64,000 nt of DNA from Nocardioides sp. InS609-2 (GTDB taxonomy: Bacteria; Actinomycetota; Actinomycetes; Propionibacteriales; Nocardioidaceae), in NCBI RefSeq assembly GCF_023208195.1, contig NZ_CP060034.1, positions 744,001 through 808,000 on the forward strand, in the 5' to 3' direction. How positions within the stretch are numbered: the stretch's first letter is position 1; each line of letters opens with the position of its first letter. Positions 1-64,000 of the stretch are shown in pieces. The position numbers and the translations under genes were made by a program. The notes below the pieces were generated by a model. It ran no database searches and had not been told where the DNA came from. It saw only the letters and a program-made list of their open reading frames with translations.

Positions 1-482
1 CCGTCGATGGCGCTGCCCTTGGTGGTGATCACGGTCTGCCGGACGTCGTAGTAGCCGGCGGAGAAGTCGACGGCGTTCCTGCGCTTCTCGGTGATCGAGA
101 CCTGGTTGAGATCGAAGTCGAACTTCTTCTCCCCCGGGCTCACCACCGCGTTGAACGGCGCGGTCACCCACTCGACCTGCTCGGCGGTGAAGCCGAGCTG
201 CTCGGCGACCGCGAACCCGACCGCCGACTCGTAGCCCTGGCCGTTGGACGGGTCGTTGTCGACGAACCACGGGCCGTAGGCCGGGTCGTCGGTGGCGATG
301 GTGAGCACGCCGTCGGCGTACGTCTCAAGCTGGTCTGCGGTGCAGTCGGGCGCAGCTGGCTCCGATGAAGAGGCGTCGGTCGCAGTGGGCTCCTCGTCGA
401 CCGGCGCACCGCACGCGGTGAGGAGGACGATCGAGGCGGCGAGACCGGCGAGGCCGGCAGTCAGTGGCTTGGTCGTAGGCAT
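1..482 (-). CDS. Solute-binding lipoprotein of an ABC transporter (family 3), N-terminal part
   Basis: Partial gene that runs off the left edge; about 160 residues are visible. The start is an ATG at 482. The first 25 residues form a lipoprotein signal with a hydrophobic stretch and lipobox LTAC, so the mature protein should be lipid-anchored outside the membrane. The following residues (GVLTIATDDPAYGPW, later GYESAVGFAVAEQLG and DLNQVSITEKR) match the N-terminal lobe of family 3 (amino-acid type) periplasmic binding proteins. The ligand cannot be told from this fragment. Permease and ATPase genes would be expected further left, outside the window. The start is supported by a TAGGAT hexamer 6 bases upstream. 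Confidence 0.85.
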   Translation of the reverse strand, partial: MPTTKPLTAGLAGLAASIVLLTACGAPVDEEPTATDASSSEPAAPDCTADQLETYADGVLTIATDDPAYGPWFVDNDPSNGQGYESAVGFAVAEQLGFTAEQVEWVTAPFNAVVSPGEKKFDFDLNQVSITEKRRNAVDFSAGYYDVRQTVITTKGSAID

Positions 483-488
483 GGCCGA

Positions 489-494
489 ATCCTA
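489..494 (-). promoter_or_regulatory. -10 element of a leaderless promoter for the lipoprotein gene
   Basis: On the minus strand TAGGAT ends 6 bases before the ATG at 482. This is the TAnnnT spacing expected when transcription starts on the start codon. Confidence 0.55.
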
Positions 495-514
495 GAACCG
501 CGTACGGCGTCCGG

Positions 515-1126
515 TCAGCGCGTCTCGACCGCCAGTCGTCCGGCGAGTGCGGCGAACGTCACGGCAAAGACCTTGCGGATCCGGTCCACCAGCCGCGGCC
601 GGCTCAGCACCTTGTCACGCAGGGCGGCGGCCGCGAGCCCGTAGCCGGCGAAAACCACGAACGTCATGGCCATGAAGACGCTGCTGAGGACGAGCATCTT
701 CACCAGGCTGCCGGGCTGCCCCGCGGGCACGAACTGTGGCAGGAACGCGAAGAAGAAGATCGTCAGCTTGGGGTTGAGGAGGTTCAGCGTGATGCCGGAC
801 CAGACAACGCTCCGCCACGACGCAGGGCCAGCGTCCTCGTCGACGCCGAGGGCGCCCTGGTCGCGCCATGTCGTCCAGGCCATGTACAGCAGGTAGGCCA
901 CGCCGGCGTACTTGATGACCTGGAACGCCACTCCGCTCGCATGCAGTACGGCGGCCAGGCCGGTGACGGCGGCGACCATGTGCGGCACGGTGCCGAGCGT
1001 GCAGGCGAACGCAGCGAGCACGCTCGCCTTGGCTCCGCGGGTCAGGCCGGCGGCCAGGGTGAAGAGCGCGCCCGTGCCGGGCGTCGCGACGATGACCAGC
1101 GAGGTCAGCAGGAACGTCAGGACCAT
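515..1126 (-). CDS. LysE/RhtB family amino-acid exporter
   Basis: 203-residue integral membrane protein with about six hydrophobic segments. The N-terminus (LLTSLVIVATPGTGALFTLAAGLTRG) carries the P-G-P/T-G signature region of LysE/RhtB translocators. The family exports amino acids such as lysine, threonine or homoserine lactone by proton antiport; the substrate here is unknown. The length is normal for the family. It follows hisF by 25 bases on the same strand but has its own probable leaderless promoter, so it may not depend on the histidine operon. Confidence 0.88.
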   Translation of the reverse strand: MVLTFLLTSLVIVATPGTGALFTLAAGLTRGAKASVLAAFACTLGTVPHMVAAVTGLAAVLHASGVAFQVIKYAGVAYLLYMAWTTWRDQGALGVDEDAGPASWRSVVWSGITLNLLNPKLTIFFFAFLPQFVPAGQPGSLVKMLVLSSVFMAMTFVVFAGYGLAAAALRDKVLSRPRLVDRIRKVFAVTFAALAGRLAVETR

Positions 1127-1132
1127 GGCGCC

Positions 1133-1138
1133 ACGCTA
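1133..1138 (-). promoter_or_regulatory. -10 element of a leaderless promoter for the LysE gene
   Basis: TAGCGT on the minus strand ends 6 bases before the ATG at 1126, in the short gap after hisF. Confidence 0.5.
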
Positions 1139-1151
1139 GACCGGATCCGCG

Positions 1152-1906
<755 letters not shown>

Positions 1907-1910
<4 letters not shown>

Positions 1911-2647
1911 GTCGCCCGCCCGGGCAGGGTCAGCGCGAGGGCGTCCTCGAGGGTGAAACGCCCCTCGTAGAGGGCGGTCCCGACGATCGCCCCCTCGACC
2001 CCGTCGGTCACGAGACCTTGCAGGGCCTCGATGTCGGCCAGCTCGGTGATGCCACCCGAGGCGACGACCGGCCGGTCGGTCGCGGCACACACGTCGCGCA
2101 ACAGCTGCAGGTTTGGGCCCTGGAGCATGCCGTCCTTGTTGACGTCAGTGACGACGTAGCGCACGCAGCCCTCGGAGTCGAGCCGCGTCAGCACGTCGTA
2201 CAGGTCACCGCCGTCGCGGGTCCAGCCACGCGCGGCGAGGGTGCGGCCACGCACGTCGAGGCCGACAGCGACTCGGTCGCCGTACGACGCGATGGCCGAC
2301 GCGCACCACTGGGGCGACTCCAGTGCGGCGGTGCCGATGTTGACGCGGCGGCAGCCGGTGGCCATCGCGGCCTCCAGCGACTCGTCGTCGCGGATGCCAC
2401 CGCTCATCTCGACGTCGATGTCGAGCGCGCCGACGATCCTGGCCTGCAGCTCCCGGTTGTGGCCGCGGCCGAACGCCGCGTCGAGGTCGACGAGGTGGAT
2501 CCACTCGGCGCCGGCCGCCTGCCAGCGCAACGCGGCCTCGACGGGGTCACCGAAGCGCTTCTCCGAGCCCGCGACACCCTGCACGAGCTGGACGGCCTGG
2601 CCGTCGGCGATGTCGACGGCGGGCAGCAGCTGGAGGTGGTCGGTCAT
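1907..2647 (-). CDS. hisA: Phosphoribosyl isomerase HisA, possibly bifunctional PriA
   Basis: 246-residue barrel that isomerises ProFAR to PRFAR. D12 (AVDIADG) and D131 (VGLDVRGR) are the expected acid and base. In many actinobacteria this enzyme (PriA) also does the TrpF step of tryptophan synthesis because no trpF is present. Sequence alone cannot prove that here and no trpF lies in the window. The start ATG at 2647 is supported by homology (LQLLPAVDI) and by a TAGGAT hexamer 7 bases upstream. This suggests hisA-hisF can be transcribed separately from hisDCBH. Confidence 0.95.
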
Positions 2648-2654
2648 GGGGTCG

Positions 2655-2660
2655 ATCCTA
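2655..2660 (-). promoter_or_regulatory. -10 element of a leaderless promoter for hisA-hisF
   Basis: TAGGAT on the minus strand ends 7 bases before the hisA ATG at 2647. Confidence 0.55.
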
Positions 2661-2717
2661 GGAGTCGGGCGATCAGCCAGGTGGACGGCGGTGTGGACGC
2701 GAGACGCGCCCCCGCCG

Positions 2718-3346
2718 TCAGCGCCAGGTGGGCGCAACCTCGCGCGCGTAACGGCGGCCGAACACCCGCGCCATCACCGTCACCACCGGCCCCGGGATGG
2801 TCGCCCGCAACGAGGTCAGCTCGCGCTCGCCCGCCCCGTCCTGCATCCAGGCCAGGGCGCTCCCGGCGTCCGCCAGCGCGGCCGGCCGGAGCTTCTTCGA
2901 CACGGCCTTCCACTCTGGATCGTCCTCGAACTGCGCGACGAGCGGCTCGACGTCGCTCTCCTCGTGCTCGAGGTGGTCGTTGATGACCACACTCGACCGC
3001 GACACGGTGTCGGCCGCCGCCCGGGCGCGCGAAGCGGTCGGCTCGGCAACGACACCGTCGATCGCCCGACCAGCCTCGGCGAGCGCGTTCTTCATGGCGG
3101 CATGCTCCCCCTCCATGGCTCCCATCAGCTCGGCATCCAGCCCCCGGGAGAGCAGGAACGGCCACACCAGCTGGTCCTCGGCCTCGTGGTGGTGGGTCAG
3201 CTCCCGGACCAAGTTCTGCCAGGCCTGCTGCAGCTGCCGGTTCGTGCCCCGTCACCAGCGCGCAGCGCGCGCAGGGCGTGCTCGGTACGCGCCACGTCGC
3301 GGCGTACAGCAGCGTGGATGATCTGGTTCATGCTCATCGTCGCCAT
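2718..3346 (-). pseudogene. Hemerythrin HHE-domain protein with an apparent frameshift
   Basis: The protein is an HHE cation-binding four-helix protein of the kind that binds a di-iron centre. Residues such as THHHEAEDQL, GEHAAMK and NDHLEHEE provide the His/Glu ligands. The start ATG at 3346 (MATMSMNQIIHAAVRRDV) is in a different frame from the main body, which is open from about 3255 down to the stop at 2718. Adding one G to the GGGG run (CCCC at 3247-3250 on the plus strand) joins the two parts into AGDGGTNRQLQQAWQNLVREL with normal hemerythrin length near 209 residues. The lesion is therefore one base in a homopolymer: either a real frameshift or a sequencing error. A TATCTT hexamer 6 bases upstream of 3346 supports that start. 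Confidence 0.8.
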
Positions 3347-3352
3347 GCAGGG

Positions 3353-3358
3353 AAGATA
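3353..3358 (-). promoter_or_regulatory. -10 element of a leaderless promoter for the hemerythrin gene
   Basis: TATCTT on the minus strand ends 6 bases before the ATG at 3346. Confidence 0.45.
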
Positions 3359-3412
3359 GTCATCCGCGCGCGGCGACGCGACCCGATATCGGGGCAGGTG
3401 CGTGAGGACGAG

Positions 3413-3748
3413 TCAGCGTTTGCGTGGGAACATCAGGGTGTAGAAGACCGGGGCACCCAAGATGGTCACCATCGCGGCGAGTACCTGCAGGCGCAGGTCC
3501 GACCAGATGAACCAGATCATCAGGTTCAGCACCACCAGCCCGGTCACGAACATCGTCACTTGTTGACGACGCTGGCGCGCCAGGACGCCCATCTGCCGGC
3601 TGTGGCTGCGGTCGGGAGCCCAGCCGGTCAGCCGCCGCTTGCGCTGGGCGCTTCGGCCGCGACGCTCCTCCTCGGCAGCGCGGGCCGCCGACCTGATGGC
3701 CGACTCTCGCTCGCGCTCCACCCGGCGGCGCGCGCGTTCCTTGCTCAT
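3413..3748 (-). CDS. Small two-helix membrane protein of the his cluster
   Basis: 111 residues. The first 60 are very rich in Arg/Glu and probably cytoplasmic. Two hydrophobic segments follow (about residues 64-82 and 87-105), ending in a short basic tail. No known catalytic motif. The ATG overlaps the hisH stop by 4 bases (ATGA), so it belongs to the same transcript as hisDCBH. Small membrane proteins next to hisH occur in related actinobacteria, but their function is unknown; the position suggests co-expression, not a role in histidine synthesis. Confidence 0.8.
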
Positions 3749-4389
3749 CGAAGGCTCAGCACCCAGTTGCGCAGCAGTGCGGCACCCGCGTCGCCGGACT
3801 TCTCGGGGTGGAACTGGGTGGCCGTGAGCGGGCCGTTCTCGACCGCCGCGACGAACCGGTCACCGCCGTGCTCGGCCCACGTGACCAGTGGCGCGCGGGT
3901 GCGGTCGTTGGTCACGAGCGTCCAGTCGCGGACGCCGTACGAGTGGACGAAGTAGAACCGCTCCCCCTCGACGCCCGCGAAGACCGACGTGCCATCGGGG
4001 ACCTCGACTGTGTTCCACCCCATGTGGGGTACGACGGGCGCCCGGAGCCGCTCGACCGTGCCCGGCCACTCGCCGCAGCCCTCGCTGGTCACGCCGTGCT
4101 CGACGCCGGTCTCGAAGAGCACCTGCATGCCCACGCAGATGCCGAGCACCGGGCGACCACCGGCGAGCCGACGGCCGATGACCTCGTGCCCGCGCACGGC
4201 TCGGAGTCCGTCCATGCAGGCGGCGAAGGCACCGACACCGGGTACGACGAGGCCGTCGGCGTCCTGCGCGGCCGCTCGGTCGGCGGTCAGGGTGACGTCG
4301 GCGCCCGCACGCTCGAGCGCGCGCACGACCGAACGCACGTTGCCCGACCCGTAGTCGAGGACGACCACGCTGGGCTTCTGGTCGGCCAC
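3745..4389 (-). CDS. hisH: Imidazole glycerol phosphate synthase, glutaminase subunit HisH
   Basis: 214-residue class I glutamine amidotransferase that supplies ammonia to HisF. The catalytic triad is visible: nucleophile C85 in GICVGMQ, and H194 and E196 in FHPEKS. The N-terminal [12 protein letters not shown] and the oxyanion-side PGVGAF are conserved. The gene starts 2 bases after hisB ends and overlaps the membrane protein gene. Its partner hisF lies about 1.8 kb downstream, separated by the membrane protein, hemerythrin and hisA. Confidence 0.96.
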
Positions 4390-4391
4390 GG

Positions 4392-5012
4392 TCAGAGCGT
4401 GCCCTTGGTCGACGGCACACCGGTCTCGCGCGGGTCGAGCGCGATCGCGTCGCGCAGCGCGCGGGCCACGGCCTTGAACTGCGCCTCCACCACGTGGTGC
4501 GGGTCGCGGCCACCCAGCACTCTCACGTGCAGGGCGAGGTGGGCGTGGAAGGCCAGCGTCTCGAAGACGTGCCGGGTCAGCGACCCCTGGTAGGCCGCGC
4601 CACCGGGCTGGCCGCCGCCACCGATCGCGACGTATTCCTGACCTTCGGGCTCGCCGCTGTGCACGCAGTAGGGCCGACCGGACACGTCGACGACGGCCTG
4701 CACCAGCGCCTCGTCGAGCGGCACGGTGGCGTCGCCGAAGCGGCGGATGCCCTGCTTGTCGCCGAGCGCCTCGCGCAGCGCCTGGCCGAGCACGATGGCG
4801 GTGTCCTCGACGGTGTGGTGGGCGTCGATGTGGGTGTCGCCGTTGCTGTGGACCTCGAGGTCGATCAGTGAGTGCCGCGCGAACGCCGTGAGCATGTGGT
4901 CGTAGAACCCGACCCCGGTCGTGATGTCGCTGCGACCGGCGCCGTCGAGGTCGACGGAGACGTGGACCTTCGACTCCTTGGTCGCGCGGTCCAGCCTGGC
5001 GGTGCGGCTCAT
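4392..5012 (-). CDS. hisB: Imidazoleglycerol-phosphate dehydratase HisB
   Basis: 206-residue monofunctional dehydratase for the sixth step of histidine synthesis. There is no fused phosphatase domain, unlike the enterobacterial HisB. The metal-binding histidine clusters are present: [27 protein letters not shown] and [12 protein letters not shown]. The chosen start is ATG at 5012 ([14 protein letters not shown]), which overlaps the hisC stop by 4 bases (ATGA). Upstream in-frame sequence lies inside hisC. Confidence 0.97.
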
Positions 5013-6100
5013 GCCTGCTCCTTCATCACGTCGACCAGTGCGTCCTTGAATGCTGTCATCTCCACCGCTGTGCCGATCGAGACACGCAGCCACCCGTCGG
5101 GCCCGGTCTCGCGGATCAGCACGCCGCGGTCGACCAGACCCTGCCAGATCGCGTGCCGATCGGCGAAGGTGCCGAAGAGCGCGAAGTTGGCGTCGGACTC
5201 GGCCACCTCCAGTCCCTGGGCGCGCAGCCACGTCACGGTCTCGTCGCGCTCGGCGCGCAGGTCGGCGACCCGAGCCAGCAGCGCCGGGGCGTGCTGCAAG
5301 GCTGCGAGCGCGGTCGCCTGGGTGACGGCCGAGAGGTGGTAGGGCAGCCGCACCACGCGGATCGCGTCACAGATCGCCGGGTCCGCGGCCAGGTAGCCCA
5401 GCCGGGCACCGGCCAGCGCGAACGCCTTGCTCATGGTGCGCGAGACGACCAGGTTGCGATGCTCGGACAGCAGGTCGAGCGCGCTCGGCACACCCGGGCG
5501 CCGGAACTCGCCGTACGCCTCGTCGACCACCACGATCCCGTCGCCTGCTGCCTCGCACAGCTTCGACACCGAGGCGGGCGGCAACGCGGTGCCCGTCGGG
5601 TTGTTTGGCGACGGCAGGAGTACGACGGCCGGCCGGCGTTCGAGGATCAGCTCGCGGGCCGCCCCGATGTCGAGCGAGAAGTCGGTCTCGCGGTGGCCGA
5701 CGACCCACTCGGTCATGGCGTCGCGGGCGTACTCCGGATACATCGAGTAGGTCGGCGCGAAGCTCAGCGCGCACCTGCCCGGCCCACCGAAAGCCTGCAG
5801 CAGCTGCAGCATGACCTCGTTCGAGCCGTTGGCCGCCCACACCTGCTCGGGCGTCACCGGCTGGGTGGTGTCGCTCGACAGGTACGTCGCGAGCGCCGCA
5901 CGCAGCTCGCCGAACTCGCGGTCGGGGTAGCGGTTGAGGCTGGTCGCGGCGTCGGCCACCGCCTCGGCGATGTCGGCCACGCACTCGGCCGACGGCGGGT
6001 AGGGGTTCTCGTTGACGTTGAGCTGCACGGGCACGTCGAGCTGGGGAGCGCCGTACGGCTCGATGCCGCGCAGCTCCTCGCGCAGCGGCGGGAAGGTCAT
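5009..6100 (-). CDS. hisC: Histidinol-phosphate aminotransferase HisC
   Basis: 363-residue PLP-dependent fold type I aminotransferase that converts imidazole acetol phosphate and glutamate to histidinol phosphate. Visible motifs are [10 protein letters not shown] at the N-terminus, [16 protein letters not shown] (PLP-contacting Asp), and [17 protein letters not shown] with the PLP lysine. The start is ATG at 6100, overlapping the hisD stop as ATGA. The length is normal. Confidence 0.96.
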
Positions 6101-7413
6101 CGTGACGGCTCCGCGAATCGCACCGCCACGGCGGCGCCGTGACCGGGCAGGTCCTCCGCCTCGGCCAGGGTGACGACGTGGTCGGCCACCTCGGCCAATG
6201 CATCGCGGGAATAGTCGATGACGTGCACGGCCTTGAGGAACGACCGCACCGACAGCCCGCTGGAGTGGCACGCGCAGCCGGCGGTCGGCAGCACGTGGTT
6301 GGACCCGGCGCAGTAGTCACCGAGCGAGACGGGCGCGAACGCACCGACGAAGATCGCGCCGGCGTTGCGCACCCGCCCCGCGAGAGCCGACGCGTCGGCC
6401 GTGTGGATCTCGAGGTGCTCGGCGGCGTAGGCGTTGACGACGTCGAGGCCCTGTTCCATGTCGTCGACGAGCACGATGCCCGACTGCTGCCCGCCGATCG
6501 CGATCTGGATGCGCGCGGTGTGCCGGGTCGCGAAGACCTGCTTGTCGAGCTCGGCCTCGACCTCGTCGGCGAGCCGCTCGGAGTCGGTGACGAGCACCGC
6601 CGCGGCCAGCGGGTCGTGCTCGGCCTGGCTGACCAGGTCGGCCGCGACGTACGAGGCATCGGCGGTGTCGTCGGCCAGGATCGCGATCTCGGTCGGACCG
6701 GCTTCGGAGTCGATGCCGACCACGCCCTTGAGCAGCCGCTTGGCGGCGACCACGTGGATGCTGCCGGGGCCGGTGACCAGGTCGACGCGGTGGCAGTCGC
6801 CCGCGCCGTACGCGAACATCGCGATCGCCTGGGCGCCCCCGACGGCGTAGACCTCGTCGACGCCCAGCAGCTCGCACGCCGCCAGGATGGTCGGCTCGGG
6901 CAGGCCGCCGTTGTTCTTCTGGGGCGGGCTCGACAGGGCGAGCGAGCCGACACCCGCGACCTGGGCGGGTACGACGTTCATCAGCACGCTGGAGACCAGC
7001 GGCGCCAGGCCGCCCGGCACGTAGAGACCGACCCGGTCGACCGGCACCAGCCGGTGGGTCACGGTGGCGCCGTCGGCCACCTGGGTGACGACGTCGCGCT
7101 CGAGCTCGGCCTCGCACGTCAGCCGCAGCCGGCGGATCGACTCGTCGAGCGCCGCCCGGATGGCGGGGTCGAGGTCGGCCAGCGCCTGGGTGAGCGCAGA
7201 CCTCGGGACCCGGATGTCGTGCTGCACGATGTTGTCGAAGCGCTCGGTGAACTCCACGATCGCGTCGACCCCACGGGCCCGCACCGCGTCGCACACCGGC
7301 TGCACAAGATGGGTCGCGGCCTCGACGTCGAAGTCGGCCCGCGGCACGGCGGAGCGGTAGTCGACGGGGCCGCCCTGGCTGGCGGCTCCCCGGAGGTCGA
7401 TGCGGCGAATCAT
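6097..7413 (-). CDS. hisD: Histidinol dehydrogenase HisD
   Basis: 438-residue zinc enzyme that oxidises histidinol to histidine in two NAD-dependent steps. The conserved blocks are [31 protein letters not shown], and the C-terminal NHVLPTAG with [11 protein letters not shown]. It is the first gene of the cluster hisD-hisC-hisB-hisH. The start ATG at 7413 is fixed by a TAGAAT hexamer 6 bases upstream, which suggests a leaderless operon message. It is divergent from the LON-domain gene, with 100 bases between the two starts. Confidence 0.97.
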
Positions 7414-7419
7414 GAGCTG

Positions 7420-7425
7420 ATTCTA
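7420..7425 (-). promoter_or_regulatory. -10 element of the his operon promoter (leaderless)
   Basis: TAGAAT on the minus strand, 6 bases before the hisD ATG. It is close to the TATAAT consensus. No attenuator or leader peptide can exist upstream if transcription starts at the ATG. Confidence 0.6.
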
Positions 7426-7501
7426 GGCGGGTACGACGCGCCGGCCACCGCCGCCGTCCGCCGGTCGGGCGAGGCGGCACGTGACAGGTCCGGCGCGGGG
7501 C

Positions 7502-7507
7502 TAGTGT
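7502..7507 (+). promoter_or_regulatory. -10 element of a leaderless promoter for the LON-domain gene
   Basis: TAGTGT ends 6 bases before the GTG at 7514. Confidence 0.55.
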
Positions 7508-7513
7508 CGTCAC

Positions 7514-8188
7514 GTGAGCGACCCACAGCCCACCTTGCCGATGTTCCCGCTGAACACCGTGATCTTTCCGGGCGTGCAGGTGCCTCTCCACGTCTTCGAG
7601 GACCGCTACCGGGCCCTGGTCCACCACCTGCTTCGCGAGCCCGATCCCGAGCAGCGCGTCTTCGGGTCGGTCGCCATCCGTGATGGCTACGAGGTCGGCG
7701 ACCACGGCGCCCAGTCGCTCTACCGGGTCGGCTGCCGGCTCCAGCTCGGCGAGGTCGAGTCGCGCCCTGATGGCAGCTTCGACATCGTCGCGGTCGGGCG
7801 TGACCGGATCCGCCTCGACGAACTCGAGACCAGCGGCGAGTTCCCCGCCGGACACGTGAGCGACTTCCCCGAGCCCGAGGCGCCTGTCGACAGCGAGATC
7901 GTCGACCGGGCCCGCGCCGTCTTCACCGCCTACCGGGCCAGGGTGAGCGAGTTCCGGGGCGACCCGTTCGCCGGCCGGCTCCCCCGCGACCCGCTGTACC
8001 TCTCCTGGACCCTCGCCGCCCTCGCACCACTGCCGATGGCGGAGCGGCAGAGCCTGCTCGAGGCGGAGGACCCCGCCGAGCGGCTGGTCCTGGTCACCGA
8101 CCTGCTGCGCGCCGAGCTGCGTGCGATGAACGCGATCCCGTCGCTACCCGCGACCGAGGTCGCCAGGAACCGATGGTCCCCCAACTGA
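7514..8188 (+). CDS. LON substrate-binding domain protein
   Basis: 224 residues that match the N-terminal substrate-binding (PUA-like) domain of Lon protease, standing alone. Landmarks are LPMFPLNTVIFPG at the start, LHVFEDRYRALV, and a helical C-terminal half with LSWTLAALAPLPMAERQSLLEAEDPAERL. There is no AAA ATPase or Ser-Lys protease domain, so this is not a protease by itself. Such stand-alone proteins are common in actinobacteria and their role is not established. The GTG start is supported by the upstream TAGTGT hexamer. Confidence 0.87.
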   Translation: MSDPQPTLPMFPLNTVIFPGVQVPLHVFEDRYRALVHHLLREPDPEQRVFGSVAIRDGYEVGDHGAQSLYRVGCRLQLGEVESRPDGSFDIVAVGRDRIRLDELETSGEFPAGHVSDFPEPEAPVDSEIVDRARAVFTAYRARVSEFRGDPFAGRLPRDPLYLSWTLAALAPLPMAERQSLLEAEDPAERLVLVTDLLRAELRAMNAIPSLPATEVARNRWSPN

Positions 8189-8386
8189 AGGCTCGCGTCT
8201 GAGGGCCCGGAAGCGGCTGGGGGAACCGTGCACGACGCCGAGGGATCGGTATGCCAGCCTGCCAGCGTGGAACAACGACGGGTGATCGCAGCTGACGGCG
8301 TCGAACTTCGGTAACCATCAGTAGTTGACTCGGCTGAGCTCCATTTCACGCCGCACCTCAGGCGCTTCGCAACCCCGCCGCTGCCA

Positions 8387-8527
8387 CTAGCGGCGAGAAC
8401 GCGTCGGGTGGTCGCCCTCGACCTGTCGCGCGCCGTACACGCGCAGGGCGACGAGCAGACCACCGATCACAACGATGGCGACCACCAGGCCGATCATCAG
8501 GACTGCTAACGAGTGCATCGACATCAT
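8387..8527 (-). CDS. 46-residue single-pass membrane protein
   Basis: A short gene found by reading the minus strand. It has start ATG at 8527 (a second ATG follows directly), and a clear ribosome site GGGAGG 7 bases upstream. The protein has one strongly hydrophobic helix (about residues 7-28, LAVLMIGLVVAIVVIGGLLVAL) and a short basic/acidic tail ending in TRSRR. No family is recognised. The strong ribosome site plus a textbook membrane segment argues that it is real. The 198 bases between it and the LON-domain gene hold nothing I can support. Confidence 0.62.
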   Translation of the reverse strand: MMSMHSLAVLMIGLVVAIVVIGGLLVALRVYGARQVEGDHPTRSRR

Positions 8528-8682
8528 GACTGCCTCCCAAGGCTCACCTCGAACCTAGGCGCGGATCGTGGTGCTGGGCCTTACGAGGCGGTGACATCCA
8601 CCAGACAACGGTAACGGCCGACCCCGGCGCGATCACCGAGGTGGTCGCGACCAGGATCGGCCGGTGGAGGTGTCGCTCGTCC

Positions 8683-10527
8683 TCAGTCGGTGGTCAGCTT
8701 GAGTACGCCGTGCGAGACGCCGTCCTCGACCCAGCCGGAGATGCCGAAGGCCGACAGCGGCTCGACGTTCTCGGCGATGCTCGGGTCGTCCCCGGAGAGC
8801 GACTTCAACCAGTCACCGTTGGCGTCGAAGTTGAGGAACACCAGCGCACCGGCCTTGTCGGAGTCCTCGATGACGCTCTTGTAGGCATCGACGTCACCGA
8901 GCCCACCGTCCTCGGCCAGCGTGGCGCGGTAGTCGGCGTTGGCTCCCAGCGCGACGTAGTCGCCCTTCGACTCCGTCTCGAGCATGGATGCCTGCTCGCC
9001 CAACTGGGGCGCGATCTTGGCGAGGACCTTGTCGATCTCGTCGGCGTCGCCCTTGATCTTGATGCCCACGGGGATGTCGGCGGGCCCGCCGACGTTGAAG
9101 ATCGCTTCGGGGTCGATGTCGCTGCCGACCGCAACCGCCAGCGACTCACCGGTAAGTGTCTCGACGTCCTCGGGGAAGGCGAGGCCGGTCTGCTCCTCGA
9201 GGTCGGCGATCATCGTGTCGAGGTCCATCTCCTCGCCGGACATGCTGGAGAACTGGTCCATGGCCTTGGAGAACCAGCCGTCGGCGAACCCGACTCCCAC
9301 CGCGAGCAGCGTGTCCTCTGGCAGCGTCTCGACGACGTCGCCACCGCGGTCACTGCCGGCGAGGGTGTCGGTCTGCTTGCCGGCGTCGCCAGCGAACTCG
9401 ACCTCCAGCGCACCGTCGTCGAAGCGGATGGTGGCCGCGGCGCCCTCGAAGTCCTTGAGCGCGTCGGTCACCTCGGGCGGGACCGAAGGCGTCTCGGTCG
9501 GGGTCTCGGGAGCCGTCTCGGGAGCCGTCTCGTCGAGCAGGCCGAGGTCGTCGATCTCCTGGTCGCTGAAACCCATCTCCTTGAGCTCGTCGCGGGTCAC
9601 GCCCAGGTCGGAGCCGGAGCCGGTGTCGGTATCGGCACCGGGCATCGAGTCGGCGAGCGGGTTGCTCAGCTGGTCCTCGAACATGCCGAGCTGAGAGGCG
9701 AAGTACTCGCCGGCGGCCGGGGCGGCGTACATGCTCACGATGCCCGCGTCTCCGGCCTCGTCGATCCACCGGTTGTAGGAGGCGTCGTCGGCCAGCGACT
9801 TGTCTGCGGCTGCCTTGACGACCTTGTCGGCGATGTCGTCGGACTCGGCGATGATCGCCCAGTCGCCCTCGATCTTGTAGCCGCCCGTGGCGCTCTCGTC
9901 GCCACCCTCGGCTGCCGCTGAACCGCCGCACTCCTCGAGCTTGGCGAAGCCGTCCTCGGCCGCACCAGCGTCCTTGACCTCGATCACCGCGACCGGGCTG
10001 GGCTGCTCGGCGCCGGTGTCGACGGCGGCCACGGCCATCCGGTCACCCAGCCACGGCTTGATGTCCTTGTCGTAGTCGACCGACTCGCAGGCCCCCGACT
10101 TCTGGATCTCCTCGAACAGCCGCTTGCGCAGGTCGTCGTCGGTGTCGAGGTCGACCTCGTCGCGGAACGCCGGGAACTTGCGCAGCGTCTTGATTGCCTC
10201 GATCTTCTGGCCACCGCTCGGGTCGAGGTTGACCGAGACATAGCCGATGGTGCCGGCGGGCAGCGCCTCAGCCGCCTGCGCTCCGGCGCTCATGAACGAC
10301 GTGATGCCGTAGGCAGCGCCGCCGGCGATCGCGAGACCACCCAGTACGGCGCCAGCGATGATGGCCTTCTTCTTGCCACCTCCTGCTGAAGCAACCGGAG
10401 CCGGGCCGACTGGCTCGCCGCTGCCGCTGGTGAGGTACTCGGGCTGGCCGTAGCCCTGCGGCGCCTGCCCCTGGGGCGACTGGCCATGCGGGTCCTGCGG
10501 ACCCTGCGGCGGGAACTGATCTGACAC
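8683..10527 (-). CDS. DUF3352 family membrane-anchored protein
   Basis: 614 residues. A Pro/Gln/Gly-rich cytoplasmic N-terminus (about residues 1-50) is followed by KKK and one membrane helix (about 57-80). The remaining large extracellular part begins with AAEALPAGTIGYVSVNLDP, typical of DUF3352 proteins. A Thr/Glu/Pro-rich linker of repeated ETAPETAP type lies near the middle. The function of DUF3352 is unknown. The start is GTG at 10527, chosen because GGGGGAG lies 5 bases upstream; an upstream in-frame start would lack a ribosome site. Very acidic composition fits an exported domain. Confidence 0.8.
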   Translation of the reverse strand: MSDQFPPQGPQDPHGQSPQGQAPQGYGQPEYLTSGSGEPVGPAPVASAGGGKKKAIIAGAVLGGLAIAGGAAYGITSFMSAGAQAAEALPAGTIGYVSVNLDPSGGQKIEAIKTLRKFPAFRDEVDLDTDDDLRKRLFEEIQKSGACESVDYDKDIKPWLGDRMAVAAVDTGAEQPSPVAVIEVKDAGAAEDGFAKLEECGGSAAAEGGDESATGGYKIEGDWAIIAESDDIADKVVKAAADKSLADDASYNRWIDEAGDAGIVSMYAAPAAGEYFASQLGMFEDQLSNPLADSMPGADTDTGSGSDLGVTRDELKEMGFSDQEIDDLGLLDETAPETAPETPTETPSVPPEVTDALKDFEGAAATIRFDDGALEVEFAGDAGKQTDTLAGSDRGGDVVETLPEDTLLAVGVGFADGWFSKAMDQFSSMSGEEMDLDTMIADLEEQTGLAFPEDVETLTGESLAVAVGSDIDPEAIFNVGGPADIPVGIKIKGDADEIDKVLAKIAPQLGEQASMLETESKGDYVALGANADYRATLAEDGGLGDVDAYKSVIEDSDKAGALVFLNFDANGDWLKSLSGDDPSIAENVEPLSAFGISGWVEDGVSHGVLKLTTD

Positions 10528-10610
10528 GGTGACTCCCCCTGACGATGGGACGGCGTTCTGCCATCCCGCGAACAACAATTACCGCGGAGCCTACCCGCGT
10601 CGAGGCATCC

Positions 10611-11168
10611 TCAATCGCCGGTACGGCGACGAGGTGTCAGCGCCAGGACCAGGGCGGAGAACGCCAGCAGTGCCCCCGCGGGGAACGCGACGAACGCCGC
10701 GGAGTCGAACGTGTAGACGTGCGGATGCACGCCGGCCCCACCGACCCGGAGGTCGCCGTTGATCGCGGTGAGGTCGTCGGCCGACGCGGCGAGCACGGCC
10801 GGGTCGGGTGGGCCCAGTGAGTGACCGATTTGGAACATCAGCCAGCCCGCGAGTACGGCGCCCAGGGCCACCGCGACCAGGCTCACGACCTCGCCGTCTC
10901 GGGAGAGCAGTGCCGCGCCGGCCCCGAGCAGGATGCCGGCGGCGGCCGAGACGACGACGTACCAGCCGGTGCCGGAGAACTCGCCCGGCAGACCGTTCTC
11001 GTCGAGGACGAATCTGCCCTGGTAGGCGACGCCGCTGGGCGGGGTCCAGACCCACTCCCACACGACGCCCGCCAGGGAGCCGAGCACCGCGGCGCCGACG
11101 AGCACCAGGAGGGCCTGCACGAGCCACCGGGAGACCTGCGGGCGCGGCCGGGTCAGCTCGCCAGACAT
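10611..11168 (-). CDS. Four-helix membrane protein (DUF2567-like)
   Basis: 185 residues with four hydrophobic segments near residues 15-40, 68-88, 94-116 and 155-176. A short extracytoplasmic region (WTPPSGVAYQGRFVLDENGLPGEFSG) lies between the first two. The pattern resembles the actinobacterial DUF2567-like membrane proteins; that is a tentative match. The gene overlaps the end of dnaE by 16 bases, so it is probably co-transcribed and translationally coupled with it. No functional link to replication can be shown. Confidence 0.72.
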   Translation of the reverse strand: MSGELTRPRPQVSRWLVQALLVLVGAAVLGSLAGVVWEWVWTPPSGVAYQGRFVLDENGLPGEFSGTGWYVVVSAAAGILLGAGAALLSRDGEVVSLVAVALGAVLAGWLMFQIGHSLGPPDPAVLAASADDLTAINGDLRVGGAGVHPHVYTFDSAAFVAFPAGALLAFSALVLALTPRRRTGD

Positions 11169-14100
11169 CCGGGTCCGAGGAGCTGCTTGAGGTCGGCGAA
11201 AAGCGCCGGTGTCGGGGTGACGCGGAGCCGGTCATCGAGCCGCATGACGGTCGTCGACGTGCGGGCCATCAGGCGCAGCTGCACCTCGGTCATGCCGGGG
11301 TGCGTCGCGAGCACCTCGCGCAGCTGGTCGACGGTCGCGGCCGTGCAGCGGGTCGCGGGCAACGAGATGATGACCGGGCCAGCCGGCCCGTCGGAGAGGT
11401 CGGGCTTGGTGACCTCCTGGCCGCGGAGCTCGGGCTGGTCCTTGTCGCGCGAGAGCTGCCCCTTGACCCGGATGATGGCGTCCTCGACGAGGAACGGCGA
11501 CGCCAGCTGGTAGGAGCTCGGAAAGAGCAGCACCTCGATGGCGCCGTCGAGGTCCTCGAGCGTGACGGTGGCCCAGGCGTCGCCGCGCTTGGTGATCTTG
11601 CGCTGCACCGAGGTGATCAGCCCGCTGATCGTCAGCGTGCTGCCGTGTGCGCGTTCCTCGTCGAGCATCAGCTGGCCGATGGTGCAGTCGGTGCCGTTGG
11701 ACAGCACGTGCTCGAGGCCGAGCAGCGGGTGGTCGGAGACGTAGAGACCGAGCATCTCGCGCTCATGGCCGAGGAGGGTCATCTTGTCCCACTCCTCGAT
11801 GTCGGGCACCGGCACCGAGACGCCGAAGCCAGAAGAATCAGCGCCGTCGAGACTGGCCATTTCCGCGAACAGCGAGTCCTGGCCGATGGCCTCGTTCTTC
11901 TTGATGTCGATGTACTGGTCGACGGCCGTCTCGTGGACGGTCACCAGCGCCCGGCGCTTGTGCTTCATGTCGTCGAACGCGCCGGCCTTGACCAGCGACT
12001 CGATCACCCGCTTGTTGCAGACCAGCGCGGGGACCTTCTCCATGAAGTCGTTGAAGTCGGTGTAGCGACCCTTCTCCTCGCGGGCGCCGACGATGCCTTC
12101 GACCACGTTGTGGCCGACGTTGCGGATGGCGGTGAGCCCGAAGCGGATGTCGTTGCCGACCGGGGTGAAGTTGGACGCCGACTCGTTGACGTCGGGTGGG
12201 AGCACCTGAATCTTCATCCGGCGGCACTCGTTGAGGTAGATCGCCGACTTGTCCTTGTCGTCCTTGGTCGACGTCAGCAGCGCGGCCATGTATTCAGCCG
12301 GGTAGTTGGCCTTGAGGTAGGCCGTCCAGTAGGACACCAGGCCGTACGCCGCGGAGTGCGCCTTGTTGAAGGCGTAGTCGGAGAACGGCAGCAGGATCTC
12401 CCACAGCTTGCTGATCGCGCCCTTGCTGTAGCCGCGCGCGATCATGCCCGCCGAGAAGCCCTCGAACTGCTTGTCGAGCTCTTCCTTCTTCTTCTTGCCC
12501 ATCGCGCGACGCAGGATGTCGGCCTGGCCGAGGGTGTAGCCCGCGAGCTTCTGCGCGATGGCCATCACCTGCTCCTGGTAGACGATCAGGCCGTAGGTCT
12601 CGCCCAGCACGTCCTGGAGCGGCTCGGCCAGCTCCGGGTGGATGGCGTCGACGGGTTCGCGCCCGGTCTTGCGGCGGGCGTACTTGTTGTGGGAGTCGGC
12701 ACCCATGGGTCCCGGCCGGTAGAGCGCACCTACGGCCGAGATGTCCTCGAAGGTGTCGGGCTTCATCGAGCGCAGCAGCGACCGCATGGGTCCGCCGTCG
12801 AGCTGGAAGACGCCGAGCGTGTCGCCGCGCTGGAGCAGCTTGTACGTCGCCTCGTCGGTGAGCTCGAGCTCCTCGATCACGATCGTCTCGCCGCGGTTGG
12901 CCTCGATGTTCTTGATGGCGTCGTCGAGGACGGTGAGGTTGCGCAACCCCAGGAAGTCCATCTTGATCAGGCCGAGCGACTCGCACGTCGGGTAGTCGAA
13001 CTGGGTGATCATCGCGCCGTCGGCAGGCCGCTTGAGCATCGGGATGATGTCGAGCAGGGGCTCGCTGGACATGATCACGCCGGCCGCGTGCACGCCCCAC
13101 TGGCGCTTGAGGCCCTCGATGCCGATGGCGGTGTCGACCACGCGCTTGACGTCGTTGTCGCCGTCGTAGAGCGCGCGGAACTCCCCGCCCTCGCCGTAGC
13201 GCTTGTGGGCGGGGTCGAAGATGTCCTTGAGCGGGACGTCCTTGCCCATCACCGAGGCCGGCATCGCCTTGGTGACGCGGTCACCCATCGAGAACGGGTA
13301 GGCCAGGATCCGTGAGGAGTCCTTGACTGCCTGCTTGGCCTTGATGGTGCCGTAGGTGACGATCATCGACACCCGGTCGTCGCCGTACTTGTCGGAGACG
13401 TATCGGATGACCTCACCACGCCGGCGCTCGTCGAAGTCGATGTCGAAGTCGGGCATCGAGACGCGGTCGGGGTTCAGGAAACGCTCGAAGAGCAGGCCGT
13501 GCACGAGCGGGTCGAGGTCGGTGATCCGCAGGGCGTAGGCCACGATCGAGCCCGCGCCGGAGCCACGGCCCGGGCCGACCCGGATGCCCTGCTCCTTGGC
13601 CCAGTTGATGAAGTCGGAGACGACGAGGAAGTAGCCCGGGAAGCCCATCGCGGTGATGACGCCGACCTCGAAGTCGGCGCGCTTGCGAGCCTCGTCGGAG
13701 ATGCCGCCGGGGTAGCGGAACTTCAGGCCCTTCTCGACCTCCTTGACCAGCCAGGAGTCCTCGTTCTCTCCCTCGGGGCAGGGGAAGCGCGGCATGAAGG
13801 TGCCGTTGCCCTCGGTGAAGGAGACGTCGCAGCGCTCGGCGATGAGCAGGGTGTTGTCGCAGGCCTCGCGCAGGTCGTACTTGTCGACCCACAGCGAGCG
13901 CATCTCTTCGGGGCTCTTGATGTAGTAGCCGTCGCCGCTGAACGCGAACCGCTGGCCGGGGCCGTCACCGGCCGGGATGTCCATCGTGGAGCCCGAGTTG
14001 ATGCAGAGCAGGTGCTCCTGGCTCTTGGCGTCCTCCTGCATGACGTAGTGGGAGTCGTTGGTCGCCAGCAGCGGGATCTGGAGGTCCTTTGCCAGCCGCA

Positions 14101-14722
14101 GGAGGCCGTCGCGCACCCGGCTCTCGATGGACAGGCCGTGGTCCATCAGCTCGAGGAAGTAGTTCTCACGGCCGAGGATGTCCTGAAACTCACCGGCGAC
14201 CTTGCGCGCCTCGTCGTACTTGCCGTAGCGCAGGTGGACCTGCACCTCGCCCGACGGGCAGCCGGTGGTGCCGATGATGCCCTTGCCGTGCTTGGCGAGC
14301 AGCTCGCGGTCCATGCGGGGCTGCTTGAAGAAGCCGTCGCGCCAGGCGCTGGTGGTGAGCCGGAAGAGATTGTGCATGCCCTCGGTCGACTCGGAGAGCA
14401 GCGTCATGTGGGTGTAGGCGCCGCGGGCCGAGACGTCGTCGGGGCCGCCGTCGTAGAAGTTGACGCCCTTGCGCTCGAAGCGCGAGATGTTGGGCGTGAA
14501 GTAGGCCTCGATGCCGATGATCGGCTTGACCCCGGCGGCCTTGCACTTCTTGTAGAACTCATAGGCACCGAACACGTTGCCGTGGTCGGTCATCGCGATC
14601 GCGGGCATGCCCAGCTCGGCGGTGCGTTCGGCCAGTTGCTGCAGGCGGGCAGCGCCGTCGAGCATGGAGTACTCGGTGTGCACGTGGAGGTGCACGAAGG
14701 AGTCGCGAGAACCTTCAGCCAT
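11153..14722 (-). CDS. dnaE: Replicative DNA polymerase III alpha subunit DnaE1
   Basis: 1189 residues, the usual size for the main replicative polymerase. The N-terminal PHP domain (FVHLHVHTEYSMLDG, AMTDHGN, IGIEAYFTP) is a metal-binding proofreading-type domain in actinobacterial DnaE1. The catalytic C-family core carries GPGRGSGAGS and PDFDIDFDERRR, which holds two of the catalytic aspartates. A helix-hairpin-helix region, the OB fold (TISGLITSVQRKITKRGDAWATVTLEDLDG) and a C-terminal clamp region follow in family order. The ATG at 14722 gives the normal start. A second C-family polymerase (dnaE2) lies at 45270-49139. Confidence 0.97.
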   Translation of the reverse strand: MAEGSRDSFVHLHVHTEYSMLDGAARLQQLAERTAELGMPAIAMTDHGNVFGAYEFYKKCKAAGVKPIIGIEAYFTPNISRFERKGVNFYDGGPDDVSARGAYTHMTLLSESTEGMHNLFRLTTSAWRDGFFKQPRMDRELLAKHGKGIIGTTGCPSGEVQVHLRYGKYDEARKVAGEFQDILGRENYFLELMDHGLSIESRVRDGLLRLAKDLQIPLLATNDSHYVMQEDAKSQEHLLCINSGSTMDIPAGDGPGQRFAFSGDGYYIKSPEEMRSLWVDKYDLREACDNTLLIAERCDVSFTEGNGTFMPRFPCPEGENEDSWLVKEVEKGLKFRYPGGISDEARKRADFEVGVITAMGFPGYFLVVSDFINWAKEQGIRVGPGRGSGAGSIVAYALRITDLDPLVHGLLFERFLNPDRVSMPDFDIDFDERRRGEVIRYVSDKYGDDRVSMIVTYGTIKAKQAVKDSSRILAYPFSMGDRVTKAMPASVMGKDVPLKDIFDPAHKRYGEGGEFRALYDGDNDVKRVVDTAIGIEGLKRQWGVHAAGVIMSSEPLLDIIPMLKRPADGAMITQFDYPTCESLGLIKMDFLGLRNLTVLDDAIKNIEANRGETIVIEELELTDEATYKLLQRGDTLGVFQLDGGPMRSLLRSMKPDTFEDISAVGALYRPGPMGADSHNKYARRKTGREPVDAIHPELAEPLQDVLGETYGLIVYQEQVMAIAQKLAGYTLGQADILRRAMGKKKKEELDKQFEGFSAGMIARGYSKGAISKLWEILLPFSDYAFNKAHSAAYGLVSYWTAYLKANYPAEYMAALLTSTKDDKDKSAIYLNECRRMKIQVLPPDVNESASNFTPVGNDIRFGLTAIRNVGHNVVEGIVGAREEKGRYTDFNDFMEKVPALVCNKRVIESLVKAGAFDDMKHKRRALVTVHETAVDQYIDIKKNEAIGQDSLFAEMASLDGADSSGFGVSVPVPDIEEWDKMTLLGHEREMLGLYVSDHPLLGLEHVLSNGTDCTIGQLMLDEERAHGSTLTISGLITSVQRKITKRGDAWATVTLEDLDGAIEVLLFPSSYQLASPFLVEDAIIRVKGQLSRDKDQPELRGQEVTKPDLSDGPAGPVIISLPATRCTAATVDQLREVLATHPGMTEVQLRLMARTSTTVMRLDDRLRVTPTPALFADLKQLLGPGCLAS

Positions 14723-14880
14723 GGGCGGGGTACTGCTCCCAACACGGGTCGAGACGGACAGGAACCAGGCAGCCCGGCAGGTGCAGCCGGACGTCTGTCT
14801 CGGGGAAGGACGTCAGCCTACGGGACCGCACGCCGTCACTCTGGCAGGGCTCACCGACATTCGCCCCGGCCCCGAAATGC

Positions 14881-15426
14881 TCAGCCGAGCAATCGCACCA
14901 ACGCGTCGTACGTCGCGTCGATCTCGCCCTCCGGAGCCATCAGCACCGGCGCTTCGGGGCGAGCACGGGCCCGTTCCCGGATCTGCCCGGCGAAGCGGTC
15001 GACGACCTCGTCGCCTCCGTGTGCCTCGACCACCGCCACCGACGCGGCGGCCCACGCGTCCTGGCCGGTTCGTCGGCGCCAGCGGACGCGCAGCGACTCG
15101 TCCGGGGCGTCGACGAAGACCAGGACCAGCCGCGCGCCAACGCTCAGCGCGGCATGTTCGAAGCGCTCCTGCTCCTGCGCCCGCGCGATGAGCTGAGGCA
15201 TTACGACGTCGTGGCCGCCGGCCAGGTACGCGGAGATCATCGCCAGGGCAACCGGGCGGATCAGCTCACCCGTCCCGGAGAAGTCTTCCCGCCAGCCGCC
15301 CACCAGCGTGCGCAGCACGTCGATGTCGCAGTTCAGGGTGCCGGGGTGCTCGGCGGTCCAGCGGGCCGCAAGCGTCGACTTCCCGACGCCCGGCGGGCCG
15401 TTGAGGTGGATGAGCCGGGCCGTCAC
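14881..15426 (-). CDS. P-loop nucleoside/nucleotide kinase-like protein
   Basis: 181 residues with a Walker A motif GPPGVGKST at residues 9-17 and an N-terminal IHLNGPPG strand. NCDIDVLRTLVGGW resembles the acceptor-binding part of small-molecule kinases (AAA_33/cytidylate-kinase fold), and the RVRWRRRTGQDAW stretch is a lid-like Arg region. The substrate is unknown; antibiotic or shikimate-type kinases are alternatives. The ATG overlaps the stop of the GNAT/chorismate-mutase gene upstream (4 bases), so the two are an operon. Confidence 0.75.
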   Translation of the reverse strand: MTARLIHLNGPPGVGKSTLAARWTAEHPGTLNCDIDVLRTLVGGWREDFSGTGELIRPVALAMISAYLAGGHDVVMPQLIARAQEQERFEHAALSVGARLVLVFVDAPDESLRVRWRRRTGQDAWAAASVAVVEAHGGDEVVDRFAGQIRERARARPEAPVLMAPEGEIDATYDALVRLLG

Positions 15427-16127
15427 CGGTCGGTGGCGTCGAGCGACTCGGTGATGACGACATCCATGATCCGGGCGATCCGCCCGGCGCCCAGCTCGGG
15501 CGCGCTCCCAGCCATCCGCTCGGCGATCTCGCGCTCCCGGACGGCGTCACGCTCGTCACTGGTCTTGTGCGGCTGTACGGCGCGGGTGAGCGCGACCCGG
15601 CGGGAGAGCAGGTCGGCGATCTGGTCGTCCACCTCGTCGATCATCCAGCGGTAGAACCCGACCGCGTCGGTCCCCGGCCAGGCCATCTTGATGTCGGGCG
15701 AGCGTTCCTCGTTGCCCCAGCCGTCGGTGCGCTCGAGCTCGACGAGCCCGTGCCGCAGGTAGAAGTCACGGGCCGGGGTGTTGGACTCGAACACCCACAG
15801 CGCGAAGCCGTCCTCGAGACGCGCCTTCACCATGTCGAGCAGCGCGCTGCCGACACCCTCGCGCTGCGCGGCCGGGTCGACATACAAGGAGTTGAGCCAG
15901 TGCGGGGTGAGGTTGACGAAGCCGACGAGCCGGTCGCCGGCGAACGCCAGCCAGACCTCACGCAGGTGCAGGCTCCAGTCGCCGACCCAGGCGCGGACGT
16001 CGTCGTCGTCGTGGGCCAGCGGCGGCATCAGCGGCTCGGCGGCCTTGCGCACCACCAGGTAGAGCTCGGCCACGGCCGCCAGGTCTTCGCGCGTGCCGCG
16101 CCGGATGGTCAGGTCAGGGTCAGACAT
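15423..16127 (-). CDS. Fusion of GNAT acetyltransferase and chorismate mutase-like domain
   Basis: 234 residues. Residues 1 to about 150 are a GNAT N-acetyltransferase: beta strands with VGFVNLTPHWLNSLYVDPAAQREGVGSALLD, where QREGVGSALL is the acetyl-CoA pyrophosphate loop. Residues about 157-234 look like an AroQ-type chorismate mutase: a long helix IDEVDDQIADLLSRRVALTRAV, then HK, then RDAVREREIAERM, and IMDVVITESL. The Arg, Lys and Arg-Glu positions align with AroQ active-site residues, but the Gln at the end is not evident. What the fused protein acts on is unknown. It has a GGAGG ribosome site and is followed by the kinase-like gene. Confidence 0.75.
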   Translation of the reverse strand: MSDPDLTIRRGTREDLAAVAELYLVVRKAAEPLMPPLAHDDDDVRAWVGDWSLHLREVWLAFAGDRLVGFVNLTPHWLNSLYVDPAAQREGVGSALLDMVKARLEDGFALWVFESNTPARDFYLRHGLVELERTDGWGNEERSPDIKMAWPGTDAVGFYRWMIDEVDDQIADLLSRRVALTRAVQPHKTSDERDAVREREIAERMAGSAPELGAGRIARIMDVVITESLDATDR

Positions 16128-16145
16128 GCGCGTCCTCCGTCTGCC

Positions 16146-17084
16146 TCAGTCGGAGTCCCGGATGACCTCGAGCGCGTGCGCCAGGTCGTCGGGATGCGAC
16201 GACTCGTACTCGACGTACTCTCCGGAGTCGGGGTGCTCGAAGCCGAGCTTCACCGCGTGCAACCACTGCCGCTCGAGGCCCACCCGGGCGGCGAGCGTCG
16301 GGTCGGCGCCGTAGGTGAGGTCGCCGACGCACGGGTGCTTGAGCGCCGCCATGTGCACCCGGATCTGGTGGGTGCGACCGGTCTCCAGATGCACCTCGAG
16401 CAGGCTGGCGAAGCGGTGTGCCTCGAGCGTGGAGTAGTGGGTGACGCTGTTGCGCCCGTCGGCCATCACGGCGAACTTGTAGTCGTGTCGTGGGTGCCGG
16501 CCGATGGGTGCGTCGACGGTGCCCTCGTGCGGGTCGGGGTGGCCCTGCACGAGCGCGTGGTAGGTCTTGTCGACGGTGCGGTGGCGGAACGCGTTCTTGA
16601 GCACGGAGTAGGCGCGCTCGGACTTGGTGATCACCATGACGCCCGAGGTGCCGACGTCGAGACGCTGCACGATGCCCTGGCGCTCGGAGGCGCCGCTGGT
16701 GGCGATCCGGAAGCCCGCCCCGGCGAGGTGCCCGACGACGGTCGGGCCGGACCATCCCGGCGAGGGGTGTACGGCGACTCCGACGGGCTTGTCGATCACC
16801 ACGATCGAGTCGTCGTCGTGGATGATCTTGATGCCCTCGACGATCTCGGCCCTGATCTCGAGCGGGTCGACCTCGACCGGGATCGCAACGTCGAGCACCG
16901 AGCCGGTGTGCACCCGGTCGCTCTTGCCAACGGGTCCGCCATCGAGCTGGACGTGCCCCTGCCTGATCAGGTCAGCCGCGCGGGTGCGCGAGAACCCGAA
17001 CATCCGGGCCATCGCGGCGTCGACGCGCTCGCCGGCGAGGCCTTCGGGCACGAGCACGGTGCGATGGTCGGCGAAGGCACTCAC
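16146..17084 (-). CDS. rluD: 23S rRNA pseudouridine synthase RluD family
   Basis: 312 residues. An N-terminal S4 RNA-binding domain (residues about 15-75, [32 protein letters not shown]) is followed by the RsuA/RluA catalytic domain. The catalytic Asp lies in [14 protein letters not shown] near residue 140. [15 protein letters not shown] and [10 protein letters not shown] are further family motifs. By family, it makes pseudouridines in helix 69 of 23S rRNA. The ATG overlaps the lspA stop as ATGA; lspA-rluD adjacency is typical of actinobacteria and Gram-positives. Confidence 0.93.
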
Positions 17085-17683
17085 GACGTGGCCCCATCGG
17101 GCTGGTCGCCCGCGTCGGCAGGCTCGTCACGGTCGCGCGACCCGTTGAGCGCGATCCCCCGGAACGTCTGCAGGATGATCAGCCCGGCGGCGAGGTTGAT
17201 GCAGATGTCGGCGACGTTGAAGACGGGCCAGTTGGGCAGCTGAAGGAAGTCGACGACGTGGCCGCGCATCGGGCCCGGCGCACGGAAGAGCCGGTCGGTG
17301 AGGTTGCCGCCCACACCGGCCAGCAGCAGCCCGAAGGCCACCGCCCAAAGCCCACTGCGCACCCGGAGGCTGAATACCAGCACGAGGCAGACCGCGACGA
17401 TGGCCAGGCAGGTGAGAAGCACGGTGTATTCAGTCCCGGTCGAGAACGCAGCGCCCGGGTTGAACGTGAGGTGCAAGGTGAGCAGGTCACCGATGAGCTC
17501 GCGGTCGCGGCCGTCGTCGAGGGCGCCAACGGCCCACGTCTTGGTGCCGAGGTCGACCGCGTACGCGATCAGGGCGGCGCCGGGGAAGAGCCACCACAGG
17601 CTTCGCCCCGGTGACGTAGACGCCGGCTGGTGTGACTCGGCGTGGTCGCTGGTGTTCAGCGACGCTCCTCCCGTTGCTTGCAT
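17081..17683 (-). CDS. lspA: Lipoprotein signal peptidase LspA
   Basis: Membrane aspartyl protease that cleaves the signal peptide of diacylated prolipoproteins. Four hydrophobic helices are visible. The two catalytic aspartates are in GGNLTDR and FNVADI, and [13 protein letters not shown] lies between them; NPGAAFS is also conserved. The start is uncertain. The ATG at 17683 gives 200 residues but overlaps the DksA-like gene by 28 bases. A CTG at 17659 overlaps its stop as CTGA with GGGAGGAG 6 bases upstream, giving 192 residues; this may be the true start. A C-terminal acidic tail of about 20 residues extends past the last helix. Confidence 0.93.
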
Positions 17684-18501
17684 GGCAGGCACAGTGTGGC
17701 ACGCGGGAAGGCCATGGCCCGCATCTTGCCGATGGGCTCCCCGCACGACTCGCAGATGCCGTAGGTGCCGTCGTCGATGCGCGCCAGGGCCCGGTCGATC
17801 TGGGCCAGCATCTCCCGCTCGTTGTTGACGACGGTGAGCTCGTGGTCACGCTCGAAACTGGTCGCGCCCATGTCTGCCTGGTCGTGGCCGGCGCCGTCGC
17901 CGGCGTCCCTCATGAGACCGACCAGCTCGCGCTCCTGCTCCTCGAGGAGGGTGACCAGACGGTCGCGGTGCCCGTGCAGCTCGTCGAGAACCTCCTTGAG
18001 CTCGCCCTTGGTCCAGGCGGTCTCGCCTTCCTTGACCGCCAGCGAGCCGGCCGATGCCTTGCGCGGCGCGGCCTTCTTGACCGGCGCCTTCGTGGCGGGC
18101 GTCTTGCGAGCCGCCACGTCGCGCTTGGGCGACACGGCCTTGGCGGGTGCGGCCAACTTCTTGGCAGCCGTCTTGGCCGGCGGAGCCTTCTTCACGGGGG
18201 CAACCTTCTTTGCGGGCGCGGCCTTCTTGGCCGGCGCGGCCTTCTTGGTGGGTGCGGCCTTCTTCGCGGGCGCCGGCTTCTTGGCCGGCGCGGCCTTCTT
18301 GGTGGGTGCGGCCCTCTTTGCAGGCGCCGTCTTCTTGGCCGGCGCGGCCTTCTTGGTGGCTGCGGCCTTCTTCGCGGGAACAGTCTTCGTGGCCGGCGCA
18401 GCCTTCTTCGTGGTGGGGGCGGCAGCTGACTTCCGGCCGACGATCTTCCTGGCTGCAGCAGCCGCCGTACCCGTCAACGATTTGCGCGTACTGCGAGCCA
18501 C
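17656..18501 (-). CDS. TraR/DksA-type zinc-finger protein with a histone H1-like Lys/Ala/Pro tail
   Basis: 281 residues. The N-terminal part (about residues 20-165) is a low-complexity Lys/Ala/Pro region built from AAPAKK-type units, like histone H1 tails and the C-terminal tail of mycobacterial HupB. The C-terminal 110 residues are DksA/TraR-like: a coiled-coil hairpin (ELKEVLDELHGHRDRLVTLLEEQE...DRALARIDDG) and a four-Cys zinc finger C-x2-C-x17-C-x2-C (GICESCGEPIG...LCLPC). DksA binds the RNA polymerase secondary channel; the basic tail suggests DNA or RNA contact in addition (inference). Start GTG at 18501 has GAGGGGG upstream. Confidence 0.88.
   Translation of the reverse strand: MARSTRKSLTGTAAAAARKIVGRKSAAAPTTKKAAPATKTVPAKKAAATKKAAPAKKTAPAKRAAPTKKAAPAKKPAPAKKAAPTKKAAPAKKAAPAKKVAPVKKAPPAKTAAKKLAAPAKAVSPKRDVAARKTPATKAPVKKAAPRKASAGSLAVKEGETAWTKGELKEVLDELHGHRDRLVTLLEEQERELVGLMRDAGDGAGHDQADMGATSFERDHELTVVNNEREMLAQIDRALARIDDGTYGICESCGEPIGKMRAMAFPRATLCLPCKQREERR
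18224..18385. repeat. Three tandem 54-bp units coding for an 18-residue Lys/Ala/Pro repeat
   Basis: Units start at 18224, 18278 and 18332, each opening with TTCTTGGCCGGCGCGGCC on the plus strand. They are nearly identical, so unit number may vary by slippage between strains. They lie inside the DksA-like gene. Confidence 0.8.
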
Positions 18502-18597
18502 GAGAGCCCCCTCACGAGGAAAAGAAAAAGATGCGGCCGCTGCCACATGCTCGCAGGGAGGATAGCCCCTTCGCACAAGAGGTTCACAACAGCCTCG

Positions 18598-18645
18598 CCG
18601 TACGACGACGGCCGGCCCCAGAAGGGACCGGCCGTCGTCGTACGG
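18598..18645 (-). terminator. Perfect 18-bp stem hairpin, terminator of the division cluster
   Basis: The arms 18598-18615 and 18628-18645 are exact reverse complements, with a 12-base loop that can extend the stem by CCC/GGG. It lies 13 bases beyond the divIVA stop and before the DksA-like gene, so it should end the mra-divIVA transcript. There is no long T-run, as usual for actinobacterial hairpin terminators. Confidence 0.85.
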
Positions 18646-18658
18646 GTGATGCGGGTGC

Positions 18659-19447
18659 TCAGGCCTCGTCGTCACCGAGGATCGAACGGAGCCGCTTGGG
18701 TGCCGACACCTCGCCGCCGGGTCCAGCCGACCCGCCGAGACCCGTGGTGGGCGCGTCGCTCTCGGCGTTGCCGTCGAGAGCGGCGAGCTGCTGGGTGAAG
18801 TAGCTCTTGAGGCGGGAGCGGTACTCGCGCTCGAACGAGCGGAGGTTCTCGACCTCACCGTTGAGCTTGTCGCGCTCCTTCTCGAGGTCACCGAACATCT
18901 GCTGGCGACGCTCGGCCGTCTCGGAGTCGAGCATCTGCGAACGCTGGCGGGCGTCCGCCTCGAGGCGGTCGGACTTGCCCTTCGACTCCGACTCCAGGCG
19001 CTCGGCCTTGGTGCGGGCAGAACCGACGATCTTGTCGGCCTCTTCCTTGGCTTCCTCGACCAGCTCGTCGGCATTGCGGGTCGCGATCTCGAGAAGACGC
19101 GCGGCGGCGTTGGACGCCTGCGGCATCGTCTGGACCTGGACCGTCTCGACCGCAGCAGGCGCGGCGACCGCAGCGGCGACGGGCGCCGGAGTCTCCTTCA
19201 CCGCCTCCGGCTCCTTGACCGGCTCGGGCGCCTTCTCCTCGACGCGCGCGGGAGCAGGCGTGGAGGTCGAGCCGGAGACCTGCGCCGAAGAGAGCTTGGC
19301 CCGAAGATCGTTGTTGTCCTTGGTGAGGCGAGCCAGCTCGGCCTCCACCTCGTCGAGGAACTGGTCGACCTCCCCCATGTCGTACCCCTCGCGGAGCCGG
19401 ACGGGAGTAAAGCGCTTCAGGCTCACGTCCTCAGGCGTCAGCGGCAT
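18659..19447 (-). CDS. wag31: Polar growth and cell-shape protein DivIVA/Wag31
   Basis: 262 residues. The N-terminal DivIVA domain has MPLTPEDVSLKRFTPVRLREGYDMGEVDQFLDEVE, which binds curved polar membrane. It is followed by coiled coil, an Ala/Pro/Glu-rich linker (about residues 65-120), and a second long coiled coil ending in an acidic/Gly tail. In actinobacteria this protein organises tip growth and peptidoglycan synthesis and is a target of Ser/Thr kinases. The start is the ATG at 19447, since the family begins MPLTP and GGGTGAGG lies just upstream. It is the last gene of the cluster. Confidence 0.95.
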   Translation of the reverse strand: MPLTPEDVSLKRFTPVRLREGYDMGEVDQFLDEVEAELARLTKDNNDLRAKLSSAQVSGSTSTPAPARVEEKAPEPVKEPEAVKETPAPVAAAVAAPAAVETVQVQTMPQASNAAARLLEIATRNADELVEEAKEEADKIVGSARTKAERLESESKGKSDRLEADARQRSQMLDSETAERRQQMFGDLEKERDKLNGEVENLRSFEREYRSRLKSYFTQQLAALDGNAESDAPTTGLGGSAGPGGEVSAPKRLRSILGDDEA

Positions 19448-19541
19448 GACCTCACCCATTCGTTAGTCGGCAGTTCGATCTGTCGTTGGAACAATAGCGC
19501 CACATGCACGCAGGTGGTTAGTGACCCATGGGGCTGCTGGG

Positions 19542-19835
19542 TCAACCGAAGAACACCATGACCACGACCTGCAGCAGCAGCCAGGCCACGATCATGACCA
19601 CCAGGAAGCTGAGGTCGAGCGCGACGGAGCCTATCCGCAGCGTGGGCAGCCAGCGACGGACCAGCTTGATCGGCGGATCCGTCAGCGAGTAGACGACCTC
19701 GAGGATGACGAGCAGCGGCCCGCTGGGGCGCCAGTTGCGCGCAAAGACCTGCACCCAGTCGATGATGAAACGCACCCACAGCAGGGCGATGAAGAACCAG
19801 AGGATCCCGTAGAGGATCTGACCAACGAGCAACAC
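19542..19835 (-). CDS. YggT family membrane protein
   Basis: 97 residues with two hydrophobic helices (about residues 4-22 and 70-95) flanking an amphipathic PSGPLLVILEVVYSLTDPPIKLVRRWLP segment, the YggT signature with its TDPP motif. The role is unclear; it regularly sits between sepF and divIVA in actinobacteria (Rv2146c position). It starts 5 bases after sepF ends. Confidence 0.9.
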   Translation of the reverse strand: MLLVGQILYGILWFFIALLWVRFIIDWVQVFARNWRPSGPLLVILEVVYSLTDPPIKLVRRWLPTLRIGSVALDLSFLVVMIVAWLLLQVVVMVFFG

Positions 19836-19840
19836 TGCGA

Positions 19841-20317
19841 TCAGCTCTGGTTGAAGAAGCCGCCCTCAGCGATGCGCTCCTTGTCCTCGGCGGCCACCGT
19901 GACATTGGGAGGCGAGAGCAGGAACACCTTGTTGGTGACGCGCTCGATGCTTCCGCGGGTGGCGAACACCAGGCCGGCAGCGAAGTCGACCAGACGCTTG
20001 GCGTCGGAGTCGTCCATCTCGGAGAGGTTCATGATCACCGGGGTGCCGTCGCGGAACTCCTCGCCGACGGTGCGCGCCTCGTTGTAGGTGCTGGGGTGCA
20101 AGGTCGTGATGCGGCTCAACTCGGCTACCACTCCGGCGGTCGGGACCGAGGCCGGACGGCGGCGCTCGGACAGGTCGGAAACGGGGGCGGGACGACGGTC
20201 GACCTGCTCATGTGACGAGGTCACGTCATCGCCTGCTCCGCCGGTGTACTCGTCGTACCGACCGGTGTCCTCGAGCAGGCCGAGGTACTCGCCGATCCTG
20301 CGCATCGCGCCGCTCAT
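19841..20317 (-). CDS. sepF: Cell division protein SepF
   Basis: 158 residues. The N-terminal [17 protein letters not shown] is the amphipathic membrane-binding helix, followed by an acidic and variable linker. The C-terminal DUF552 domain (about residues 70-150) includes [46 protein letters not shown], which binds the FtsZ tail. SepF anchors FtsZ to the membrane in actinobacteria, which lack FtsA and ZipA. Start ATG at 20317 has GGAGGAAAC upstream. A TAGTGT hexamer at 20373-20378 (minus) could provide an extra promoter. Confidence 0.95.
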
Positions 20318-20375
20318 GACAGTTTCCTCCGGTACGTCGTGGCGCCCGCTGCGGGCACCGTCGTCTGGTTCGACA

Positions 20376-21074
20376 CTACAAGACGGGGGGCCTCGGACCG
20401 AGGACCGCCGAGCCGACACGCACGTGTGTCGCGCCGTGTCTGATCGCTGCTTCGAGGTCGCCACTCATGCCGGCCGAGAGCTGGGTGGCGCCCGGGTGCT
20501 GAGCGAGCAGCGCGGCCCGGATCTCGCCCAGCCGCGAGAACGCCGTGTCGGGGTCCTCGCCGAGGGGCGCGACCGCCATGATTCCCCTCAACCGCAGGGC
20601 TGCGCACTCCCCCACCCGCATCGCCAACGACTCCAGATCGCCCGGGTCGGCGCCTGCACGCCGGTCGCTGCCAGGTGCATCGAGACTCACCTGCAGGAGT
20701 ACGTCGACGCCTCCACCGCGATCGTGGGCACCGCGCTGCAGCCCGGCGACCAGCTTGACCCGGTCGACCGACTCGACGACGTCGGCATAGCCCGCCACCG
20801 CGGCGGCCTTGTTGCTCTGCAGGCCGCCGATGAAGTGCCAGCGCAGACCGAGGTCGGCACATTGGTGGGCCTTCTGCTGCGCCTCCTGGTGCCGGTTCTC
20901 GCCGACGTCGGTCACTCCGAGGTCGGCCAGGATGCGCACGTCACCGGGCGGGAAGTACTTGGTCACCACGACGAGCACGGCCGGCTCGTCGTGCTCGGCC
21001 GCCTCACTGGCGACCTCGATGCGACGGCGTACGTCGGCCAGGCCGGCCGCGATCTCGTCTGCGCGCTCGCTCAT
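20376..21074 (-). CDS. PLP-binding homeostasis protein YggS/PLPBP
   Basis: 232 residues, alanine-racemase-like N-terminal barrel fold. The PLP lysine is in LVVVTKYFP; the blocks [25 protein letters not shown], and [28 protein letters not shown] are characteristic. The protein balances pyridoxal phosphate and amino-acid pools and is not a racemase. The ATG at 21074 overlaps the pgeF stop (ATGA). The position between pgeF and sepF matches Rv2148c. Confidence 0.93.
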
Positions 21075-21751
21075 GCCATCCACACCAGGCCCGCCAGCCG
21101 ACCGGAGGCAGCACCGTCGCGGCGGTAGGAGTGCAACCCGGCGTCCTCGCGGGTGCAGCCGCCGACCTCGACGACGTCGACGCCCGCCCTGCCGAGTTGG
21201 GCACGCACTCCGGCGCCGATGTCGACCGACGGGGTGCCCCAGGTGGTCGTTGCGTAGGACTCCGGCACGACCGCCGCCACCTCGTCGCGCATCTGCTCGG
21301 GCACCTCATAGCAGCCGCCGCAGACGTGTGGTCCGAGCCAGCCCACGATGTTGCGGGCGCCCTGCTCACGCATCACCTCGACGGTGCGGGTGGCGATGTC
21401 GAGGACCATCCCGGGCCGGCCGGCGTGCACCGCCCCGATGACTCCGGCCCCGGGGTCGGCGAGCATGACGGGCACGCAGTCGGCGACCCGAATCATCAGG
21501 CCCAGACGTGGAGCCGTGGTCACCAGGGCGTCACCGGTCGGCACGGCGTTGAGGGCCATCGGCGCGTCCACGACGATGACGTCGCCCCCGTGCACCTGCG
21601 TGAGCCGGGCGAACCGCCCGCCCATCTCTGCCTCGAGCCGGGTCAGGAGCTCAGGGAACCCGGGCCGGAGGCCCTGGAGGTCGACGGAGGAGTCGGTGAA
21701 GGCGACGTCCACATGGACGTCGCCTTCCCGGGTGTCGCGGAACCGGAACAC
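21071..21751 (-). CDS. pgeF: Purine nucleoside phosphorylase/peptidoglycan editing factor (YfiH, PgeF family)
   Basis: 226 residues of the multicopper-oxidase-like YfiH fold. Metal and active-site residues are visible in LTQVHGGDV, VADCVPVMLAD, GAVHAGRPG, and LGPHVCGGCYEV. The family has purine nucleoside phosphorylase activity, and in E. coli was linked to editing of peptidoglycan precursors. The GTG start at 21751 is 4 bases after the ftsZ stop, consistent with co-expression. Confidence 0.9.
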   Translation of the reverse strand: MFRFRDTREGDVHVDVAFTDSSVDLQGLRPGFPELLTRLEAEMGGRFARLTQVHGGDVIVVDAPMALNAVPTGDALVTTAPRLGLMIRVADCVPVMLADPGAGVIGAVHAGRPGMVLDIATRTVEVMREQGARNIVGWLGPHVCGGCYEVPEQMRDEVAAVVPESYATTTWGTPSVDIGAGVRAQLGRAGVDVVEVGGCTREDAGLHSYRRDGAASGRLAGLVWMA

Positions 21752-21755
21752 GTGC

Positions 21756-22967
21756 CTACTTCAGGAAGTCGGGGATGTCGAGGTCGTCGTCGTCGAACTG
21801 GACCGGCTTGGCCTGGCGGACCGGTGCAGCCGGGGTGGCGGGTGGGGCCGGCTCGGACGAACGAGCCGGTGCAGAGGACTGACCTGCCCCGACCGACGCG
21901 GGCTGCCGGGCCTCCGGGCGCTGGGTCGCGGCCGTCTGGACGGCGGCCCGGGTCTCGGCCTGGGTCTGGGTCTGCTGGGCCGGGCGACGCAGGCCCGACT
22001 CGCCTTCGCGACGTTTGGGCATGCCGCCGTCGAAGCCGGCCGCGATGACGGTCACGCGGACCTCGTCACCGAGCGCGTCGTCGATAGTGGCACCGAAGAT
22101 GATGTTGGCCTCCGGGTGCGCCGAGTCGGACACCAGGGCTGCCGCCTCGTTGATCTCGAACAGGCCGAGGTCGGAGCCACCGGCGATCGAGAGCAGCACG
22201 CCGTGCGCGCCGTCGATGCTCGCTTCGAGCAGCGGGCTCGAGACGGCCTGCTCGGCGGCCATCACCGAGCGGTCCTCGCCGCGGGCCGAGCCGATGCCCA
22301 TCAGGGCGGAGCCGGCGTTGGCCATCACGGACTTCACGTCGGCGAAGTCGAGGTTGATCAGGCCGGGGGTGGTGATCAGGTCGGTGATGCCCGAGACGCC
22401 CTGGAGCAGCACCTGGTCGGCCTGCTTGAAGGCGTCGAGAACCGAGACGCTGCGGTCGCTGATGGAGAGCAGCCGGTCGTTGGGGATCACGATGAGGGTG
22501 TCGACCTCTTCGCGGAGCTGGGAGATGCCCTCCTCCGCGGAGTTGGCGCGACGGCGGCCCTCGAAGGCGAACGGGCGGGTCACGACGCCGATGGTCAGGG
22601 CACCCAGCGAGCGGGCGATGCGAGCCACGATCGGCGCGCCGCCGGTGCCGGTGCCGCCACCCTCGCCGGCGGTCACGAAGACCATGTCGGCGCCCTTCAT
22701 GACCTCTTCGATCTCGTCGGCGTGGTCCTCGGCGGCCTGGGCGCCCACATCGGGGTTGGCGCCGGCGCCGAGTCCGCGGGTGAGCTCACGGCCGATGTCG
22801 AGCTTGACGTCGGCGTCGCTCATGAGGAGGGCCTGGGCGTCGGTGTTGATGGCGATGAACTCCACGCCCTTCAGACCGACCTCGATCATCCGGTTGACGG
22901 CGTTGACTCCACCACCACCGATACCCACGACCTTGATGATGGCCAGGTAGTTCTGCGCTGCTGCCAC
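21756..22967 (-). CDS. ftsZ: Cell division GTPase FtsZ
   Basis: 403 residues. The GTP-binding tubulin signature GGGTGTG (in [15 protein letters not shown]) and the N-terminal [16 protein letters not shown] are intact; the T7 synergy loop is NLDFADV. A Gln/Ala/Pro-rich linker from about residue 318 leads to the conserved tail [11 protein letters not shown], the docking site for SepF and FtsW partners. The start is GTG at 22967 ([15 protein letters not shown]). The 225-base gap to ftsQ is the largest inside the cluster and probably holds ftsZ promoters. Confidence 0.97.
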
Positions 22968-23108
22968 GGTTGGTGCGCCTCTTTCCGTGTTTCGGGTCCG
23001 GTGCCTCACCGGACGTCCGGGTGGATTCGCTTGGTGGGGAAGCGATCTGCGTCGTCGTCGTACCTCTGCGGGCTGGAACCCTAACCGTGAACCTGAGGGT
23101 TATAGTTA

Positions 23109-23114
23109 TGTCAA
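23109..23114 (-). promoter_or_regulatory. TTGACA hexamer in the ftsQ-ftsZ gap, candidate ftsZ promoter
   Basis: A perfect TTGACA on the minus strand, followed by an unusually AT-rich stretch (TAACTATAAC), about 142 bases before the ftsZ GTG. No TAnnnT lies at ideal 16-18 spacing, so the exact -10 is not resolved. Confidence 0.35.
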
Positions 23115-23192
23115 CCTCGCGTTGGTCATGACAGTAGGGACGGCGGGCCCGTGAACTCGTCAGACACGCCGGGAGAGTCGCGACTTGCCGAC

Positions 23193-23957
23193 TTATCTCG
23201 CGATGTCGCTGGTGACGGGCTGGCCCGGGACGCTGACGTCGTAGACCTTGGCCTGACGGGCCTGGAGCAGCGCGGTGAGGACACTGGCCTTCTCGTCCGA
23301 CTCCTCCGCGCTCCCCCACTCGACCCGGCGCTCGTCTCGCAGCACCAGCGCGATCTTGTCGACGGTCTCGACCTCGACATGGTCGACCCGGTCGGACAGA
23401 TCGGCCGGCAGCGAGGAGATGACCTGCGCGGCCTCGCGCAACGCGTCGCGGTCGGCGGTGGCGAGCACCTGCACGCGGGGTACGCCGCCGGGCGGGCGCT
23501 CGTAGTCGCGGAAGACGACGCCGTCGGCGTCCATGCCCCGCCACCGGCCACCAAGGTCGACGACGGCGACGACCTGACGCTCGACGATGCTGATCTCGAC
23601 CCCATCGGGCCAGTGGCGCGCCACATCGGCCGACTTCACCGCGACCAGTGCCTCGACGCGAGCCCGCATCGCGGAGATGTCGAGCACGGCGAGCTGCTCG
23701 CCCTCGGGCACGGCGGCGGCTCTCTTGACCTCCCGCTCGCTGAGGATGTCGGCTCCCGTCACCGTGACGGACCTGACCGACAGGACGGCGGAGAAGAAGA
23801 CCAGCCAGACGACCGAGGCCACGGCGGCGACCAGCACGACGATGGCCAGCACGTAGCGCCACGTCAGCCACCGGCGCGCCCACTGGCGGCGCGCGAACCT
23901 TCTGCGGGTGCGCTCGCGGCCCTTGTTGCTCGGCGCCGCTCCCGCATTGGCGCTCAT
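23193..23957 (-). CDS. ftsQ: Divisome protein FtsQ
   Basis: 254 residues. Basic cytoplasmic N-terminus, one membrane helix (about residues 34-55), then a POTRA domain (VLSVRSVTVTGADILSEREVKRAAAVPEGEQL) and the FtsQ/DivIB beta domain. It links early and late divisome proteins through FtsB/FtsL. The ATG overlaps the murC stop as ATGA. Length and topology are normal. Confidence 0.94.
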   Translation of the reverse strand: MSANAGAAPSNKGRERTRRRFARRQWARRWLTWRYVLAIVVLVAAVASVVWLVFFSAVLSVRSVTVTGADILSEREVKRAAAVPEGEQLAVLDISAMRARVEALVAVKSADVARHWPDGVEISIVERQVVAVVDLGGRWRGMDADGVVFRDYERPPGGVPRVQVLATADRDALREAAQVISSLPADLSDRVDHVEVETVDKIALVLRDERRVEWGSAEESDEKASVLTALLQARQAKVYDVSVPGQPVTSDIAR

Positions 23958-25309
23958 CGGTCCGCCAGCAGCTCGAGCACGCGGGGGCCGATCGAGGTGA
24001 TGGTGCCGGCGCCCAGGGTGATGATCAGGTCGCCGTCGGAAGCGCGTCGTACGAGCTCGGCAGGCACGTCGTCGAAGTCGGGCACGAACGTCACACAGCC
24101 CTCCGGCAGAGGCACCGCGTCGGCCACCAGCGCACCGGTGACGTCGGGGTCGACCTCGTCGCGCGCGAGATAGACATCGAGTACGACGACCTCGTCGGCC
24201 GCACCGAGGGCCGCGCCCATCTCGGCGCCGAAGATCCGGGTGCGCGAGACGAGGTGCGGCTGGAAGGCTGCGATGACCCGTCCCGGCCCGGCCACCGACC
24301 GGGCTGCCTGCAGGTCGCCCGCGATCTCGGTCGGGTGGTGCGCGTAGCTGTCGTAGACGCGCACTCCGCGGGCGGCGCCCTTGAGCTCCATCCGCCGGGC
24401 CGTTCCGGCGTACGACGCGAGGCCGGCGCGCAGCGAACCTGCGTCGAAACCCAGGGCGGCGCCGAGGGCGAGCGCCCCGAGCGCGTTCATGACGTTGTGC
24501 TCACCCGGCACGAGGAGCTCGACCTCGAGGTCGGCCGGCGTGACGTCGGCGTCGGTTGAGCGGCCGTAGGTGATCACCCGACGACCTGCAGCCCGGGCCG
24601 CGGCGGCGAGGTCGCGGGTGGCGTCGGAGTCGGCCCACGTCACGAGCAGGCCGTCGGCGTCGATGCGGCCGACGAACTCGGTGAAGGCCGCGCGGTAGGC
24701 CTCCTCGGTCCCCCACTGGTCGAGGTGGTCTGCCTCGATATTTGTCACGATGGCGGCATATGGTGAGTAGACGAGGAAGGCGCCGTCGCTCTCGTCGGCC
24801 TCGGCGACGAAGAGCGCGTCGGAGCCGGCGTCGGCGTTCAGGCCGGTCGCGGAGAGCACCCCGCCGATGGCGTAGGCCGGGTCGGCCCCGGCGTGCAGGA
24901 GCGCAGCGGTGAGCAGGCTGCTGGCAGACGTCTTGCCGTGCGTGCCCGCGACGGCGAGCACCCGCTGGCCGGCCATCACCGCGGCCAGGCCGGCGGACCG
25001 GGGCAGCACCCGCAGCCCACGACGCTGCGCCTCGAGCACCTCGGGGTTGTCGTCGCGCGCGGCGGTCGTGACCACGACTGTGTCGGCGTCGCCGAGGTGC
25101 CCGGCGGCGTAGCCGAGGTGGCAGGTCACGCCGAGCTCACGCAGCGACGGCAGGAACGGGGTGTCCTGGTTGTCGCTGCCGGTGACCGGCAGTCCGCGCC
25201 TGGCCATGATGCGCGCGATCGCCGACAGCCCGGCGCCGCCGATGCCGATGAAGTGGATGCGGCCAAGCTCGGCGGCTGGCAGCAGCACGTCGGGCACGGG
25301 CACCCTCAT
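23954..25309 (-). CDS. murC: UDP-N-acetylmuramate--L-alanine ligase MurC
   Basis: 451 residues. N-terminal Rossmann UDP-binding domain (IHFIGIGGAGLSAIARIM), ATP P-loop GTHGKTS, EADESDG, the NIEADHLDQW metal/lysine region and YAHHPTEI in the C-terminal ligase domain. It adds the first amino acid of the stem peptide. The chosen start is ATG at 25309 (MRVPVPDVLLP), which overlaps the murG stop as ATGA. A longer in-frame extension upstream is inside murG and is not used. Confidence 0.96.
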   Translation of the reverse strand: MRVPVPDVLLPAAELGRIHFIGIGGAGLSAIARIMARRGLPVTGSDNQDTPFLPSLRELGVTCHLGYAAGHLGDADTVVVTTAARDDNPEVLEAQRRGLRVLPRSAGLAAVMAGQRVLAVAGTHGKTSASSLLTAALLHAGADPAYAIGGVLSATGLNADAGSDALFVAEADESDGAFLVYSPYAAIVTNIEADHLDQWGTEEAYRAAFTEFVGRIDADGLLVTWADSDATRDLAAAARAAGRRVITYGRSTDADVTPADLEVELLVPGEHNVMNALGALALGAALGFDAGSLRAGLASYAGTARRMELKGAARGVRVYDSYAHHPTEIAGDLQAARSVAGPGRVIAAFQPHLVSRTRIFGAEMGAALGAADEVVVLDVYLARDEVDPDVTGALVADAVPLPEGCVTFVPDFDDVPAELVRRASDGDLIITLGAGTITSIGPRVLELLADR

Positions 25310-26379
25310 CGAGCGCCCGCCTCGAGGATGATCCGGGCCAGCTTCTCGTCGGCGTCGAGCGGGACCACGTGTGCGGCGGCTGCGCCCATGGCGTCGAGGC
25401 GGTCGCGATCGGTGAGCAGGGCGGGCAGCGTCGACTCGACCCACTCGGGGGTGAGCGCCTCGTCGGAGACGAGCAGTCCGCCGCCGGCGTCGATGACGGG
25501 CCGGGCGTTGAGCGCCTGCTCGCCGTTGCCGATGGGCAGCGGCACGTAGACCGCCGGCAGCCCCACGCCCGACACCTCGGTGACGGTGTTGCTGCCGGCG
25601 CGGCACAGCACGGCATCGGCTGCTGCGTAGGCAAGGTCCATCCGGTCGACGTACTGCTCTATGACGTAGGTGCCGGCGCCCGCGGGCAGCTCGACGGTGT
25701 GCTTGGGCCCGACGACGTGCAGCACCTGGACGTCGGCCGCAGCCAGCGCCGGCGCGGCCTGCGAGACGGCGCCGTTGATGCGCGCCGCACCCTGCGACCC
25801 ACCTGTCACGAGCAGCGTCGGCAGATCGGCCGACAGGCCGAAGTGGGCGAGCGCCTCGTCGCGCAGGGCCGCCCGGTCGAGGGTCGAGATCATCCGCCGG
25901 ATCGGCAGGCCGATGTACGTCGCGTACGGCAAGGCGGTGTCGGGGAAGCTCGTCGCGACGTGCGACGTGAAGCGCGCGCCCAGCTTGTTGGCGACGCCGG
26001 CGATCGCGTTGCCCTCGTGTACGACGAGCGGCAGGCCGCGCGAACGTGCGGCGAGGTAGGCCGGCACCGAGACGTAGCCGCCGAAGCCGACGACCACGTC
26101 GGGGCGCACCCGGTCGACGACCTCGACAGCGGCCCGGCGGGCAGCGCGGAGCCGGCCCGGCACCCGGAAGAGGTCGGCGCCCGGTCGACGAGGCAGCGGC
26201 ACGCGGGGCACGAACTCCAGCGGCAGCCCGGCCTCGGGGACCAACCGTGCCTCGAGTCCCTCGCGGGTGCCCAGGCAGGTGATGACGGTCTCGGGGGCCA
26301 GCCGGCGCAGGGCGTCTGCGGTGGCGAGCAGGGGTGAGGTGTGCCCGGCGGAGCCACCGCCGGCGAGGAGGACGTGCAT
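25306..26379 (-). CDS. murG: Lipid II-forming GlcNAc transferase MurG
   Basis: 357-residue GT-B glycosyltransferase on the inner face of the membrane, converting lipid I to lipid II. The N-terminal glycine-rich loop LLAGGGSAGHTSP, HEGNAIAGVANK, VTGGSQGAARIN and the donor-binding CRAGSNTVTEVSGVGLPAVYVPLP are intact. The start ATG at 26379 is 5 bases after the ftsW stop. A TAGGCT hexamer at the end of ftsW could give a separate leaderless message. Confidence 0.96.
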   Translation of the reverse strand: MHVLLAGGGSAGHTSPLLATADALRRLAPETVITCLGTREGLEARLVPEAGLPLEFVPRVPLPRRPGADLFRVPGRLRAARRAAVEVVDRVRPDVVVGFGGYVSVPAYLAARSRGLPLVVHEGNAIAGVANKLGARFTSHVATSFPDTALPYATYIGLPIRRMISTLDRAALRDEALAHFGLSADLPTLLVTGGSQGAARINGAVSQAAPALAAADVQVLHVVGPKHTVELPAGAGTYVIEQYVDRMDLAYAAADAVLCRAGSNTVTEVSGVGLPAVYVPLPIGNGEQALNARPVIDAGGGLLVSDEALTPEWVESTLPALLTDRDRLDAMGAAAAHVVPLDADEKLARIILEAGAR

Positions 26380-26384
26380 CGTGC

Positions 26385-27644
26385 TCAGCCTAGGCGCCGG
26401 CCACTCGCAGCGAGGCCGGCGGACCGGTTGCGCTTGCGGGCGGCAAGCGCGGCAGCGGCCTCGGGCTCACGGCGCGCGAAGCCGACGAGCAGACCGAGGG
26501 CCACCAGCGAGGGCAGCAGCGCGGACCCGCCGTACGACACGAGTGGCAGCGGGATGCCGATGACTGGCAGCAGGGCGAGCACCATGCCGACGTTGATGAT
26601 CATCTGGCCGAGCAACCACACGATGATGCCGAAGGTCATGTAGCGGGTGAAGGGGTCGGTGGTGTGCAGGGCGACTCGGAGGGCGGCGTAGGCGATGGTG
26701 AAGAAGAGGCCGACCACGAGCAGCGTGCCGACCAGACCGAGCTCCTCGCCGAGAACCGCGAAGATGAAGTCGGTGTGGGCCTCGGGCAGGTCGCCCCACT
26801 TCTGGGTGCTGGCACCGATGCCCTGGCCGAACCAGCCGCCCGTCGAGAGCGCGTAGAGGCCGTGGGCGGGTTGCCAGCCGGTGCCGTGGAAGTCGGTGAA
26901 CGGGTCGACGAAGGAGGTCAGACGATCGCGGCGCTCGCTGTTGGTGGTGGCCAAGAACAGCGCCACCGACCCGATGATCGACACCGCGAAGACGAACAGC
27001 CGGGCGGGTGCACCGACGACCCACAACATGGCGAGCAGGATCGCGAAGAGCACCAGCGCGGTGCCGAGGTCGTGTCCGGCGACCACGAGGACGGTGGCCA
27101 GCAGCATGCCTGGCACCACCGGGATCATGATCTCGTGCACGCGGTCGAGGCGGCGTTCCTTGCGGGCGTAGATGTTGGCCGCCCACAGCACCAGGCCGAG
27201 CTTGGCGATCTCCGAGGGCTGGATGGCCAGCGGGCCGACGGCGAGCCAGTTCTGGTTGCCGTTGCGCTCCTCACCCAGGAACGTGGTGAGGAGCAGCAGC
27301 GTGAGCGACACGATGTAGCCGGGCCAGGCGAGCCGACGGATCCACTGGTGCGGCAGTCGCGACGCGAGCCAGGCGGCCGGCAGGCCGAGGAGCACCCACA
27401 GCAGCTGGCGCTTGACCACGGTGTAGGAGTCGCCGGTGCCGCGGAACGACGAGACACTCGACGCGCTCAGCACCATGATCAGGCCGATGGTCAGCAGCAG
27501 CGCAGACGCACCGAGGAGCAGGTAGTAGGACGTGAGGGGGCGGTCGAGGGCGTGCCGCGCCGTGGCGAACCAGGACGAGACCGAACGGCGACCCTGCCAG
27601 GAGCCGGGAGCGACCTTCACGCGCTCGGGGCTAATGGTGGCCAT
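26385..27644 (-). CDS. ftsW: Septal peptidoglycan polymerase FtsW (SEDS)
   Basis: 419 residues, about ten membrane helices. SEDS signatures include NGNQNWLAVGPLAIQPSEIAKLGLV, AGHDLGTALV, the large loop with TGWQPAHGLYALSTGGWFGQGIG, AHTDFIFAVLGEELG and PLPLVSYGGSALL. It is the glycosyltransferase partner of FtsI. The start is ATG at 27644, preceded by GAGGAGGGG; an upstream in-frame extension is within murD. A short cytoplasmic N-terminus of about 35 residues is typical for actinobacteria. Confidence 0.96.
   Translation of the reverse strand: MATISPERVKVAPGSWQGRRSVSSWFATARHALDRPLTSYYLLLGASALLLTIGLIMVLSASSVSSFRGTGDSYTVVKRQLLWVLLGLPAAWLASRLPHQWIRRLAWPGYIVSLTLLLLTTFLGEERNGNQNWLAVGPLAIQPSEIAKLGLVLWAANIYARKERRLDRVHEIMIPVVPGMLLATVLVVAGHDLGTALVLFAILLAMLWVVGAPARLFVFAVSIIGSVALFLATTNSERRDRLTSFVDPFTDFHGTGWQPAHGLYALSTGGWFGQGIGASTQKWGDLPEAHTDFIFAVLGEELGLVGTLLVVGLFFTIAYAALRVALHTTDPFTRYMTFGIIVWLLGQMIINVGMVLALLPVIGIPLPLVSYGGSALLPSLVALGLLVGFARREPEAAAALAARKRNRSAGLAASGRRLG
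26387..26392 (-). promoter_or_regulatory. Possible internal leaderless -10 element for murG
   Basis: TAGGCT on the minus strand ends 7 bases before the murG ATG. It overlaps the last codons of ftsW, so chance occurrence in coding sequence is possible. Confidence 0.35.
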
Positions 27645-27672
27645 CGGTCCCCTCCTCGTGTCTCGCGGTCGG

Positions 27673-29145
27673 TCAGTCGTCCCTGCCTGCGGCCCGCTTG
27701 CGCACCGCTGCGGCGAAGGCGTCGCCGCGTGCGCCGTAGCCCGCGAACATGTCCATCGATGCGCATCCCGGCGCCAGCAGCACGGTGTCGCCCGGACGGG
27801 CCAGACCGCCTGCAGCCACCACGACGCGCTCCATGGGGTCACCAGTCTCCCCGTCACCGATCTCGACGACCGGCACATCGGGCGCGTGTCGCGAAAGCGC
27901 CTCGGCGATGACATGGCGGTCCCGACCGAGGAGTACGACGCCGCGCAACCGGTCGCGCACGGTCTGCACCAGGTCGTCGAAGCGCGCGCCCTTGGCGAGC
28001 CCGCCCGCGACCCACACGACATGGTCGTAGGCCTGCAACGACGACTGTGCGGCGTGCGGGTTGGTCGCCTTCGAGTCGTCCACCCAGTCGACCTCGTCGA
28101 GCCTGGCCACGTGGGCGATGCGGTGCCCGTCGGGGCGGAAGGCACGCAGCCCGTCGCGGACCGCGACCTGCGAGACGCCGTGCGACCGGGCCAGCGCGGC
28201 CGCGGCCAGTGCGTTGGCGACCAGGTGGGGGGGCGGCGACACTCCCCCGTTCAGGTCGGCGATGGTGCACAGCTCTGCCGCGCTGGTGTCGCGCTGCTCG
28301 ATGAACGCCCGGTCGACCAGGATGTCCTCGACGATCCCGAGCATGCCGACACCGGGCATCCCCAGGGTGAAGCCGATGGCGCGCGCGCCCTCGACGACCT
28401 CGGCCTCCTCGACCAGTCGCCGGGTCTCGGGGTCGGCCACGTTGTAGACGGCCGCCCGCTGCACCTGGTCGTAGATGCGGCCCTTGTCGGCGGCGTACTG
28501 CTGCATGCCTTCGGGACCGGAGTACCAGTCCAGGTGGTCCTCGGCGATGTTGAGCACCGCGGCCGACTCGGCGCTCATCGACTCCGCGTAGTGCAACTGG
28601 AAGCTGGAGAGCTCGACGGCGAGCACGTCGTAGGGCTCGGGGTCCATGACCGCCTCGACGATCGGCAGGCCGACGTTGCCGACCGCGATCGAGCGGAGCC
28701 CGGCGGCTCGCAGGATCGCGTCGAGCATCTGCACCGTGGTGGTCTTGCCGTTGGTGCCGGTGACGGCGAGCCAGGGCGTCGAGTGGTTGGGGTCGCGCAG
28801 CCGCCAGGCGAGCTCGACCTCGCCCCAGACCGGGATGCCGCGTGCCCGGGCCTGCGACAGGAGCGGCGCGTCGGGTCGCCAGCCGGGCGAGGTGACGACC
28901 AGGTCGACGTCGTCGGGCAGAGTCGCGGTGACGCCCTCCCCCAGCCGGATCGACGCGCCGAGCACCTCGAGCAGCTCGGCCTTCTCGGCCATGGTGTCGG
29001 TGGTCTGCTCGTCGAGGGCGACGACGCCCGCACCGAGGTGGTTGAGGTTGTCGGCGGCGGCGAAACCGGAGACGCCGAAGCCCGCGACGATCGCGCGCAC
29101 GCCCTCCCAGGAGTCGTGGCGGCCGAGGTCGAGTGGCGAGGTCAT
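27673..29145 (-). CDS. murD: UDP-N-acetylmuramoylalanine--D-glutamate ligase MurD
   Basis: 490 residues. It adds D-Glu to UDP-MurNAc-L-Ala. P-loop [26 protein letters not shown] and [10 protein letters not shown] are the expected motifs, with [11 protein letters not shown] near the C-terminus. The start is ATG at 29145, which overlaps the mraY stop as ATGA; homology begins shortly after. The 28-base gap to ftsW contains its ribosome site. Confidence 0.96.
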
Positions 29146-30230
29146 CCGGCGCCGGCCACCCATTCGGCGTAGAAGATGCCGAGGCCGGCGGCGACGCACA
29201 GTCCGGTGATGATCCAGAACCGGATCACGATGGTGATCTCGGCCCAGCCCAGCATCTCGAAGTGGTGCTGCAACGGGGCAATCCGGAAGATCCGCTTCCC
29301 AGTCCCGGTGATGCGTCTGGTGGCCTTGAACCAGCTCACCTGCAGCATCACCGACAAGGTGACGGCCACGAACAGGCCCCCGAGGATTATCAGCAGCAGC
29401 TCGGTGCGGGTCAGGATCGCCAGGCCGGCGAGCGCGCCGCCGAGCGAGAGCGAGCCCGTGTCTCCCATGAAGATCTGAGCCGGTGAGGCGTTCCACCACA
29501 GGAAGCCGAAGCAGGCGCCCATGATCGCGGCGGAGACCACGGCGAGGTCGAGCGGGTCGCGCACCTCGTAGCAGGACGGGCCCGCGTTGACGCCGCACGA
29601 CTGGTTGTTCTGCCAGATGTTCACCAGCGTGTAGGCGCCGAACACCATCACGCAGGCGCCGGTGGCCAGGCCGTCGAGGCCGTCGGTGAGGTTAACGGCG
29701 TTGCTTGTGCCGGTGACGATCACCCAGATCAGCAGCACCACGACGATCATCGGCAGCTTCCACGCCTCGAAGTCGCGGATCCAGCTGATGTGCAGCGCAG
29801 CGGGGGTCTTGCCACGCTCGTCGGCGAGGGCCGGGGAGAGCGCGAGGATGCCGAAGGCGACGGCGACCACGGTCTGCCCGATCATCTTGGCCTTGCTGCG
29901 CAAGCCGAGGCTGCGCTGCTTGACGATCTTGATGAAGTCGTCGAGGAAGCCGACGAGGCCGAGGCCGACGAAGAGGAAGAGCAAGAGGAGCGCGGACACC
30001 GAGGGCGTCGAGCCGGTGATCAGCTTGGCCAGGAAGTAGGCCAGCACGGACGAGGCGATGATGACGATGCCGCCCATGGTGGGCGTGCCGCGCTTGGTGT
30101 GGTGGCTGGTCGGTCCGTCGTCACGGATCTCCTGCCCGTAGCCATGGTTGGACAAGACGGTGATGGCGACGCGGGTGCCTAGCAGTGAGAAGACGAGGGC
30201 GAGCCCACCGCCGAACAGGATGGCTCTCAT
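29142..30230 (-). CDS. mraY: Phospho-MurNAc-pentapeptide transferase MraY
   Basis: 362 residues with ten predicted membrane helices. It links UDP-MurNAc-pentapeptide to undecaprenyl phosphate, giving lipid I. Motifs: KRGTPTMGG, the DD pair in [22 protein letters not shown] and [10 protein letters not shown] with the catalytic Asp region. The ATG overlaps the murF stop (ATGA). Length and motif order are standard. Confidence 0.97.
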
Positions 30231-31621
30231 CGGCTGTCCCCTTCAGGTCGGTGGGCGATCAGTGCGTCGGCGACGTGCTCGAGAGCAGCGCCGCGCGAGG
30301 CCTTGACGAGTACGACGTCAGGGGCCGACACATTCTCCATCACCCAGAGCAGTGCCTCGTCCCGGCTCGCCGTGACGATCGCCTCACCGGACCACCCGGG
30401 TACGTCGCGAGCCCCCGCCGCGATCGCCTCCGCCTCGCTCCCCACGGTGACCACGACGTCCAGACCGGCGCGAGCCGCGACCCGGCCGACGTCGGTGTGC
30501 GCCTCCGACGACTCAGCACCCAGCTCGAGCATCGCGCCGAGCACGGCGACACTGCGTCCCTGGCGGGCGGTGCCGATGCGGGCGACCGTCTGGATGGCAG
30601 CGGTCATCGAGGCCGGGTTGGCGTTGTAGGCATCGTTGACGACGACCAGCCCGTCGGGGCGCTCGTGCAGCTCCATCCGCCAGCGGCTCGCCGGCACGCT
30701 CCCGGTCAGAGCGTGCGCGATCACGTCGACGCCAACCCCGACAGCCAGCGCCATCGCGGCGGCCGCAGCGGCGTTGGAGACCTGGTGCTGGCCGGCCTGC
30801 CCGAGGCGCACCGGCCGCCACCGGTCGGCGTACCCGATCTCGAAGGTGGGCCGCTCGAGCTCGTCGAACTCGAGGCCGCGCCACGTCACCTCGCCGACGG
30901 AGCCGAACGTGAGGACGCGTGCGGAGGTGCGCTCCCCCATCACAACGGTCAGGTCGTCGTCGGCGTTGAGCACGGCGGTGCCGGCGGCGCTCAGCGCCTC
31001 GACGATCTCGCCCTTCGCCTGCGCTATGGCTGCCCGGCTGCCGAACTCACCGAGGTGGGCGGTGCCGACGTTGATGACGGCCGCCACGTGGGGCGGCGCT
31101 ATCTCGCAGAGGTAGCCGATGTGGCCGATGCCGCGGGCACCCATCTCGACCACGAGGTACGACGTCTCCGGCGTGGCCCGCAGGACCGTGAGCGGCACAC
31201 CGATCTCGTTGTTGAAGTTGCCGGCCGTGGCCACGGTCGGGCCGACGGCGGTGAGCACCTGGGCGAGGTAGTCCTTGGTGCCGGTCTTGCCCTGCGACCC
31301 GGTCAGCGCCAGCACCGTCACGTCGGGCAGCGCGTCGAGGACGTGCCGGGCGAGCAGCCCGAGCGCGGCGACCGGGTCGGCCACGATCACCGTCGGCACA
31401 CCGGTGTCGCGAGTGCCGAGCACAGCGGCAGCACCGCCCTCGACGGCTCCTTCGGCGTACGCATGACCGTCGGCGTGCTCCCCCGCGATGGCCACGAAGA
31501 GCCCCCCGGGGACCGTCTCGCGACTGTCGATGAAGGCTGGCCCGGTGACCATGACGCCGTCGTCACGGACGGCCTCTCCCCCGACGACCGCGGCGACCTC
31601 AGCGAGGCTCATCGCGATCAC
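30227..31621 (-). CDS. murF: UDP-MurNAc-tripeptide--D-Ala-D-Ala ligase MurF
   Basis: 464 residues. It adds D-Ala-D-Ala to the stem peptide. P-loop [32 protein letters not shown] and [11 protein letters not shown] are diagnostic. The GTG at 31621 overlaps the murE stop as GTGA; an ATG three codons later (31612) is the alternative and lies closer to the usual family start. Both give a complete enzyme. Confidence 0.95.
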
Positions 31622-33156
31622 CGGATCACCTCGCGGATAGCCGCGGCTGCGACCTTGCGGTCGTCGAACGGGTGCACGACGCCGTCGATCTCCTGGCCGT
31701 CCTCGTGTCCCTTGCCGGCCACGAGCACGATGTCGCCCGGTCGCGCGCGGCGTACGGCCTCGCTGATCGCTGCGCGCCGGTCGCCGATCTCGACCACCTC
31801 GCCCGGGCCTGCTGCCCCGTCGATCATGGCGGCCCGGATCGCGGCGGGGTCCTCGGTGCGGGGGTTGTCGTTGGTGACGATGAGTACGTCGGCCAGTCGG
31901 GCCGCGATCTCGGCCATGATCGGCCGCTTGCCCGGGTCGCGGTCACCGCCGGCGCCGAGCACCACGATCACCTGCCCGTCAGTGAGCGGACGGAGTGTGT
32001 CGATGGCGGCCTCGACGGCGTCGGGCTTGTGGGCGTAGTCGACGAACACCACGAAGTCCTGGCCGGCATCGACGCGCTCGAGCCGGCCGGGCACCCCGCC
32101 ACCGGCCGCGATGCCGGCGGCGACGCGTGCCGACTCGAAGCCGAGCTCGGCGCAGGAGGCGACGGCAGCCAGCGCGTTGGAGACGTTGAAGGAGCCAGGC
32201 AGGCCGACCCCCGCGTCGACGGCGAGGCCGTCAGGACCAAGCACCGTGAACGTCGAGCCGGTGGCCGTCGACTCCACGTCGACGGCCTGCCAGTCGGCGT
32301 CGGCGCCGGTGATCGAGAACGTGCGCATCGGAATCGTCGCCTCCGCCAGGAGCCGCCGCCCGTAGGCGTCGTCGACGTTGGTCAGCCCCAGCCGGGCCCG
32401 CTGCGGGGTGAACAGCGACGCCTTGGCCGCGAAGTAGTCGTCGACGTCGGCGTGGAAGTCGAGGTGGTCGCGACCCAGGTTGAGGAACGTCGCCACGTCG
32501 AAGACGACCCCGTCGACCCGGCCCATCACCAGCGCATGGCTGGACACCTCCATCGCGCACGCGGCCACGCCTCGCTCGCGCATCAGCGCGAACAGGCCGT
32601 GCAGGTCGGGTGCCTCGGGCGTGGTCAGGGCGGTCTTCACGTCGGCACCGAGGATGCGGGTGCCGACGGTGCCGATGACCGACGCCGGGATGCCGGCCAG
32701 CTGAAGGCCGTTCTCGGCCAGCCGCGTGGTCGTGGTCTTGCCCTGGGTGCCGGTGACCGCGAGCATCCGCAGTCCGGTCGCCGGGTCGCCGTACACCCGT
32801 GCGGCGAGTGGACCGAGCACCGCCCGTGGAGTGGGTACGACGACCGCCGGGGTCCCCGGTGGCAGCCGGTCGGCACCGGTCGGATCGGTCAGGACGGCCA
32901 CGGCACCCGCAGCGAGCGCGGACCCGGCGAAGTCGGCTCCGTGCGCGCGAGCGCCCGGGAGGGCGGCGTACAGGTCTCCGGGCACGATGCGCTGCGAACT
33001 GAGGGTGACGCCGGTGACCTCGACGGTCACGTCACCCAGCACGTCCACGGTGGTGCGGGCGCCCAACCAGGTCGCCAGATCGGCGAGCACGTGCGGGGTC
33101 GGGCGACGTGGTCGGGTCTGCCCTGCTGCCACCGGGATCGGCTTGTCGCTCACCAC
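31618..33156 (-). CDS. murE: UDP-MurNAc-dipeptide--diaminopimelate ligase MurE
   Basis: 512 residues. P-loop GTQGKTTTT, EVSSHAL, NLGRDHLDFH and the specificity loop DNPRTEDP. DNPR marks diaminopimelate as substrate and not lysine; whether it is the LL or meso form cannot be read from the motif. The GTG at 33156 has a TAGTCT hexamer 6 bases upstream. This suggests a leaderless internal promoter in the 28-base gap after ftsI, in addition to read-through from mraZ. Confidence 0.96.
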   Translation of the reverse strand: MVSDKPIPVAAGQTRPRRPTPHVLADLATWLGARTTVDVLGDVTVEVTGVTLSSQRIVPGDLYAALPGARAHGADFAGSALAAGAVAVLTDPTGADRLPPGTPAVVVPTPRAVLGPLAARVYGDPATGLRMLAVTGTQGKTTTTRLAENGLQLAGIPASVIGTVGTRILGADVKTALTTPEAPDLHGLFALMRERGVAACAMEVSSHALVMGRVDGVVFDVATFLNLGRDHLDFHADVDDYFAAKASLFTPQRARLGLTNVDDAYGRRLLAEATIPMRTFSITGADADWQAVDVESTATGSTFTVLGPDGLAVDAGVGLPGSFNVSNALAAVASCAELGFESARVAAGIAAGGGVPGRLERVDAGQDFVVFVDYAHKPDAVEAAIDTLRPLTDGQVIVVLGAGGDRDPGKRPIMAEIAARLADVLIVTNDNPRTEDPAAIRAAMIDGAAGPGEVVEIGDRRAAISEAVRRARPGDIVLVAGKGHEDGQEIDGVVHPFDDRKVAAAAIREVIR

Positions 33157-33162
33157 GCCCGG

Positions 33163-33168
33163 AGACTA
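33163..33168 (-). promoter_or_regulatory. -10 element of a leaderless promoter for murE
   Basis: TAGTCT on the minus strand ends 6 bases before the GTG at 33156, between ftsI and murE. Confidence 0.5.
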
Positions 33169-33184
33169 TCGCCGGGGCCGCGGC

Positions 33185-35002
33185 TCACCACTCGACGGGC
33201 AGCCGCGACGGCCGGGTGCCGGTGGGCGGGACCTGGTAGCGGCTGAGGGCGTAGCCCATGATCCTGGAGAAGACCGGGCCGCCGATCGAGCCACCGCCGC
33301 CATCGACCTTCGGGCCGTGCACGACGACGTAGACCGTGAAGCGCGGGTCGTCGGCGGGGGCGAAACCGGCGAAGGAGACGGAGTTGGAGCCGTCGTAACA
33401 ACCACACTCGGCGCTGACGCGCTGAGCGGTGCCGGTCTTGCCGGCGACGCGGTAGCCCGCGACCTGTGCCAGCGGGGCGACGCCGACCTCGTCGTCGACC
33501 ACCCGCTCCATCATCATCATCGTCTGGTGGGCGGCCTTCTGGCTGACCACGCGCGTCTCGGTGGCGGTGTCGGTGCCGACGTCGATGCCGTCGTCGGTGA
33601 CCGCGTGGCCACGGATCAGGCTCGGGTCGATGCGCACGCCGCCGTTGGCGATGGTGTTGACGGCCGTCGTCATCTGCACGGCGTTGACCGACAGCGACTG
33701 GCCGAACGCGACGCGGTCCTTGGTCTGCGACGTCATCGCGTCACCGGGTGTCAGGATGCCGCGGGTCTCGCCGCGGACGCCGAGGTCGGTCTTCTCGCCC
33801 AGCCCGAACTTCTTCAGGTAGGCGGTCAGCTCGGGCGGCGTGAAGAGGTCGGTGGCCTTCACTGTGCCGATGTTGGAGGACTTCGCGATCACGCCGGCGA
33901 GCGTCAGCCTGATGTCAGGGTGGCTGAACCAGTCGTGGATCGTCCGGTCCTGCCGGTTGAGCACCGGCGGCACCTTGATCTTGGTGCGCGGCGTCACCTT
34001 GCCGGCGTCGATCAGCGAGGCCACGGTGAGCACCTTCTCCACCGAGCCGGGCTCGTAGGGCTCGCTCAGCGCGCGGGAGCCGAGGTCTTCCTTGGGGAAG
34101 TCGAGCGGGTTGTTCGGGTCGTACGTCGGCCCGTCGGCCAGCGCGAGGACCTCGCCGGTGCGGGAGTCCATGACCACCGCGGCGCCCGACTCGGCGCCGT
34201 ACTTGTCGATCGTCTCGTCGAGAACGGTCTGGGTGAAGTAGTTGAGGTCGCGGTCGATCGTGGTGCGCAGCGGCGCACCGTCGACGGGTTTGACGGTAGA
34301 GCTCTCACCGAGCGGGATGCGGTAGCCGCGGCCCTCGGTGTAGATCGCCTGGCCGTCGGTGCCGCGCAGCTGCTTGTCGAAGGTGCGCTCGAAGCCGCCG
34401 AGCGGCTCGTCGGTGCCCATGAAGCCGAGCACGTTGGCGGCCACCTCGCCGGCCGGGTAGTCGCGGACCGGGTCCTCGCGGGTGGTGATCCCCTGGTAGC
34501 CGAGCTGGTCGATCTCGTCGACGACGTCGGTGGCCTGCGTGGACGGGACGCGGCGGGCGATGTACTGGAACCGGCCACCGATGGCACCTTCACCACCCTG
34601 ATAACGCAGCTTGTCGAGCGTCTTGAAGTAGTCGACACCGAGCTCGGTCGAGAGGATCTTGGCCAGCTCGTTGGCGTCGTCCCGGGTCATCTGCGGGTCG
34701 GCGATGACCATCTTGCCGGCGACGGAGTCGGCCAGCGGCACGTCGTTGCGGTCGAGGATGTCGCCCCGCTCGGCCGGCAGGACGATGTCGACGACGCCCT
34801 CCTTCGCGGCCATCGCGGCGTAGGCGTGCGGGTCGATGCCCTGAAGTTGCACGAGTCGCACGCCGAACACCGACAGCACCATGGCAATGATCACGAAGCC
34901 GAAGCGCAGCCGGACCTTCGGCGCTCCCCTGCCGGCCGGCCGACCGGCGAGACGACCGCGGGTCTGCCGGGTGCTGGTGGGCTTGGGGCGATTCGACGGC
35001 AA
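33185..35002 (-). CDS. ftsI: Septal transpeptidase FtsI (PBP3/PbpB)
   Basis: 605-residue class B penicillin-binding protein. Basic cytoplasmic N-terminus, one membrane helix (about residues 33-50), a dimerisation domain (ERGDILDRN), and the transpeptidase domain. Catalytic motifs are EPGSVEK (Ser and Lys of SxxK), KSSN (SxN) and GKTGTAQ (KTG). A Cys pair (ECGCYDG) near the C-terminus is unusual but may be structural. It works with FtsW in septal wall synthesis. It is preceded by the ftsL-like gene after 118 bases. Confidence 0.96.
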   Translation of the reverse strand: MPSNRPKPTSTRQTRGRLAGRPAGRGAPKVRLRFGFVIIAMVLSVFGVRLVQLQGIDPHAYAAMAAKEGVVDIVLPAERGDILDRNDVPLADSVAGKMVIADPQMTRDDANELAKILSTELGVDYFKTLDKLRYQGGEGAIGGRFQYIARRVPSTQATDVVDEIDQLGYQGITTREDPVRDYPAGEVAANVLGFMGTDEPLGGFERTFDKQLRGTDGQAIYTEGRGYRIPLGESSTVKPVDGAPLRTTIDRDLNYFTQTVLDETIDKYGAESGAAVVMDSRTGEVLALADGPTYDPNNPLDFPKEDLGSRALSEPYEPGSVEKVLTVASLIDAGKVTPRTKIKVPPVLNRQDRTIHDWFSHPDIRLTLAGVIAKSSNIGTVKATDLFTPPELTAYLKKFGLGEKTDLGVRGETRGILTPGDAMTSQTKDRVAFGQSLSVNAVQMTTAVNTIANGGVRIDPSLIRGHAVTDDGIDVGTDTATETRVVSQKAAHQTMMMMERVVDDEVGVAPLAQVAGYRVAGKTGTAQRVSAECGCYDGSNSVSFAGFAPADDPRFTVYVVVHGPKVDGGGGSIGGPVFSRIMGYALSRYQVPPTGTRPSRLPVEW

Positions 35003-35120
35003 GGCGGGCTCCGGGTGGTCTCGGGAACGGCGGTCGGGATCGGCGGACGCTCTCCCCCCTGTCTACCGGTCGAAGTGGGTCGACCGGCCGAGGCTGAGCC
35101 TCGCCGGAGAACGTGTCGCG

Positions 35121-35693
35121 TCAGCGGTTGTTCTTGTTCTTCCGGCTCTGCTGGCGGTCGGCCTTCTTGGCTGCCTTCTTCTGGGCCTTCGCGTCGGCCT
35201 GGGCAGTAGGCTGCGCCGTCACCTCCACCGTGTTCACCGGCGGGATGAGCGACGCGGGCTTGGGAGCGGGCCGACGCGTCAGCTGGAGGGCGTCCTCGGG
35301 CGTCGCGGGCGTCGGCGTACCGGTCACCGTGCCGTCGAGCGCCAAGAAGGCCGGCGCGGCCGGGACGACCATGCCCATCTTCTGGGCCTGCGTGGCGATC
35401 CGCTGCGGGCTGCGCAGCTCGTCGAGCTCGCGGCGCAGGGTCTGCTGGCGTGCGGCCATGACGGAGGCCTTCTCCTCGAGACTGCTCGCGGCGAACGACG
35501 CCTGCTGCATGGAGGTGTTGAACATCAGCAGGCCGATCACGCCACCGAGCAGCAGCAGGCTGACCAGGGTCACGAACGGGACGCGCGGAGCACGCACCCG
35601 AGCCCTGGGTACGACGCTGAGGCGGGCGCGCTCGACGGCGGCCTCGCCGATGTGGGCGACGCGGGAGCGGAGCTGGACGGCCGGGCTGCTCAT
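35121..35693 (-). CDS. FtsL-like single-pass division protein
   Basis: 190 residues. Cytoplasmic N-terminus of about 40 residues, one membrane helix (about 44-64, PFVTLVSLLLLGGVIGLLMF), then a coiled coil with leucine-type heptads (QQTLRRELDELRSPQRIATQAQKMGM), which is the FtsL layout. A Lys/Ala/Gln/Arg-rich tail (AQKKAAKKADRQQSRKNKNNR) of about 30 residues follows. The position between rsmH and ftsI matches Rv2164c. The ATG at 35693 is 1 base from the rsmH stop. Confidence 0.85.
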   Translation of the reverse strand: MSSPAVQLRSRVAHIGEAAVERARLSVVPRARVRAPRVPFVTLVSLLLLGGVIGLLMFNTSMQQASFAASSLEEKASVMAARQQTLRRELDELRSPQRIATQAQKMGMVVPAAPAFLALDGTVTGTPTPATPEDALQLTRRPAPKPASLIPPVNTVEVTAQPTAQADAKAQKKAAKKADRQQSRKNKNNR

Positions 35694-35694
35694 G

Positions 35695-36693
<999 letters not shown>

Positions 36694-36700
36694 CTTCGGC

Positions 36701-36850
36701 CTACCTGCCCAGCGTGGTGAGCAGGAGGAGTCCGATGGCAAGGGCCCCGGACGCGAGTGCCGAGAAGGTCATCAGGGCGACCACGGCTCGGGCCTGGTCG
36801 CGGACGCGCGGTGACCGCGCGTCCGTCGTACCTGCCCAGGTGTTGCTCAT
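36701..36850 (-). CDS. 49-residue membrane protein between mraZ and rsmH
   Basis: A short gene, ATG at 36850 to TAG at 36701. About 22 polar residues ([19 protein letters not shown]) precede a hydrophobic stretch (about residues 22-47, [25 protein letters not shown]). No family is recognised. It ends 7 bases before rsmH, in the transcript of the division cluster, so it could act in division or wall assembly (inference from place only). Confidence 0.6.
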
Positions 36851-36923
36851 GGTCTCGACCCCAACTGTTTTGGTGCTGCTGACTTCTTGCCTTGGTGCAT
36901 GTGACGCCGCAAGGCCTGGTCCC

Positions 36924-36995
36924 TGCCCGCTCCCGCGATGGGAAGTGCCGTCTGGTGCCGGGGAAGTGACCCCAGATGGCTCGGGAGAGCGGGCA
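36924..36995 (-). ncRNA. Candidate mraW RNA motif: structured leader between mraZ and rsmH
   Basis: In an otherwise compact operon, 189 bases separate mraZ from the small membrane gene. The minus-strand transcript can fold: the outer arms 36983-36995 and 36924-36934 pair with a small bulge, and the inner arms 36972-36980 and 36947-36955 pair with one mismatch. A conserved mraW RNA motif is known upstream of mraW in actinobacteria. I matched place and fold only, not a covariance model. Confidence 0.45.
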
Positions 36996-37039
36996 CGAGA
37001 CCTCGCCCTGCGGTGTCTGTTCTGTTGTCGTGCTGGCCC

Positions 37040-37468
37040 CTAGATGCCGGGGAAGACCTCGTCGGACAGGTCCGAGAACTTCTGCTCCTGCTCCTCTGAG
37101 TACGCCGTCCAGGCCGTCGGGTCCCAGATCTCGATGCGGTTCATCGAGCCGATGACCACCACGTCCTTGCTGAGCGAGGCGTACTCCCGCAAGACCGACG
37201 GGATGGAGATCCGGCCCTGCTTGTCCGGCACCTCGTTGGAGGCGGCGGCGAACAACATGCGCGAGTAGTCACGAGCGCCCTTGACGGTGAGCGGCGCCGC
37301 GGCCAGTCGTTCGTAGAGCTTCTGGAAGTCGTCCATGGACCAGACCGTCAAGCAGCGTTCCTGCCCTCTGGTCACCACGAGTCCCTCCGCCAACTGCTCC
37401 CTGAACTTCGCCGGGAGGAACAGCCGACCCTTCTCGTCGAGCTTCGGGGTGTAGGTGCCGAAGAACAT
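37040..37468 (-). CDS. mraZ: Transcriptional regulator MraZ
   Basis: 142 residues with two MraZ/AbrB-like domains, each with a DxxxR motif: LDEKGRLFLPAKFRE and DKQGRISIPSVLREY. MraZ forms ring oligomers and binds direct repeats in front of its own operon. It is the first gene of the division cluster. Start ATG at 37468 with GGGGAGG 6 bases upstream. Four GTGGAG boxes lie upstream, over the promoter. Confidence 0.97.
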   Translation of the reverse strand: MFFGTYTPKLDEKGRLFLPAKFREQLAEGLVVTRGQERCLTVWSMDDFQKLYERLAAAPLTVKGARDYSRMLFAAASNEVPDKQGRISIPSVLREYASLSKDVVVIGSMNRIEIWDPTAWTAYSEEQEQKFSDLSDEVFPGI

Positions 37469-37508
37469 CCGGACCCTCCCCGTTACTGACGGGAGAAATC
37501 GACCTTTC

Positions 37509-37544
37509 CTCCACTTCGCTCCACTCTACTCCACATCACTCCAC
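37509..37544 (-). promoter_or_regulatory. Four MraZ boxes with exact 10-bp period
   Basis: On the minus strand GTGGAG occurs at 37539-37544, 37529-37534, 37519-37524 and 37509-37514. The spacing is exactly 10 bp, one helical turn, as expected for a MraZ ring binding one face. Two boxes lie in the promoter spacer, one overlaps the -10, and one the start site, so repression is expected. Confidence 0.88.
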
Positions 37545-37550
37545 CGTCAA
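37523..37550 (-). promoter_or_regulatory. Promoter of the mra/division cluster
   Basis: Minus strand TTGACG (37545-37550), 16-base spacer, TAGAGT (37523-37528). Transcription should start near 37516, giving a leader of about 48 bases with the GGGGAGG ribosome site. Confidence 0.7.
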
Positions 37551-37688
37551 CCATCCTTTCCGTGTTTTCCTCCTTGATTCGGGCGCGTTCGTACGCCGCC
37601 CGGGCCGGCGGCTTTCCCCGGCGTTCGGGTCCACTGATGGCTCGTTGAGCGTGGAATCGGCTCCCCGGCCGGTCGTCGTACCGCCGAA

Positions 37689-37736
37689 GTGGAGCGCGGG
37701 TGGAGGAGCTCGCCCGCCGGTGGAGGAAAGTGGTGG
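37689..37736 (+). promoter_or_regulatory. Second group of GTGGAG boxes facing moxR
   Basis: Plus strand GTGGAG at 37689-37694, 37700-37705 and 37720-37725, and GTGGTGG at 37730-37736. Spacings are 11, 20 and 10 bp, near helical phasing but less regular than the mraZ boxes. They may let MraZ also act on the divergent operon. Confidence 0.4.
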
Positions 37737-37892
37737 ACCTGTCGGGTGGTCCAGTTACTTCTCGTCGTTGCTGGGGCTCCGCGGCGACAAGTTCCGACTG
37801 GACTACCCGGGCACCATCGAGCGGTGCAACCAAATCGTGATGCGCCGGTCACGACGGGGATCGCTGCGGGCGCGTATCTTGCCCGCACGCCC

Positions 37893-37898
37893 TAGGGT
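37893..37898 (+). promoter_or_regulatory. Candidate -10 element for the moxR operon
   Basis: TAGGGT, 5 bases before the GTG of the short leader frame at 37904. No clear -35. Confidence 0.4.
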
Positions 37899-37903
37899 GT
37901 TTT

Positions 37904-37945
37904 GTGAAACAGATCTCATCGTGTGCGGGGAAGGGTGTGGCGTGA
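37904..37945 (+). CDS. Possible 13-residue leader peptide coupled to moxR
   Basis: GTG at 37904 opens a frame of 13 codons (MKQISSCAGKGVA) whose TGA overlaps the moxR GTG as GTGA. The frame starts 5 bases after a TAGGGT hexamer, as for leaderless genes in this window. It may serve to load ribosomes for moxR, or be chance. Confidence 0.35.
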   Translation: MKQISSCAGKGVA

Positions 37946-38952
37946 CGGAGGCGACTGGCCGACCGGCCGGAGACGGGGCTGATCTCGACACCTTGAGCCG
38001 GGTCACCGGCCGGGTGCGGCACAACATCGAGAAGGTCATCGAGGGCAAGCCCGACGTGGTCACAGCCGCGCTGGTCGTGATGCTCGCCGAGGGGCACCTC
38101 CTGATCGAGGACGTGCCCGGGGTCGGCAAGACCATGCTGAGCAAGGCGCTGGCGCGCAGCATCGACTGCACGGTGCGCCGCATCCAGTTCACCCCCGACC
38201 TGCTGCCGTCGGACGTCACCGGGGTCTCGGTGTTCAACCAGGACACCCGTGAGTTCGAGTTCCGGCCCGGTGGCGTGTTCGCCAACATCGTGGTCGGCGA
38301 CGAGATCAACCGGGCCTCCCCCAAGACCCAGTCGGCGCTCCTCGAGTGCATGGAGGAGCGTCAGGTCACCGTCGACAACGCGACCTACTACCTCGAGGCA
38401 CCGTTCATGGTGATAGCGACCCAGAACCCCATCGAGATGGAGGGCACCTACGCCCTCCCCGAGGCCCAGCGCGACCGCTTCATGGCACGCGTGTCGGTCG
38501 GCTACCCGGTCGAGGCCGCCGAGATCGCGATGCTCAACTCCCACACGCGGAGTAACCCGCTCGACGACCTCGAGCCGGTCACGGACGCCAGCGAGATCCG
38601 CAAGCTGGTCCAGATCGTCGGCCAGGTGCACGTCTCCGAGGCGGTCCAGCGGTACGCCGTCAACCTCACCACGGCCACCCGGCACAGCACCGAGCTGATG
38701 CTCGGCGCCTCACCGCGCGCGACCCTCCACCTGGTGCGGGCGTCGAAGGCCGCAGCCGCGATGGCCGGTCGTGACTACGTGCTGCCCGACGACGTGCACG
38801 CCCTGGCCGGGCCGGTGCTGGCCCACCGCCTGCTGCCCAACGTCGAGGCGGCCATGAGCGGACGCAGCAGCACCACGATCCTCGACGGCATCGTCGAGCG
38901 CGTTCCGGTCCCCGTCCCCGGCACTCCGGTTTCCGCGGCCGGTCGTGCGTGA
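37942..38952 (+). CDS. MoxR-family AAA ATPase
   Basis: 336 residues. Walker A GVGKTML (in EDVPGVGKTML), Walker B VVGDEINRASPKTQSALLECMEE, and sensor region IATQNPIEMEGTYALPEAQRDRF are typical of MoxR proteins, which act as chaperones for von Willebrand and DUF58 partners. It is followed by a DUF58 protein and a transglutaminase-like membrane protein, the usual cluster. The start GTG at 37942 gives normal length; GTG at 37921 in the same frame is an alternative. Confidence 0.93.
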   Translation: MTEATGRPAGDGADLDTLSRVTGRVRHNIEKVIEGKPDVVTAALVVMLAEGHLLIEDVPGVGKTMLSKALARSIDCTVRRIQFTPDLLPSDVTGVSVFNQDTREFEFRPGGVFANIVVGDEINRASPKTQSALLECMEERQVTVDNATYYLEAPFMVIATQNPIEMEGTYALPEAQRDRFMARVSVGYPVEAAEIAMLNSHTRSNPLDDLEPVTDASEIRKLVQIVGQVHVSEAVQRYAVNLTTATRHSTELMLGASPRATLHLVRASKAAAAMAGRDYVLPDDVHALAGPVLAHRLLPNVEAAMSGRSSTTILDGIVERVPVPVPGTPVSAAGRA

Positions 38953-40228
38953 GGCGCTCGCCGGCCTGACCGTCCGCGGGCGGGCGTTCCTCGCTGCCGG
39001 CGTCACGGCCATCGTCTGCGCGCTGCTCCTGGGTCAGCCGACGCTGGCCCGGGTCGGCGTGCTGGCCGCCGCGCTGCCGCTCGTGACGGCGTACTTCATC
39101 GGGCGCTCGCGCTACCGGCTGGCGCTGGTGCGCACGGTGACGCCGCAGCTGGTCGCCGCCGGGCAGCCAGCGCGCGTTCAGCTCACCCTGACCAACGAGG
39201 GCCGCACCCCGACCGGCGTCCTGCTCCTCGAGGACCAGGTGCCCTACGTGCTCGGCACCAGGCCGCGGTTCGTGCTGGAGGGCATCGGCCACGGCTGGCG
39301 GCGGCACGTGACGTACCAGATCCGCTCCGACGCACGCGGCCACTTCGAGATCGGCCCGATGACGGTGCGGGTCAGTGACCCGTTCGGCCTCGTCGAGCTC
39401 GGTCGCGCCTTCCACAGCAGCGCGCCGCTCACCGTCACCCCGCGCACCGTGCCACTCCCCCAGATCCCCGTCGGTGGCGCCTGGACCGGGTCCGGCGACA
39501 ACCGGCCGCGGGCGTTCGCCATCGGCAGCGCCGAGGACGTCACGGTGCGCGAGTACCGCCGCGGCGACGACCTGCGCCGCGTGCACTGGCGCAGCTCGGC
39601 GCGCGTCGGCGAGCTGATGGTGCGTCGCGAGGAGCAGCCCTGGCAGTCGCGGGCGACGCTCTTCCTCGACAACAGGCTCGTCTCCCACCGCGGCCAGGGC
39701 ATCGCGTCGTCGCTCGAGACCGCGGTCTCGGCGGCTGCCTCGATCGCCGTACACCTGACGCACCGCGGCTTCAGCGTGCGGCTCGTGACGGCGCAGGGCG
39801 AGGACCGCAGCACTGCCTGGCACTTCCGCGACGCCGATGTGAACACTGCCCCGCTGCTCGAGGCGCTCGCCGTCGTACAGCACGAGCACCAGCCACGGCT
39901 CGACACCGGCTGGCTGACCGAGTCGGGTCGTGGCGGCCTCGTCGTCGCCGTACTAGGCGCCGTGTCGCCGACCGACCAGCCGTTTCTCTCCCGGTTGCTG
40001 CACCACAGCAGCGCCTCCATGGCGATCGCTCTCGATGTCGACGCGTGGGCCCCGCACCTCCCGCGCAGCACCAGCGGCAGCGCTGCCCCCGCCCTGGTCG
40101 CACAGGGCTGGCGCGCGGTGTCACTCGGCCCGCGCGAACGGCTCGACGCCGCGTGGCAGGAGCTCGGTCGCTCCGGTCGACGCGGCCGCACCGCCGGCTC
40201 AGGGTCACCCGAAGCGGCGATCCGATGA
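38945..40228 (+). CDS. DUF58 membrane protein, partner of MoxR
   Basis: 427 residues. Two N-terminal helices (about residues 12-50), a beta-rich region, and the DUF58 signature REYRRGDDLRRVHWRSSARVGELMVRREEQP, followed by a von Willebrand A-like part (TLFLDNR). The GTG start overlaps moxR by 8 bases, and the stop overlaps the next ATG. The three genes form one unit. The client of this system is not known; wall-linked functions are often proposed. Confidence 0.9.
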   Translation: MREALAGLTVRGRAFLAAGVTAIVCALLLGQPTLARVGVLAAALPLVTAYFIGRSRYRLALVRTVTPQLVAAGQPARVQLTLTNEGRTPTGVLLLEDQVPYVLGTRPRFVLEGIGHGWRRHVTYQIRSDARGHFEIGPMTVRVSDPFGLVELGRAFHSSAPLTVTPRTVPLPQIPVGGAWTGSGDNRPRAFAIGSAEDVTVREYRRGDDLRRVHWRSSARVGELMVRREEQPWQSRATLFLDNRLVSHRGQGIASSLETAVSAAASIAVHLTHRGFSVRLVTAQGEDRSTAWHFRDADVNTAPLLEALAVVQHEHQPRLDTGWLTESGRGGLVVAVLGAVSPTDQPFLSRLLHHSSASMAIALDVDAWAPHLPRSTSGSAAPALVAQGWRAVSLGPRERLDAAWQELGRSGRRGRTAGSGSPEAAIR

Positions 40229-42597
40229 CTCGCTCCCGCACCGGACTCACTCAGGGCGCCGCCCTGTCGGCTGCCTGTGCCCTGACCGTCCTCGTCACCG
40301 TGGTGTCGTGGCGAGGGCTGACCGAGGATGCCGCCAGGTTCCTCGTGCCGCTGTTCTTCGTCGGTGTGGTCAACGCCGGCATCGGCACCCTCACCCGCTG
40401 GCTGCGCTGGCCGGTGTGGGCGGTGTTCGCCGTGCAGGTCGTGGTGGCCGCGCTGCTCGTGCTCGAGGTCGTCACCGGATCGCTGCTGCCCGGACCCGAC
40501 ACCCTCGCCGAGTTCGGCGCCGCCGTACGCGACGCGATGGACTCCTCGACGCGCTACGCCGCGCCGGTGCCCGCCAGGGTGCCGCCGGTGACGCCGCTGC
40601 TCCTCATGGGTGGGGTCGGCGGCATGCTGCTCGTCGACCTGGTCGCGGTGTCCTGGCAACGCGTCGCACTGGCGGGGCTGCCGCTGCTGGCGCTCTACAG
40701 CCTGCCGGCCGGCCTCCCTGCGAGTGGCGTCTCGTGGTGGCTCTTCGTGCTGATGTCGGGCGGCTACCTGCTGATGCTGTTCCTGCAGCACGACGAGCAC
40801 CTCTCCCGCTGGGGACGCGGGCTCAACCCGCGCGAGGAGGACGCCGACCCGACCGCGTTCGGGGTGCGCACCGGCGCCGTCCGCGGCACCGCGTTCGCCA
40901 TGGGTGGTATCGCGACCGCCCTGGCGATCGTCGTACCGATGGCGCTGCCGTCAGTGGGGCTAGACCTCTTCGACGGACCCGGCATCGGTGCCGGTGGCGA
41001 CGTCAACATCCAGAGCCCCATGGTCGACCTGCGGCAGGACCTCGTGCGCGGCGAGGACGTGCCCCTGATGCAGGTGACCACCTCCGGTCCGCGACCCGAC
41101 TACGCCCGCATCTCGGTGCTGACCAAGTTCAACGGAAGCCAGTGGACCCCGGGCAACCGCGACATCCCGACGACCCAGGTGGCGCGCGGCGCGATGCCGC
41201 GGCTGCAGGGCGTCTCCGACTTCGTACGCCGCAAGGAGTCGTCGTACATTTTCCAGGCCACCGACAACTTCGCCTCCACCTGGCTGCCCACGGCCTCCTC
41301 GGTCACGTCGATCGACGCCCCCGGTGACTGGCGCTTCGACCGCAAGACGATGGACTTCATCGCGAGCAGCGAAGGCCTGACAACCGCCGGCCAGCGGTGG
41401 GAGATGACCGGTGTCGACCTGACGTACGACGAGACCAGGCTCGACAGAGCGGCGCCCGGCAACACCGGTGTCTCGCTGGAGTTCCTGGAGTTGCCGAGCA
41501 ATCTCCCGCCGATCGTGCGCGACCTAGCCTCGCAAGTGACTGCCGGCGAGCCCACCCAGTTCCGCAAGGCGCGGGCCCTGCAGAGCTGGTTTCGCTCGGA
41601 GTTCACCTACAGCCTCGACAACGTCGACGCCGTCAACAACAGCGGGCTCGAGGACTTCCTCGCCGAGGACGGCCGGGTGGGCTACTGCGAGCAGTTCGCC
41701 GCGTCCATGGCGCTGATGGCGAGGTCGCTGGGCATCCCGTCGCGGGTCGCGGTCGGCTTCCTGGAGCCGGCCTCGCTGGGTGCGGGCCGCTGGCAGTTCT
41801 CGTCGCACGACCTGCACGCGTGGCCGGAGCTGTACTTCGCCGGGTCCGGCTGGGTGCGCTTCGAGCCGACGCCGGCCGACCGCGCACCCGACGCCCCCGG
41901 CTACACCGAGGGCGACCTGCCCCCCGCCCAGCCGACCGTGGCTCCCAGCAGCGGCGCCACCAACGACGAAGCGGTGCCCGACCGCACCACCGAGGACCCC
42001 AGCGCCGTGGCCGGCGACGAAACGGGCAGCGCCGGCGGGTCCATCCCGTGGCGGCTCATCGTGACGATCCTGGCCGGGCTGGCGTTGGTGGTCGGGGTCC
42101 TGCTCCTGCCGCGACTGGTGCGGCAGCGTCGTCGCCAGGCCCGCTGGCACGCCGGCGACATCGAGTCGGCCTGGCAGGAGCTGCGCGACAGCGTGGTCGA
42201 CCTGGGTCATGCCTGGCCCTCCGGCCGGTCACCCCGCGCGGCCGGGCTGGCCGTCGCCGGCCTTTTCGGTGCCTTGGCAGGTGCCGACCAGCAGCGACCT
42301 GCGCGTGGTCCCGAGCTGGCCCCCGACGCCGTCGCGGCGCTCGACCGGCTCGTCGTACGCATCGAACGGTCGCGCTATGCCCGCCCCGGCTCCGGCACGG
42401 GCGTGGACGAGGGGGCCGACGTACGCGCTGACGTCGAGGAATGTGTCGCCGCCATCGGCCTGGGCGTCACGCCGCGGACCCGGCAGCAGGCCCATTGGTG
42501 GCCGACGTCGGTGCTGAAGCGGGACCGCGCCGTGGCCTCCGATGTGGCCGAGGTGCAGGTCGTCACCCGTGGAGGCGTGACCGACCACGTGGGTTGA
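40225..42597 (+). CDS. Transglutaminase-like membrane protein (TgpA/DUF3488 type)
   Basis: 790 residues. Residues 1 to about 250 hold six or so helices (DUF3488 type). An extracellular part follows with a transglutaminase core: Cys in GRVGYCEQFAASMALMARSLGIPSRVAVGF, His in SSHDLHAWPELYF. A Thr/Glu/Pro-rich linker, one more helix (near residue 610-630) and a DUF4129-like cytoplasmic tail complete it. The family may cross-link or cleave peptides at the cell surface. The ATG overlaps the DUF58 stop (ATGA). Confidence 0.9.
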   Translation: MTRSRTGLTQGAALSAACALTVLVTVVSWRGLTEDAARFLVPLFFVGVVNAGIGTLTRWLRWPVWAVFAVQVVVAALLVLEVVTGSLLPGPDTLAEFGAAVRDAMDSSTRYAAPVPARVPPVTPLLLMGGVGGMLLVDLVAVSWQRVALAGLPLLALYSLPAGLPASGVSWWLFVLMSGGYLLMLFLQHDEHLSRWGRGLNPREEDADPTAFGVRTGAVRGTAFAMGGIATALAIVVPMALPSVGLDLFDGPGIGAGGDVNIQSPMVDLRQDLVRGEDVPLMQVTTSGPRPDYARISVLTKFNGSQWTPGNRDIPTTQVARGAMPRLQGVSDFVRRKESSYIFQATDNFASTWLPTASSVTSIDAPGDWRFDRKTMDFIASSEGLTTAGQRWEMTGVDLTYDETRLDRAAPGNTGVSLEFLELPSNLPPIVRDLASQVTAGEPTQFRKARALQSWFRSEFTYSLDNVDAVNNSGLEDFLAEDGRVGYCEQFAASMALMARSLGIPSRVAVGFLEPASLGAGRWQFSSHDLHAWPELYFAGSGWVRFEPTPADRAPDAPGYTEGDLPPAQPTVAPSSGATNDEAVPDRTTEDPSAVAGDETGSAGGSIPWRLIVTILAGLALVVGVLLLPRLVRQRRRQARWHAGDIESAWQELRDSVVDLGHAWPSGRSPRAAGLAVAGLFGALAGADQQRPARGPELAPDAVAALDRLVVRIERSRYARPGSGTGVDEGADVRADVEECVAAIGLGVTPRTRQQAHWWPTSVLKRDRAVASDVAEVQVVTRGGVTDHVG

Positions 42598-42637
42598 CCG
42601 GGTCTCGTGGCCGGTTGGTCTGCTGGCCGACTGGGGC

Positions 42638-42659
42638 TGCGGTTTGGTCCCAAACCGCA
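42638..42659. terminator. Inverted repeat between convergent genes, possible bidirectional terminator
   Basis: TGCGGTTTGG and CCAAACCGCA are exact 10-base reverse complements separated by TC. The site lies 41 bases after the transglutaminase stop and 101 bases from the DUF3040 stop. The centre must open to form a loop, so the stem is effectively 8-9 bp. Confidence 0.5.
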
Positions 42660-42759
42660 ACATCCAGGGCCGGAAACGTGCGGTTTCTGCCCAATCGGCA
42701 CCGGTGAACGGCGCGTCGGCTGATGGTCGCCGGGTACGGCGTGGCGTCGGGCGCTGGGC

Positions 42760-43182
42760 TCAGAGGCCGGTTTCACGCCGGCGTCGCCAGCGCTCTTCCA
42801 TCCGCTCCATGAAGGAGCCGCCGGACGATGCGGTGCGGGTCTTGTGCCGGCGGCCACCGTCGACCACGCCGAAGCCACTGTGCGAGGTCTCGCGAGGGGC
42901 GGCGGGTTCGTTGCCGCGGCCCTGCCACGAGGTGAGCGCGACAGCTGCGGCGGCCAGCATGACCAAGAAGCCGATGATGCCGACCCAGGCCTTCTCGGTG
43001 ATGGCACCGGTCATCAGGACGACGATGCCGACGAGGAACACGGCACCGGCCAGCACGGCACGGCGACGTGAACGACGGGCGAATGCGGTGCCGCGCAGGG
43101 TGTGCGCGAACTTGGGGTCCTCCTCGACGAGGGCTCGTTCCATCTGCTCCAGAAGGCGGAGTTCCTCTTCGGAGAGGGGCAC
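42760..43182 (-). CDS. DUF3040 membrane protein
   Basis: 140 residues. The N-terminus VPLSEEELRLLEQMERALVEEDPKFAHTL is the DUF3040 signature, followed by a basic stretch, two helices (about residues 42-62 and 66-85), and a polar Arg-rich tail. It resembles Rv2169c, which sits near the same cluster in mycobacteria. Function unknown. The GTG at 43182 is preceded by GGAGGAACC at good spacing; upstream in-frame sequence lacks this. Confidence 0.9.
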   Translation of the reverse strand: MPLSEEELRLLEQMERALVEEDPKFAHTLRGTAFARRSRRRAVLAGAVFLVGIVVLMTGAITEKAWVGIIGFLVMLAAAAVALTSWQGRGNEPAAPRETSHSGFGVVDGGRRHKTRTASSGGSFMERMEERWRRRRETGL

Positions 43183-43309
43183 GGTTCCTCCTGACCCATA
43201 TCGATGCGCGGAAACCCGCGTTACAGCAAGTCTAGGCAGGGCCTCGCCAAGACGGTAGGCGGCTCGGAGAAATCGATGCCGAATCTTGGTCATCGGTCAT
43301 GTGACGGGG

Positions 43310-44482
43310 TCACCCGAGCAGGCTGGCCGGGCGTACGGCGGCGGATCCGAACCGCCGGGTGGCCCGGTCGACCGCTCGGTCGGCGTCGGCCCAGCCGTGC
43401 TCGTTCTCGCCGAGGACGAGCTGCCGGTGCACCTGCTCACGCGGCATCAGACCCTCGACCCGCACCCCCACCAGTCGCAGCCGGGCCCGTTGCAACCCCA
43501 AGGCGTCGTACAGCCGGGTCGCGGTGCGGTAGATCTCCTGGGTCACGTCGGTGGCCTCGGGCAGGGTGCGCGAGCGGGTGATGGTGGTGAAGTCGGCGAA
43601 CCTGATCTTGATCGTGACGGTGCGGCCGGCCACGCCGGCCACCCGCATGCGGTGGGTGACCCGGGCCGAGAGCCGCAACAGCTCGCGGCCGATCACCTCG
43701 CGGTCGTCGGTGTCTCGGGAGAAGGTCTCGTCGGCGCCCATCGACCGGTCGGGCTCGTCAGGACCACGCCGCGGCGTGATGACGCGCTGGTCGACGCCCC
43801 AGGCGAGGTCGTGCAGGTGGCTGCCGAGATGGTCGCCGACCGCACGGCGCAGCGTGCGGACCGGGGTGTGGGCGACGTCGCCGACGGTGCGCAGGCCGAG
43901 ACGGTGCAGCATCGCCTGCGTCTTCTCTCCCACTCCCCATAGCTCACCCACGTCGAGGGGGTGCAGGAACGACGTGACGGCATGCGGCGGGACCACGACC
44001 ACCCCGTCGGGCTTGGCCCGGCGGCTGGCCAGCTTGGCCACCGACACCGACGCGGCCACCCCCACCGAGCAGGTGATGGCCTGCTCGTCGTGAATGGTCG
44101 CGCGCAGCCGCTCGGCGATCTCGGGCGGCGAGCCCAGCCGCCGGGTCGCGCCGGAGACGTCGAGGAACGCCTCGTCGAGCGAGAGCACCTCGACCAGTGG
44201 GGTGATCCGCCGGAAGTTCTCCATGATCGCCGCCGAGACCTGCCCGAAGGTCTCGAAGTCGGGCGCGATCACCACCGCCTGCGGGCAGAGCCGGCGGGCC
44301 CGCGTCATCGGCAGCGCCGAGCGGACGGCGTACTGGCGGGCGAGGTAGTTGGCCGAGAGCACCACGCCCCGGCTGCCGCCGCCGACGATCACCGGGACGT
44401 CCTGGAGGTCGGGGCGGTCGCGGGTGGCGACCGACGCGTAGAACGCATCCATGTCGACGTGCAGGATCGGCGTACCGGTCAT
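43310..44482 (-). CDS. dinB: DNA polymerase IV DinB (Y family)
   Basis: 390 residues. Catalytic carboxylates D10 (HVDMDAFYASV) and D103/E104 (SLDEAF) are intact, so it is an active-type Y polymerase and not the ImuB type. CSVGVAASVSVAKLASRRAKPDG and the little finger follow. QLVLGE near the C-terminus may be a clamp-binding motif. Start ATG at 44482 (MTGTPILHVD). No LexA box was found directly upstream. Confidence 0.94.
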   Translation of the reverse strand: MTGTPILHVDMDAFYASVATRDRPDLQDVPVIVGGGSRGVVLSANYLARQYAVRSALPMTRARRLCPQAVVIAPDFETFGQVSAAIMENFRRITPLVEVLSLDEAFLDVSGATRRLGSPPEIAERLRATIHDEQAITCSVGVAASVSVAKLASRRAKPDGVVVVPPHAVTSFLHPLDVGELWGVGEKTQAMLHRLGLRTVGDVAHTPVRTLRRAVGDHLGSHLHDLAWGVDQRVITPRRGPDEPDRSMGADETFSRDTDDREVIGRELLRLSARVTHRMRVAGVAGRTVTIKIRFADFTTITRSRTLPEATDVTQEIYRTATRLYDALGLQRARLRLVGVRVEGLMPREQVHRQLVLGENEHGWADADRAVDRATRRFGSAAVRPASLLG

Positions 44483-44512
44483 GGCCGCCGCCAAGATGAG
44501 TAAGGGCGTGTG

Positions 44513-45247
44513 TCAGCGGTGGGACAGCAGGTGGATCTGGGTCGCGAGGGGGAGGTACTCGGGGCGGGTCGACACGGCCCGCTCGAGCTCGACCAGCGCC
44601 GCGGTGGCACCGGGCTCGAGGTCGAGCAGGGAGCCGGGGACGAGATCGGCGAAGACGCGTACGCCGTGCACCGAGTCGACCGTGAAGCCCGCACCGGCCA
44701 GCAGGTCGGCCGCCTCGTCGTGGGTGAAGCGGCTGCCCGAACGGCCACCAGCGACCGGGGTCGAGCGGTCGAGCAGGCCGAGGGCCTGCTGGAAGTGGCC
44801 GGCCATCGCCCGGGCCAGCACGGCCGCGTGGCGCTGGGCGACCAGCAGGCTGAGCACGCCGCCGGGGCGGAGCACCTGGTGGATCGTGGCGAGGGCGGCT
44901 GCGGGGTCGTCGACGACCTCGAGCACGCCGTGGCACAGCACCACGTCGGCTTCCTCGACCACGTCGAGGAGTCCGTCGACATCGCCCTGGAGACCGGTGA
45001 CGCGGTCGAGGACGTCGCTCTCGGCGGCGCGCCGTGCCAGCGCGGCCAGCGCGTCGGGGCTCGGGTCGACCACAGTGACGGTGTGGCCGAGCTGGGCCAG
45101 CCGGACCGCGAACCCGCCGGTGCCGCCACCGATGTCGACGATGCGCGCACGTTCCTCGTAGAAGGCTCCCGGCGCGTCGAGTGCCTCCTGCAGGGCATCC
45201 CACACGACAGCAGTGCGGGCGGTGCCTCGGCGGGCGCTTTCGGACAT
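44513..45247 (-). CDS. SAM-dependent methyltransferase (class I)
   Basis: 244 residues. Motif I VDIGGGTGGFAVRLA, then VVDPSPDAL, and motif IV region VVLCHGVLEVVDDP, followed by LRPGGVLSLLVAQ. This is a class I Rossmann methyltransferase of the Methyltransf_11/SmtA-like kind; the substrate is unknown. It lies between dnaE2 and dinB in many actinobacteria. A TAGTGT hexamer 7 bases before the ATG at 45247 suggests its own leaderless message. Confidence 0.88.
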   Translation of the reverse strand: MSESARRGTARTAVVWDALQEALDAPGAFYEERARIVDIGGGTGGFAVRLAQLGHTVTVVDPSPDALAALARRAAESDVLDRVTGLQGDVDGLLDVVEEADVVLCHGVLEVVDDPAAALATIHQVLRPGGVLSLLVAQRHAAVLARAMAGHFQQALGLLDRSTPVAGGRSGSRFTHDEAADLLAGAGFTVDSVHGVRVFADLVPGSLLDLEPGATAALVELERAVSTRPEYLPLATQIHLLSHR

Positions 45248-45254
45248 GGCGGAA

Positions 45255-45260
45255 ACACTA
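45255..45260 (-). promoter_or_regulatory. -10 element of a leaderless promoter for the methyltransferase gene
   Basis: TAGTGT on the minus strand ends 7 bases before the ATG at 45247, in the gap after dnaE2. Confidence 0.5.
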
Positions 45261-45269
45261 GTGGCTGCA

Positions 45270-48200
45270 TCACCCCGGGCTCCCCGGCGACCGGTGCCAC
45301 AGTTTTCGAGCCACGTCGCGGGTGTTCTCGCCTGCCGGCTTGATGTCGGAGTAGGGAGACATCTGGAAGCCGCTGGTGTGGACCAGCACGCGCCGCTGCT
45401 CCGGGGCCGCCGGATCGCCGAAGCCGGCCGGCACGGTGCGCATCGCCTCCCGGACCTCGGCCAGCCCGTCGGCCGAGGTCGGTGCCTGCTGCCACCTGGC
45501 CATCAGGTCGGGCAACGACCAGGCACCGGTGGCCCGCAACGAGACCCCGCGTCGTCCGGTACGACGCAGCTCGCCGCGGACGAGGAGCAGCCACGACCCG
45601 AACACAGTGGCGGCGTACGGACCTTGCGCGTCCTCGAAGAACGTCGCGTCGACCGGACCGGTGGCGTCGTCGAGGGTCAGGAAGATGACGCGACGGCCGG
45701 TGCGGATCGGCGGGGTCTGGGTGGCCACCTTCACCCCGGCCACCAGCAGCTCGGCCTTGCTGCGGCGCGCGAGCAGGTCGCGGCTGCGGGTCACCCCGAG
45801 GGCGTCGAGGAAGTCGGCGTAGCCGTCGATGACGTGCCTGCTGACGTCGAGCCCGAGGATCTCCAGCTCTGCCTTCATGCGTTCCTCGCCGGTCAGCTCG
45901 GGGAGCCCGGTGACCTCGCCCTCGGCGGGCTCGTCGCCCAGGGCGAGGGTGAGCTGCACCGAGTCGACGGGGCGGGGGGCAGCCGTGGCGCGGGACTGGG
46001 CCGCGGCCTGTCCCCACACGCCACCCCGGATCACTGGTTCCGCGTCTCGGGTGACCGGGTCACTGCTGTTGCGGGTCGCTGCGTCGGTGGCCCGCTGGGT
46101 GGCCGGCAGCGGACGGCGTCCGGAGGCGAGCCCGCGACCGCGACCGGCCCGGGCGGCCCGGTCGAGGGCGCGGGCATGGCGGTCGAGCTCGGCCACCTGA
46201 AGGAGCAGGTCGCGGCGGGTCAGCCGGCCGCGACGGCGTACGTCGGAGTCGCCTGAGGCGCCGATGCGGTAGATCGAGTCGAACCCGCCGGTCAGCACCA
46301 GCCGCTCCACGACCGGCCGGGACACCGCCGCGCGGTGCCAGAAGTCGGTGAGCGAGTGGTAGGGCCGGGCCGCGACGATGCGGTCGACCTCGCCCGCGTT
46401 GATGCCCTTCACCTCGGCGAGGGCGAGGCGGATGGCGTAGCCGGCGACCTCCTCGGCCGCCGGCTCGACGACGTACTCCTTGGCGCTGGCGTTGACGTCG
46501 AGGCCGTGCACGCCGATGCCGAAGTGGCGGGCGTCGTCGAGGATGAGGCGCTTGGGGTACATGCCCGGGTCGTGGGTGAGCACCCCGGACAGGAAGTGCG
46601 CCGGCCAGTGCGCCTTGAGCCAGGCGGACTGATAGGTCGGGAGGGCGAACGCCGCCGCGTGGGCCTTGCAGAAGCCGAACGACGCGAAGGCCTCCAGCAC
46701 CTTCCAGATCTGCTCGGTGACCGCCTCGGAGTAGCCCCGGCCCAGGGATCGCGGCATGAACCAGGCCCGCGTCTCGGCCATCCCCTCGACGTCGCCCAGG
46801 GCCCGGCGCTTCTCGTCGGCCTCGGCATAACCGACCCCGGCGAACTGGGCGATCATCTCGATGACCTGCTCGTGGAAGACGACCACGCCGTGGGTGGGCG
46901 CCAGGATCGGGATCAGGTCGTCGTGCAGGTAGGAGGAGGTCCTCCAGCCCTGCTTGACCTCGAGGTAGGGGGTGATCATGTCGCTCTTGACCGGGCCCGG
47001 CCGGAACAGCGAGATGTCGGTGATGATGTCGTCGAAGGAGTCGATGCCGGACTTGCCAACCAGCTCGCGCTGACCGGGCGACTCGATCTGGAAGACGCCC
47101 AGGGTCTTGGCGGCGCTGATCATGTCGAAGGTTGTGTCGTCGTCGAACGGCACCTGCGCTTCGTCGTCCAGGTCCACGTCGACACCATCGACCCTGGCGA
47201 TCTCGGCCACCGCGTGCGCCATCGCCGACTGCATGCGGATGCCGAGCACGTCGAGCTTGAGCAGGCCGAGGTCCTCGACGTCGTCCTTGTCGAACTGGCT
47301 CATCGGGAAGCCCGCATAGCTGGCCTCGACGGGCGTGCGGTCGAGCAGGGTCGCGTCGGAGAGCAACACCCCGCAGGGGTGTACGGCGATGTGGCGCGGC
47401 AGCCCGTCGAGCCGCTCGACCAGCCGGAACATCAAGTCGAGTCGCTCCTCCCCCAGCCCGCTGGCCCGCAGCTCGGGCAGCTCGCGCAGCGCCACCCGGG
47501 CGTCCCGGGCCCGGATGTGCGGGAACGCCTTGGCGATCGCGTCGATCTCGCCCGGCGGCATGCCCAGCGCGGCGCCGACGTCGCGGACGGCGTGCCGGAC
47601 GCGGTAGGTGTCCATCATCGAGACGCACACGCACCGCTCGCCGCCGTAGCGGTCGAGGATCGCCTCGTAGACCTCCAGCCGCCGGGCAGACTCGACGTCG
47701 ACGTCGATGTCGGGCAACGACTGCCGCAGCGGCGAGAGGAACCGCTCCATCAGGAGGTTGTGACGGATCGGGTCGACCCCGGAGACGCCGAGCAGGTAGT
47801 TGACCAGGCTGCCCGCGCCCGACCCGCGGGCAGCGCTGCGCACCCCCATCTTCTTGATCAGGTCGGTAACGTCACCGACGGTGAGGAAGTACGACGCGTA
47901 GCCGAGCTCGCGGATGATCTCGAGCTCGTCGTCGAGCCGCTTCCAGATGCGTTGGCGGGGTGCGGCGCCGTAGCGCCAGCCGATGCCGCCCTCGCAGCGG
48001 GCGCGCAGCAGCGCGTCGGCCTCGGAGACGCCGGGGGTCGAGATGATGCGGCGGTCTACCGCACCCCCCTGACGCCTCCCGTCGGGGGTTCCCGGGACGC
48101 CACCGCCAGCTGAAGCGCCAGTGACCACCGGTCTGGAGAGCTCGAACTCCGGGAAGTGCACCTCCCCGATGCCCAGGTCGCCCCGCGGGTCCAGGGCACA

Positions 48201-49139
48201 GCGGTCACCGATCGTGCGGGTCGCGGCCAGCAGCGACCGGGCGTCGCGCGGGCCGAGGCCGGCGAGCCGGCAGATCTCGTCGGCCACCTCGTGCATCTGC
48301 TTGCCGGACTTGAGGAAGCCCTCGGCATTGCCCCGAAAATCAGCAGATCCGGGGTGACGAAACTGGGCGGAGCCCAGCGGGACCAGCCGGCGGGCCGCGT
48401 CGAGGACGTCGATGGTCGGTGCGTCGAGCCGGTCGGCGTAGCGCACCGCGTTGGTCAGCACGGCACTCACTCCGGCGGCGCGGGCCAGGCCGGCCATCCG
48501 GGCGGCGTGCGGGGTGGTGCCGGGACCCCAGGTCGCCCGGGTGCCGGCGGCCAGTCGGTGGGAGACCAGCTCGACCACGAGATTCTCAGGTGGCAGGGCA
48601 CCACGCCACGCGTCGAGGATCGCCAGCGCCTCGTCGTCGCGGTGCCGGGTCACCGCGGCCCCGAGCTCGGAGGCCGGTCCGAGCAGGACGAGCACGCCGC
48701 CCCCCACCAGGTGCGGCGCGAGCAGGTCGAGGTCGGCCACCGGACGCCCCCGCTCACCGGTGAGGTGGGTGGCCGAGACCAGCCGGCAGATCGCCGCCCA
48801 GCCGGCCCGGCCCTGAGCCAGCAGGGTGACCCGGGGCAGGGACTCCTCGTCGCGGAACGCTCCGCCGCGCACGGGAGTACGGAGTGGTCTCGACTGCGTT
48901 CGACCAGCTGAGGCGGCGACCGGCAGCACGGCGAGGTCGACCCCCAGCACCGGACGGATGCCCGCCCGGCTGCACGCCTTGGCGAACTTCACCGCGCCGT
49001 AGGTGCCGTCTCGGTCGGTCAGCGCGAGGGTGTCCATCTCCTGCTCGGCGGCCCGTTCGACCAGCGTGTGCGGGTGCGAGGCGCCGTACTGCAGGGAGTA
49101 GCCGGAGGCCACGTGGAGATGGACGAACGGGTCGGACAT
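45270..49139 (-). CDS. dnaE2: Error-prone DNA polymerase DnaE2
   Basis: 1289 residues. N-terminal PHP domain (FVHLHVASGYSLQYG, where DnaE1 has HVHTEYSMLDG), C-family catalytic core with ARGSGAGSLVNYLLG and PDIDVDVESARRLEV, HhH region, and a C-terminal OB fold. It performs damage-induced mutagenesis with ImuA/ImuB in actinobacteria. ImuB is not in this window. The start is ATG at 49139 (MSDPFVHLH); an in-frame ATG at 49214 lies beyond the SOS box and is not used. A poorly conserved insert (VTGASAGGGVPGTPDGRRQGG) occurs near residue 360. Confidence 0.95.
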   Translation of the reverse strand: MSDPFVHLHVASGYSLQYGASHPHTLVERAAEQEMDTLALTDRDGTYGAVKFAKACSRAGIRPVLGVDLAVLPVAASAGRTQSRPLRTPVRGGAFRDEESLPRVTLLAQGRAGWAAICRLVSATHLTGERGRPVADLDLLAPHLVGGGVLVLLGPASELGAAVTRHRDDEALAILDAWRGALPPENLVVELVSHRLAAGTRATWGPGTTPHAARMAGLARAAGVSAVLTNAVRYADRLDAPTIDVLDAARRLVPLGSAQFRHPGSADFRGNAEGFLKSGKQMHEVADEICRLAGLGPRDARSLLAATRTIGDRCALDPRGDLGIGEVHFPEFELSRPVVTGASAGGGVPGTPDGRRQGGAVDRRIISTPGVSEADALLRARCEGGIGWRYGAAPRQRIWKRLDDELEIIRELGYASYFLTVGDVTDLIKKMGVRSAARGSGAGSLVNYLLGVSGVDPIRHNLLMERFLSPLRQSLPDIDVDVESARRLEVYEAILDRYGGERCVCVSMMDTYRVRHAVRDVGAALGMPPGEIDAIAKAFPHIRARDARVALRELPELRASGLGEERLDLMFRLVERLDGLPRHIAVHPCGVLLSDATLLDRTPVEASYAGFPMSQFDKDDVEDLGLLKLDVLGIRMQSAMAHAVAEIARVDGVDVDLDDEAQVPFDDDTTFDMISAAKTLGVFQIESPGQRELVGKSGIDSFDDIITDISLFRPGPVKSDMITPYLEVKQGWRTSSYLHDDLIPILAPTHGVVVFHEQVIEMIAQFAGVGYAEADEKRRALGDVEGMAETRAWFMPRSLGRGYSEAVTEQIWKVLEAFASFGFCKAHAAAFALPTYQSAWLKAHWPAHFLSGVLTHDPGMYPKRLILDDARHFGIGVHGLDVNASAKEYVVEPAAEEVAGYAIRLALAEVKGINAGEVDRIVAARPYHSLTDFWHRAAVSRPVVERLVLTGGFDSIYRIGASGDSDVRRRGRLTRRDLLLQVAELDRHARALDRAARAGRGRGLASGRRPLPATQRATDAATRNSSDPVTRDAEPVIRGGVWGQAAAQSRATAAPRPVDSVQLTLALGDEPAEGEVTGLPELTGEERMKAELEILGLDVSRHVIDGYADFLDALGVTRSRDLLARRSKAELLVAGVKVATQTPPIRTGRRVIFLTLDDATGPVDATFFEDAQGPYAATVFGSWLLLVRGELRRTGRRGVSLRATGAWSLPDLMARWQQAPTSADGLAEVREAMRTVPAGFGDPAAPEQRRVLVHTSGFQMSPYSDIKPAGENTRDVARKLWHRSPGSPG

Positions 49140-49175
49140 GAGCCTGCCTCGCGGACTGTGTCGACCCCAGCACCG

Positions 49176-49213
49176 TGATGGAGTGATCGAACAGGTGTTC
49201 GATAACTCCATCA
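49176..49213. promoter_or_regulatory. LexA (SOS) box inside a 38-bp palindrome before dnaE2
   Basis: TCGAACAGGTGTTCGA at 49187-49202 is a perfect actinobacterial SOS box (TCGAAC-N4-GTTCGA), 48 bases before the dnaE2 ATG. It is flanked by a further inverted repeat: TGATGGAGT (49176-49184) and ACTCCATCA (49205-49213), centred on the same point. The outer arms are not part of the known box. Confidence 0.9.
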
Positions 49214-49247
49214 CTCTAACCCCCGCGACAGGGAGGTCGCAAGCCGT

Positions 49248-50294
49248 TCAGCTCCAGATCGCGGCCGCCCACTGGGGGTGATCGATGAACGGGTTCCGGT
49301 CGTGCTGGTAGGTGCCGAAGATGATGTCGTTGCGTCACATCTCCCCCGCGTCGGGCGGGTCCTGCTGGCTCCACTGGAGCATGAGCGAGAGCTTGCCGAT
49401 GTGGGGCGCTGAACCGTTGCCTGGTCAGGTCGTCGACCTCGAGGTCGGCGAAGCCGTCGTCGCCCTCGTAGCGCACCGAGATGTAGAAGATCATCCGCGC
49501 GACACCCTTGACCGCGTCGCGCGGCTCCCAGGAGTCGCCGTCGGCGTAGTTGCCGGGCGCCTCGGCGTTCTGGGTGCCGCCCGCGTCGAAGTCGAGGTTG
49601 CCGCGCGCGCCGTTGACCGTCACGTCCTCGGGCCGTCGGTAGTGGATGTTGGTGCCCGGACCGGTCGCCGTACCGAAGTCTCCGTGCGACTTGGCCCAGA
49701 CGTGCTCGCGATTCAGTCGTCGACACCTCCACCGTTGGCCGACTTGGGCATCGACTTGCCGCTGTAGAGGGTCTTGATGTTGTTGGCGTTGACGGGGTCC
49801 TGGTCGGTGGCCTTCAGGGCGTTCCAGACACTGTCGTAGGACAGCTTGGTCACGCCTGAGGAGATGATCGAGTGCAGGGCAGACTCCAGCTGCGGGCCGG
49901 TCTTGCCCAGTGCCGCTGCGTAGTAGTCGTCGTGGTCGCCCGGGTCACCCGGGTCGGTGCCCGACGCGAACGCGAAGGCGCTGGCACCGGTCAGGCCCGG
50001 GTGGGAGAAGTACGCCCCCAGCACTGTCGGCCAGCGCCAGCGCCTAGCCGGAACCGTCGCGACCGAGCCGTTCTGCGTGGCTCGCGCCTGGGCAACGCTC
50101 AGCGGTGCCGCAGCGGTGAGGGCCGTGGCCGACCTCGGCGCCGGCACGGCCTGCGCCGACTGCGTGAGGGGTACGACGGCAGCCAGGGCCGCCAGCATCG
50201 TGACGAGAAGGGTGGCGATCGCGGGCGCGGTGCGCGCGCGGTGCGTCCCGAGAGGTTGGTGCACAGCTGGCCGGGGCTCCCCGATGAAGCCCAT
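49248..50294 (-). pseudogene. Secreted endonuclease I (EndA-like) with two frameshifts and a stop
   Basis: Start ATG at 50294, with a signal peptide (about residues 20-50, IATLLVTMLAALAAVVPLTQSAQA). DDYYAAALGKTGPQLESAL and YDSVWNALKATDQDP are the N-terminal endonuclease I domain. At 49712-49715 a base is missing, where DWNREHVWAKSHGDFG would follow DD. The frame goes on through RPEDVTVNGARGNLDFD to about 49425, where one extra base shifts it back. Then SAPHIGKLSLMLQWSQQDPPDAGEM runs to an in-frame TGA (49335-49337), and RNDIIFGTYQHDRNPFIDHPQW to the natural stop at 49248. The catalytic His region is out of frame, so no active enzyme is made as read. Confidence 0.85.
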
Positions 50295-50321
50295 GACCGG
50301 TGGGCAGAGACTAGCGCCCGA

Positions 50322-50777
50322 TCAGGCGACTCCGGCGCGTCCGCCGGTGACGACCAGCCGCTTCTCGAGCGGCGCGTGCGGCACCAGGCCGAGCGCCGAC
50401 TCGATGATGCCGAGGAACCGGTCGGCGTCACGGACCAGGTCGTCGGCCTCGCGCTCGGTGACCGCGCGGGTGGAGCCGGCCTCGGCGGCCGCGCGCTTGC
50501 TCGCGCCGGCGGCGAAGAAGGTCGCCCACTCGGCCAGCTCGGGGGCGACGTCGGCCAGCAGCACCCAGGCGTTCTTCTGCCTCCGTCGCCCGGGCGACGG
50601 ATGGGCGCGGGCCGCGAGCAGCGCGGCCGTGGCCCGCAGTGCTGCCACGTGGGCGCAGGCGTAGCGAGTCGGCACGTCGGCCGCGGTGATCGACTCCTGC
50701 AGCGACTCGGCCGAGCGGGCGAGGTAGGAGTGAGTGGTGGCTGGGAGCAGGTAGGGGTTCACGTCGCTCGCCGACAT
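50322..50777 (-). CDS. SAV_6107-family HEPN domain protein
   Basis: 151 residues, all-helical. The first helices contain TRYACAHVAALRATAALLAARA with an R-x4-H motif (R38, H43), the pattern of HEPN ribonucleases, though its place early in the fold differs from toxin HEPN proteins. The C-terminal half (AVTEREADDLVRDADRFLGIIESALG) is amphipathic. Function unknown. The ATG overlaps the DUF6504 stop as TGATG, so both should be made from the SOS-controlled message. Confidence 0.85.
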   Translation of the reverse strand: MSASDVNPYLLPATTHSYLARSAESLQESITAADVPTRYACAHVAALRATAALLAARAHPSPGRRRQKNAWVLLADVAPELAEWATFFAAGASKRAAAEAGSTRAVTEREADDLVRDADRFLGIIESALGLVPHAPLEKRLVVTGGRAGVA

Positions 50778-51154
50778 CAGTCGACACAGCCGACGAGTGA
50801 CCAGCGGCCGTCGGACCAGTCGAAGGAGAGGTCGAAGACGCCGCCGCCGTCGGAGGTGGCACTGCCCCGGCCGGCATGCACGCGCCACAGCTCGCGCTCG
50901 ATGAGCAGGTCGTCGGCACCTCGGTCGATGACCGTGTCGCCAGCGTCGATGCCGGGCCCGTCGTCGGTGCCGACCACGGCGCGCACCCCCGCTGACTGCC
51001 ACCAGGGCGCGGTCTCCACCCAGTGCGCCACCACCGAGCGGACCTTCCACAACCGGCCGCGCCACAGGAACTGCTCGGGCCCCTCCTCGGCCGTGTCGGG
51101 CTCTCCACCGATGCGTCCCCTGCGGACCTCAACGGGGTCGTCGTACCGCCTCAT
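50777..51154 (-). CDS. DUF6504 family protein, first gene of an SOS unit
   Basis: 125 residues, predicted small beta-rich cytoplasmic protein. FLWRGRLWKVRSVVAHWVETAPWW near residue 30-50 and REWLWRVHA-like sequence (ERELWRVHAG) are typical of the DUF6504 family, which is found beside imuB and dnaE2 in actinobacteria. No catalytic residues are known. Ribosome site AGGAGAG upstream of ATG 51154, and a LexA box 80 bases upstream. Confidence 0.85.
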   Translation of the reverse strand: MRRYDDPVEVRRGRIGGEPDTAEEGPEQFLWRGRLWKVRSVVAHWVETAPWWQSAGVRAVVGTDDGPGIDAGDTVIDRGADDLLIERELWRVHAGRGSATSDGGGVFDLSFDWSDGRWSLVGCVD

Positions 51155-51233
51155 CTGGCTCTCCTGTCAGCGTGGTCGACCCCGGCCAACCCCGGTGACG
51201 GTGGGGGTCGAGGTCACCGCCACCGAGGCTGCA

Positions 51234-51249
51234 TCGAACAGTTGTTCGA
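51234..51249. promoter_or_regulatory. LexA (SOS) box upstream of DUF6504-SAV_6107
   Basis: TCGAACAGTTGTTCGA is a perfect TCGAAC-N4-GTTCGA. It overlaps a second short palindrome TTGTTCGAACAA (51242-51253). It lies between DUF6504 and the end of the next gene, so it serves the minus-strand unit. Confidence 0.9.
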
Positions 51250-51307
51250 ACAACGCCAAGGTACACCGGCCCACCGACAGTCCGTCAATGGTCTGGCAGC
51301 GAGTGCT

Positions 51308-51820
51308 TCAGAACGAGCGGAAATACCGGTTCGTGTCCTTGTGCCAGAGCAGGAAGAGCAGCAGCAGGCACAGCAGGATCGCGACGATCGAGAGCACCGC
51401 GAAGAGCGCCGGCAGACCGAGCCGCACGACCACGGTGGCCGCGAGGATGCCGAACACGGCGGTGGCCGCCAGCGACAGCCGGGCCCACTCGTGGCCCTCG
51501 ACGAAGAAGGCGATGAGCACCAGCACCAGCAGCGCGAAGACGGCGAAGAACACGATCGCGAGCGGCACGAACGATGGCGCGATGGGGCTGCCCTTGACCG
51601 CCTGTACCCCGCCCTCGAGGAGCAGCTTGCGGGCGGCGATGTTGCCCTCGGCCCAGGTGCGGATGACCTCGTCCTGACGCAGCCAGACCAGCAGGGCGGC
51701 GAGCCCGGTGACGACGACCAGCGCGAGCAGCACCCGGACGGCGTTGGTCACCGACATCGGCCGCGCAGACGCGGGCGCGCCGGTCGGCTCGCCGGCTGGC
51801 TGGTTGGGCGCGGTGGTCAT
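51308..51820 (-). CDS. Four-helix membrane protein of unknown function
   Basis: 170 residues. A Pro/Ala-rich N-terminus is followed by helices at about residues 26-46, 84-107, 114-133 and 138-160. A hydrophilic extracellular loop (LRQDEVIRTWAEGNIAARKLLLEGGVQAVKG) lies between the first two. No family is recognised. Ribosome site GGGGGAA before ATG 51820. Confidence 0.7.
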   Translation of the reverse strand: MTTAPNQPAGEPTGAPASARPMSVTNAVRVLLALVVVTGLAALLVWLRQDEVIRTWAEGNIAARKLLLEGGVQAVKGSPIAPSFVPLAIVFFAVFALLVLVLIAFFVEGHEWARLSLAATAVFGILAATVVVRLGLPALFAVLSIVAILLCLLLLFLLWHKDTNRYFRSF

Positions 51821-51900
51821 GCATTCCCCCGAATGATCGACAAGGTGGAGCAGGCAGCGATGCCCGGCAGGTTGCAGGAACCAGTGTCGGAACCAGTGAC

Positions 51901-51906
51901 TAGGGT
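51901..51906 (+). promoter_or_regulatory. -10 element of a leaderless promoter for the YbaK gene
   Basis: TAGGGT ends 6 bases before the ATG at 51913. Confidence 0.55.
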
Positions 51907-51912
51907 CGCAGC

Positions 51913-52386
51913 ATGGCTAGCGAACACTCCTCCATCACCTCTTTCCGGGCCGAGCATGCACGTCGCGGCGGTGCCGGCGACGTGGTCATTCTCCCTGACA
52001 GCGTCCACACCGCCGCACTCGCGGCCCAGGCACTCGGTTGCGAGGTCGGCGCCATCGCCAACAGCCTGCTCTTCGACGCGGGTGGCGCCCCGGTCCTGAT
52101 CCTCACGTCCGGCGCCCACCGCGTCGACACCCACAAGGTCGCGCCCGCGATCGGCGCCCCGCCACTCAAGCGCGCGAGCGCCGATTTCGTGCGCGCCCAC
52201 ACGGGCCAGGTCATCGGCGGGGTCTCCCCCATCGCCCATCCCGCAGCGGTGCCGACGTGGATCGACTCCTGGCTGCGCCGGTACGACGTCGTGTGGGCCG
52301 CCGCCGGCCACCCGGCTGCGGTCTTCTCGACCACGTTCACCGAGCTCGTCTCGATGACCGGCGCGACCGAAATCGACGTCGAGTGA
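51913..52386 (+). CDS. YbaK/EbsC family aminoacyl-tRNA deacylase
   Basis: 157 residues of the YbaK/ProX editing fold. VHTAALAAQALGCEVGAIANSLLF, a conserved lysine in DTHKVAPAIG, and GQVIGGVSPIAHP are the family blocks. Members remove wrongly attached amino acids such as Ala or Cys from tRNA-Pro; the precise substrate cannot be told. The next gene starts 12 bases later on the same strand. Confidence 0.9.
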   Translation: MASEHSSITSFRAEHARRGGAGDVVILPDSVHTAALAAQALGCEVGAIANSLLFDAGGAPVLILTSGAHRVDTHKVAPAIGAPPLKRASADFVRAHTGQVIGGVSPIAHPAAVPTWIDSWLRRYDVVWAAAGHPAAVFSTTFTELVSMTGATEIDVE

Positions 52387-52397
52387 AGGATCAGCCC

Positions 52398-52781
52398 ATG
52401 GAGATCTGGCTCAACCCCGCATGCAGCAAGTGCCGCACCGCCGTGGCCGCGCTCGACGAGGCCGGGGTCGAGCACACCGTGCGCCGTTACCTCGACGACG
52501 TGCCGACCGTCGACGAGCTCGCCGACGTCGTGGCCCGCCTCGATGTCGAGCCCTGGCACATCGCCCGCGACAAGGAGGCCCGTGACGCGGGCATCGACCT
52601 GCCCCGCGAGCCGGCCCACCGCGACGCCTGGCTCGTGGCGCTGGCCGCGCACCCAATCGCCATCCAGCGGCCGATCATCACTGCGGCCGACGGCACGACC
52701 GTCGTCGCCCGTGATGCCGAGACGCTCGCGCAGATCATTTCTCACGAGGCGGGGCAACCCGGAGGCCCGGCCACGGCGTAG
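52398..52781 (+). CDS. ArsC/Spx-family thioredoxin-fold protein
   Basis: 127 residues. WLNPACSKCRTA at the N-terminus has a C9-x2-C12 pair in place of the single Cys of the arsenate reductase; the motif IQRPII with a conserved Arg (AIQRPIITA) matches the ArsC arsenate-binding Arg. It could be a glutaredoxin-type arsenate reductase or a thiol oxidoreductase of the YfgD group. Start ATG 52398. Confidence 0.85.
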   Translation: MEIWLNPACSKCRTAVAALDEAGVEHTVRRYLDDVPTVDELADVVARLDVEPWHIARDKEARDAGIDLPREPAHRDAWLVALAAHPIAIQRPIITAADGTTVVARDAETLAQIISHEAGQPGGPATA

Positions 52782-52821
52782 GAGGGGTGACACCCACCGG
52801 TCGACAAGGAGCACACCCTCG

Positions 52822-53367
52822 ATGCGTCGAGACCAACGCGAAGCGGACTTCACGGAGTTCTACCTCGCCCGGCGCGCGGCCCTGCGCCGGACGGCGTACC
52901 TCATCGTCCGCGACTGGCACACCGCCGAGGACCTCGTCCAGCAGGCGATGGTCAAGGTGTACGCCGCGTGGCCGCGGGTGCGCTCGCTCTCGGCCGACGC
53001 GTTCGCCCGCAAGGTCGTCGTCAACGAGTGCCTCAGCCACCTGCGCAGGCGCCGCGACGTACCCGTCCAAGACCTGCCCGACCGGGCGCTCGTGCCAGAC
53101 GAAGCGTCGCCTCTCGACGTCGGAGTGGCGCTCGACCTGCTGGCGCCACGGCAGCGGGCGATCATCGCGCTGCGCTTCCTCGACGACCTCTCGGTGGCCG
53201 ACGTCGCCCACGCTCTCGCCATCACCGAGGGCACAGTCAAGAGCCAGACCGCCAAGGCGCTGGCGACTCTCCGCACCCACCTGCCCTCAATAGGGCTTGT
53301 CCCGTCCAGTGCCTTGCCGACGCTGCGTCAGCGAGACAAGCCCCAGTCCATGATCGAGGAGTCCTGA
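52822..53367 (+). CDS. SigE-type (SigE-SCO subfamily) RNA polymerase sigma factor
   Basis: 181 residues. Region 2 (FTEFYLARRAALRRTAYLIVRDWHTAEDLVQQAMVKVYAAW) and region 4 (LLAPRQRAIIALRFLDDLSVADVAHALAITEGTVKSQTAKAL) are clear; there is no region 1 or 3. The start is ATG 52822 with AAGGAG 10 bases upstream. It overlaps the next gene as TGATG, whose product is membrane-anchored, as with sigma/anti-sigma pairs. Confidence 0.9.
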   Translation: MRRDQREADFTEFYLARRAALRRTAYLIVRDWHTAEDLVQQAMVKVYAAWPRVRSLSADAFARKVVVNECLSHLRRRRDVPVQDLPDRALVPDEASPLDVGVALDLLAPRQRAIIALRFLDDLSVADVAHALAITEGTVKSQTAKALATLRTHLPSIGLVPSSALPTLRQRDKPQSMIEES

Positions 53368-54305
53368 TGACCGAGCACGACCTCGCCACCCTGGTCCGCG
53401 ACCACGTGTCGTCCGACGAGCCCGCCTTCCACCACACCGACGCCGACGTGATCAGCCGCGGCCGCGCCGTCGTCCGCCGACGTCGCGGCCTTGCCGGCCT
53501 CGCCGGTGTCGCGGTGCTGACCCTCGCTGCGGTCGCGCTGCCGCAGCTGCGTTCCGACGAGCCGAGCAAGGAGCGCGTCATCGACCCGGCGATCAGCCAG
53601 GCCCTCGACACGTACGACGCGGCACAGATGCCGCGGATCATCGACGACCATGCGCGGTCGGTCTTCAGCACCTCGGTGCCCGACCTCGGGCCGGCGAGGT
53701 TCGTGGCGTTCGACTCGCAGAGCCAGGAGTTGCCGGAGCGTTACTGGGACAAGGCCAGCGGCCTCTTCACTGGCTACGGCACCGACTCGGAGCACCGGCT
53801 CTCGATCAACCTCAGCCACTCCCGCGGCGAGGCCGAGGGTGACCCCGACGCCTTCTGCAGCGACGGTCTCGACGCCGGCTACTACCTCGAGTGCTCGGTC
53901 ACCCGCACCCCCGACGGCGACGTCGTGATCACCACCCTGAGTGCCATGAGGCCCATGCGCGGCAGCGCCGGCCTGCAGGCCTGGAGCGCCGACTTCATGG
54001 GCGTGACCGACGACGAGCTCGACACCATCGATCCCGCCCGGCTGTGGTTCTCCAGCGACGTCAAGGTCATCAAGTCCGAGACGTTCGTGACCTACACCAG
54101 CGAGGCTGTGCAGGCCCCCGACCTCGCGACTGCCCGCGAGCGACTCGTCGTACCCACCGGCGACCTCGCGACCGTCGGCCTCGACCCGGCGCTGGTGATG
54201 CCCACGCCACCACGCGGTGCGAACGGCTGCTCCCAGTGGACGATGCCGACCAAGGCGATGGGGGATGTCAGCTGCGACGTGGACCGAGATCCGATCGTCG
54301 AGTGA
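53367..54305 (+). CDS. Membrane-anchored partner of the sigma factor, probable anti-sigma
   Basis: 312 residues. About 45 cytoplasmic residues (MTEHDLATLVRDHVSSDEPAF...RRRR), one membrane helix (about residues 47-65), and a large extracytoplasmic domain with three or four Cys. The short cytoplasmic part lacks the HxxxCxxC zinc motif. Genetic coupling to the sigma gene points to an anti-sigma role; that is inference. No domain of the outer part is recognised. Confidence 0.75.
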   Translation: MTEHDLATLVRDHVSSDEPAFHHTDADVISRGRAVVRRRRGLAGLAGVAVLTLAAVALPQLRSDEPSKERVIDPAISQALDTYDAAQMPRIIDDHARSVFSTSVPDLGPARFVAFDSQSQELPERYWDKASGLFTGYGTDSEHRLSINLSHSRGEAEGDPDAFCSDGLDAGYYLECSVTRTPDGDVVITTLSAMRPMRGSAGLQAWSADFMGVTDDELDTIDPARLWFSSDVKVIKSETFVTYTSEAVQAPDLATARERLVVPTGDLATVGLDPALVMPTPPRGANGCSQWTMPTKAMGDVSCDVDRDPIVE

Positions 54306-54315
54306 CCAGCGTTCC

Positions 54316-54321
54316 TAGACT
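54316..54321 (+). promoter_or_regulatory. -10 element of a leaderless promoter for the DUF4126 gene
   Basis: TAGACT ends 6 bases before the GTG at 54328. This favours that GTG over the in-frame GTG at 54322. Confidence 0.5.
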
Positions 54322-54327
54322 GTGGGC

Positions 54328-54912
54328 GTGGACTCACTTCCTCTGGTGTTCTCGAGCGGTTGGGCGAGCGGCATCAACGCCTACCTCGTGGTGCTGGTGC
54401 TCGGTGTCTCCGACCGGCTGCACGACGTGAGCCAGATCCCGGACGTCCTGCACCGCTGGGACGTGCTGGCCGCGGCAAGCTTCCTCTACGCGATGGAGTT
54501 CGTCGCCGACAAGATCCCGTACGTCGACTCGACGTGGGACGTCATCTCCACTGCGATCCGGCCCACGGTCGGCGCCGTGATCGGCGTGCTCCTCGCGGGT
54601 GACGCCACCTCGCTCGACCAGGCGGTCGCCGGCACGGTCGGCGGCGGCACCGCCCTGCTCTCGCACCTGGTGAAGGCCGGCGGACGGCTGGCCATCAACG
54701 CCTCTCCCGAACCCGTGTCCAACATCGGCGCGAGCCTCGCCGAGGACGTCGCGGTCTTCGGAGTCATCGCGTTCGCCATCGACAACCCGCAGGCCGCGGC
54801 GGCGATCGCTGGCGTGCTGCTGCTGGCCGGGTTGGTACTGCTGGTGGTCATCGGCCGCGCCGTACGACGTGGGTGGCGGCGGTGGAAGAAGCGAGACCCC
54901 GCGCCCGCCTAG
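54328..54912 (+). CDS. DUF4126 family membrane protein
   Basis: 194 residues. SSGWASGINAYLVVLVLGVSDRL at the start and YAMEFVADKIPYVDSTWDVISTAIRPTVGAVIG are the DUF4126 signature, with four to five hydrophobic segments and a basic C-terminus (RRGWRRWKKRD). Function unknown. The start is GTG 54328, or 54322 if the message is not leaderless. Confidence 0.88.
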   Translation: MDSLPLVFSSGWASGINAYLVVLVLGVSDRLHDVSQIPDVLHRWDVLAAASFLYAMEFVADKIPYVDSTWDVISTAIRPTVGAVIGVLLAGDATSLDQAVAGTVGGGTALLSHLVKAGGRLAINASPEPVSNIGASLAEDVAVFGVIAFAIDNPQAAAAIAGVLLLAGLVLLVVIGRAVRRGWRRWKKRDPAPA

Positions 54913-54915
54913 GGT
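54910..54915 (+). promoter_or_regulatory. -10 element of a leaderless promoter for the flavoprotein gene
   Basis: TAGGGT ends 7 bases before the ATG at 54923; its TAG is also the stop codon of DUF4126. Confidence 0.5.
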
Positions 54916-54922
54916 GACCGCC

Positions 54923-56239
54923 ATGCGCATCGTGGTGATCGGCGGCGGCTTCGGCGGCCTGGCCTCGGCGGCCCGGCTGGCCAAGATCGGCCACCAGGTC
55001 ACCCTGGTCGAGCAGTCGGCGACTCTCGGCGGCGCGCTGGGCACCCGCACGCAGGACGGCTTCTCGTGGGACGCCGGCCCGAACACGACCCTGATCCCGG
55101 CGGTGATCCGCGACCTGTTCCGCAAGACCGGTCGGCCCCTTGAGCGCGAGCTCGAGCTCGGGCCGGTCGACCCGATCCGCGAGCACCGGTTCGCCGACGG
55201 CTCGACGCTGGCGCTGCCGAGTGGCTCCCGGGCTGCCCAGACCGCGGCGTTCGACGGGCTCGAGGCCGGACTCGGCAAGGAGTGGACGGCGTACGTCGAC
55301 CGGCTCGGCGACGACTGGGAGGTGCTGCGGCGCGACTACCTCGAGCGCCCGTGGGACCCCGCGGTGGCACCGAAGGAGCTGTCGACGCTCCTCTCCAGTC
55401 GCGAGGTGCTGCACAAACGGCTGCGGAAGTCCTTCTCCGACGAACGCCTGCGCCTGGTGGCCGGGCACCCGTTCCTCACCGACGGCCACGACCTGCGCAA
55501 CGTGCCAGCCTGGGCCGGCGTCGTCACCTACCTCGAGCAGAAGTTTGGCGCGTGGCGGGTGCCGGGCGGGATGGCCGCGCTGGGCGTCGCGCTTGCCTCT
55601 CGTCTCAAGACCCGCGGCGTGGAGGTGCTGACGTCCACGCAGGCCCTCGACCTCGTGCTCCGCGAGGACCGGGCCGTCGCGGTGACCACAGCTGCCGGCC
55701 AGCTCGACGCCGATGCCGTGGTGTGCGCAATCGATCCTCGGCGGCTGCCCGCGCTGGCGCCGTACGTGCGAGCGACGATGCCCGCCATCCCGCCCGTCAT
55801 CGCACACGTCGGCCTCAACGGCGACGCTCCGGACCTCCCAGGTGAGGTCGTGCTGCACGGCAACGACCCGGTCAAGGAGCCGGTGCTGGTGGTGCGGTCC
55901 GGCGGCACCGCTCCCGACGGGATGCAGGCATGGACCGTGCTCGGCCGCGGCCGGCTGGCGGAGGACGTGCTGGTCGCGCTCGCGCGCCGCGGGATCGACG
56001 TACGCCAGCGGCTCGTCACCCGCCTCGACCTGAGTCCGCGTGACCTCGTCGACGACTGGGGCGGCTCGCCGCTCGGCGTCCTGTGGCAGGGCCGGTCGAC
56101 GGTGACGAAGCGGCTGGGCCCGACCACGCCGGTCGCCGGCGTGTACGCCGCGGGCGCCCATGCCACACCAGGCTCAGGGTTGCCGTACGTCGGCCTCTCG
56201 GCGGCTCTGGTCGCGCAGGCGATCGGCCCGGCGACCTGA
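54923..56239 (+). CDS. FAD-dependent oxidoreductase, phytoene desaturase-like
   Basis: 438 residues. The N-terminal dinucleotide fold is RIVVIGGGFGGLASAARLAKIGHQVTLVEQ, and the FAD-contacting C-terminus is VAGVYAAGAHATPGSGLPYVGLSAALVAQAI. WRVPGGMAALGVALA is shared with phytoene desaturase and related retinol-saturase types. No other carotenoid gene is adjacent, although a polyprenyl synthase lies 1.6 kb downstream. The substrate is unknown. It ends 2 bases from the convergent SIMPL gene. Confidence 0.85.
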   Translation: MRIVVIGGGFGGLASAARLAKIGHQVTLVEQSATLGGALGTRTQDGFSWDAGPNTTLIPAVIRDLFRKTGRPLERELELGPVDPIREHRFADGSTLALPSGSRAAQTAAFDGLEAGLGKEWTAYVDRLGDDWEVLRRDYLERPWDPAVAPKELSTLLSSREVLHKRLRKSFSDERLRLVAGHPFLTDGHDLRNVPAWAGVVTYLEQKFGAWRVPGGMAALGVALASRLKTRGVEVLTSTQALDLVLREDRAVAVTTAAGQLDADAVVCAIDPRRLPALAPYVRATMPAIPPVIAHVGLNGDAPDLPGEVVLHGNDPVKEPVLVVRSGGTAPDGMQAWTVLGRGRLAEDVLVALARRGIDVRQRLVTRLDLSPRDLVDDWGGSPLGVLWQGRSTVTKRLGPTTPVAGVYAAGAHATPGSGLPYVGLSAALVAQAIGPAT

Positions 56240-56241
56240 GC

Positions 56242-56847
56242 TCAGAGCAGCTCAAACGTCACCGTCACCCCGGCGCCGATCTGGGTCTCGCCCGGCTCGA
56301 TCTTCGCCAGGTCCATGGCGGCGGCCCGGGCGAAGCCCCCGGACTCCATCGGCTGCGCTCCCCCGCCTTCCACGATCTGCTGTACGACGCCCAATGTGGC
56401 GTCGCTGAGGGCGGCGAGGTGCTCGGCGCGCTCACGGGCATCGACGTACGCCGCCTCCCGGGCCCGGCCCTGCGCGGCCACCGGGTCGGACACCTCCAGC
56501 GAGACGCCGTCGAGCTGGAGGGCATCGCCGATCTGCGCTGTGAGCTCGGCCAGCAGGGCACCGGCGGCGGTGAGGTCGGGGCAGCCGATCGCCAGCCCAT
56601 GCCTGGCCTCGAAGCCCCGTGCCTCGCCCTGGTTGTCGTGCCAGGTCCAGACGTTGATGCCCTGCGAGGCGATGTGACGGGACTCGGTGTGGGTGCGGGC
56701 GATCTCGCCGATGCGGGCCACCGAGGCGGACACCGCGGCGAAGGCCTCGGCCACCCCGGTCGCGCGCTGGACGGCGGCAACGCGGACCACCGCGGAGTCG
56801 GGGGCGACCCGGGTCGAGCCCTGGCCCGTGACGGTGACGGTGCGCAT
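56242..56847 (-). CDS. SIMPL domain (DUF541) protein
   Basis: 201 residues. VTVTGQGSTRVAPDSAVVRVAAVQ is the N-terminal SIMPL repeat, and ARERAEHLAALSDATLGVVQQIVEGG is the C-terminal family signature. No signal peptide, unlike many periplasmic members, so it is probably cytoplasmic. Function unknown. Confidence 0.88.
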   Translation of the reverse strand: MRTVTVTGQGSTRVAPDSAVVRVAAVQRATGVAEAFAAVSASVARIGEIARTHTESRHIASQGINVWTWHDNQGEARGFEARHGLAIGCPDLTAAGALLAELTAQIGDALQLDGVSLEVSDPVAAQGRAREAAYVDARERAEHLAALSDATLGVVQQIVEGGGAQPMESGGFARAAAMDLAKIEPGETQIGAGVTVTFELL

Positions 56848-56854
56848 GCAGCCG

Positions 56855-56860
56855 ACGTTA
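56855..56860 (-). promoter_or_regulatory. -10 element of a leaderless promoter for the SIMPL gene
   Basis: TAACGT on the minus strand ends 7 bases before the ATG at 56847. Confidence 0.45.
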
Positions 56861-56869
56861 GCGCGCCTC

Positions 56870-57760
56870 TCAGACGGGGATGCGGAGGGCGGCGAAGATC
56901 TCGCGCGTCGCCTTCGACCGGTTCAGCGTGTAGAAGTGCAGGCCCGGAGCGCCGGCGTCGAGCAGCGCGTCGCAGAGCTCGGTGGCGATGGTGATGCCCT
57001 CCGTGCGCAGCGCAGCGGGGTCGTCGGCGAGCGGCATGATGCGCGCGAGTGTCTCGGCGGGCATCTCGCGACCCGACATGTGCACCATGCGCTTCATTGA
57101 GGCGAGGTTCAGGATCGGCATCACGCCGGGGATGATCGGGAAGGCCACACCCAGGGCCGCAGCGCGCTCGACCAGGCCGACGTAGTCGCTGGCCCGCAGC
57201 ACCATCTCGGTGACGGCGAACTCCGCGCCCGCGTCGTACTTCGCCTTGAGTGCCTGCGCGTCGGCGTCGAGGCTCTCGGCGTCGCGGTGACCCTCCGGGA
57301 AGGCTGCGACGCCCACCGTCAGGTGTGCGGTCTCCTTGATGAAGGCGACCAGGTCGGCGGCGTAGGTGAGCCCGCCGTCGGTCGGCACCCACGGGGTGCC
57401 GGGCCCATCGGGCGGGTCGCCGCGCAGCGCCAGCACATTGCGTACGCCGGCGCTCTCGAGCTCGGCGAGGATCCCGGCGATCTCGTCGGTGGTGTGGCCG
57501 ACGCAGGTCAGGTGCGCCATCGGGAGCATCGAGGTCTCGCGCGCGATGCGCTCGGTGATCGCCACGGTGCGCTCACGGGTGCTTCCCCCGGCGCCGTACG
57601 TCACGGAGACGAACGTCGGACCGAGCGGCTCGAGCTCGCTGATCGAGCGCCACAGGATCTGCTCACCCTCGTCGTCCTTCGGCGGGAAGAACTCGAACGA
57701 GAACGACCGCCCGCCCTCGCGCACGAGGTCGCCGATGCTGCGGGACCGGTTGTTGCTCAT
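56870..57760 (-). CDS. metF: Methylenetetrahydrofolate reductase MetF
   Basis: 296-residue flavin barrel enzyme that makes 5-methyl-THF for methionine synthesis. FSFEFFPPKDDEGEQ with the conserved Glu, VSVTYGAGGSTRERT, HLTCVGHT, LALRGDPP and FPIIPGVMPI are characteristic. It is divergent from the polyprenyl synthase, with 63 bases between the starts. This pairing also occurs in actinobacterial genomes. Confidence 0.95.
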   Translation of the reverse strand: MSNNRSRSIGDLVREGGRSFSFEFFPPKDDEGEQILWRSISELEPLGPTFVSVTYGAGGSTRERTVAITERIARETSMLPMAHLTCVGHTTDEIAGILAELESAGVRNVLALRGDPPDGPGTPWVPTDGGLTYAADLVAFIKETAHLTVGVAAFPEGHRDAESLDADAQALKAKYDAGAEFAVTEMVLRASDYVGLVERAAALGVAFPIIPGVMPILNLASMKRMVHMSGREMPAETLARIMPLADDPAALRTEGITIATELCDALLDAGAPGLHFYTLNRSKATREIFAALRIPV

Positions 57761-57766
57761 GACGCA

Positions 57767-57772
57767 ATCCTA
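57767..57772 (-). promoter_or_regulatory. -10 element of a leaderless promoter for metF
   Basis: TAGGAT on the minus strand ends 6 bases before the ATG at 57760. Confidence 0.55.
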
Positions 57773-57810
57773 GGCAGGGGGCGGCCCCCGACCTGGCATC
57801 GTCCACTGGC

Positions 57811-57816
57811 TAGTCT
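57811..57816 (+). promoter_or_regulatory. -10 element of a leaderless promoter for the polyprenyl synthase
   Basis: TAGTCT ends 7 bases before the GTG at 57824. Confidence 0.55.
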
Positions 57817-57823
57817 CAGCCGG

Positions 57824-58903
57824 GTGAGTGCCCCGTCCCCCTCTTCCGGTTGGGACGCCGAAGGCTTCCGATCCTCCGTGCAGGGCGCTCTGGACGCGTT
57901 CCTCGACGACCAGACCGAACGACTCGAGCCTCTCGGAGCGGACGCCGCACGCCTGTTGACCGAGGCCCGCGCGATCGTCAGCGGCGGCAAGCGCTTCCGG
58001 GCGGCCTTCTGCAATTGGGGCTACCGTGCCGTGCGGGAGCCGGTCGACGAGGCCGCGCTCGTCCGCGCCTGCGCCGCCCTCGAGCTGCTGCACGCGAGCG
58101 CGCTCGTGCACGACGACTACATGGACGCGAGCGACACCCGGCGTGGACGACCCGCCACGCACCGCACCTTCGAGGCCGAGCACCGCGCGGCCGGATGGCG
58201 CGGCAACCCCGAGCAGTACGGCGCGTCCGCGGCGATCCTGCTCGGCGACCTGCTCCTGGCCTGGTCCGACGAGATGCTGCGCCGTTGCGGACTCCCCGCC
58301 GAGGACGTGACCCGCGCGCTGCACCTGTTCGACCTGTGTCGCAGCGAGGTGATCGCCGGCCAGTTCCTCGACGTGTCGGTGCAGGCTCGCGGGCGGGCCG
58401 ATGTAGACACCGCGATGACCGTGCTGCGGTTCAAGTCGGCGAAGTACTCCATCCAGCGGCCCCTCCACATCGGTGCCGCGCTGGCCGGGGCGGACGACGC
58501 GACCATGGCCGTGCTGGGCGGGTTCGGGCTGCCGCTCGGCGAGGCATTCCAGCTGCGCGACGACCTGCTCGGTGTCTTCGGCGACCCCCAGGTCACCGGC
58601 AAGCCCGCCGGCGACGACCTGGTCGAGGGCAAACGCACAGTGCTCGTCGCACTGGCGCTCGACGCAGCGGGCCGCGATGACGCCGCCCTGCTCGACGCGT
58701 CGCTCGGCACCGCGCTCTCCACCGGCGACGTCGACCGGCTGCGCGAGGTGATCGACACCTCGGGTGCGCATGCGCAGGTCGAGGAGGTCATCGGGGCGCT
58801 CGCCGACCGAGCGCTGACCACGCTCGACGGTGCGGTGATCGACGAGGTCGCCCGCGGCGTACTCCGGGAGCTGGCCGCGGCCGCCACCCAGCGCGTCGTC
58901 TGA
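57824..58903 (+). CDS. Polyprenyl (geranylgeranyl-type) diphosphate synthase, IdsA2-like
   Basis: 359 residues. First Asp-rich motif HDDYMD (residues 96-101) followed by RRGRP, GGKRFRA for IPP binding, and the second region LRDDLLGVFGD, with GKPAGDDLVEGKRT after it. Chain length is uncertain: the residues before DDYMD (HASALV) are small, which favours C20 or longer products. The relation to Rv2173 (idsA2) is supported by the nearby Rv2175c and PknL homologues. The GTG start is fixed by the TAGTCT hexamer. Confidence 0.92.
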   Translation: MSAPSPSSGWDAEGFRSSVQGALDAFLDDQTERLEPLGADAARLLTEARAIVSGGKRFRAAFCNWGYRAVREPVDEAALVRACAALELLHASALVHDDYMDASDTRRGRPATHRTFEAEHRAAGWRGNPEQYGASAAILLGDLLLAWSDEMLRRCGLPAEDVTRALHLFDLCRSEVIAGQFLDVSVQARGRADVDTAMTVLRFKSAKYSIQRPLHIGAALAGADDATMAVLGGFGLPLGEAFQLRDDLLGVFGDPQVTGKPAGDDLVEGKRTVLVALALDAAGRDDAALLDASLGTALSTGDVDRLREVIDTSGAHAQVEEVIGALADRALTTLDGAVIDEVARGVLRELAAAATQRVV

Positions 58904-58921
58904 GCCGATATCGACCAGTTC

Positions 58922-58948
58922 TGTCACAAGCCGGCCTCGGCCGGTGTC
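58922..58948 (+). promoter_or_regulatory. ECF41-type promoter of the AhpD-like/sigma operon
   Basis: TGTCACA (58922-58928), a spacer of exactly 16 bases, and TGTC (58945-58948). The published ECF41 promoter is TGTCACA-N16-CGTC. It lies just before the operon that ends with an ECF41-type sigma factor, so autoregulation is likely. Confidence 0.8.
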
Positions 58949-58980
58949 TTCATGTCCAGACAACGACACCTGGAGGAGAC

Positions 58981-59595
58981 ATGACGAGCAACACCCGAGT
59001 CCCCAGCACGGAGATCACCGGCGTCTACGGCGCTCTCGTGAAGAGGTTCAGCAAGAAGATGTTCGGCACGGTGCCCGAGCCCCTCGGCGTGATGTGGCAG
59101 CACCCCGCCTCGCTCAAGGCCGGCATGACCCTCGGCCGAAAGGCCGCCTCGTGGCACGAGTGCGAGAAGGACCTGAAGTCCTACGCCCACATGGCCGTGG
59201 CCGCTCTGATCGGCTGCTCGTTCTGCCTCGACCTGGGCTACTTCCAGGCACACAACGAGGGGCTCGACGTCGCTAAGGCGCGCGAGGTGCCGCGGTGGCG
59301 GGAGTCCGGCGCCTTCTCGCCGCTGGAGCGAGACGTCCTCGAGTACGCCGAGGCTGCGTCGCAGACCCCGCCCACCGTGACCGACGAGCTCTCCGCCCGC
59401 CTGCTCGAGCAGCTCGGGGCCCCCGGGCTGGTCGAGCTCACCGTGTGGATCTCCATCGCGAACCAGATGGCGCGGACCAACGTCGCCCTCGGCATCGAGG
59501 GTCAGGGCTACGCGACTGCGTGCGGGCTGGCGCCTCTCGCGGAGCCGAGCGGCGCGGCGCCGGAGGCGCGAATCGGCGTAGCGTCGCAGGCATGA
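58981..59595 (+). CDS. Carboxymuconolactone decarboxylase/AhpD-like protein
   Basis: 204 residues. The redox-type motif C79-SF-C82 with H91 (GCSFCLDLGYFQAH) matches the CMD/AhpD family. Such proteins are the usual genomic partner of ECF41 sigma factors. The real reaction is unknown. The start is ATG 58981, after GGAGGAGAC. The stop overlaps the sigma ATG (ATGA), so the two genes are one operon. Confidence 0.9.
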   Translation: MTSNTRVPSTEITGVYGALVKRFSKKMFGTVPEPLGVMWQHPASLKAGMTLGRKAASWHECEKDLKSYAHMAVAALIGCSFCLDLGYFQAHNEGLDVAKAREVPRWRESGAFSPLERDVLEYAEAASQTPPTVTDELSARLLEQLGAPGLVELTVWISIANQMARTNVALGIEGQGYATACGLAPLAEPSGAAPEARIGVASQA

Positions 59596-60470
59596 GCGAC
59601 GACCCCTTCGTCACCCACCGGAGCCTGCTCTTCACGGTCGCCTACGAGATGCTCGGGTCGGCGGCCGACGCCGAGGACGTCGTACAGGAGACCTGGCTGC
59701 GCTGGGCCGACCTGGGCGACGCGGCCCGGGCCGACGTCCGGGACGGGCGGGCCTACCTGGTGCGGATCGTGACCCGGCAGGCGCTCAACCGGCTGCGCAC
59801 GCTCGCGCGGCGTCGCGAGGACTACGTCGGCCCGTGGCTGCCGGAGCCGCTGCTGACCAGCCCCGATGTCGCCGACGACGTCGAGCTCGCCGATAGCATC
59901 TCGATCGCGATGCTGACCGTGCTCGAGACGCTCGGGCCGGCCGAGCGGGCGGTGTTCGTGCTCCGTGAGGTGTTCGAGACGCCGTACGACGAGATCGCGG
60001 ACGCGGTCGGCAAGTCGCCGGCCGCGGTGCGGCAGATCGCGCGGCGCGCCCGCGACCACGTCGCCGCGCGGCGGCCGCGGATGCAGGTGGACCGGGCCGA
60101 GCAGGAGTCCGTCGTCGAGCGCTTCCTCGCCGCCCTGCAGGGTGGCGAGCTGCAGGAGCTGCTCGACGTGCTCGCCCCTGACGTCGTGGTCCGGGCCGAT
60201 GGCGGCGGCGTGGTGAACGCGTCGCGGCACCCGATCGAGGGTGCCCTGCGGGTTGCCCAGTTGCTCACCAGGTTCGGCCAGTACGCGCCGGGCGCCGTCG
60301 TCGACACGGTGTGGGTCAACGGGGCCCGCGCCGCGCGGATCGACCTCGACGGCGAGCTCAAGGGCGCGATCAACCTGGTCATCGAGGACGGCCGGATCAG
60401 TCGGATCTACGCGATCTTCAACCCGCACAAGCTGACCCGGCTCGACGCGATGGCGGAGCTCACCCGCTGA
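59592..60470 (+). CDS. ECF41-family sigma factor with SnoaL-like C-terminal extension (SigJ-like)
   Basis: 292 residues. Sigma region 2 (LLFTVAYEMLGSAADAEDVVQETWLRW), region 4 (LGPAERAVFVLREVFETPYDEIADAVGKSPAAVRQIARRARDHV), and from about residue 180 a SnoaL-like domain (VVERFLAALQGGELQELLDVLAPDVVVRADGGG). In ECF41 factors this extension acts as a fused anti-sigma-like part, and no separate anti-sigma gene is present. It ends 8 bases before the convergent barstar gene. Confidence 0.93.
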   Translation: MSDDPFVTHRSLLFTVAYEMLGSAADAEDVVQETWLRWADLGDAARADVRDGRAYLVRIVTRQALNRLRTLARRREDYVGPWLPEPLLTSPDVADDVELADSISIAMLTVLETLGPAERAVFVLREVFETPYDEIADAVGKSPAAVRQIARRARDHVAARRPRMQVDRAEQESVVERFLAALQGGELQELLDVLAPDVVVRADGGGVVNASRHPIEGALRVAQLLTRFGQYAPGAVVDTVWVNGARAARIDLDGELKGAINLVIEDGRISRIYAIFNPHKLTRLDAMAELTR

Positions 60471-60478
60471 CTCGCGGA

Positions 60479-60913
60479 TCAGTCGAGGCTGGAAACGCCT
60501 GGCACGTCCGGGCCCTCGCCGCGCAGCAGCACGGAGAACGGTCCGCCGCGCTCGGCGTTGACGCGGGTGCCGAGCACGCTGAGGGCGACGCTGAAGGCGC
60601 GTTCGTCGGCGCGGGCGAAGGGGGCCCAACCCTCCCAGAGGAGTACGACGCCGTCCTGGTCGCCGCCGTCGACGTCGGAGAGCAGGTCGGCGAGGGCGTC
60701 GAAGTTCTGGCCGTAGTAGTCGGGGAAACCGAGCGCCTGACCGATGCCCTCGAGGAACTCCTGCTTCGACTCGGTGCCGACGCCGTCGAGGCGGGCGAAG
60801 CGCCAGCCCGCGTGCTCGACGGTGTGCTGCACGTCGGCGGCCGGGAAGGCGCCGTGCCAGGTGTAGATGCCGGCGGGGGTGTGCCCGGCCAGCAGTGCCG
60901 CCAGTCCACTCAT
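60479..60913 (-). CDS. Barstar-family ribonuclease inhibitor
   Basis: 144 residues. ARLDGVGTESKQEFLEGIGQALGFPDYYGQNFDALADLLSD is the barstar core, with the acidic helix that plugs the barnase active site. The ATG overlaps the stop of the upstream RNase gene (ATGA), so toxin and inhibitor are made together. Confidence 0.92.
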   Translation of the reverse strand: MSGLAALLAGHTPAGIYTWHGAFPAADVQHTVEHAGWRFARLDGVGTESKQEFLEGIGQALGFPDYYGQNFDALADLLSDVDGGDQDGVVLLWEGWAPFARADERAFSVALSVLGTRVNAERGGPFSVLLRGEGPDVPGVSSLD

Positions 60914-61311
60914 CGAGCGATCCTCTCGAAGCTGCTGTAGTGGTCCTCGGTCCAGTAGAGCTCGTCCTGCTCGCCGGCGATGATGCGGCGGGCGCCGCGG
61001 TCGTCGGAGTCGGGCGTGGGCACGGTGTACTCCCGGTAGTAGCCGTCGATCTCGCCGGGCAGCAGGCCCTCGAAGTTGCCGAACCTCGAGCCGTCCTGCT
61101 CCGGGTACGGGAACGGCCCGCCGGCGTCGATCAACGCGACGGCCTCGGCCGCCTCGGGCGGCAGCGTCGAGAGCTGGACGACCGGCAACCCGCTGACGGA
61201 GTCGTTGCCGGCGCTCGCCGGCTCAGGCTCGGTGTCACCGCTGGCCGACCAGATGATCCCGAGCACCGCGACGGCGACGAGCAGTCCGAGCAGCGCCCGC
61301 TTGTTGCTCAT
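60910..61311 (-). CDS. Secreted barnase/RNase Sa-type ribonuclease
   Basis: 133 residues. An N-terminal hydrophobic segment (residues 5-22, RALLGLLVAVAVLGIIWS) serves as signal or anchor. The RNase domain shows the catalytic set by comparison with RNase Sa: E94 (GYYREYTVPTP), R105 (DDRGARR) and H124 (TEDHYSSF). It should cleave RNA 3' of G. It is paired with barstar downstream. A TAGGGT hexamer lies 8 bases before the ATG. Confidence 0.9.
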   Translation of the reverse strand: MSNKRALLGLLVAVAVLGIIWSASGDTEPEPASAGNDSVSGLPVVQLSTLPPEAAEAVALIDAGGPFPYPEQDGSRFGNFEGLLPGEIDGYYREYTVPTPDSDDRGARRIIAGEQDELYWTEDHYSSFERIAR

Positions 61312-61319
61312 GTCCAGCG

Positions 61320-61325
61320 ACCCTA
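61320..61325 (-). promoter_or_regulatory. -10 element of the RNase/barstar operon
   Basis: TAGGGT on the minus strand ends 8 bases before the ATG at 61311. Confidence 0.45.
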
Positions 61326-61351
61326 GTGGTCCCGGACGGCGGCCACGACGG

Positions 61352-61711
61352 TCAGAAGGCCATCGACTGGGCGCGGCGCTTGACCTCGGCGCCGCGGTTC
61401 TCGCGCAGCGCGTCGATCGGCCGGCCGGGCAGCTCGAGGTCGGTGAACAGCCAGGCGATGCTCTCGCGGTCGTCGTACCCACCGTCGTGGAGCACGGTGA
61501 GCAGTCCGGGCAGGCCCTTGACGACGAGGCCGTCCTGCACGAAGTCGGCGGGCACCTGCTGCCCGGCACCCGGTGAGGGTACGGCGGCGGCGAGCTCGTG
61601 CTCGCGGATCATCGTGCGGACCCGGCTGACCGAGACGCCGAGCCGGCGGCCGGTCTCGGCCCAGTCGATCCACTCGGGCACCAGCACGGACAGGTCGGGC
61701 TCTTCACTCAT
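61352..61711 (-). CDS. Rv2175c-family DNA-binding protein
   Basis: 119 residues from the ATG at 61711; an in-frame ATG at 61750 would add 13 residues. Winged HTH-like N-terminus (WIDWAETGRRLGVSVSRVRTMIREHEL) and the family C-terminus VKGLPGLLTVLHDGGYDDRESIAWLFT...VKRRAQSMAF. In M. tuberculosis this protein is a substrate of PknL, which loses DNA binding on phosphorylation. The kinase gene lies divergently at 62073, as there. Confidence 0.88.
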   Translation of the reverse strand: MSEEPDLSVLVPEWIDWAETGRRLGVSVSRVRTMIREHELAAAVPSPGAGQQVPADFVQDGLVVKGLPGLLTVLHDGGYDDRESIAWLFTDLELPGRPIDALRENRGAEVKRRAQSMAF

Positions 61712-61739
61712 GGGGACAACTCTGCCACTGCTGGCCGTC

Positions 61740-61972
61740 TCATCGGACATCCGAGAGCTTCACACCTGCGTGAGCCTGGTAACGGCGGTTGATGCTGATC
61801 AGGTTGACGCTCAGTGCCTCGACCTGGTGGGGTTTCGCAGCCGGGCGGCGAAGACCCCGCGAATGCCCGGGATGGCGTCGGCCAGCGCCTGCACGAGATC
61901 GGTCGCCTCACGGTCGCCGCCGAGCACGAGCACGTCGGTGTCCACCGGCCAGCCGTCGGCCTGAGCGACCCC
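61740..61972 (-). pseudogene. C-terminal remnant of F420-dependent NADP reductase (NpdG-like)
   Basis: Minus-strand reading gives VDTDVLVLGGDREATDLV, then ALADAIPGIRGVFAARLRN, and after a one-base shift HQVEALSVNLISINRRYQAHAGVKLSDVR to a TGA at 61740. Together these equal the last 70 or so residues of NADPH-dependent F420 reductase. The shift lies at a CCCC run (plus GGGG 61829-61832); one added C would restore AAC CCC CAC CAG. The N-terminal coenzyme-binding half is missing, and an in-frame TGA lies at 61973-61975, so this is a relic. Confidence 0.7.
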
Positions 61973-62072
61973 TCACGCCACGCCGCAACCCGGCGCGTTG
62001 GCCCACGAGCGACGCTCATCCGTACGATTGAGCTCCCGGATCCTTCCCCATCCGGCAGACGGAGGTCCAGCC

Positions 62073-64000
62073 GTGGAGCCAGACGAGCGCGCCCGCACTG
62101 TCCGCGCCTCATCCGGCGACCCCTTGGTGGGTCGTCTGCTGGACCGCAGATACCGCATCGGACCGCGCATCGCCCGCGGCGGCATGGCCAGCGTCTACGA
62201 AGCCACCGACATCCGGCTCGACCGCGTCGTGGCCATCAAGGTCATGCACCCCGGACTCGGTGACGACGACGAGTTCGCCGCTCGCTTCGTGCGCGAGGCG
62301 CGCGCGGCAGCGAAGCTCTCGCACCCCAACGTGGTCGGCGTCTTCGACCAGGGCGAGGAGGACGGCGTCGTCTTCCTGGCGATGGAGCTCGTCCCCGGCC
62401 ACACGCTGCGCGACGTCATCCGCAAGGAGGCGCCGATGTCCCCGTCGCGGGCGCTGGCGCTGATGGAGCCCGTGCTCTCGGCCCTTGCCGCCGCCCACCG
62501 CGCCGGCCTGATCCACCGCGACATCAAGCCCGAGAACGTGCTCATCGCCGACGACGGCCGGGTCAAGGTGGCCGACTTCGGACTGGCCAAGGCGGTCAGC
62601 ACCGACACCCAGCACACCGCGACGGGCGGCGTACTCATCGGCACCGTCTCCTACCTTGCACCCGAGCTGGTCATCGACGGCCGCTCCGACGCCCGCGCCG
62701 ACGTCTATGCCGCCGGCGTGGTGATGTACGAGCTGCTCACCGGCCACAAGCCGCACGAGGGCGAGTCGCCGATCCAGGTGGCCTACAAGCACGTGCACGA
62801 GGACGTCCCGCCGCCGTCGGCGATCGTCCCCGGCCTCCCGGCGTACGTCGACGCGCTGGTCGCGCGGGCCACGGCTCGCGATCGTGGCCAGCGGCCCGCC
62901 GACGCCGCCGTACTCCTGCACCAGCTGCACCGGGTCAGCCAGGCGCTCGGCGCCGGCGTGCCCGAGGACCCCGAGCTCGTCGCCGACCTGATGCCAATAC
63001 GCGCCGACGTGGTCGACCTGCCCGACCTCGACGACGGGCCCGAGTGGCTCGACACCAGCGACCTCGCTGAGGTGCGTCACGAGCCGGTCGAGCACCGCAC
63101 CACGGCCGTCCCGGTGCTGCCCGCGTCGGTGGTGCCCGCTCCGCGCGGTGGCATCGACCGGCTGCCCGTTCCCCGTGCCGACTCCGGGCCGGTGGCTGCG
63201 CGGCCCCGGCGCTCGCGCCGCGGCCCGATCACGCTCCTCCTGGCCGTGTTGTTGGTGGCCGCCCTCGCCGGTGGTGCCTGGTGGTTCGGGTCGGCTCGCT
63301 ACACCACGACGCCCGGCGTACTCGGTGTCGAGCAGGCGACTGCCGAGGCCGAGCTGACCAAGGCCGGCCTCGAGAGCGACGTCGGCGACCCGGCGTACTC
63401 CGAGAGCGTCGCAGCCGGGCTCGTGCTCTCCACCGATCCAGAGCCCGGCGACCGCGTGCTCGACGCCGGCACCGTCACCCTGGTGCTGTCGGCCGGGCCT
63501 GAGCGCTATGCCGTGCCGGAGGTGACCGGCCAGACGCTGGACCAGGCACAGGACGCGCTGCTCAGGAGCAACCTTGCGTTCGGCAAGGCGATCGAGACGT
63601 TCAGCGAGACGGCGCCAGAGGGTGTCGTGATCGCGAGCGACCCCGTCGCCGGCACCTCGCTCAAGCCCGACGCGGCGGTCAACCTCGTCGTCAGCTTGGG
63701 CCGCAAGCCACTGAACCTCAAGGACTTCACCGGCAAGAGCGCCGACCGTGCCGAGCAGGTGATGGAGAAGCGTGGTCTGGTCGTCGACCGCGACCAGGAG
63801 GAGTACAGCGACACCGTGCCCGCCGGTCTCGTCATCGGCCAGAACCCCACCAGCGGCACCCTCTTCAAGGGCGAGACCGTCACCATCGTCGTGTCGAAGG
63901 GGCCTGAGCTGGTCGAGGTCCCGCAAGTGGTGGCGATGGGCGTCGAGGCGGCCACCGAACGGTTGGAGGCGCTGGGCTTCGAGGTCGACGTCGAGAACTC
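62073..64000 (+). CDS. Membrane Ser/Thr kinase with PASTA repeats (PknB/PknL type), N-terminal part
   Basis: 642 residues visible; runs off the right edge. Kinase domain: GPRIARGGMASVYEA, ATP-binding K56 (VVAIKVMHP), catalytic D150 (HRDIKPEN), DFG 168-170, and GTVSYLAPE. A juxtamembrane linker leads to one helix (about 385-406), then extracellular PASTA repeats from about residue 411 (three nearly complete units and the beginning of a fourth). The neighbouring Rv2175c homologue suggests PknL, but M. tuberculosis PknL has no PASTA part. Start GTG 62073 with GGAGG 8 bases upstream. Confidence 0.93.
   Translation, partial: MEPDERARTVRASSGDPLVGRLLDRRYRIGPRIARGGMASVYEATDIRLDRVVAIKVMHPGLGDDDEFAARFVREARAAAKLSHPNVVGVFDQGEEDGVVFLAMELVPGHTLRDVIRKEAPMSPSRALALMEPVLSALAAAHRAGLIHRDIKPENVLIADDGRVKVADFGLAKAVSTDTQHTATGGVLIGTVSYLAPELVIDGRSDARADVYAAGVVMYELLTGHKPHEGESPIQVAYKHVHEDVPPPSAIVPGLPAYVDALVARATARDRGQRPADAAVLLHQLHRVSQALGAGVPEDPELVADLMPIRADVVDLPDLDDGPEWLDTSDLAEVRHEPVEHRTTAVPVLPASVVPAPRGGIDRLPVPRADSGPVAARPRRSRRGPITLLLAVLLVAALAGGAWWFGSARYTTTPGVLGVEQATAEAELTKAGLESDVGDPAYSESVAAGLVLSTDPEPGDRVLDAGTVTLVLSAGPERYAVPEVTGQTLDQAQDALLRSNLAFGKAIETFSETAPEGVVIASDPVAGTSLKPDAAVNLVVSLGRKPLNLKDFTGKSADRAEQVMEKRGLVVDRDQEEYSDTVPAGLVIGQNPTSGTLFKGETVTIVVSKGPELVEVPQVVAMGVEAATERLEALGFEVDVEN

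Follow-up and report, generated by a model that had tools for sequence, protein, structure and literature searches.

The placement of HEPN_SAV_6107 among the SOS genes of most of the Actinomycetes is well supported by sequence and is the strongest claim that we defend here; equally well supported is LexA control of the operon that carries it in the 64,000-nt stretch of Nocardioides sp. InS609-2 DNA that we analyzed (the window). Upstream of the HEPN operon, a LexA-type box with at most one mismatch was found at 77 of 81 loci (perfect at 64, one mismatch off at 13, absent from the other 4), and 32 of 33 families have the box in at least one HEPN locus. The loci represent 81 of the 110 HEPN genomes of our class sample (80 further loci plus the window). 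The search interval for boxes began 60 b inside the domain edge and reached 700 b upstream of it; at one locus counted as having a box (L020) the position was set from the Pfam domain edge. Outside the operons, the same loci contain 2 perfect sites in 1.80 Mb, and the background box rate is ~0.007 per search interval of that size. The earlier note on this DNA had proposed damage control and held that absence of the boxes from relatives would speak against it; with boxes present at these 77 loci, the claim survives.

The four box-less loci fall into two groups, L026 and L041 in one family (f19) and L035 and L068 in one genus of another (f4); in the latter two, a site with two mismatches lies 136-141 b ahead of the HEPN domain. 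A second set, made up of the best 80 of 289 relatives (mostly Nocardioides), gave 67 perfect boxes, 7 with one mismatch and 5 with none (n = 79, L187 being left out for too little upstream sequence). Four of these five are Streptomycetaceae, and the fifth (L193), scored as box-less, does have a perfect box, which falls within a DUF6504 match that runs too long. The box is thus missing from both f19 loci and from 4 of the 6 Streptomycetaceae loci among the best 80 of 289 relatives; none of these 8 Streptomyces-type loci has a window-type DinB in the cluster, and most keep the methyltransferase only. HEPN was the lone gene of its cluster at 21/81 loci (some on short contigs), where the box was missing only from L035 and L068.

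The window locus is summarized in Table 1. As the earlier note had it, a perfect box precedes overlapping DUF6504 and HEPN genes and a further perfect box precedes dnaE2, which the motif scan and the Pfam matches bear out. DUF6504 starts 80 bases downstream of the first box, and its stop codon shares one base with the HEPN start (TGATG), an overlap that suggests translational coupling of the two genes. For dnaE2 the most likely start is the ATG at 49139, with its box 48 bases ahead. The DinB protein is apparently active, judging by eye from its acidic residues.

Table 1. Features of the translesion locus in the window
Feature	Position	Strand	Evidence
Perfect LexA-type operator of DUF6504-HEPN	51234..51249	.	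sequence TCGAACAGTTGTTCGA, motif scan
DUF6504, stand-alone ImuB-C-like domain, 125 aa	50777..51154	-	PF20114 64.8 bits, cut-off 24.2
HEPN_SAV_6107 protein, 151 aa	50322..50777	-	PF18726 120.3 bits, cut-off 27.2
Inserted gene between HEPN and dnaE2, two frames, broken-looking	49216..50294	-	Pfam, related DNA elsewhere
Second perfect LexA-type operator, serving dnaE2	49187..49202	.	sequence TCGAACAGGTGTTCGA, motif scan
dnaE2, error-prone polymerase, clade equated with DnaE2B	45270..49139	-	clade by similarity
Class I SAM methyltransferase, between dnaE2 and dinB	44513..45247	-	profile match
DinB, Y-family polymerase, PRK03858 type	43310..44494	-	profile match
RecA-NT-like stretch at the DinB C-terminus	43313..43384	-	by eye; coordinates by hand

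The gene inserted between HEPN and dnaE2 consists of one frame with no Pfam match (49713-50294) and another matching Endonuclease_1 at 23.7 bits, slightly under the cut-off of 25 (49216-49623). Related DNA was found at four other Nocardioides-type loci (L007, L011, L149, L161), lying 3´ of HEPN in at least L149 and L161. The cassette adjoins a division-gene cluster, with DUF3040, MraZ and the MraW methylase (RsmH) directly downstream (35695-43293).

The boxes stand out from background in this genome as well. With up to two mismatches allowed, 10 sites were observed in the window against 2.52 expected from shuffles; the whole genome has 4 perfect sites by motif scan, and 46 when up to one mismatch is allowed, compared with 3 for a reversed control pattern. 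Both lexA and recA (genes confirmed by Pfam) are preceded by one-mismatch boxes, at distances of 80 b (TCAAACAAGTGTTCGA) and 143 b, respectively. The window operator is of the same lexA/recA type and sits at a conserved promoter place, the sequence signature of a LexA-regulon gene. For Streptomyces venezuelae, the available text of Stratton 2022 (PMC9380542) gives the LexA motif as tCGAAC-N4-GNNCGa; HEPN is absent from its main text. The remaining two perfect boxes of the genome (C1:689450 and C1:2220132; L224 and L225) are each ~138 b ahead of nearly identical 84-aa ORFs with no Pfam match. These ORFs are reminiscent, we presume, of 13E12-repeat proteins. Near lexA, three one-mismatch boxes (L222:5920-6003) lie upstream of a 129-aa LysM protein, which from its resemblance we take to be a possible SOS division inhibitor.

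We read DUF6504 as a stand-alone ImuB-C domain, known in kind, since its profile reaches the C-terminus of an ImuB: PF20114 matched residues 444-516 of the 520 of Azospirillum ImuB at 26.2 bits, over the cut-off of 24.2. The other three of the four ImuB C-termini fell short of the cut-off, Shinella ImuB scoring 20.6 bits and the Comamonas and Streptomyces-plasmid proteins giving no PF20114 match, which counts against this part of our reading. PF20114 also matched in a Caulobacter control genome. When DUF6504 was compared by hhalign with an alignment of the four ImuB C-termini, the probability was 52% and the E-value 1.4e-4. Across 59 DUF6504 sequences, W45 and W90 are invariant and W118 and R91 are conserved at ≥90%. 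These tryptophans and basic residues are compatible with the ImuB-C description in the available text of Aravind 2013 (PMC3765255), in which the C-terminal tryptophan is conserved, the basic residues number two or more and the prediction is mainly beta. Searches by sequence, with the protein or the alignment, returned no convincing solved structural relative for either DUF6504 or HEPN. In the open-access literature, we found no paper on DUF6504 by name. The earlier note had described both proteins as lacking a known function, a description that does not wholly fit DUF6504, given its homology to ImuB-C; for HEPN, no open-access paper was found that presents it as an SOS gene. Two plasmids have related arrangements: pKRAD01 of Kineococcus radiotolerans (L114:4425-8843) carries a perfect box, a DUF6504-like protein (15.2 bits, under the cut-off) and a DnaE2-like gene, and the Arthrobacter plasmid pYA7-1a (L105:3701-7990) has adjacent DUF6504 and dnaE2 genes, with an SOS-associated peptidase gene beside them on the opposite strand.

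Gene presence was compared over 148 genomes of the class, which contain DUF6504 in 68, HEPN in 110, window-type DnaE2 in 73 and ImuB in 59. Window-type DnaE2 was called at a best E<1e-70, a cut set at a visible gap, and ImuB at E<1e-30, the 59 genomes being drawn from 79 with any match (the other 20 matches were weak and taken for other Y-family proteins). Window-type DnaE2 occurs in 60/68 genomes with DUF6504 vs 13/80 without (Fisher 1.7e-19), and ImuB in 3/68 with DUF6504 vs 56/80 without (Fisher 1.2e-17), both p-values being overstated by kinship. Window-type DnaE2 and ImuB were found together in only 2/148 genomes. Eight genomes have DUF6504 without such a DnaE2; in three of them (G076, G084, G119) the contig breaks off at HEPN or directly beyond it, and G119 retains a partial DnaE2 fragment with 83% identity. 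Of the 13 with the converse pattern, 10 belong to f19, a Streptomyces-like family. In the window genome nothing matched ImuB at E<1e-30, the sole match (8.3e-6) being Y-family-like, and the window DnaE2 belongs, by similarity, to a clade other than the ImuB-linked one. On these counts DUF6504 is unlikely to be an accessory of ImuB, 65 of the 68 DUF6504 genomes having no ImuB. A link to a mutasome is well supported by sequence.

HEPN follows a different pattern. Its presence shows no correlation with that of DUF6504 (p=0.35) or of ImuB (p=0.13), and only a weak one with the presence of any of DUF6504, window-type DnaE2 and ImuB (p=0.08). By hand count, 43 of the 48 genomes with both DUF6504 and HEPN have them on one strand within ~540 b; in the other 5, all belonging to f17, they lie apart. 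HEPN has DUF6504 as its direct upstream neighbor at 39/81 loci of the class sample and at 50/79 loci from the best 80 of 289 relatives. DUF6504 is missing from 62 of the 110 HEPN genomes and HEPN from 20 of the 68 DUF6504 genomes, so that the two genes, which the earlier note had treated as a pair, do not form an obligate unit. In a phylum sample of 149 genomes, DUF6504 matched in 58, of which 54 are outside the class, and HEPN in 14, of which 6 are outside the class and 5 of those 6 under the curated cut-off. The Corynebacterium glutamicum control genome also carries PF18726. The surroundings of these six weak HEPN_SAV_6107 relatives (L238-L243) contain no translesion synthesis (TLS) gene in the stretch searched. 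An obligate DUF6504-HEPN unit was ruled out by the 58 vs 14 matches in the phylum and by the separability of the genes in the class.

HEPN is common to two types of cassette, DUF6504-HEPN-DnaE2-DinB and HEPN-ImuA'-ImuB-DnaE2-DinB. We coded the clusters with D for DUF6504, H for HEPN, E for window-clade DnaE2, e for ImuB-linked-clade DnaE2, A for ImuA' (identified by its own profile), B for ImuB, m for the methyltransferase and Y for DinB, each call ending where the contig ends. The 81 HEPN clusters comprise DHEmY (16), DHEY (10), HmY (7), DH (7), DHE (5), HY (4), HABemY (3), Hm (2), single cases of DHEm, HABeY, HEY, ABeH, BeHm and ABeHm, and H alone (21). The same-strand HEPN cluster thus includes a gene for a TLS polymerase or ImuB at 51/81 loci, in 24/33 families. 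The ImuB-type cassette accompanies HEPN in three families only: HEPN comes first in the ImuA'-ImuB-DnaE2-DinB unit in f18 and f37 (L040, L053, L065, L084), and after ImuB-DnaE2, with its own box, in f31 (L042, L054, L083). General replacement of ImuA' by HEPN was ruled out, an ImuA' match lying between HEPN and ImuB at L040, L053, L065 and L084. Methyltransferase relatives are present in the HEPN cluster at 31/81 loci, and at several Streptomyces-type loci the methyltransferase is the only listed partner of HEPN. No natural fusions were found among the loci examined.

At 20 loci a gap of at least 400 b separates HEPN from the next listed gene, and the gap holds a box at 7 and none at 13, 4 of which hold ImuA'. 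Window-clade dnaE2 genes at this distance have their own perfect box in 4/4 cases (the window, L028, L149, L202), methyltransferase genes a box in 3/12 (L007, L011, L161), and ImuA'-ImuB a box in the gap in 0/4. With 13/20 gaps box-less, a general rule that a gene behind an insertion regains a box was ruled out.

The DUF6504 operon matches a mutasome type already in print, and HEPN is the new part. A putative mutasome restricted to Actinobacteria and composed of DnaE2B, ImuB-C, an apparently active PolY and RecA is described in the available text of PMC12926913 (2026), where ImuB-C is placed on the PHP domain of DnaE2 in the mycobacterial model. The window resembles this DnaE2B-[ImuB-C]-PolY-RecA system, as far as that text describes it, in its stand-alone ImuB-C, a DnaE2 outside the ImuA/ImuB group, an apparently active PolY and a genome with no ImuB; the gene content of the type is seen in the window gene order and in a genome without ImuB at E<1e-30. 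We equate the window DnaE2 with DnaE2B by similarity and gene content. The RecA-NT element expected on PolY can be seen by eye, unscored, when the DinB C-terminus (ADRAVDRATRRFGSAAVRP) is set beside the RecA of the same genome (ALDAALANIEKQFGKGSVMR), and DinB proteins of this type have C-termini with a stretch that by eye is RecA-N-terminus-like. The window is unlike the published mutasome in its HEPN and methyltransferase genes, with 0 occurrences of each term in the main text of PMC12926913. The earlier note had spoken of an uncharacterised arm of the damage response; LexA control and the link to a mutasome stand, by sequence, but the DUF6504/DnaE2B/PolY/RecA operon type is published.

Other known systems share some of these parts. 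Stand-alone ImuB-C with PolY and/or DnaE2 is described in the available portion of Timinskas and Venclovas 2019 (PMC6511836). Like the window cassette, the ImuY-containing system is LexA-controlled and has a separate ImuB-C, a DnaE2 and a Y-family member and no ImuA, but ImuY is predicted to be inactive and lexA is inside its operon. The mycobacterial ImuA'-ImuB-DnaE2 mutasome, as presented in the accessible parts of PMC10421592 and PMC11791113, shares with the window a DnaE2, an ImuB-C domain and a RecA-NT motif, the motif of mycobacterial ImuB binding ImuA' (PMC11791113). It differs in having a one-piece inactive ImuB and ImuA'; the ImuB that accompanies DnaE2 in the ImuA-ImuB-DnaE2 type was not found in the window genome. 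The window HEPN belongs by Pfam to the SAV_6107-like family (PF18726), listed as actinobacterial in the available text of the HEPN survey PMC3710099, which states no SOS or polymerase link for the family and whose main text contains neither dnaE2 nor DinB. That survey was the only open-access paper found to name SAV_6107, and no paper presenting HEPN_SAV_6107 as an SOS or mutasome gene was found in the main texts of the open-access literature.

On balance, by a modest margin over even chances, we favor the locus being a LexA-repressed TLS cassette with a two-piece ImuB, in which HEPN would be a probably non-catalytic adaptor of the RecA/DinB/DnaE2 complex. Upon damage, activated RecA would lead to LexA cleavage and the operon would be made. 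DinB would dock on the sliding clamp and, through its RecA-NT-like tail, on RecA, and DUF6504, as a separate ImuB-C barrel, would link DnaE2 to this DinB platform. The two pieces together would thereby do the job of a one-piece ImuB, and the simplest reading is a two-piece ImuB, DinB platform plus DUF6504, that carries DnaE2. HEPN would be a small helical adaptor serving both the ImuB-C cassette and the ImuA'-ImuB-DnaE2 cassette, a role that we infer from its position and control; a lone HEPN gene would remain under its LexA box. The lexA/recA-type boxes, the homology of DUF6504 to ImuB-C and the recurrent DUF6504-HEPN-DnaE2-(methyltransferase)-DinB order argue for the cassette, against which count the methyltransferase's own box in 3/12 cases, the six out-of-class HEPN relatives with no TLS gene and the lack of fusions. 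The adaptor role is at odds with the lack of correlation between HEPN and DUF6504 or ImuB, with the Streptomyces-type loci and with the lone HEPN genes. A more ambitious version is tentative: HEPN_SAV_6107 might belong to the SOS core of the Actinomycetes and be a subunit common to two different mutasomes, an all-helical adaptor with a managing role comparable to that of UmuD, YolD or ImuA that sits on RecA and the Y-family partner and works with either DnaE2 clade.

The independence of HEPN from DUF6504 and ImuB would also be expected if HEPN were itself an SOS effector rather than a mutasome subunit, such as a checkpoint factor for replication or cell division, that shares a promoter and a division-gene site with the mutasome genes. 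This is somewhat unlikely and still deserves weight: lone HEPN genes (21 loci) are boxed except in L035 and L068, and a division-cluster marker (MraZ or DUF3040) was found at 57/81 HEPN loci, the window included, so that the neighborhood may partly be an inherited position. Harder to square with such an effector is that HEPN shares its transcription unit with one or the other of two different mutasome cassettes, depending on the family. Furthermore, the 24 loci with no division marker (some in short stretches) all have the box, which argues that box control is independent of the division-gene site.

Improbable, in our judgment, is that HEPN and the neighboring methyltransferase form a modification pair and the translesion genes are mere neighbors. 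The pair does occur without DinB at 14/80 loci of the relatives set (best 80 of 289; a few on short contigs) and at L026 and L041, and at Streptomyces-type loci it lacks DinB and, in most cases, a box as well, but 50/81 HEPN clusters have no methyltransferase (cut contigs included) and the LexA boxes would be left unexplained. We consider HEPN unlikely to be an RNase, and very unlikely to be an RNase toxin induced in the SOS response with DUF6504 as its antitoxin or partner. An R38-x4-H43 string in the N-terminal half of the protein is conserved (R in 82/83 and H in 74/83 sequences, the window gene counted up to three times), a point in favor of such a toxin, and lies off what we take to be the usual position of the Rx4-6H catalytic motif of HEPN RNases. 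The available text of PMC3710099 credits most HEPN domains with RNase activity, but its table gives "No" for SAV_6107 where others have "Mostly conserved," in a column that we take to refer to the catalytic motif. DUF6504 is homologous to ImuB-C and is missing from 62/110 HEPN genomes, and the window HEPN had no match in 72,556 plasmid records (E 1e-5). We rejected a toxin-antitoxin pair as the main reading on this plasmid result, the separable partners and the "No" entry.

With its LexA-type box in 32 of the 33 sampled families and its place at the head of two cassette types, HEPN is a candidate for a missing mutasome component, and DUF6504 can be read as ImuB-C instead of an unknown domain. 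The membership of actinobacterial mutasomes may extend to further components, of which HEPN would be a directly testable candidate.
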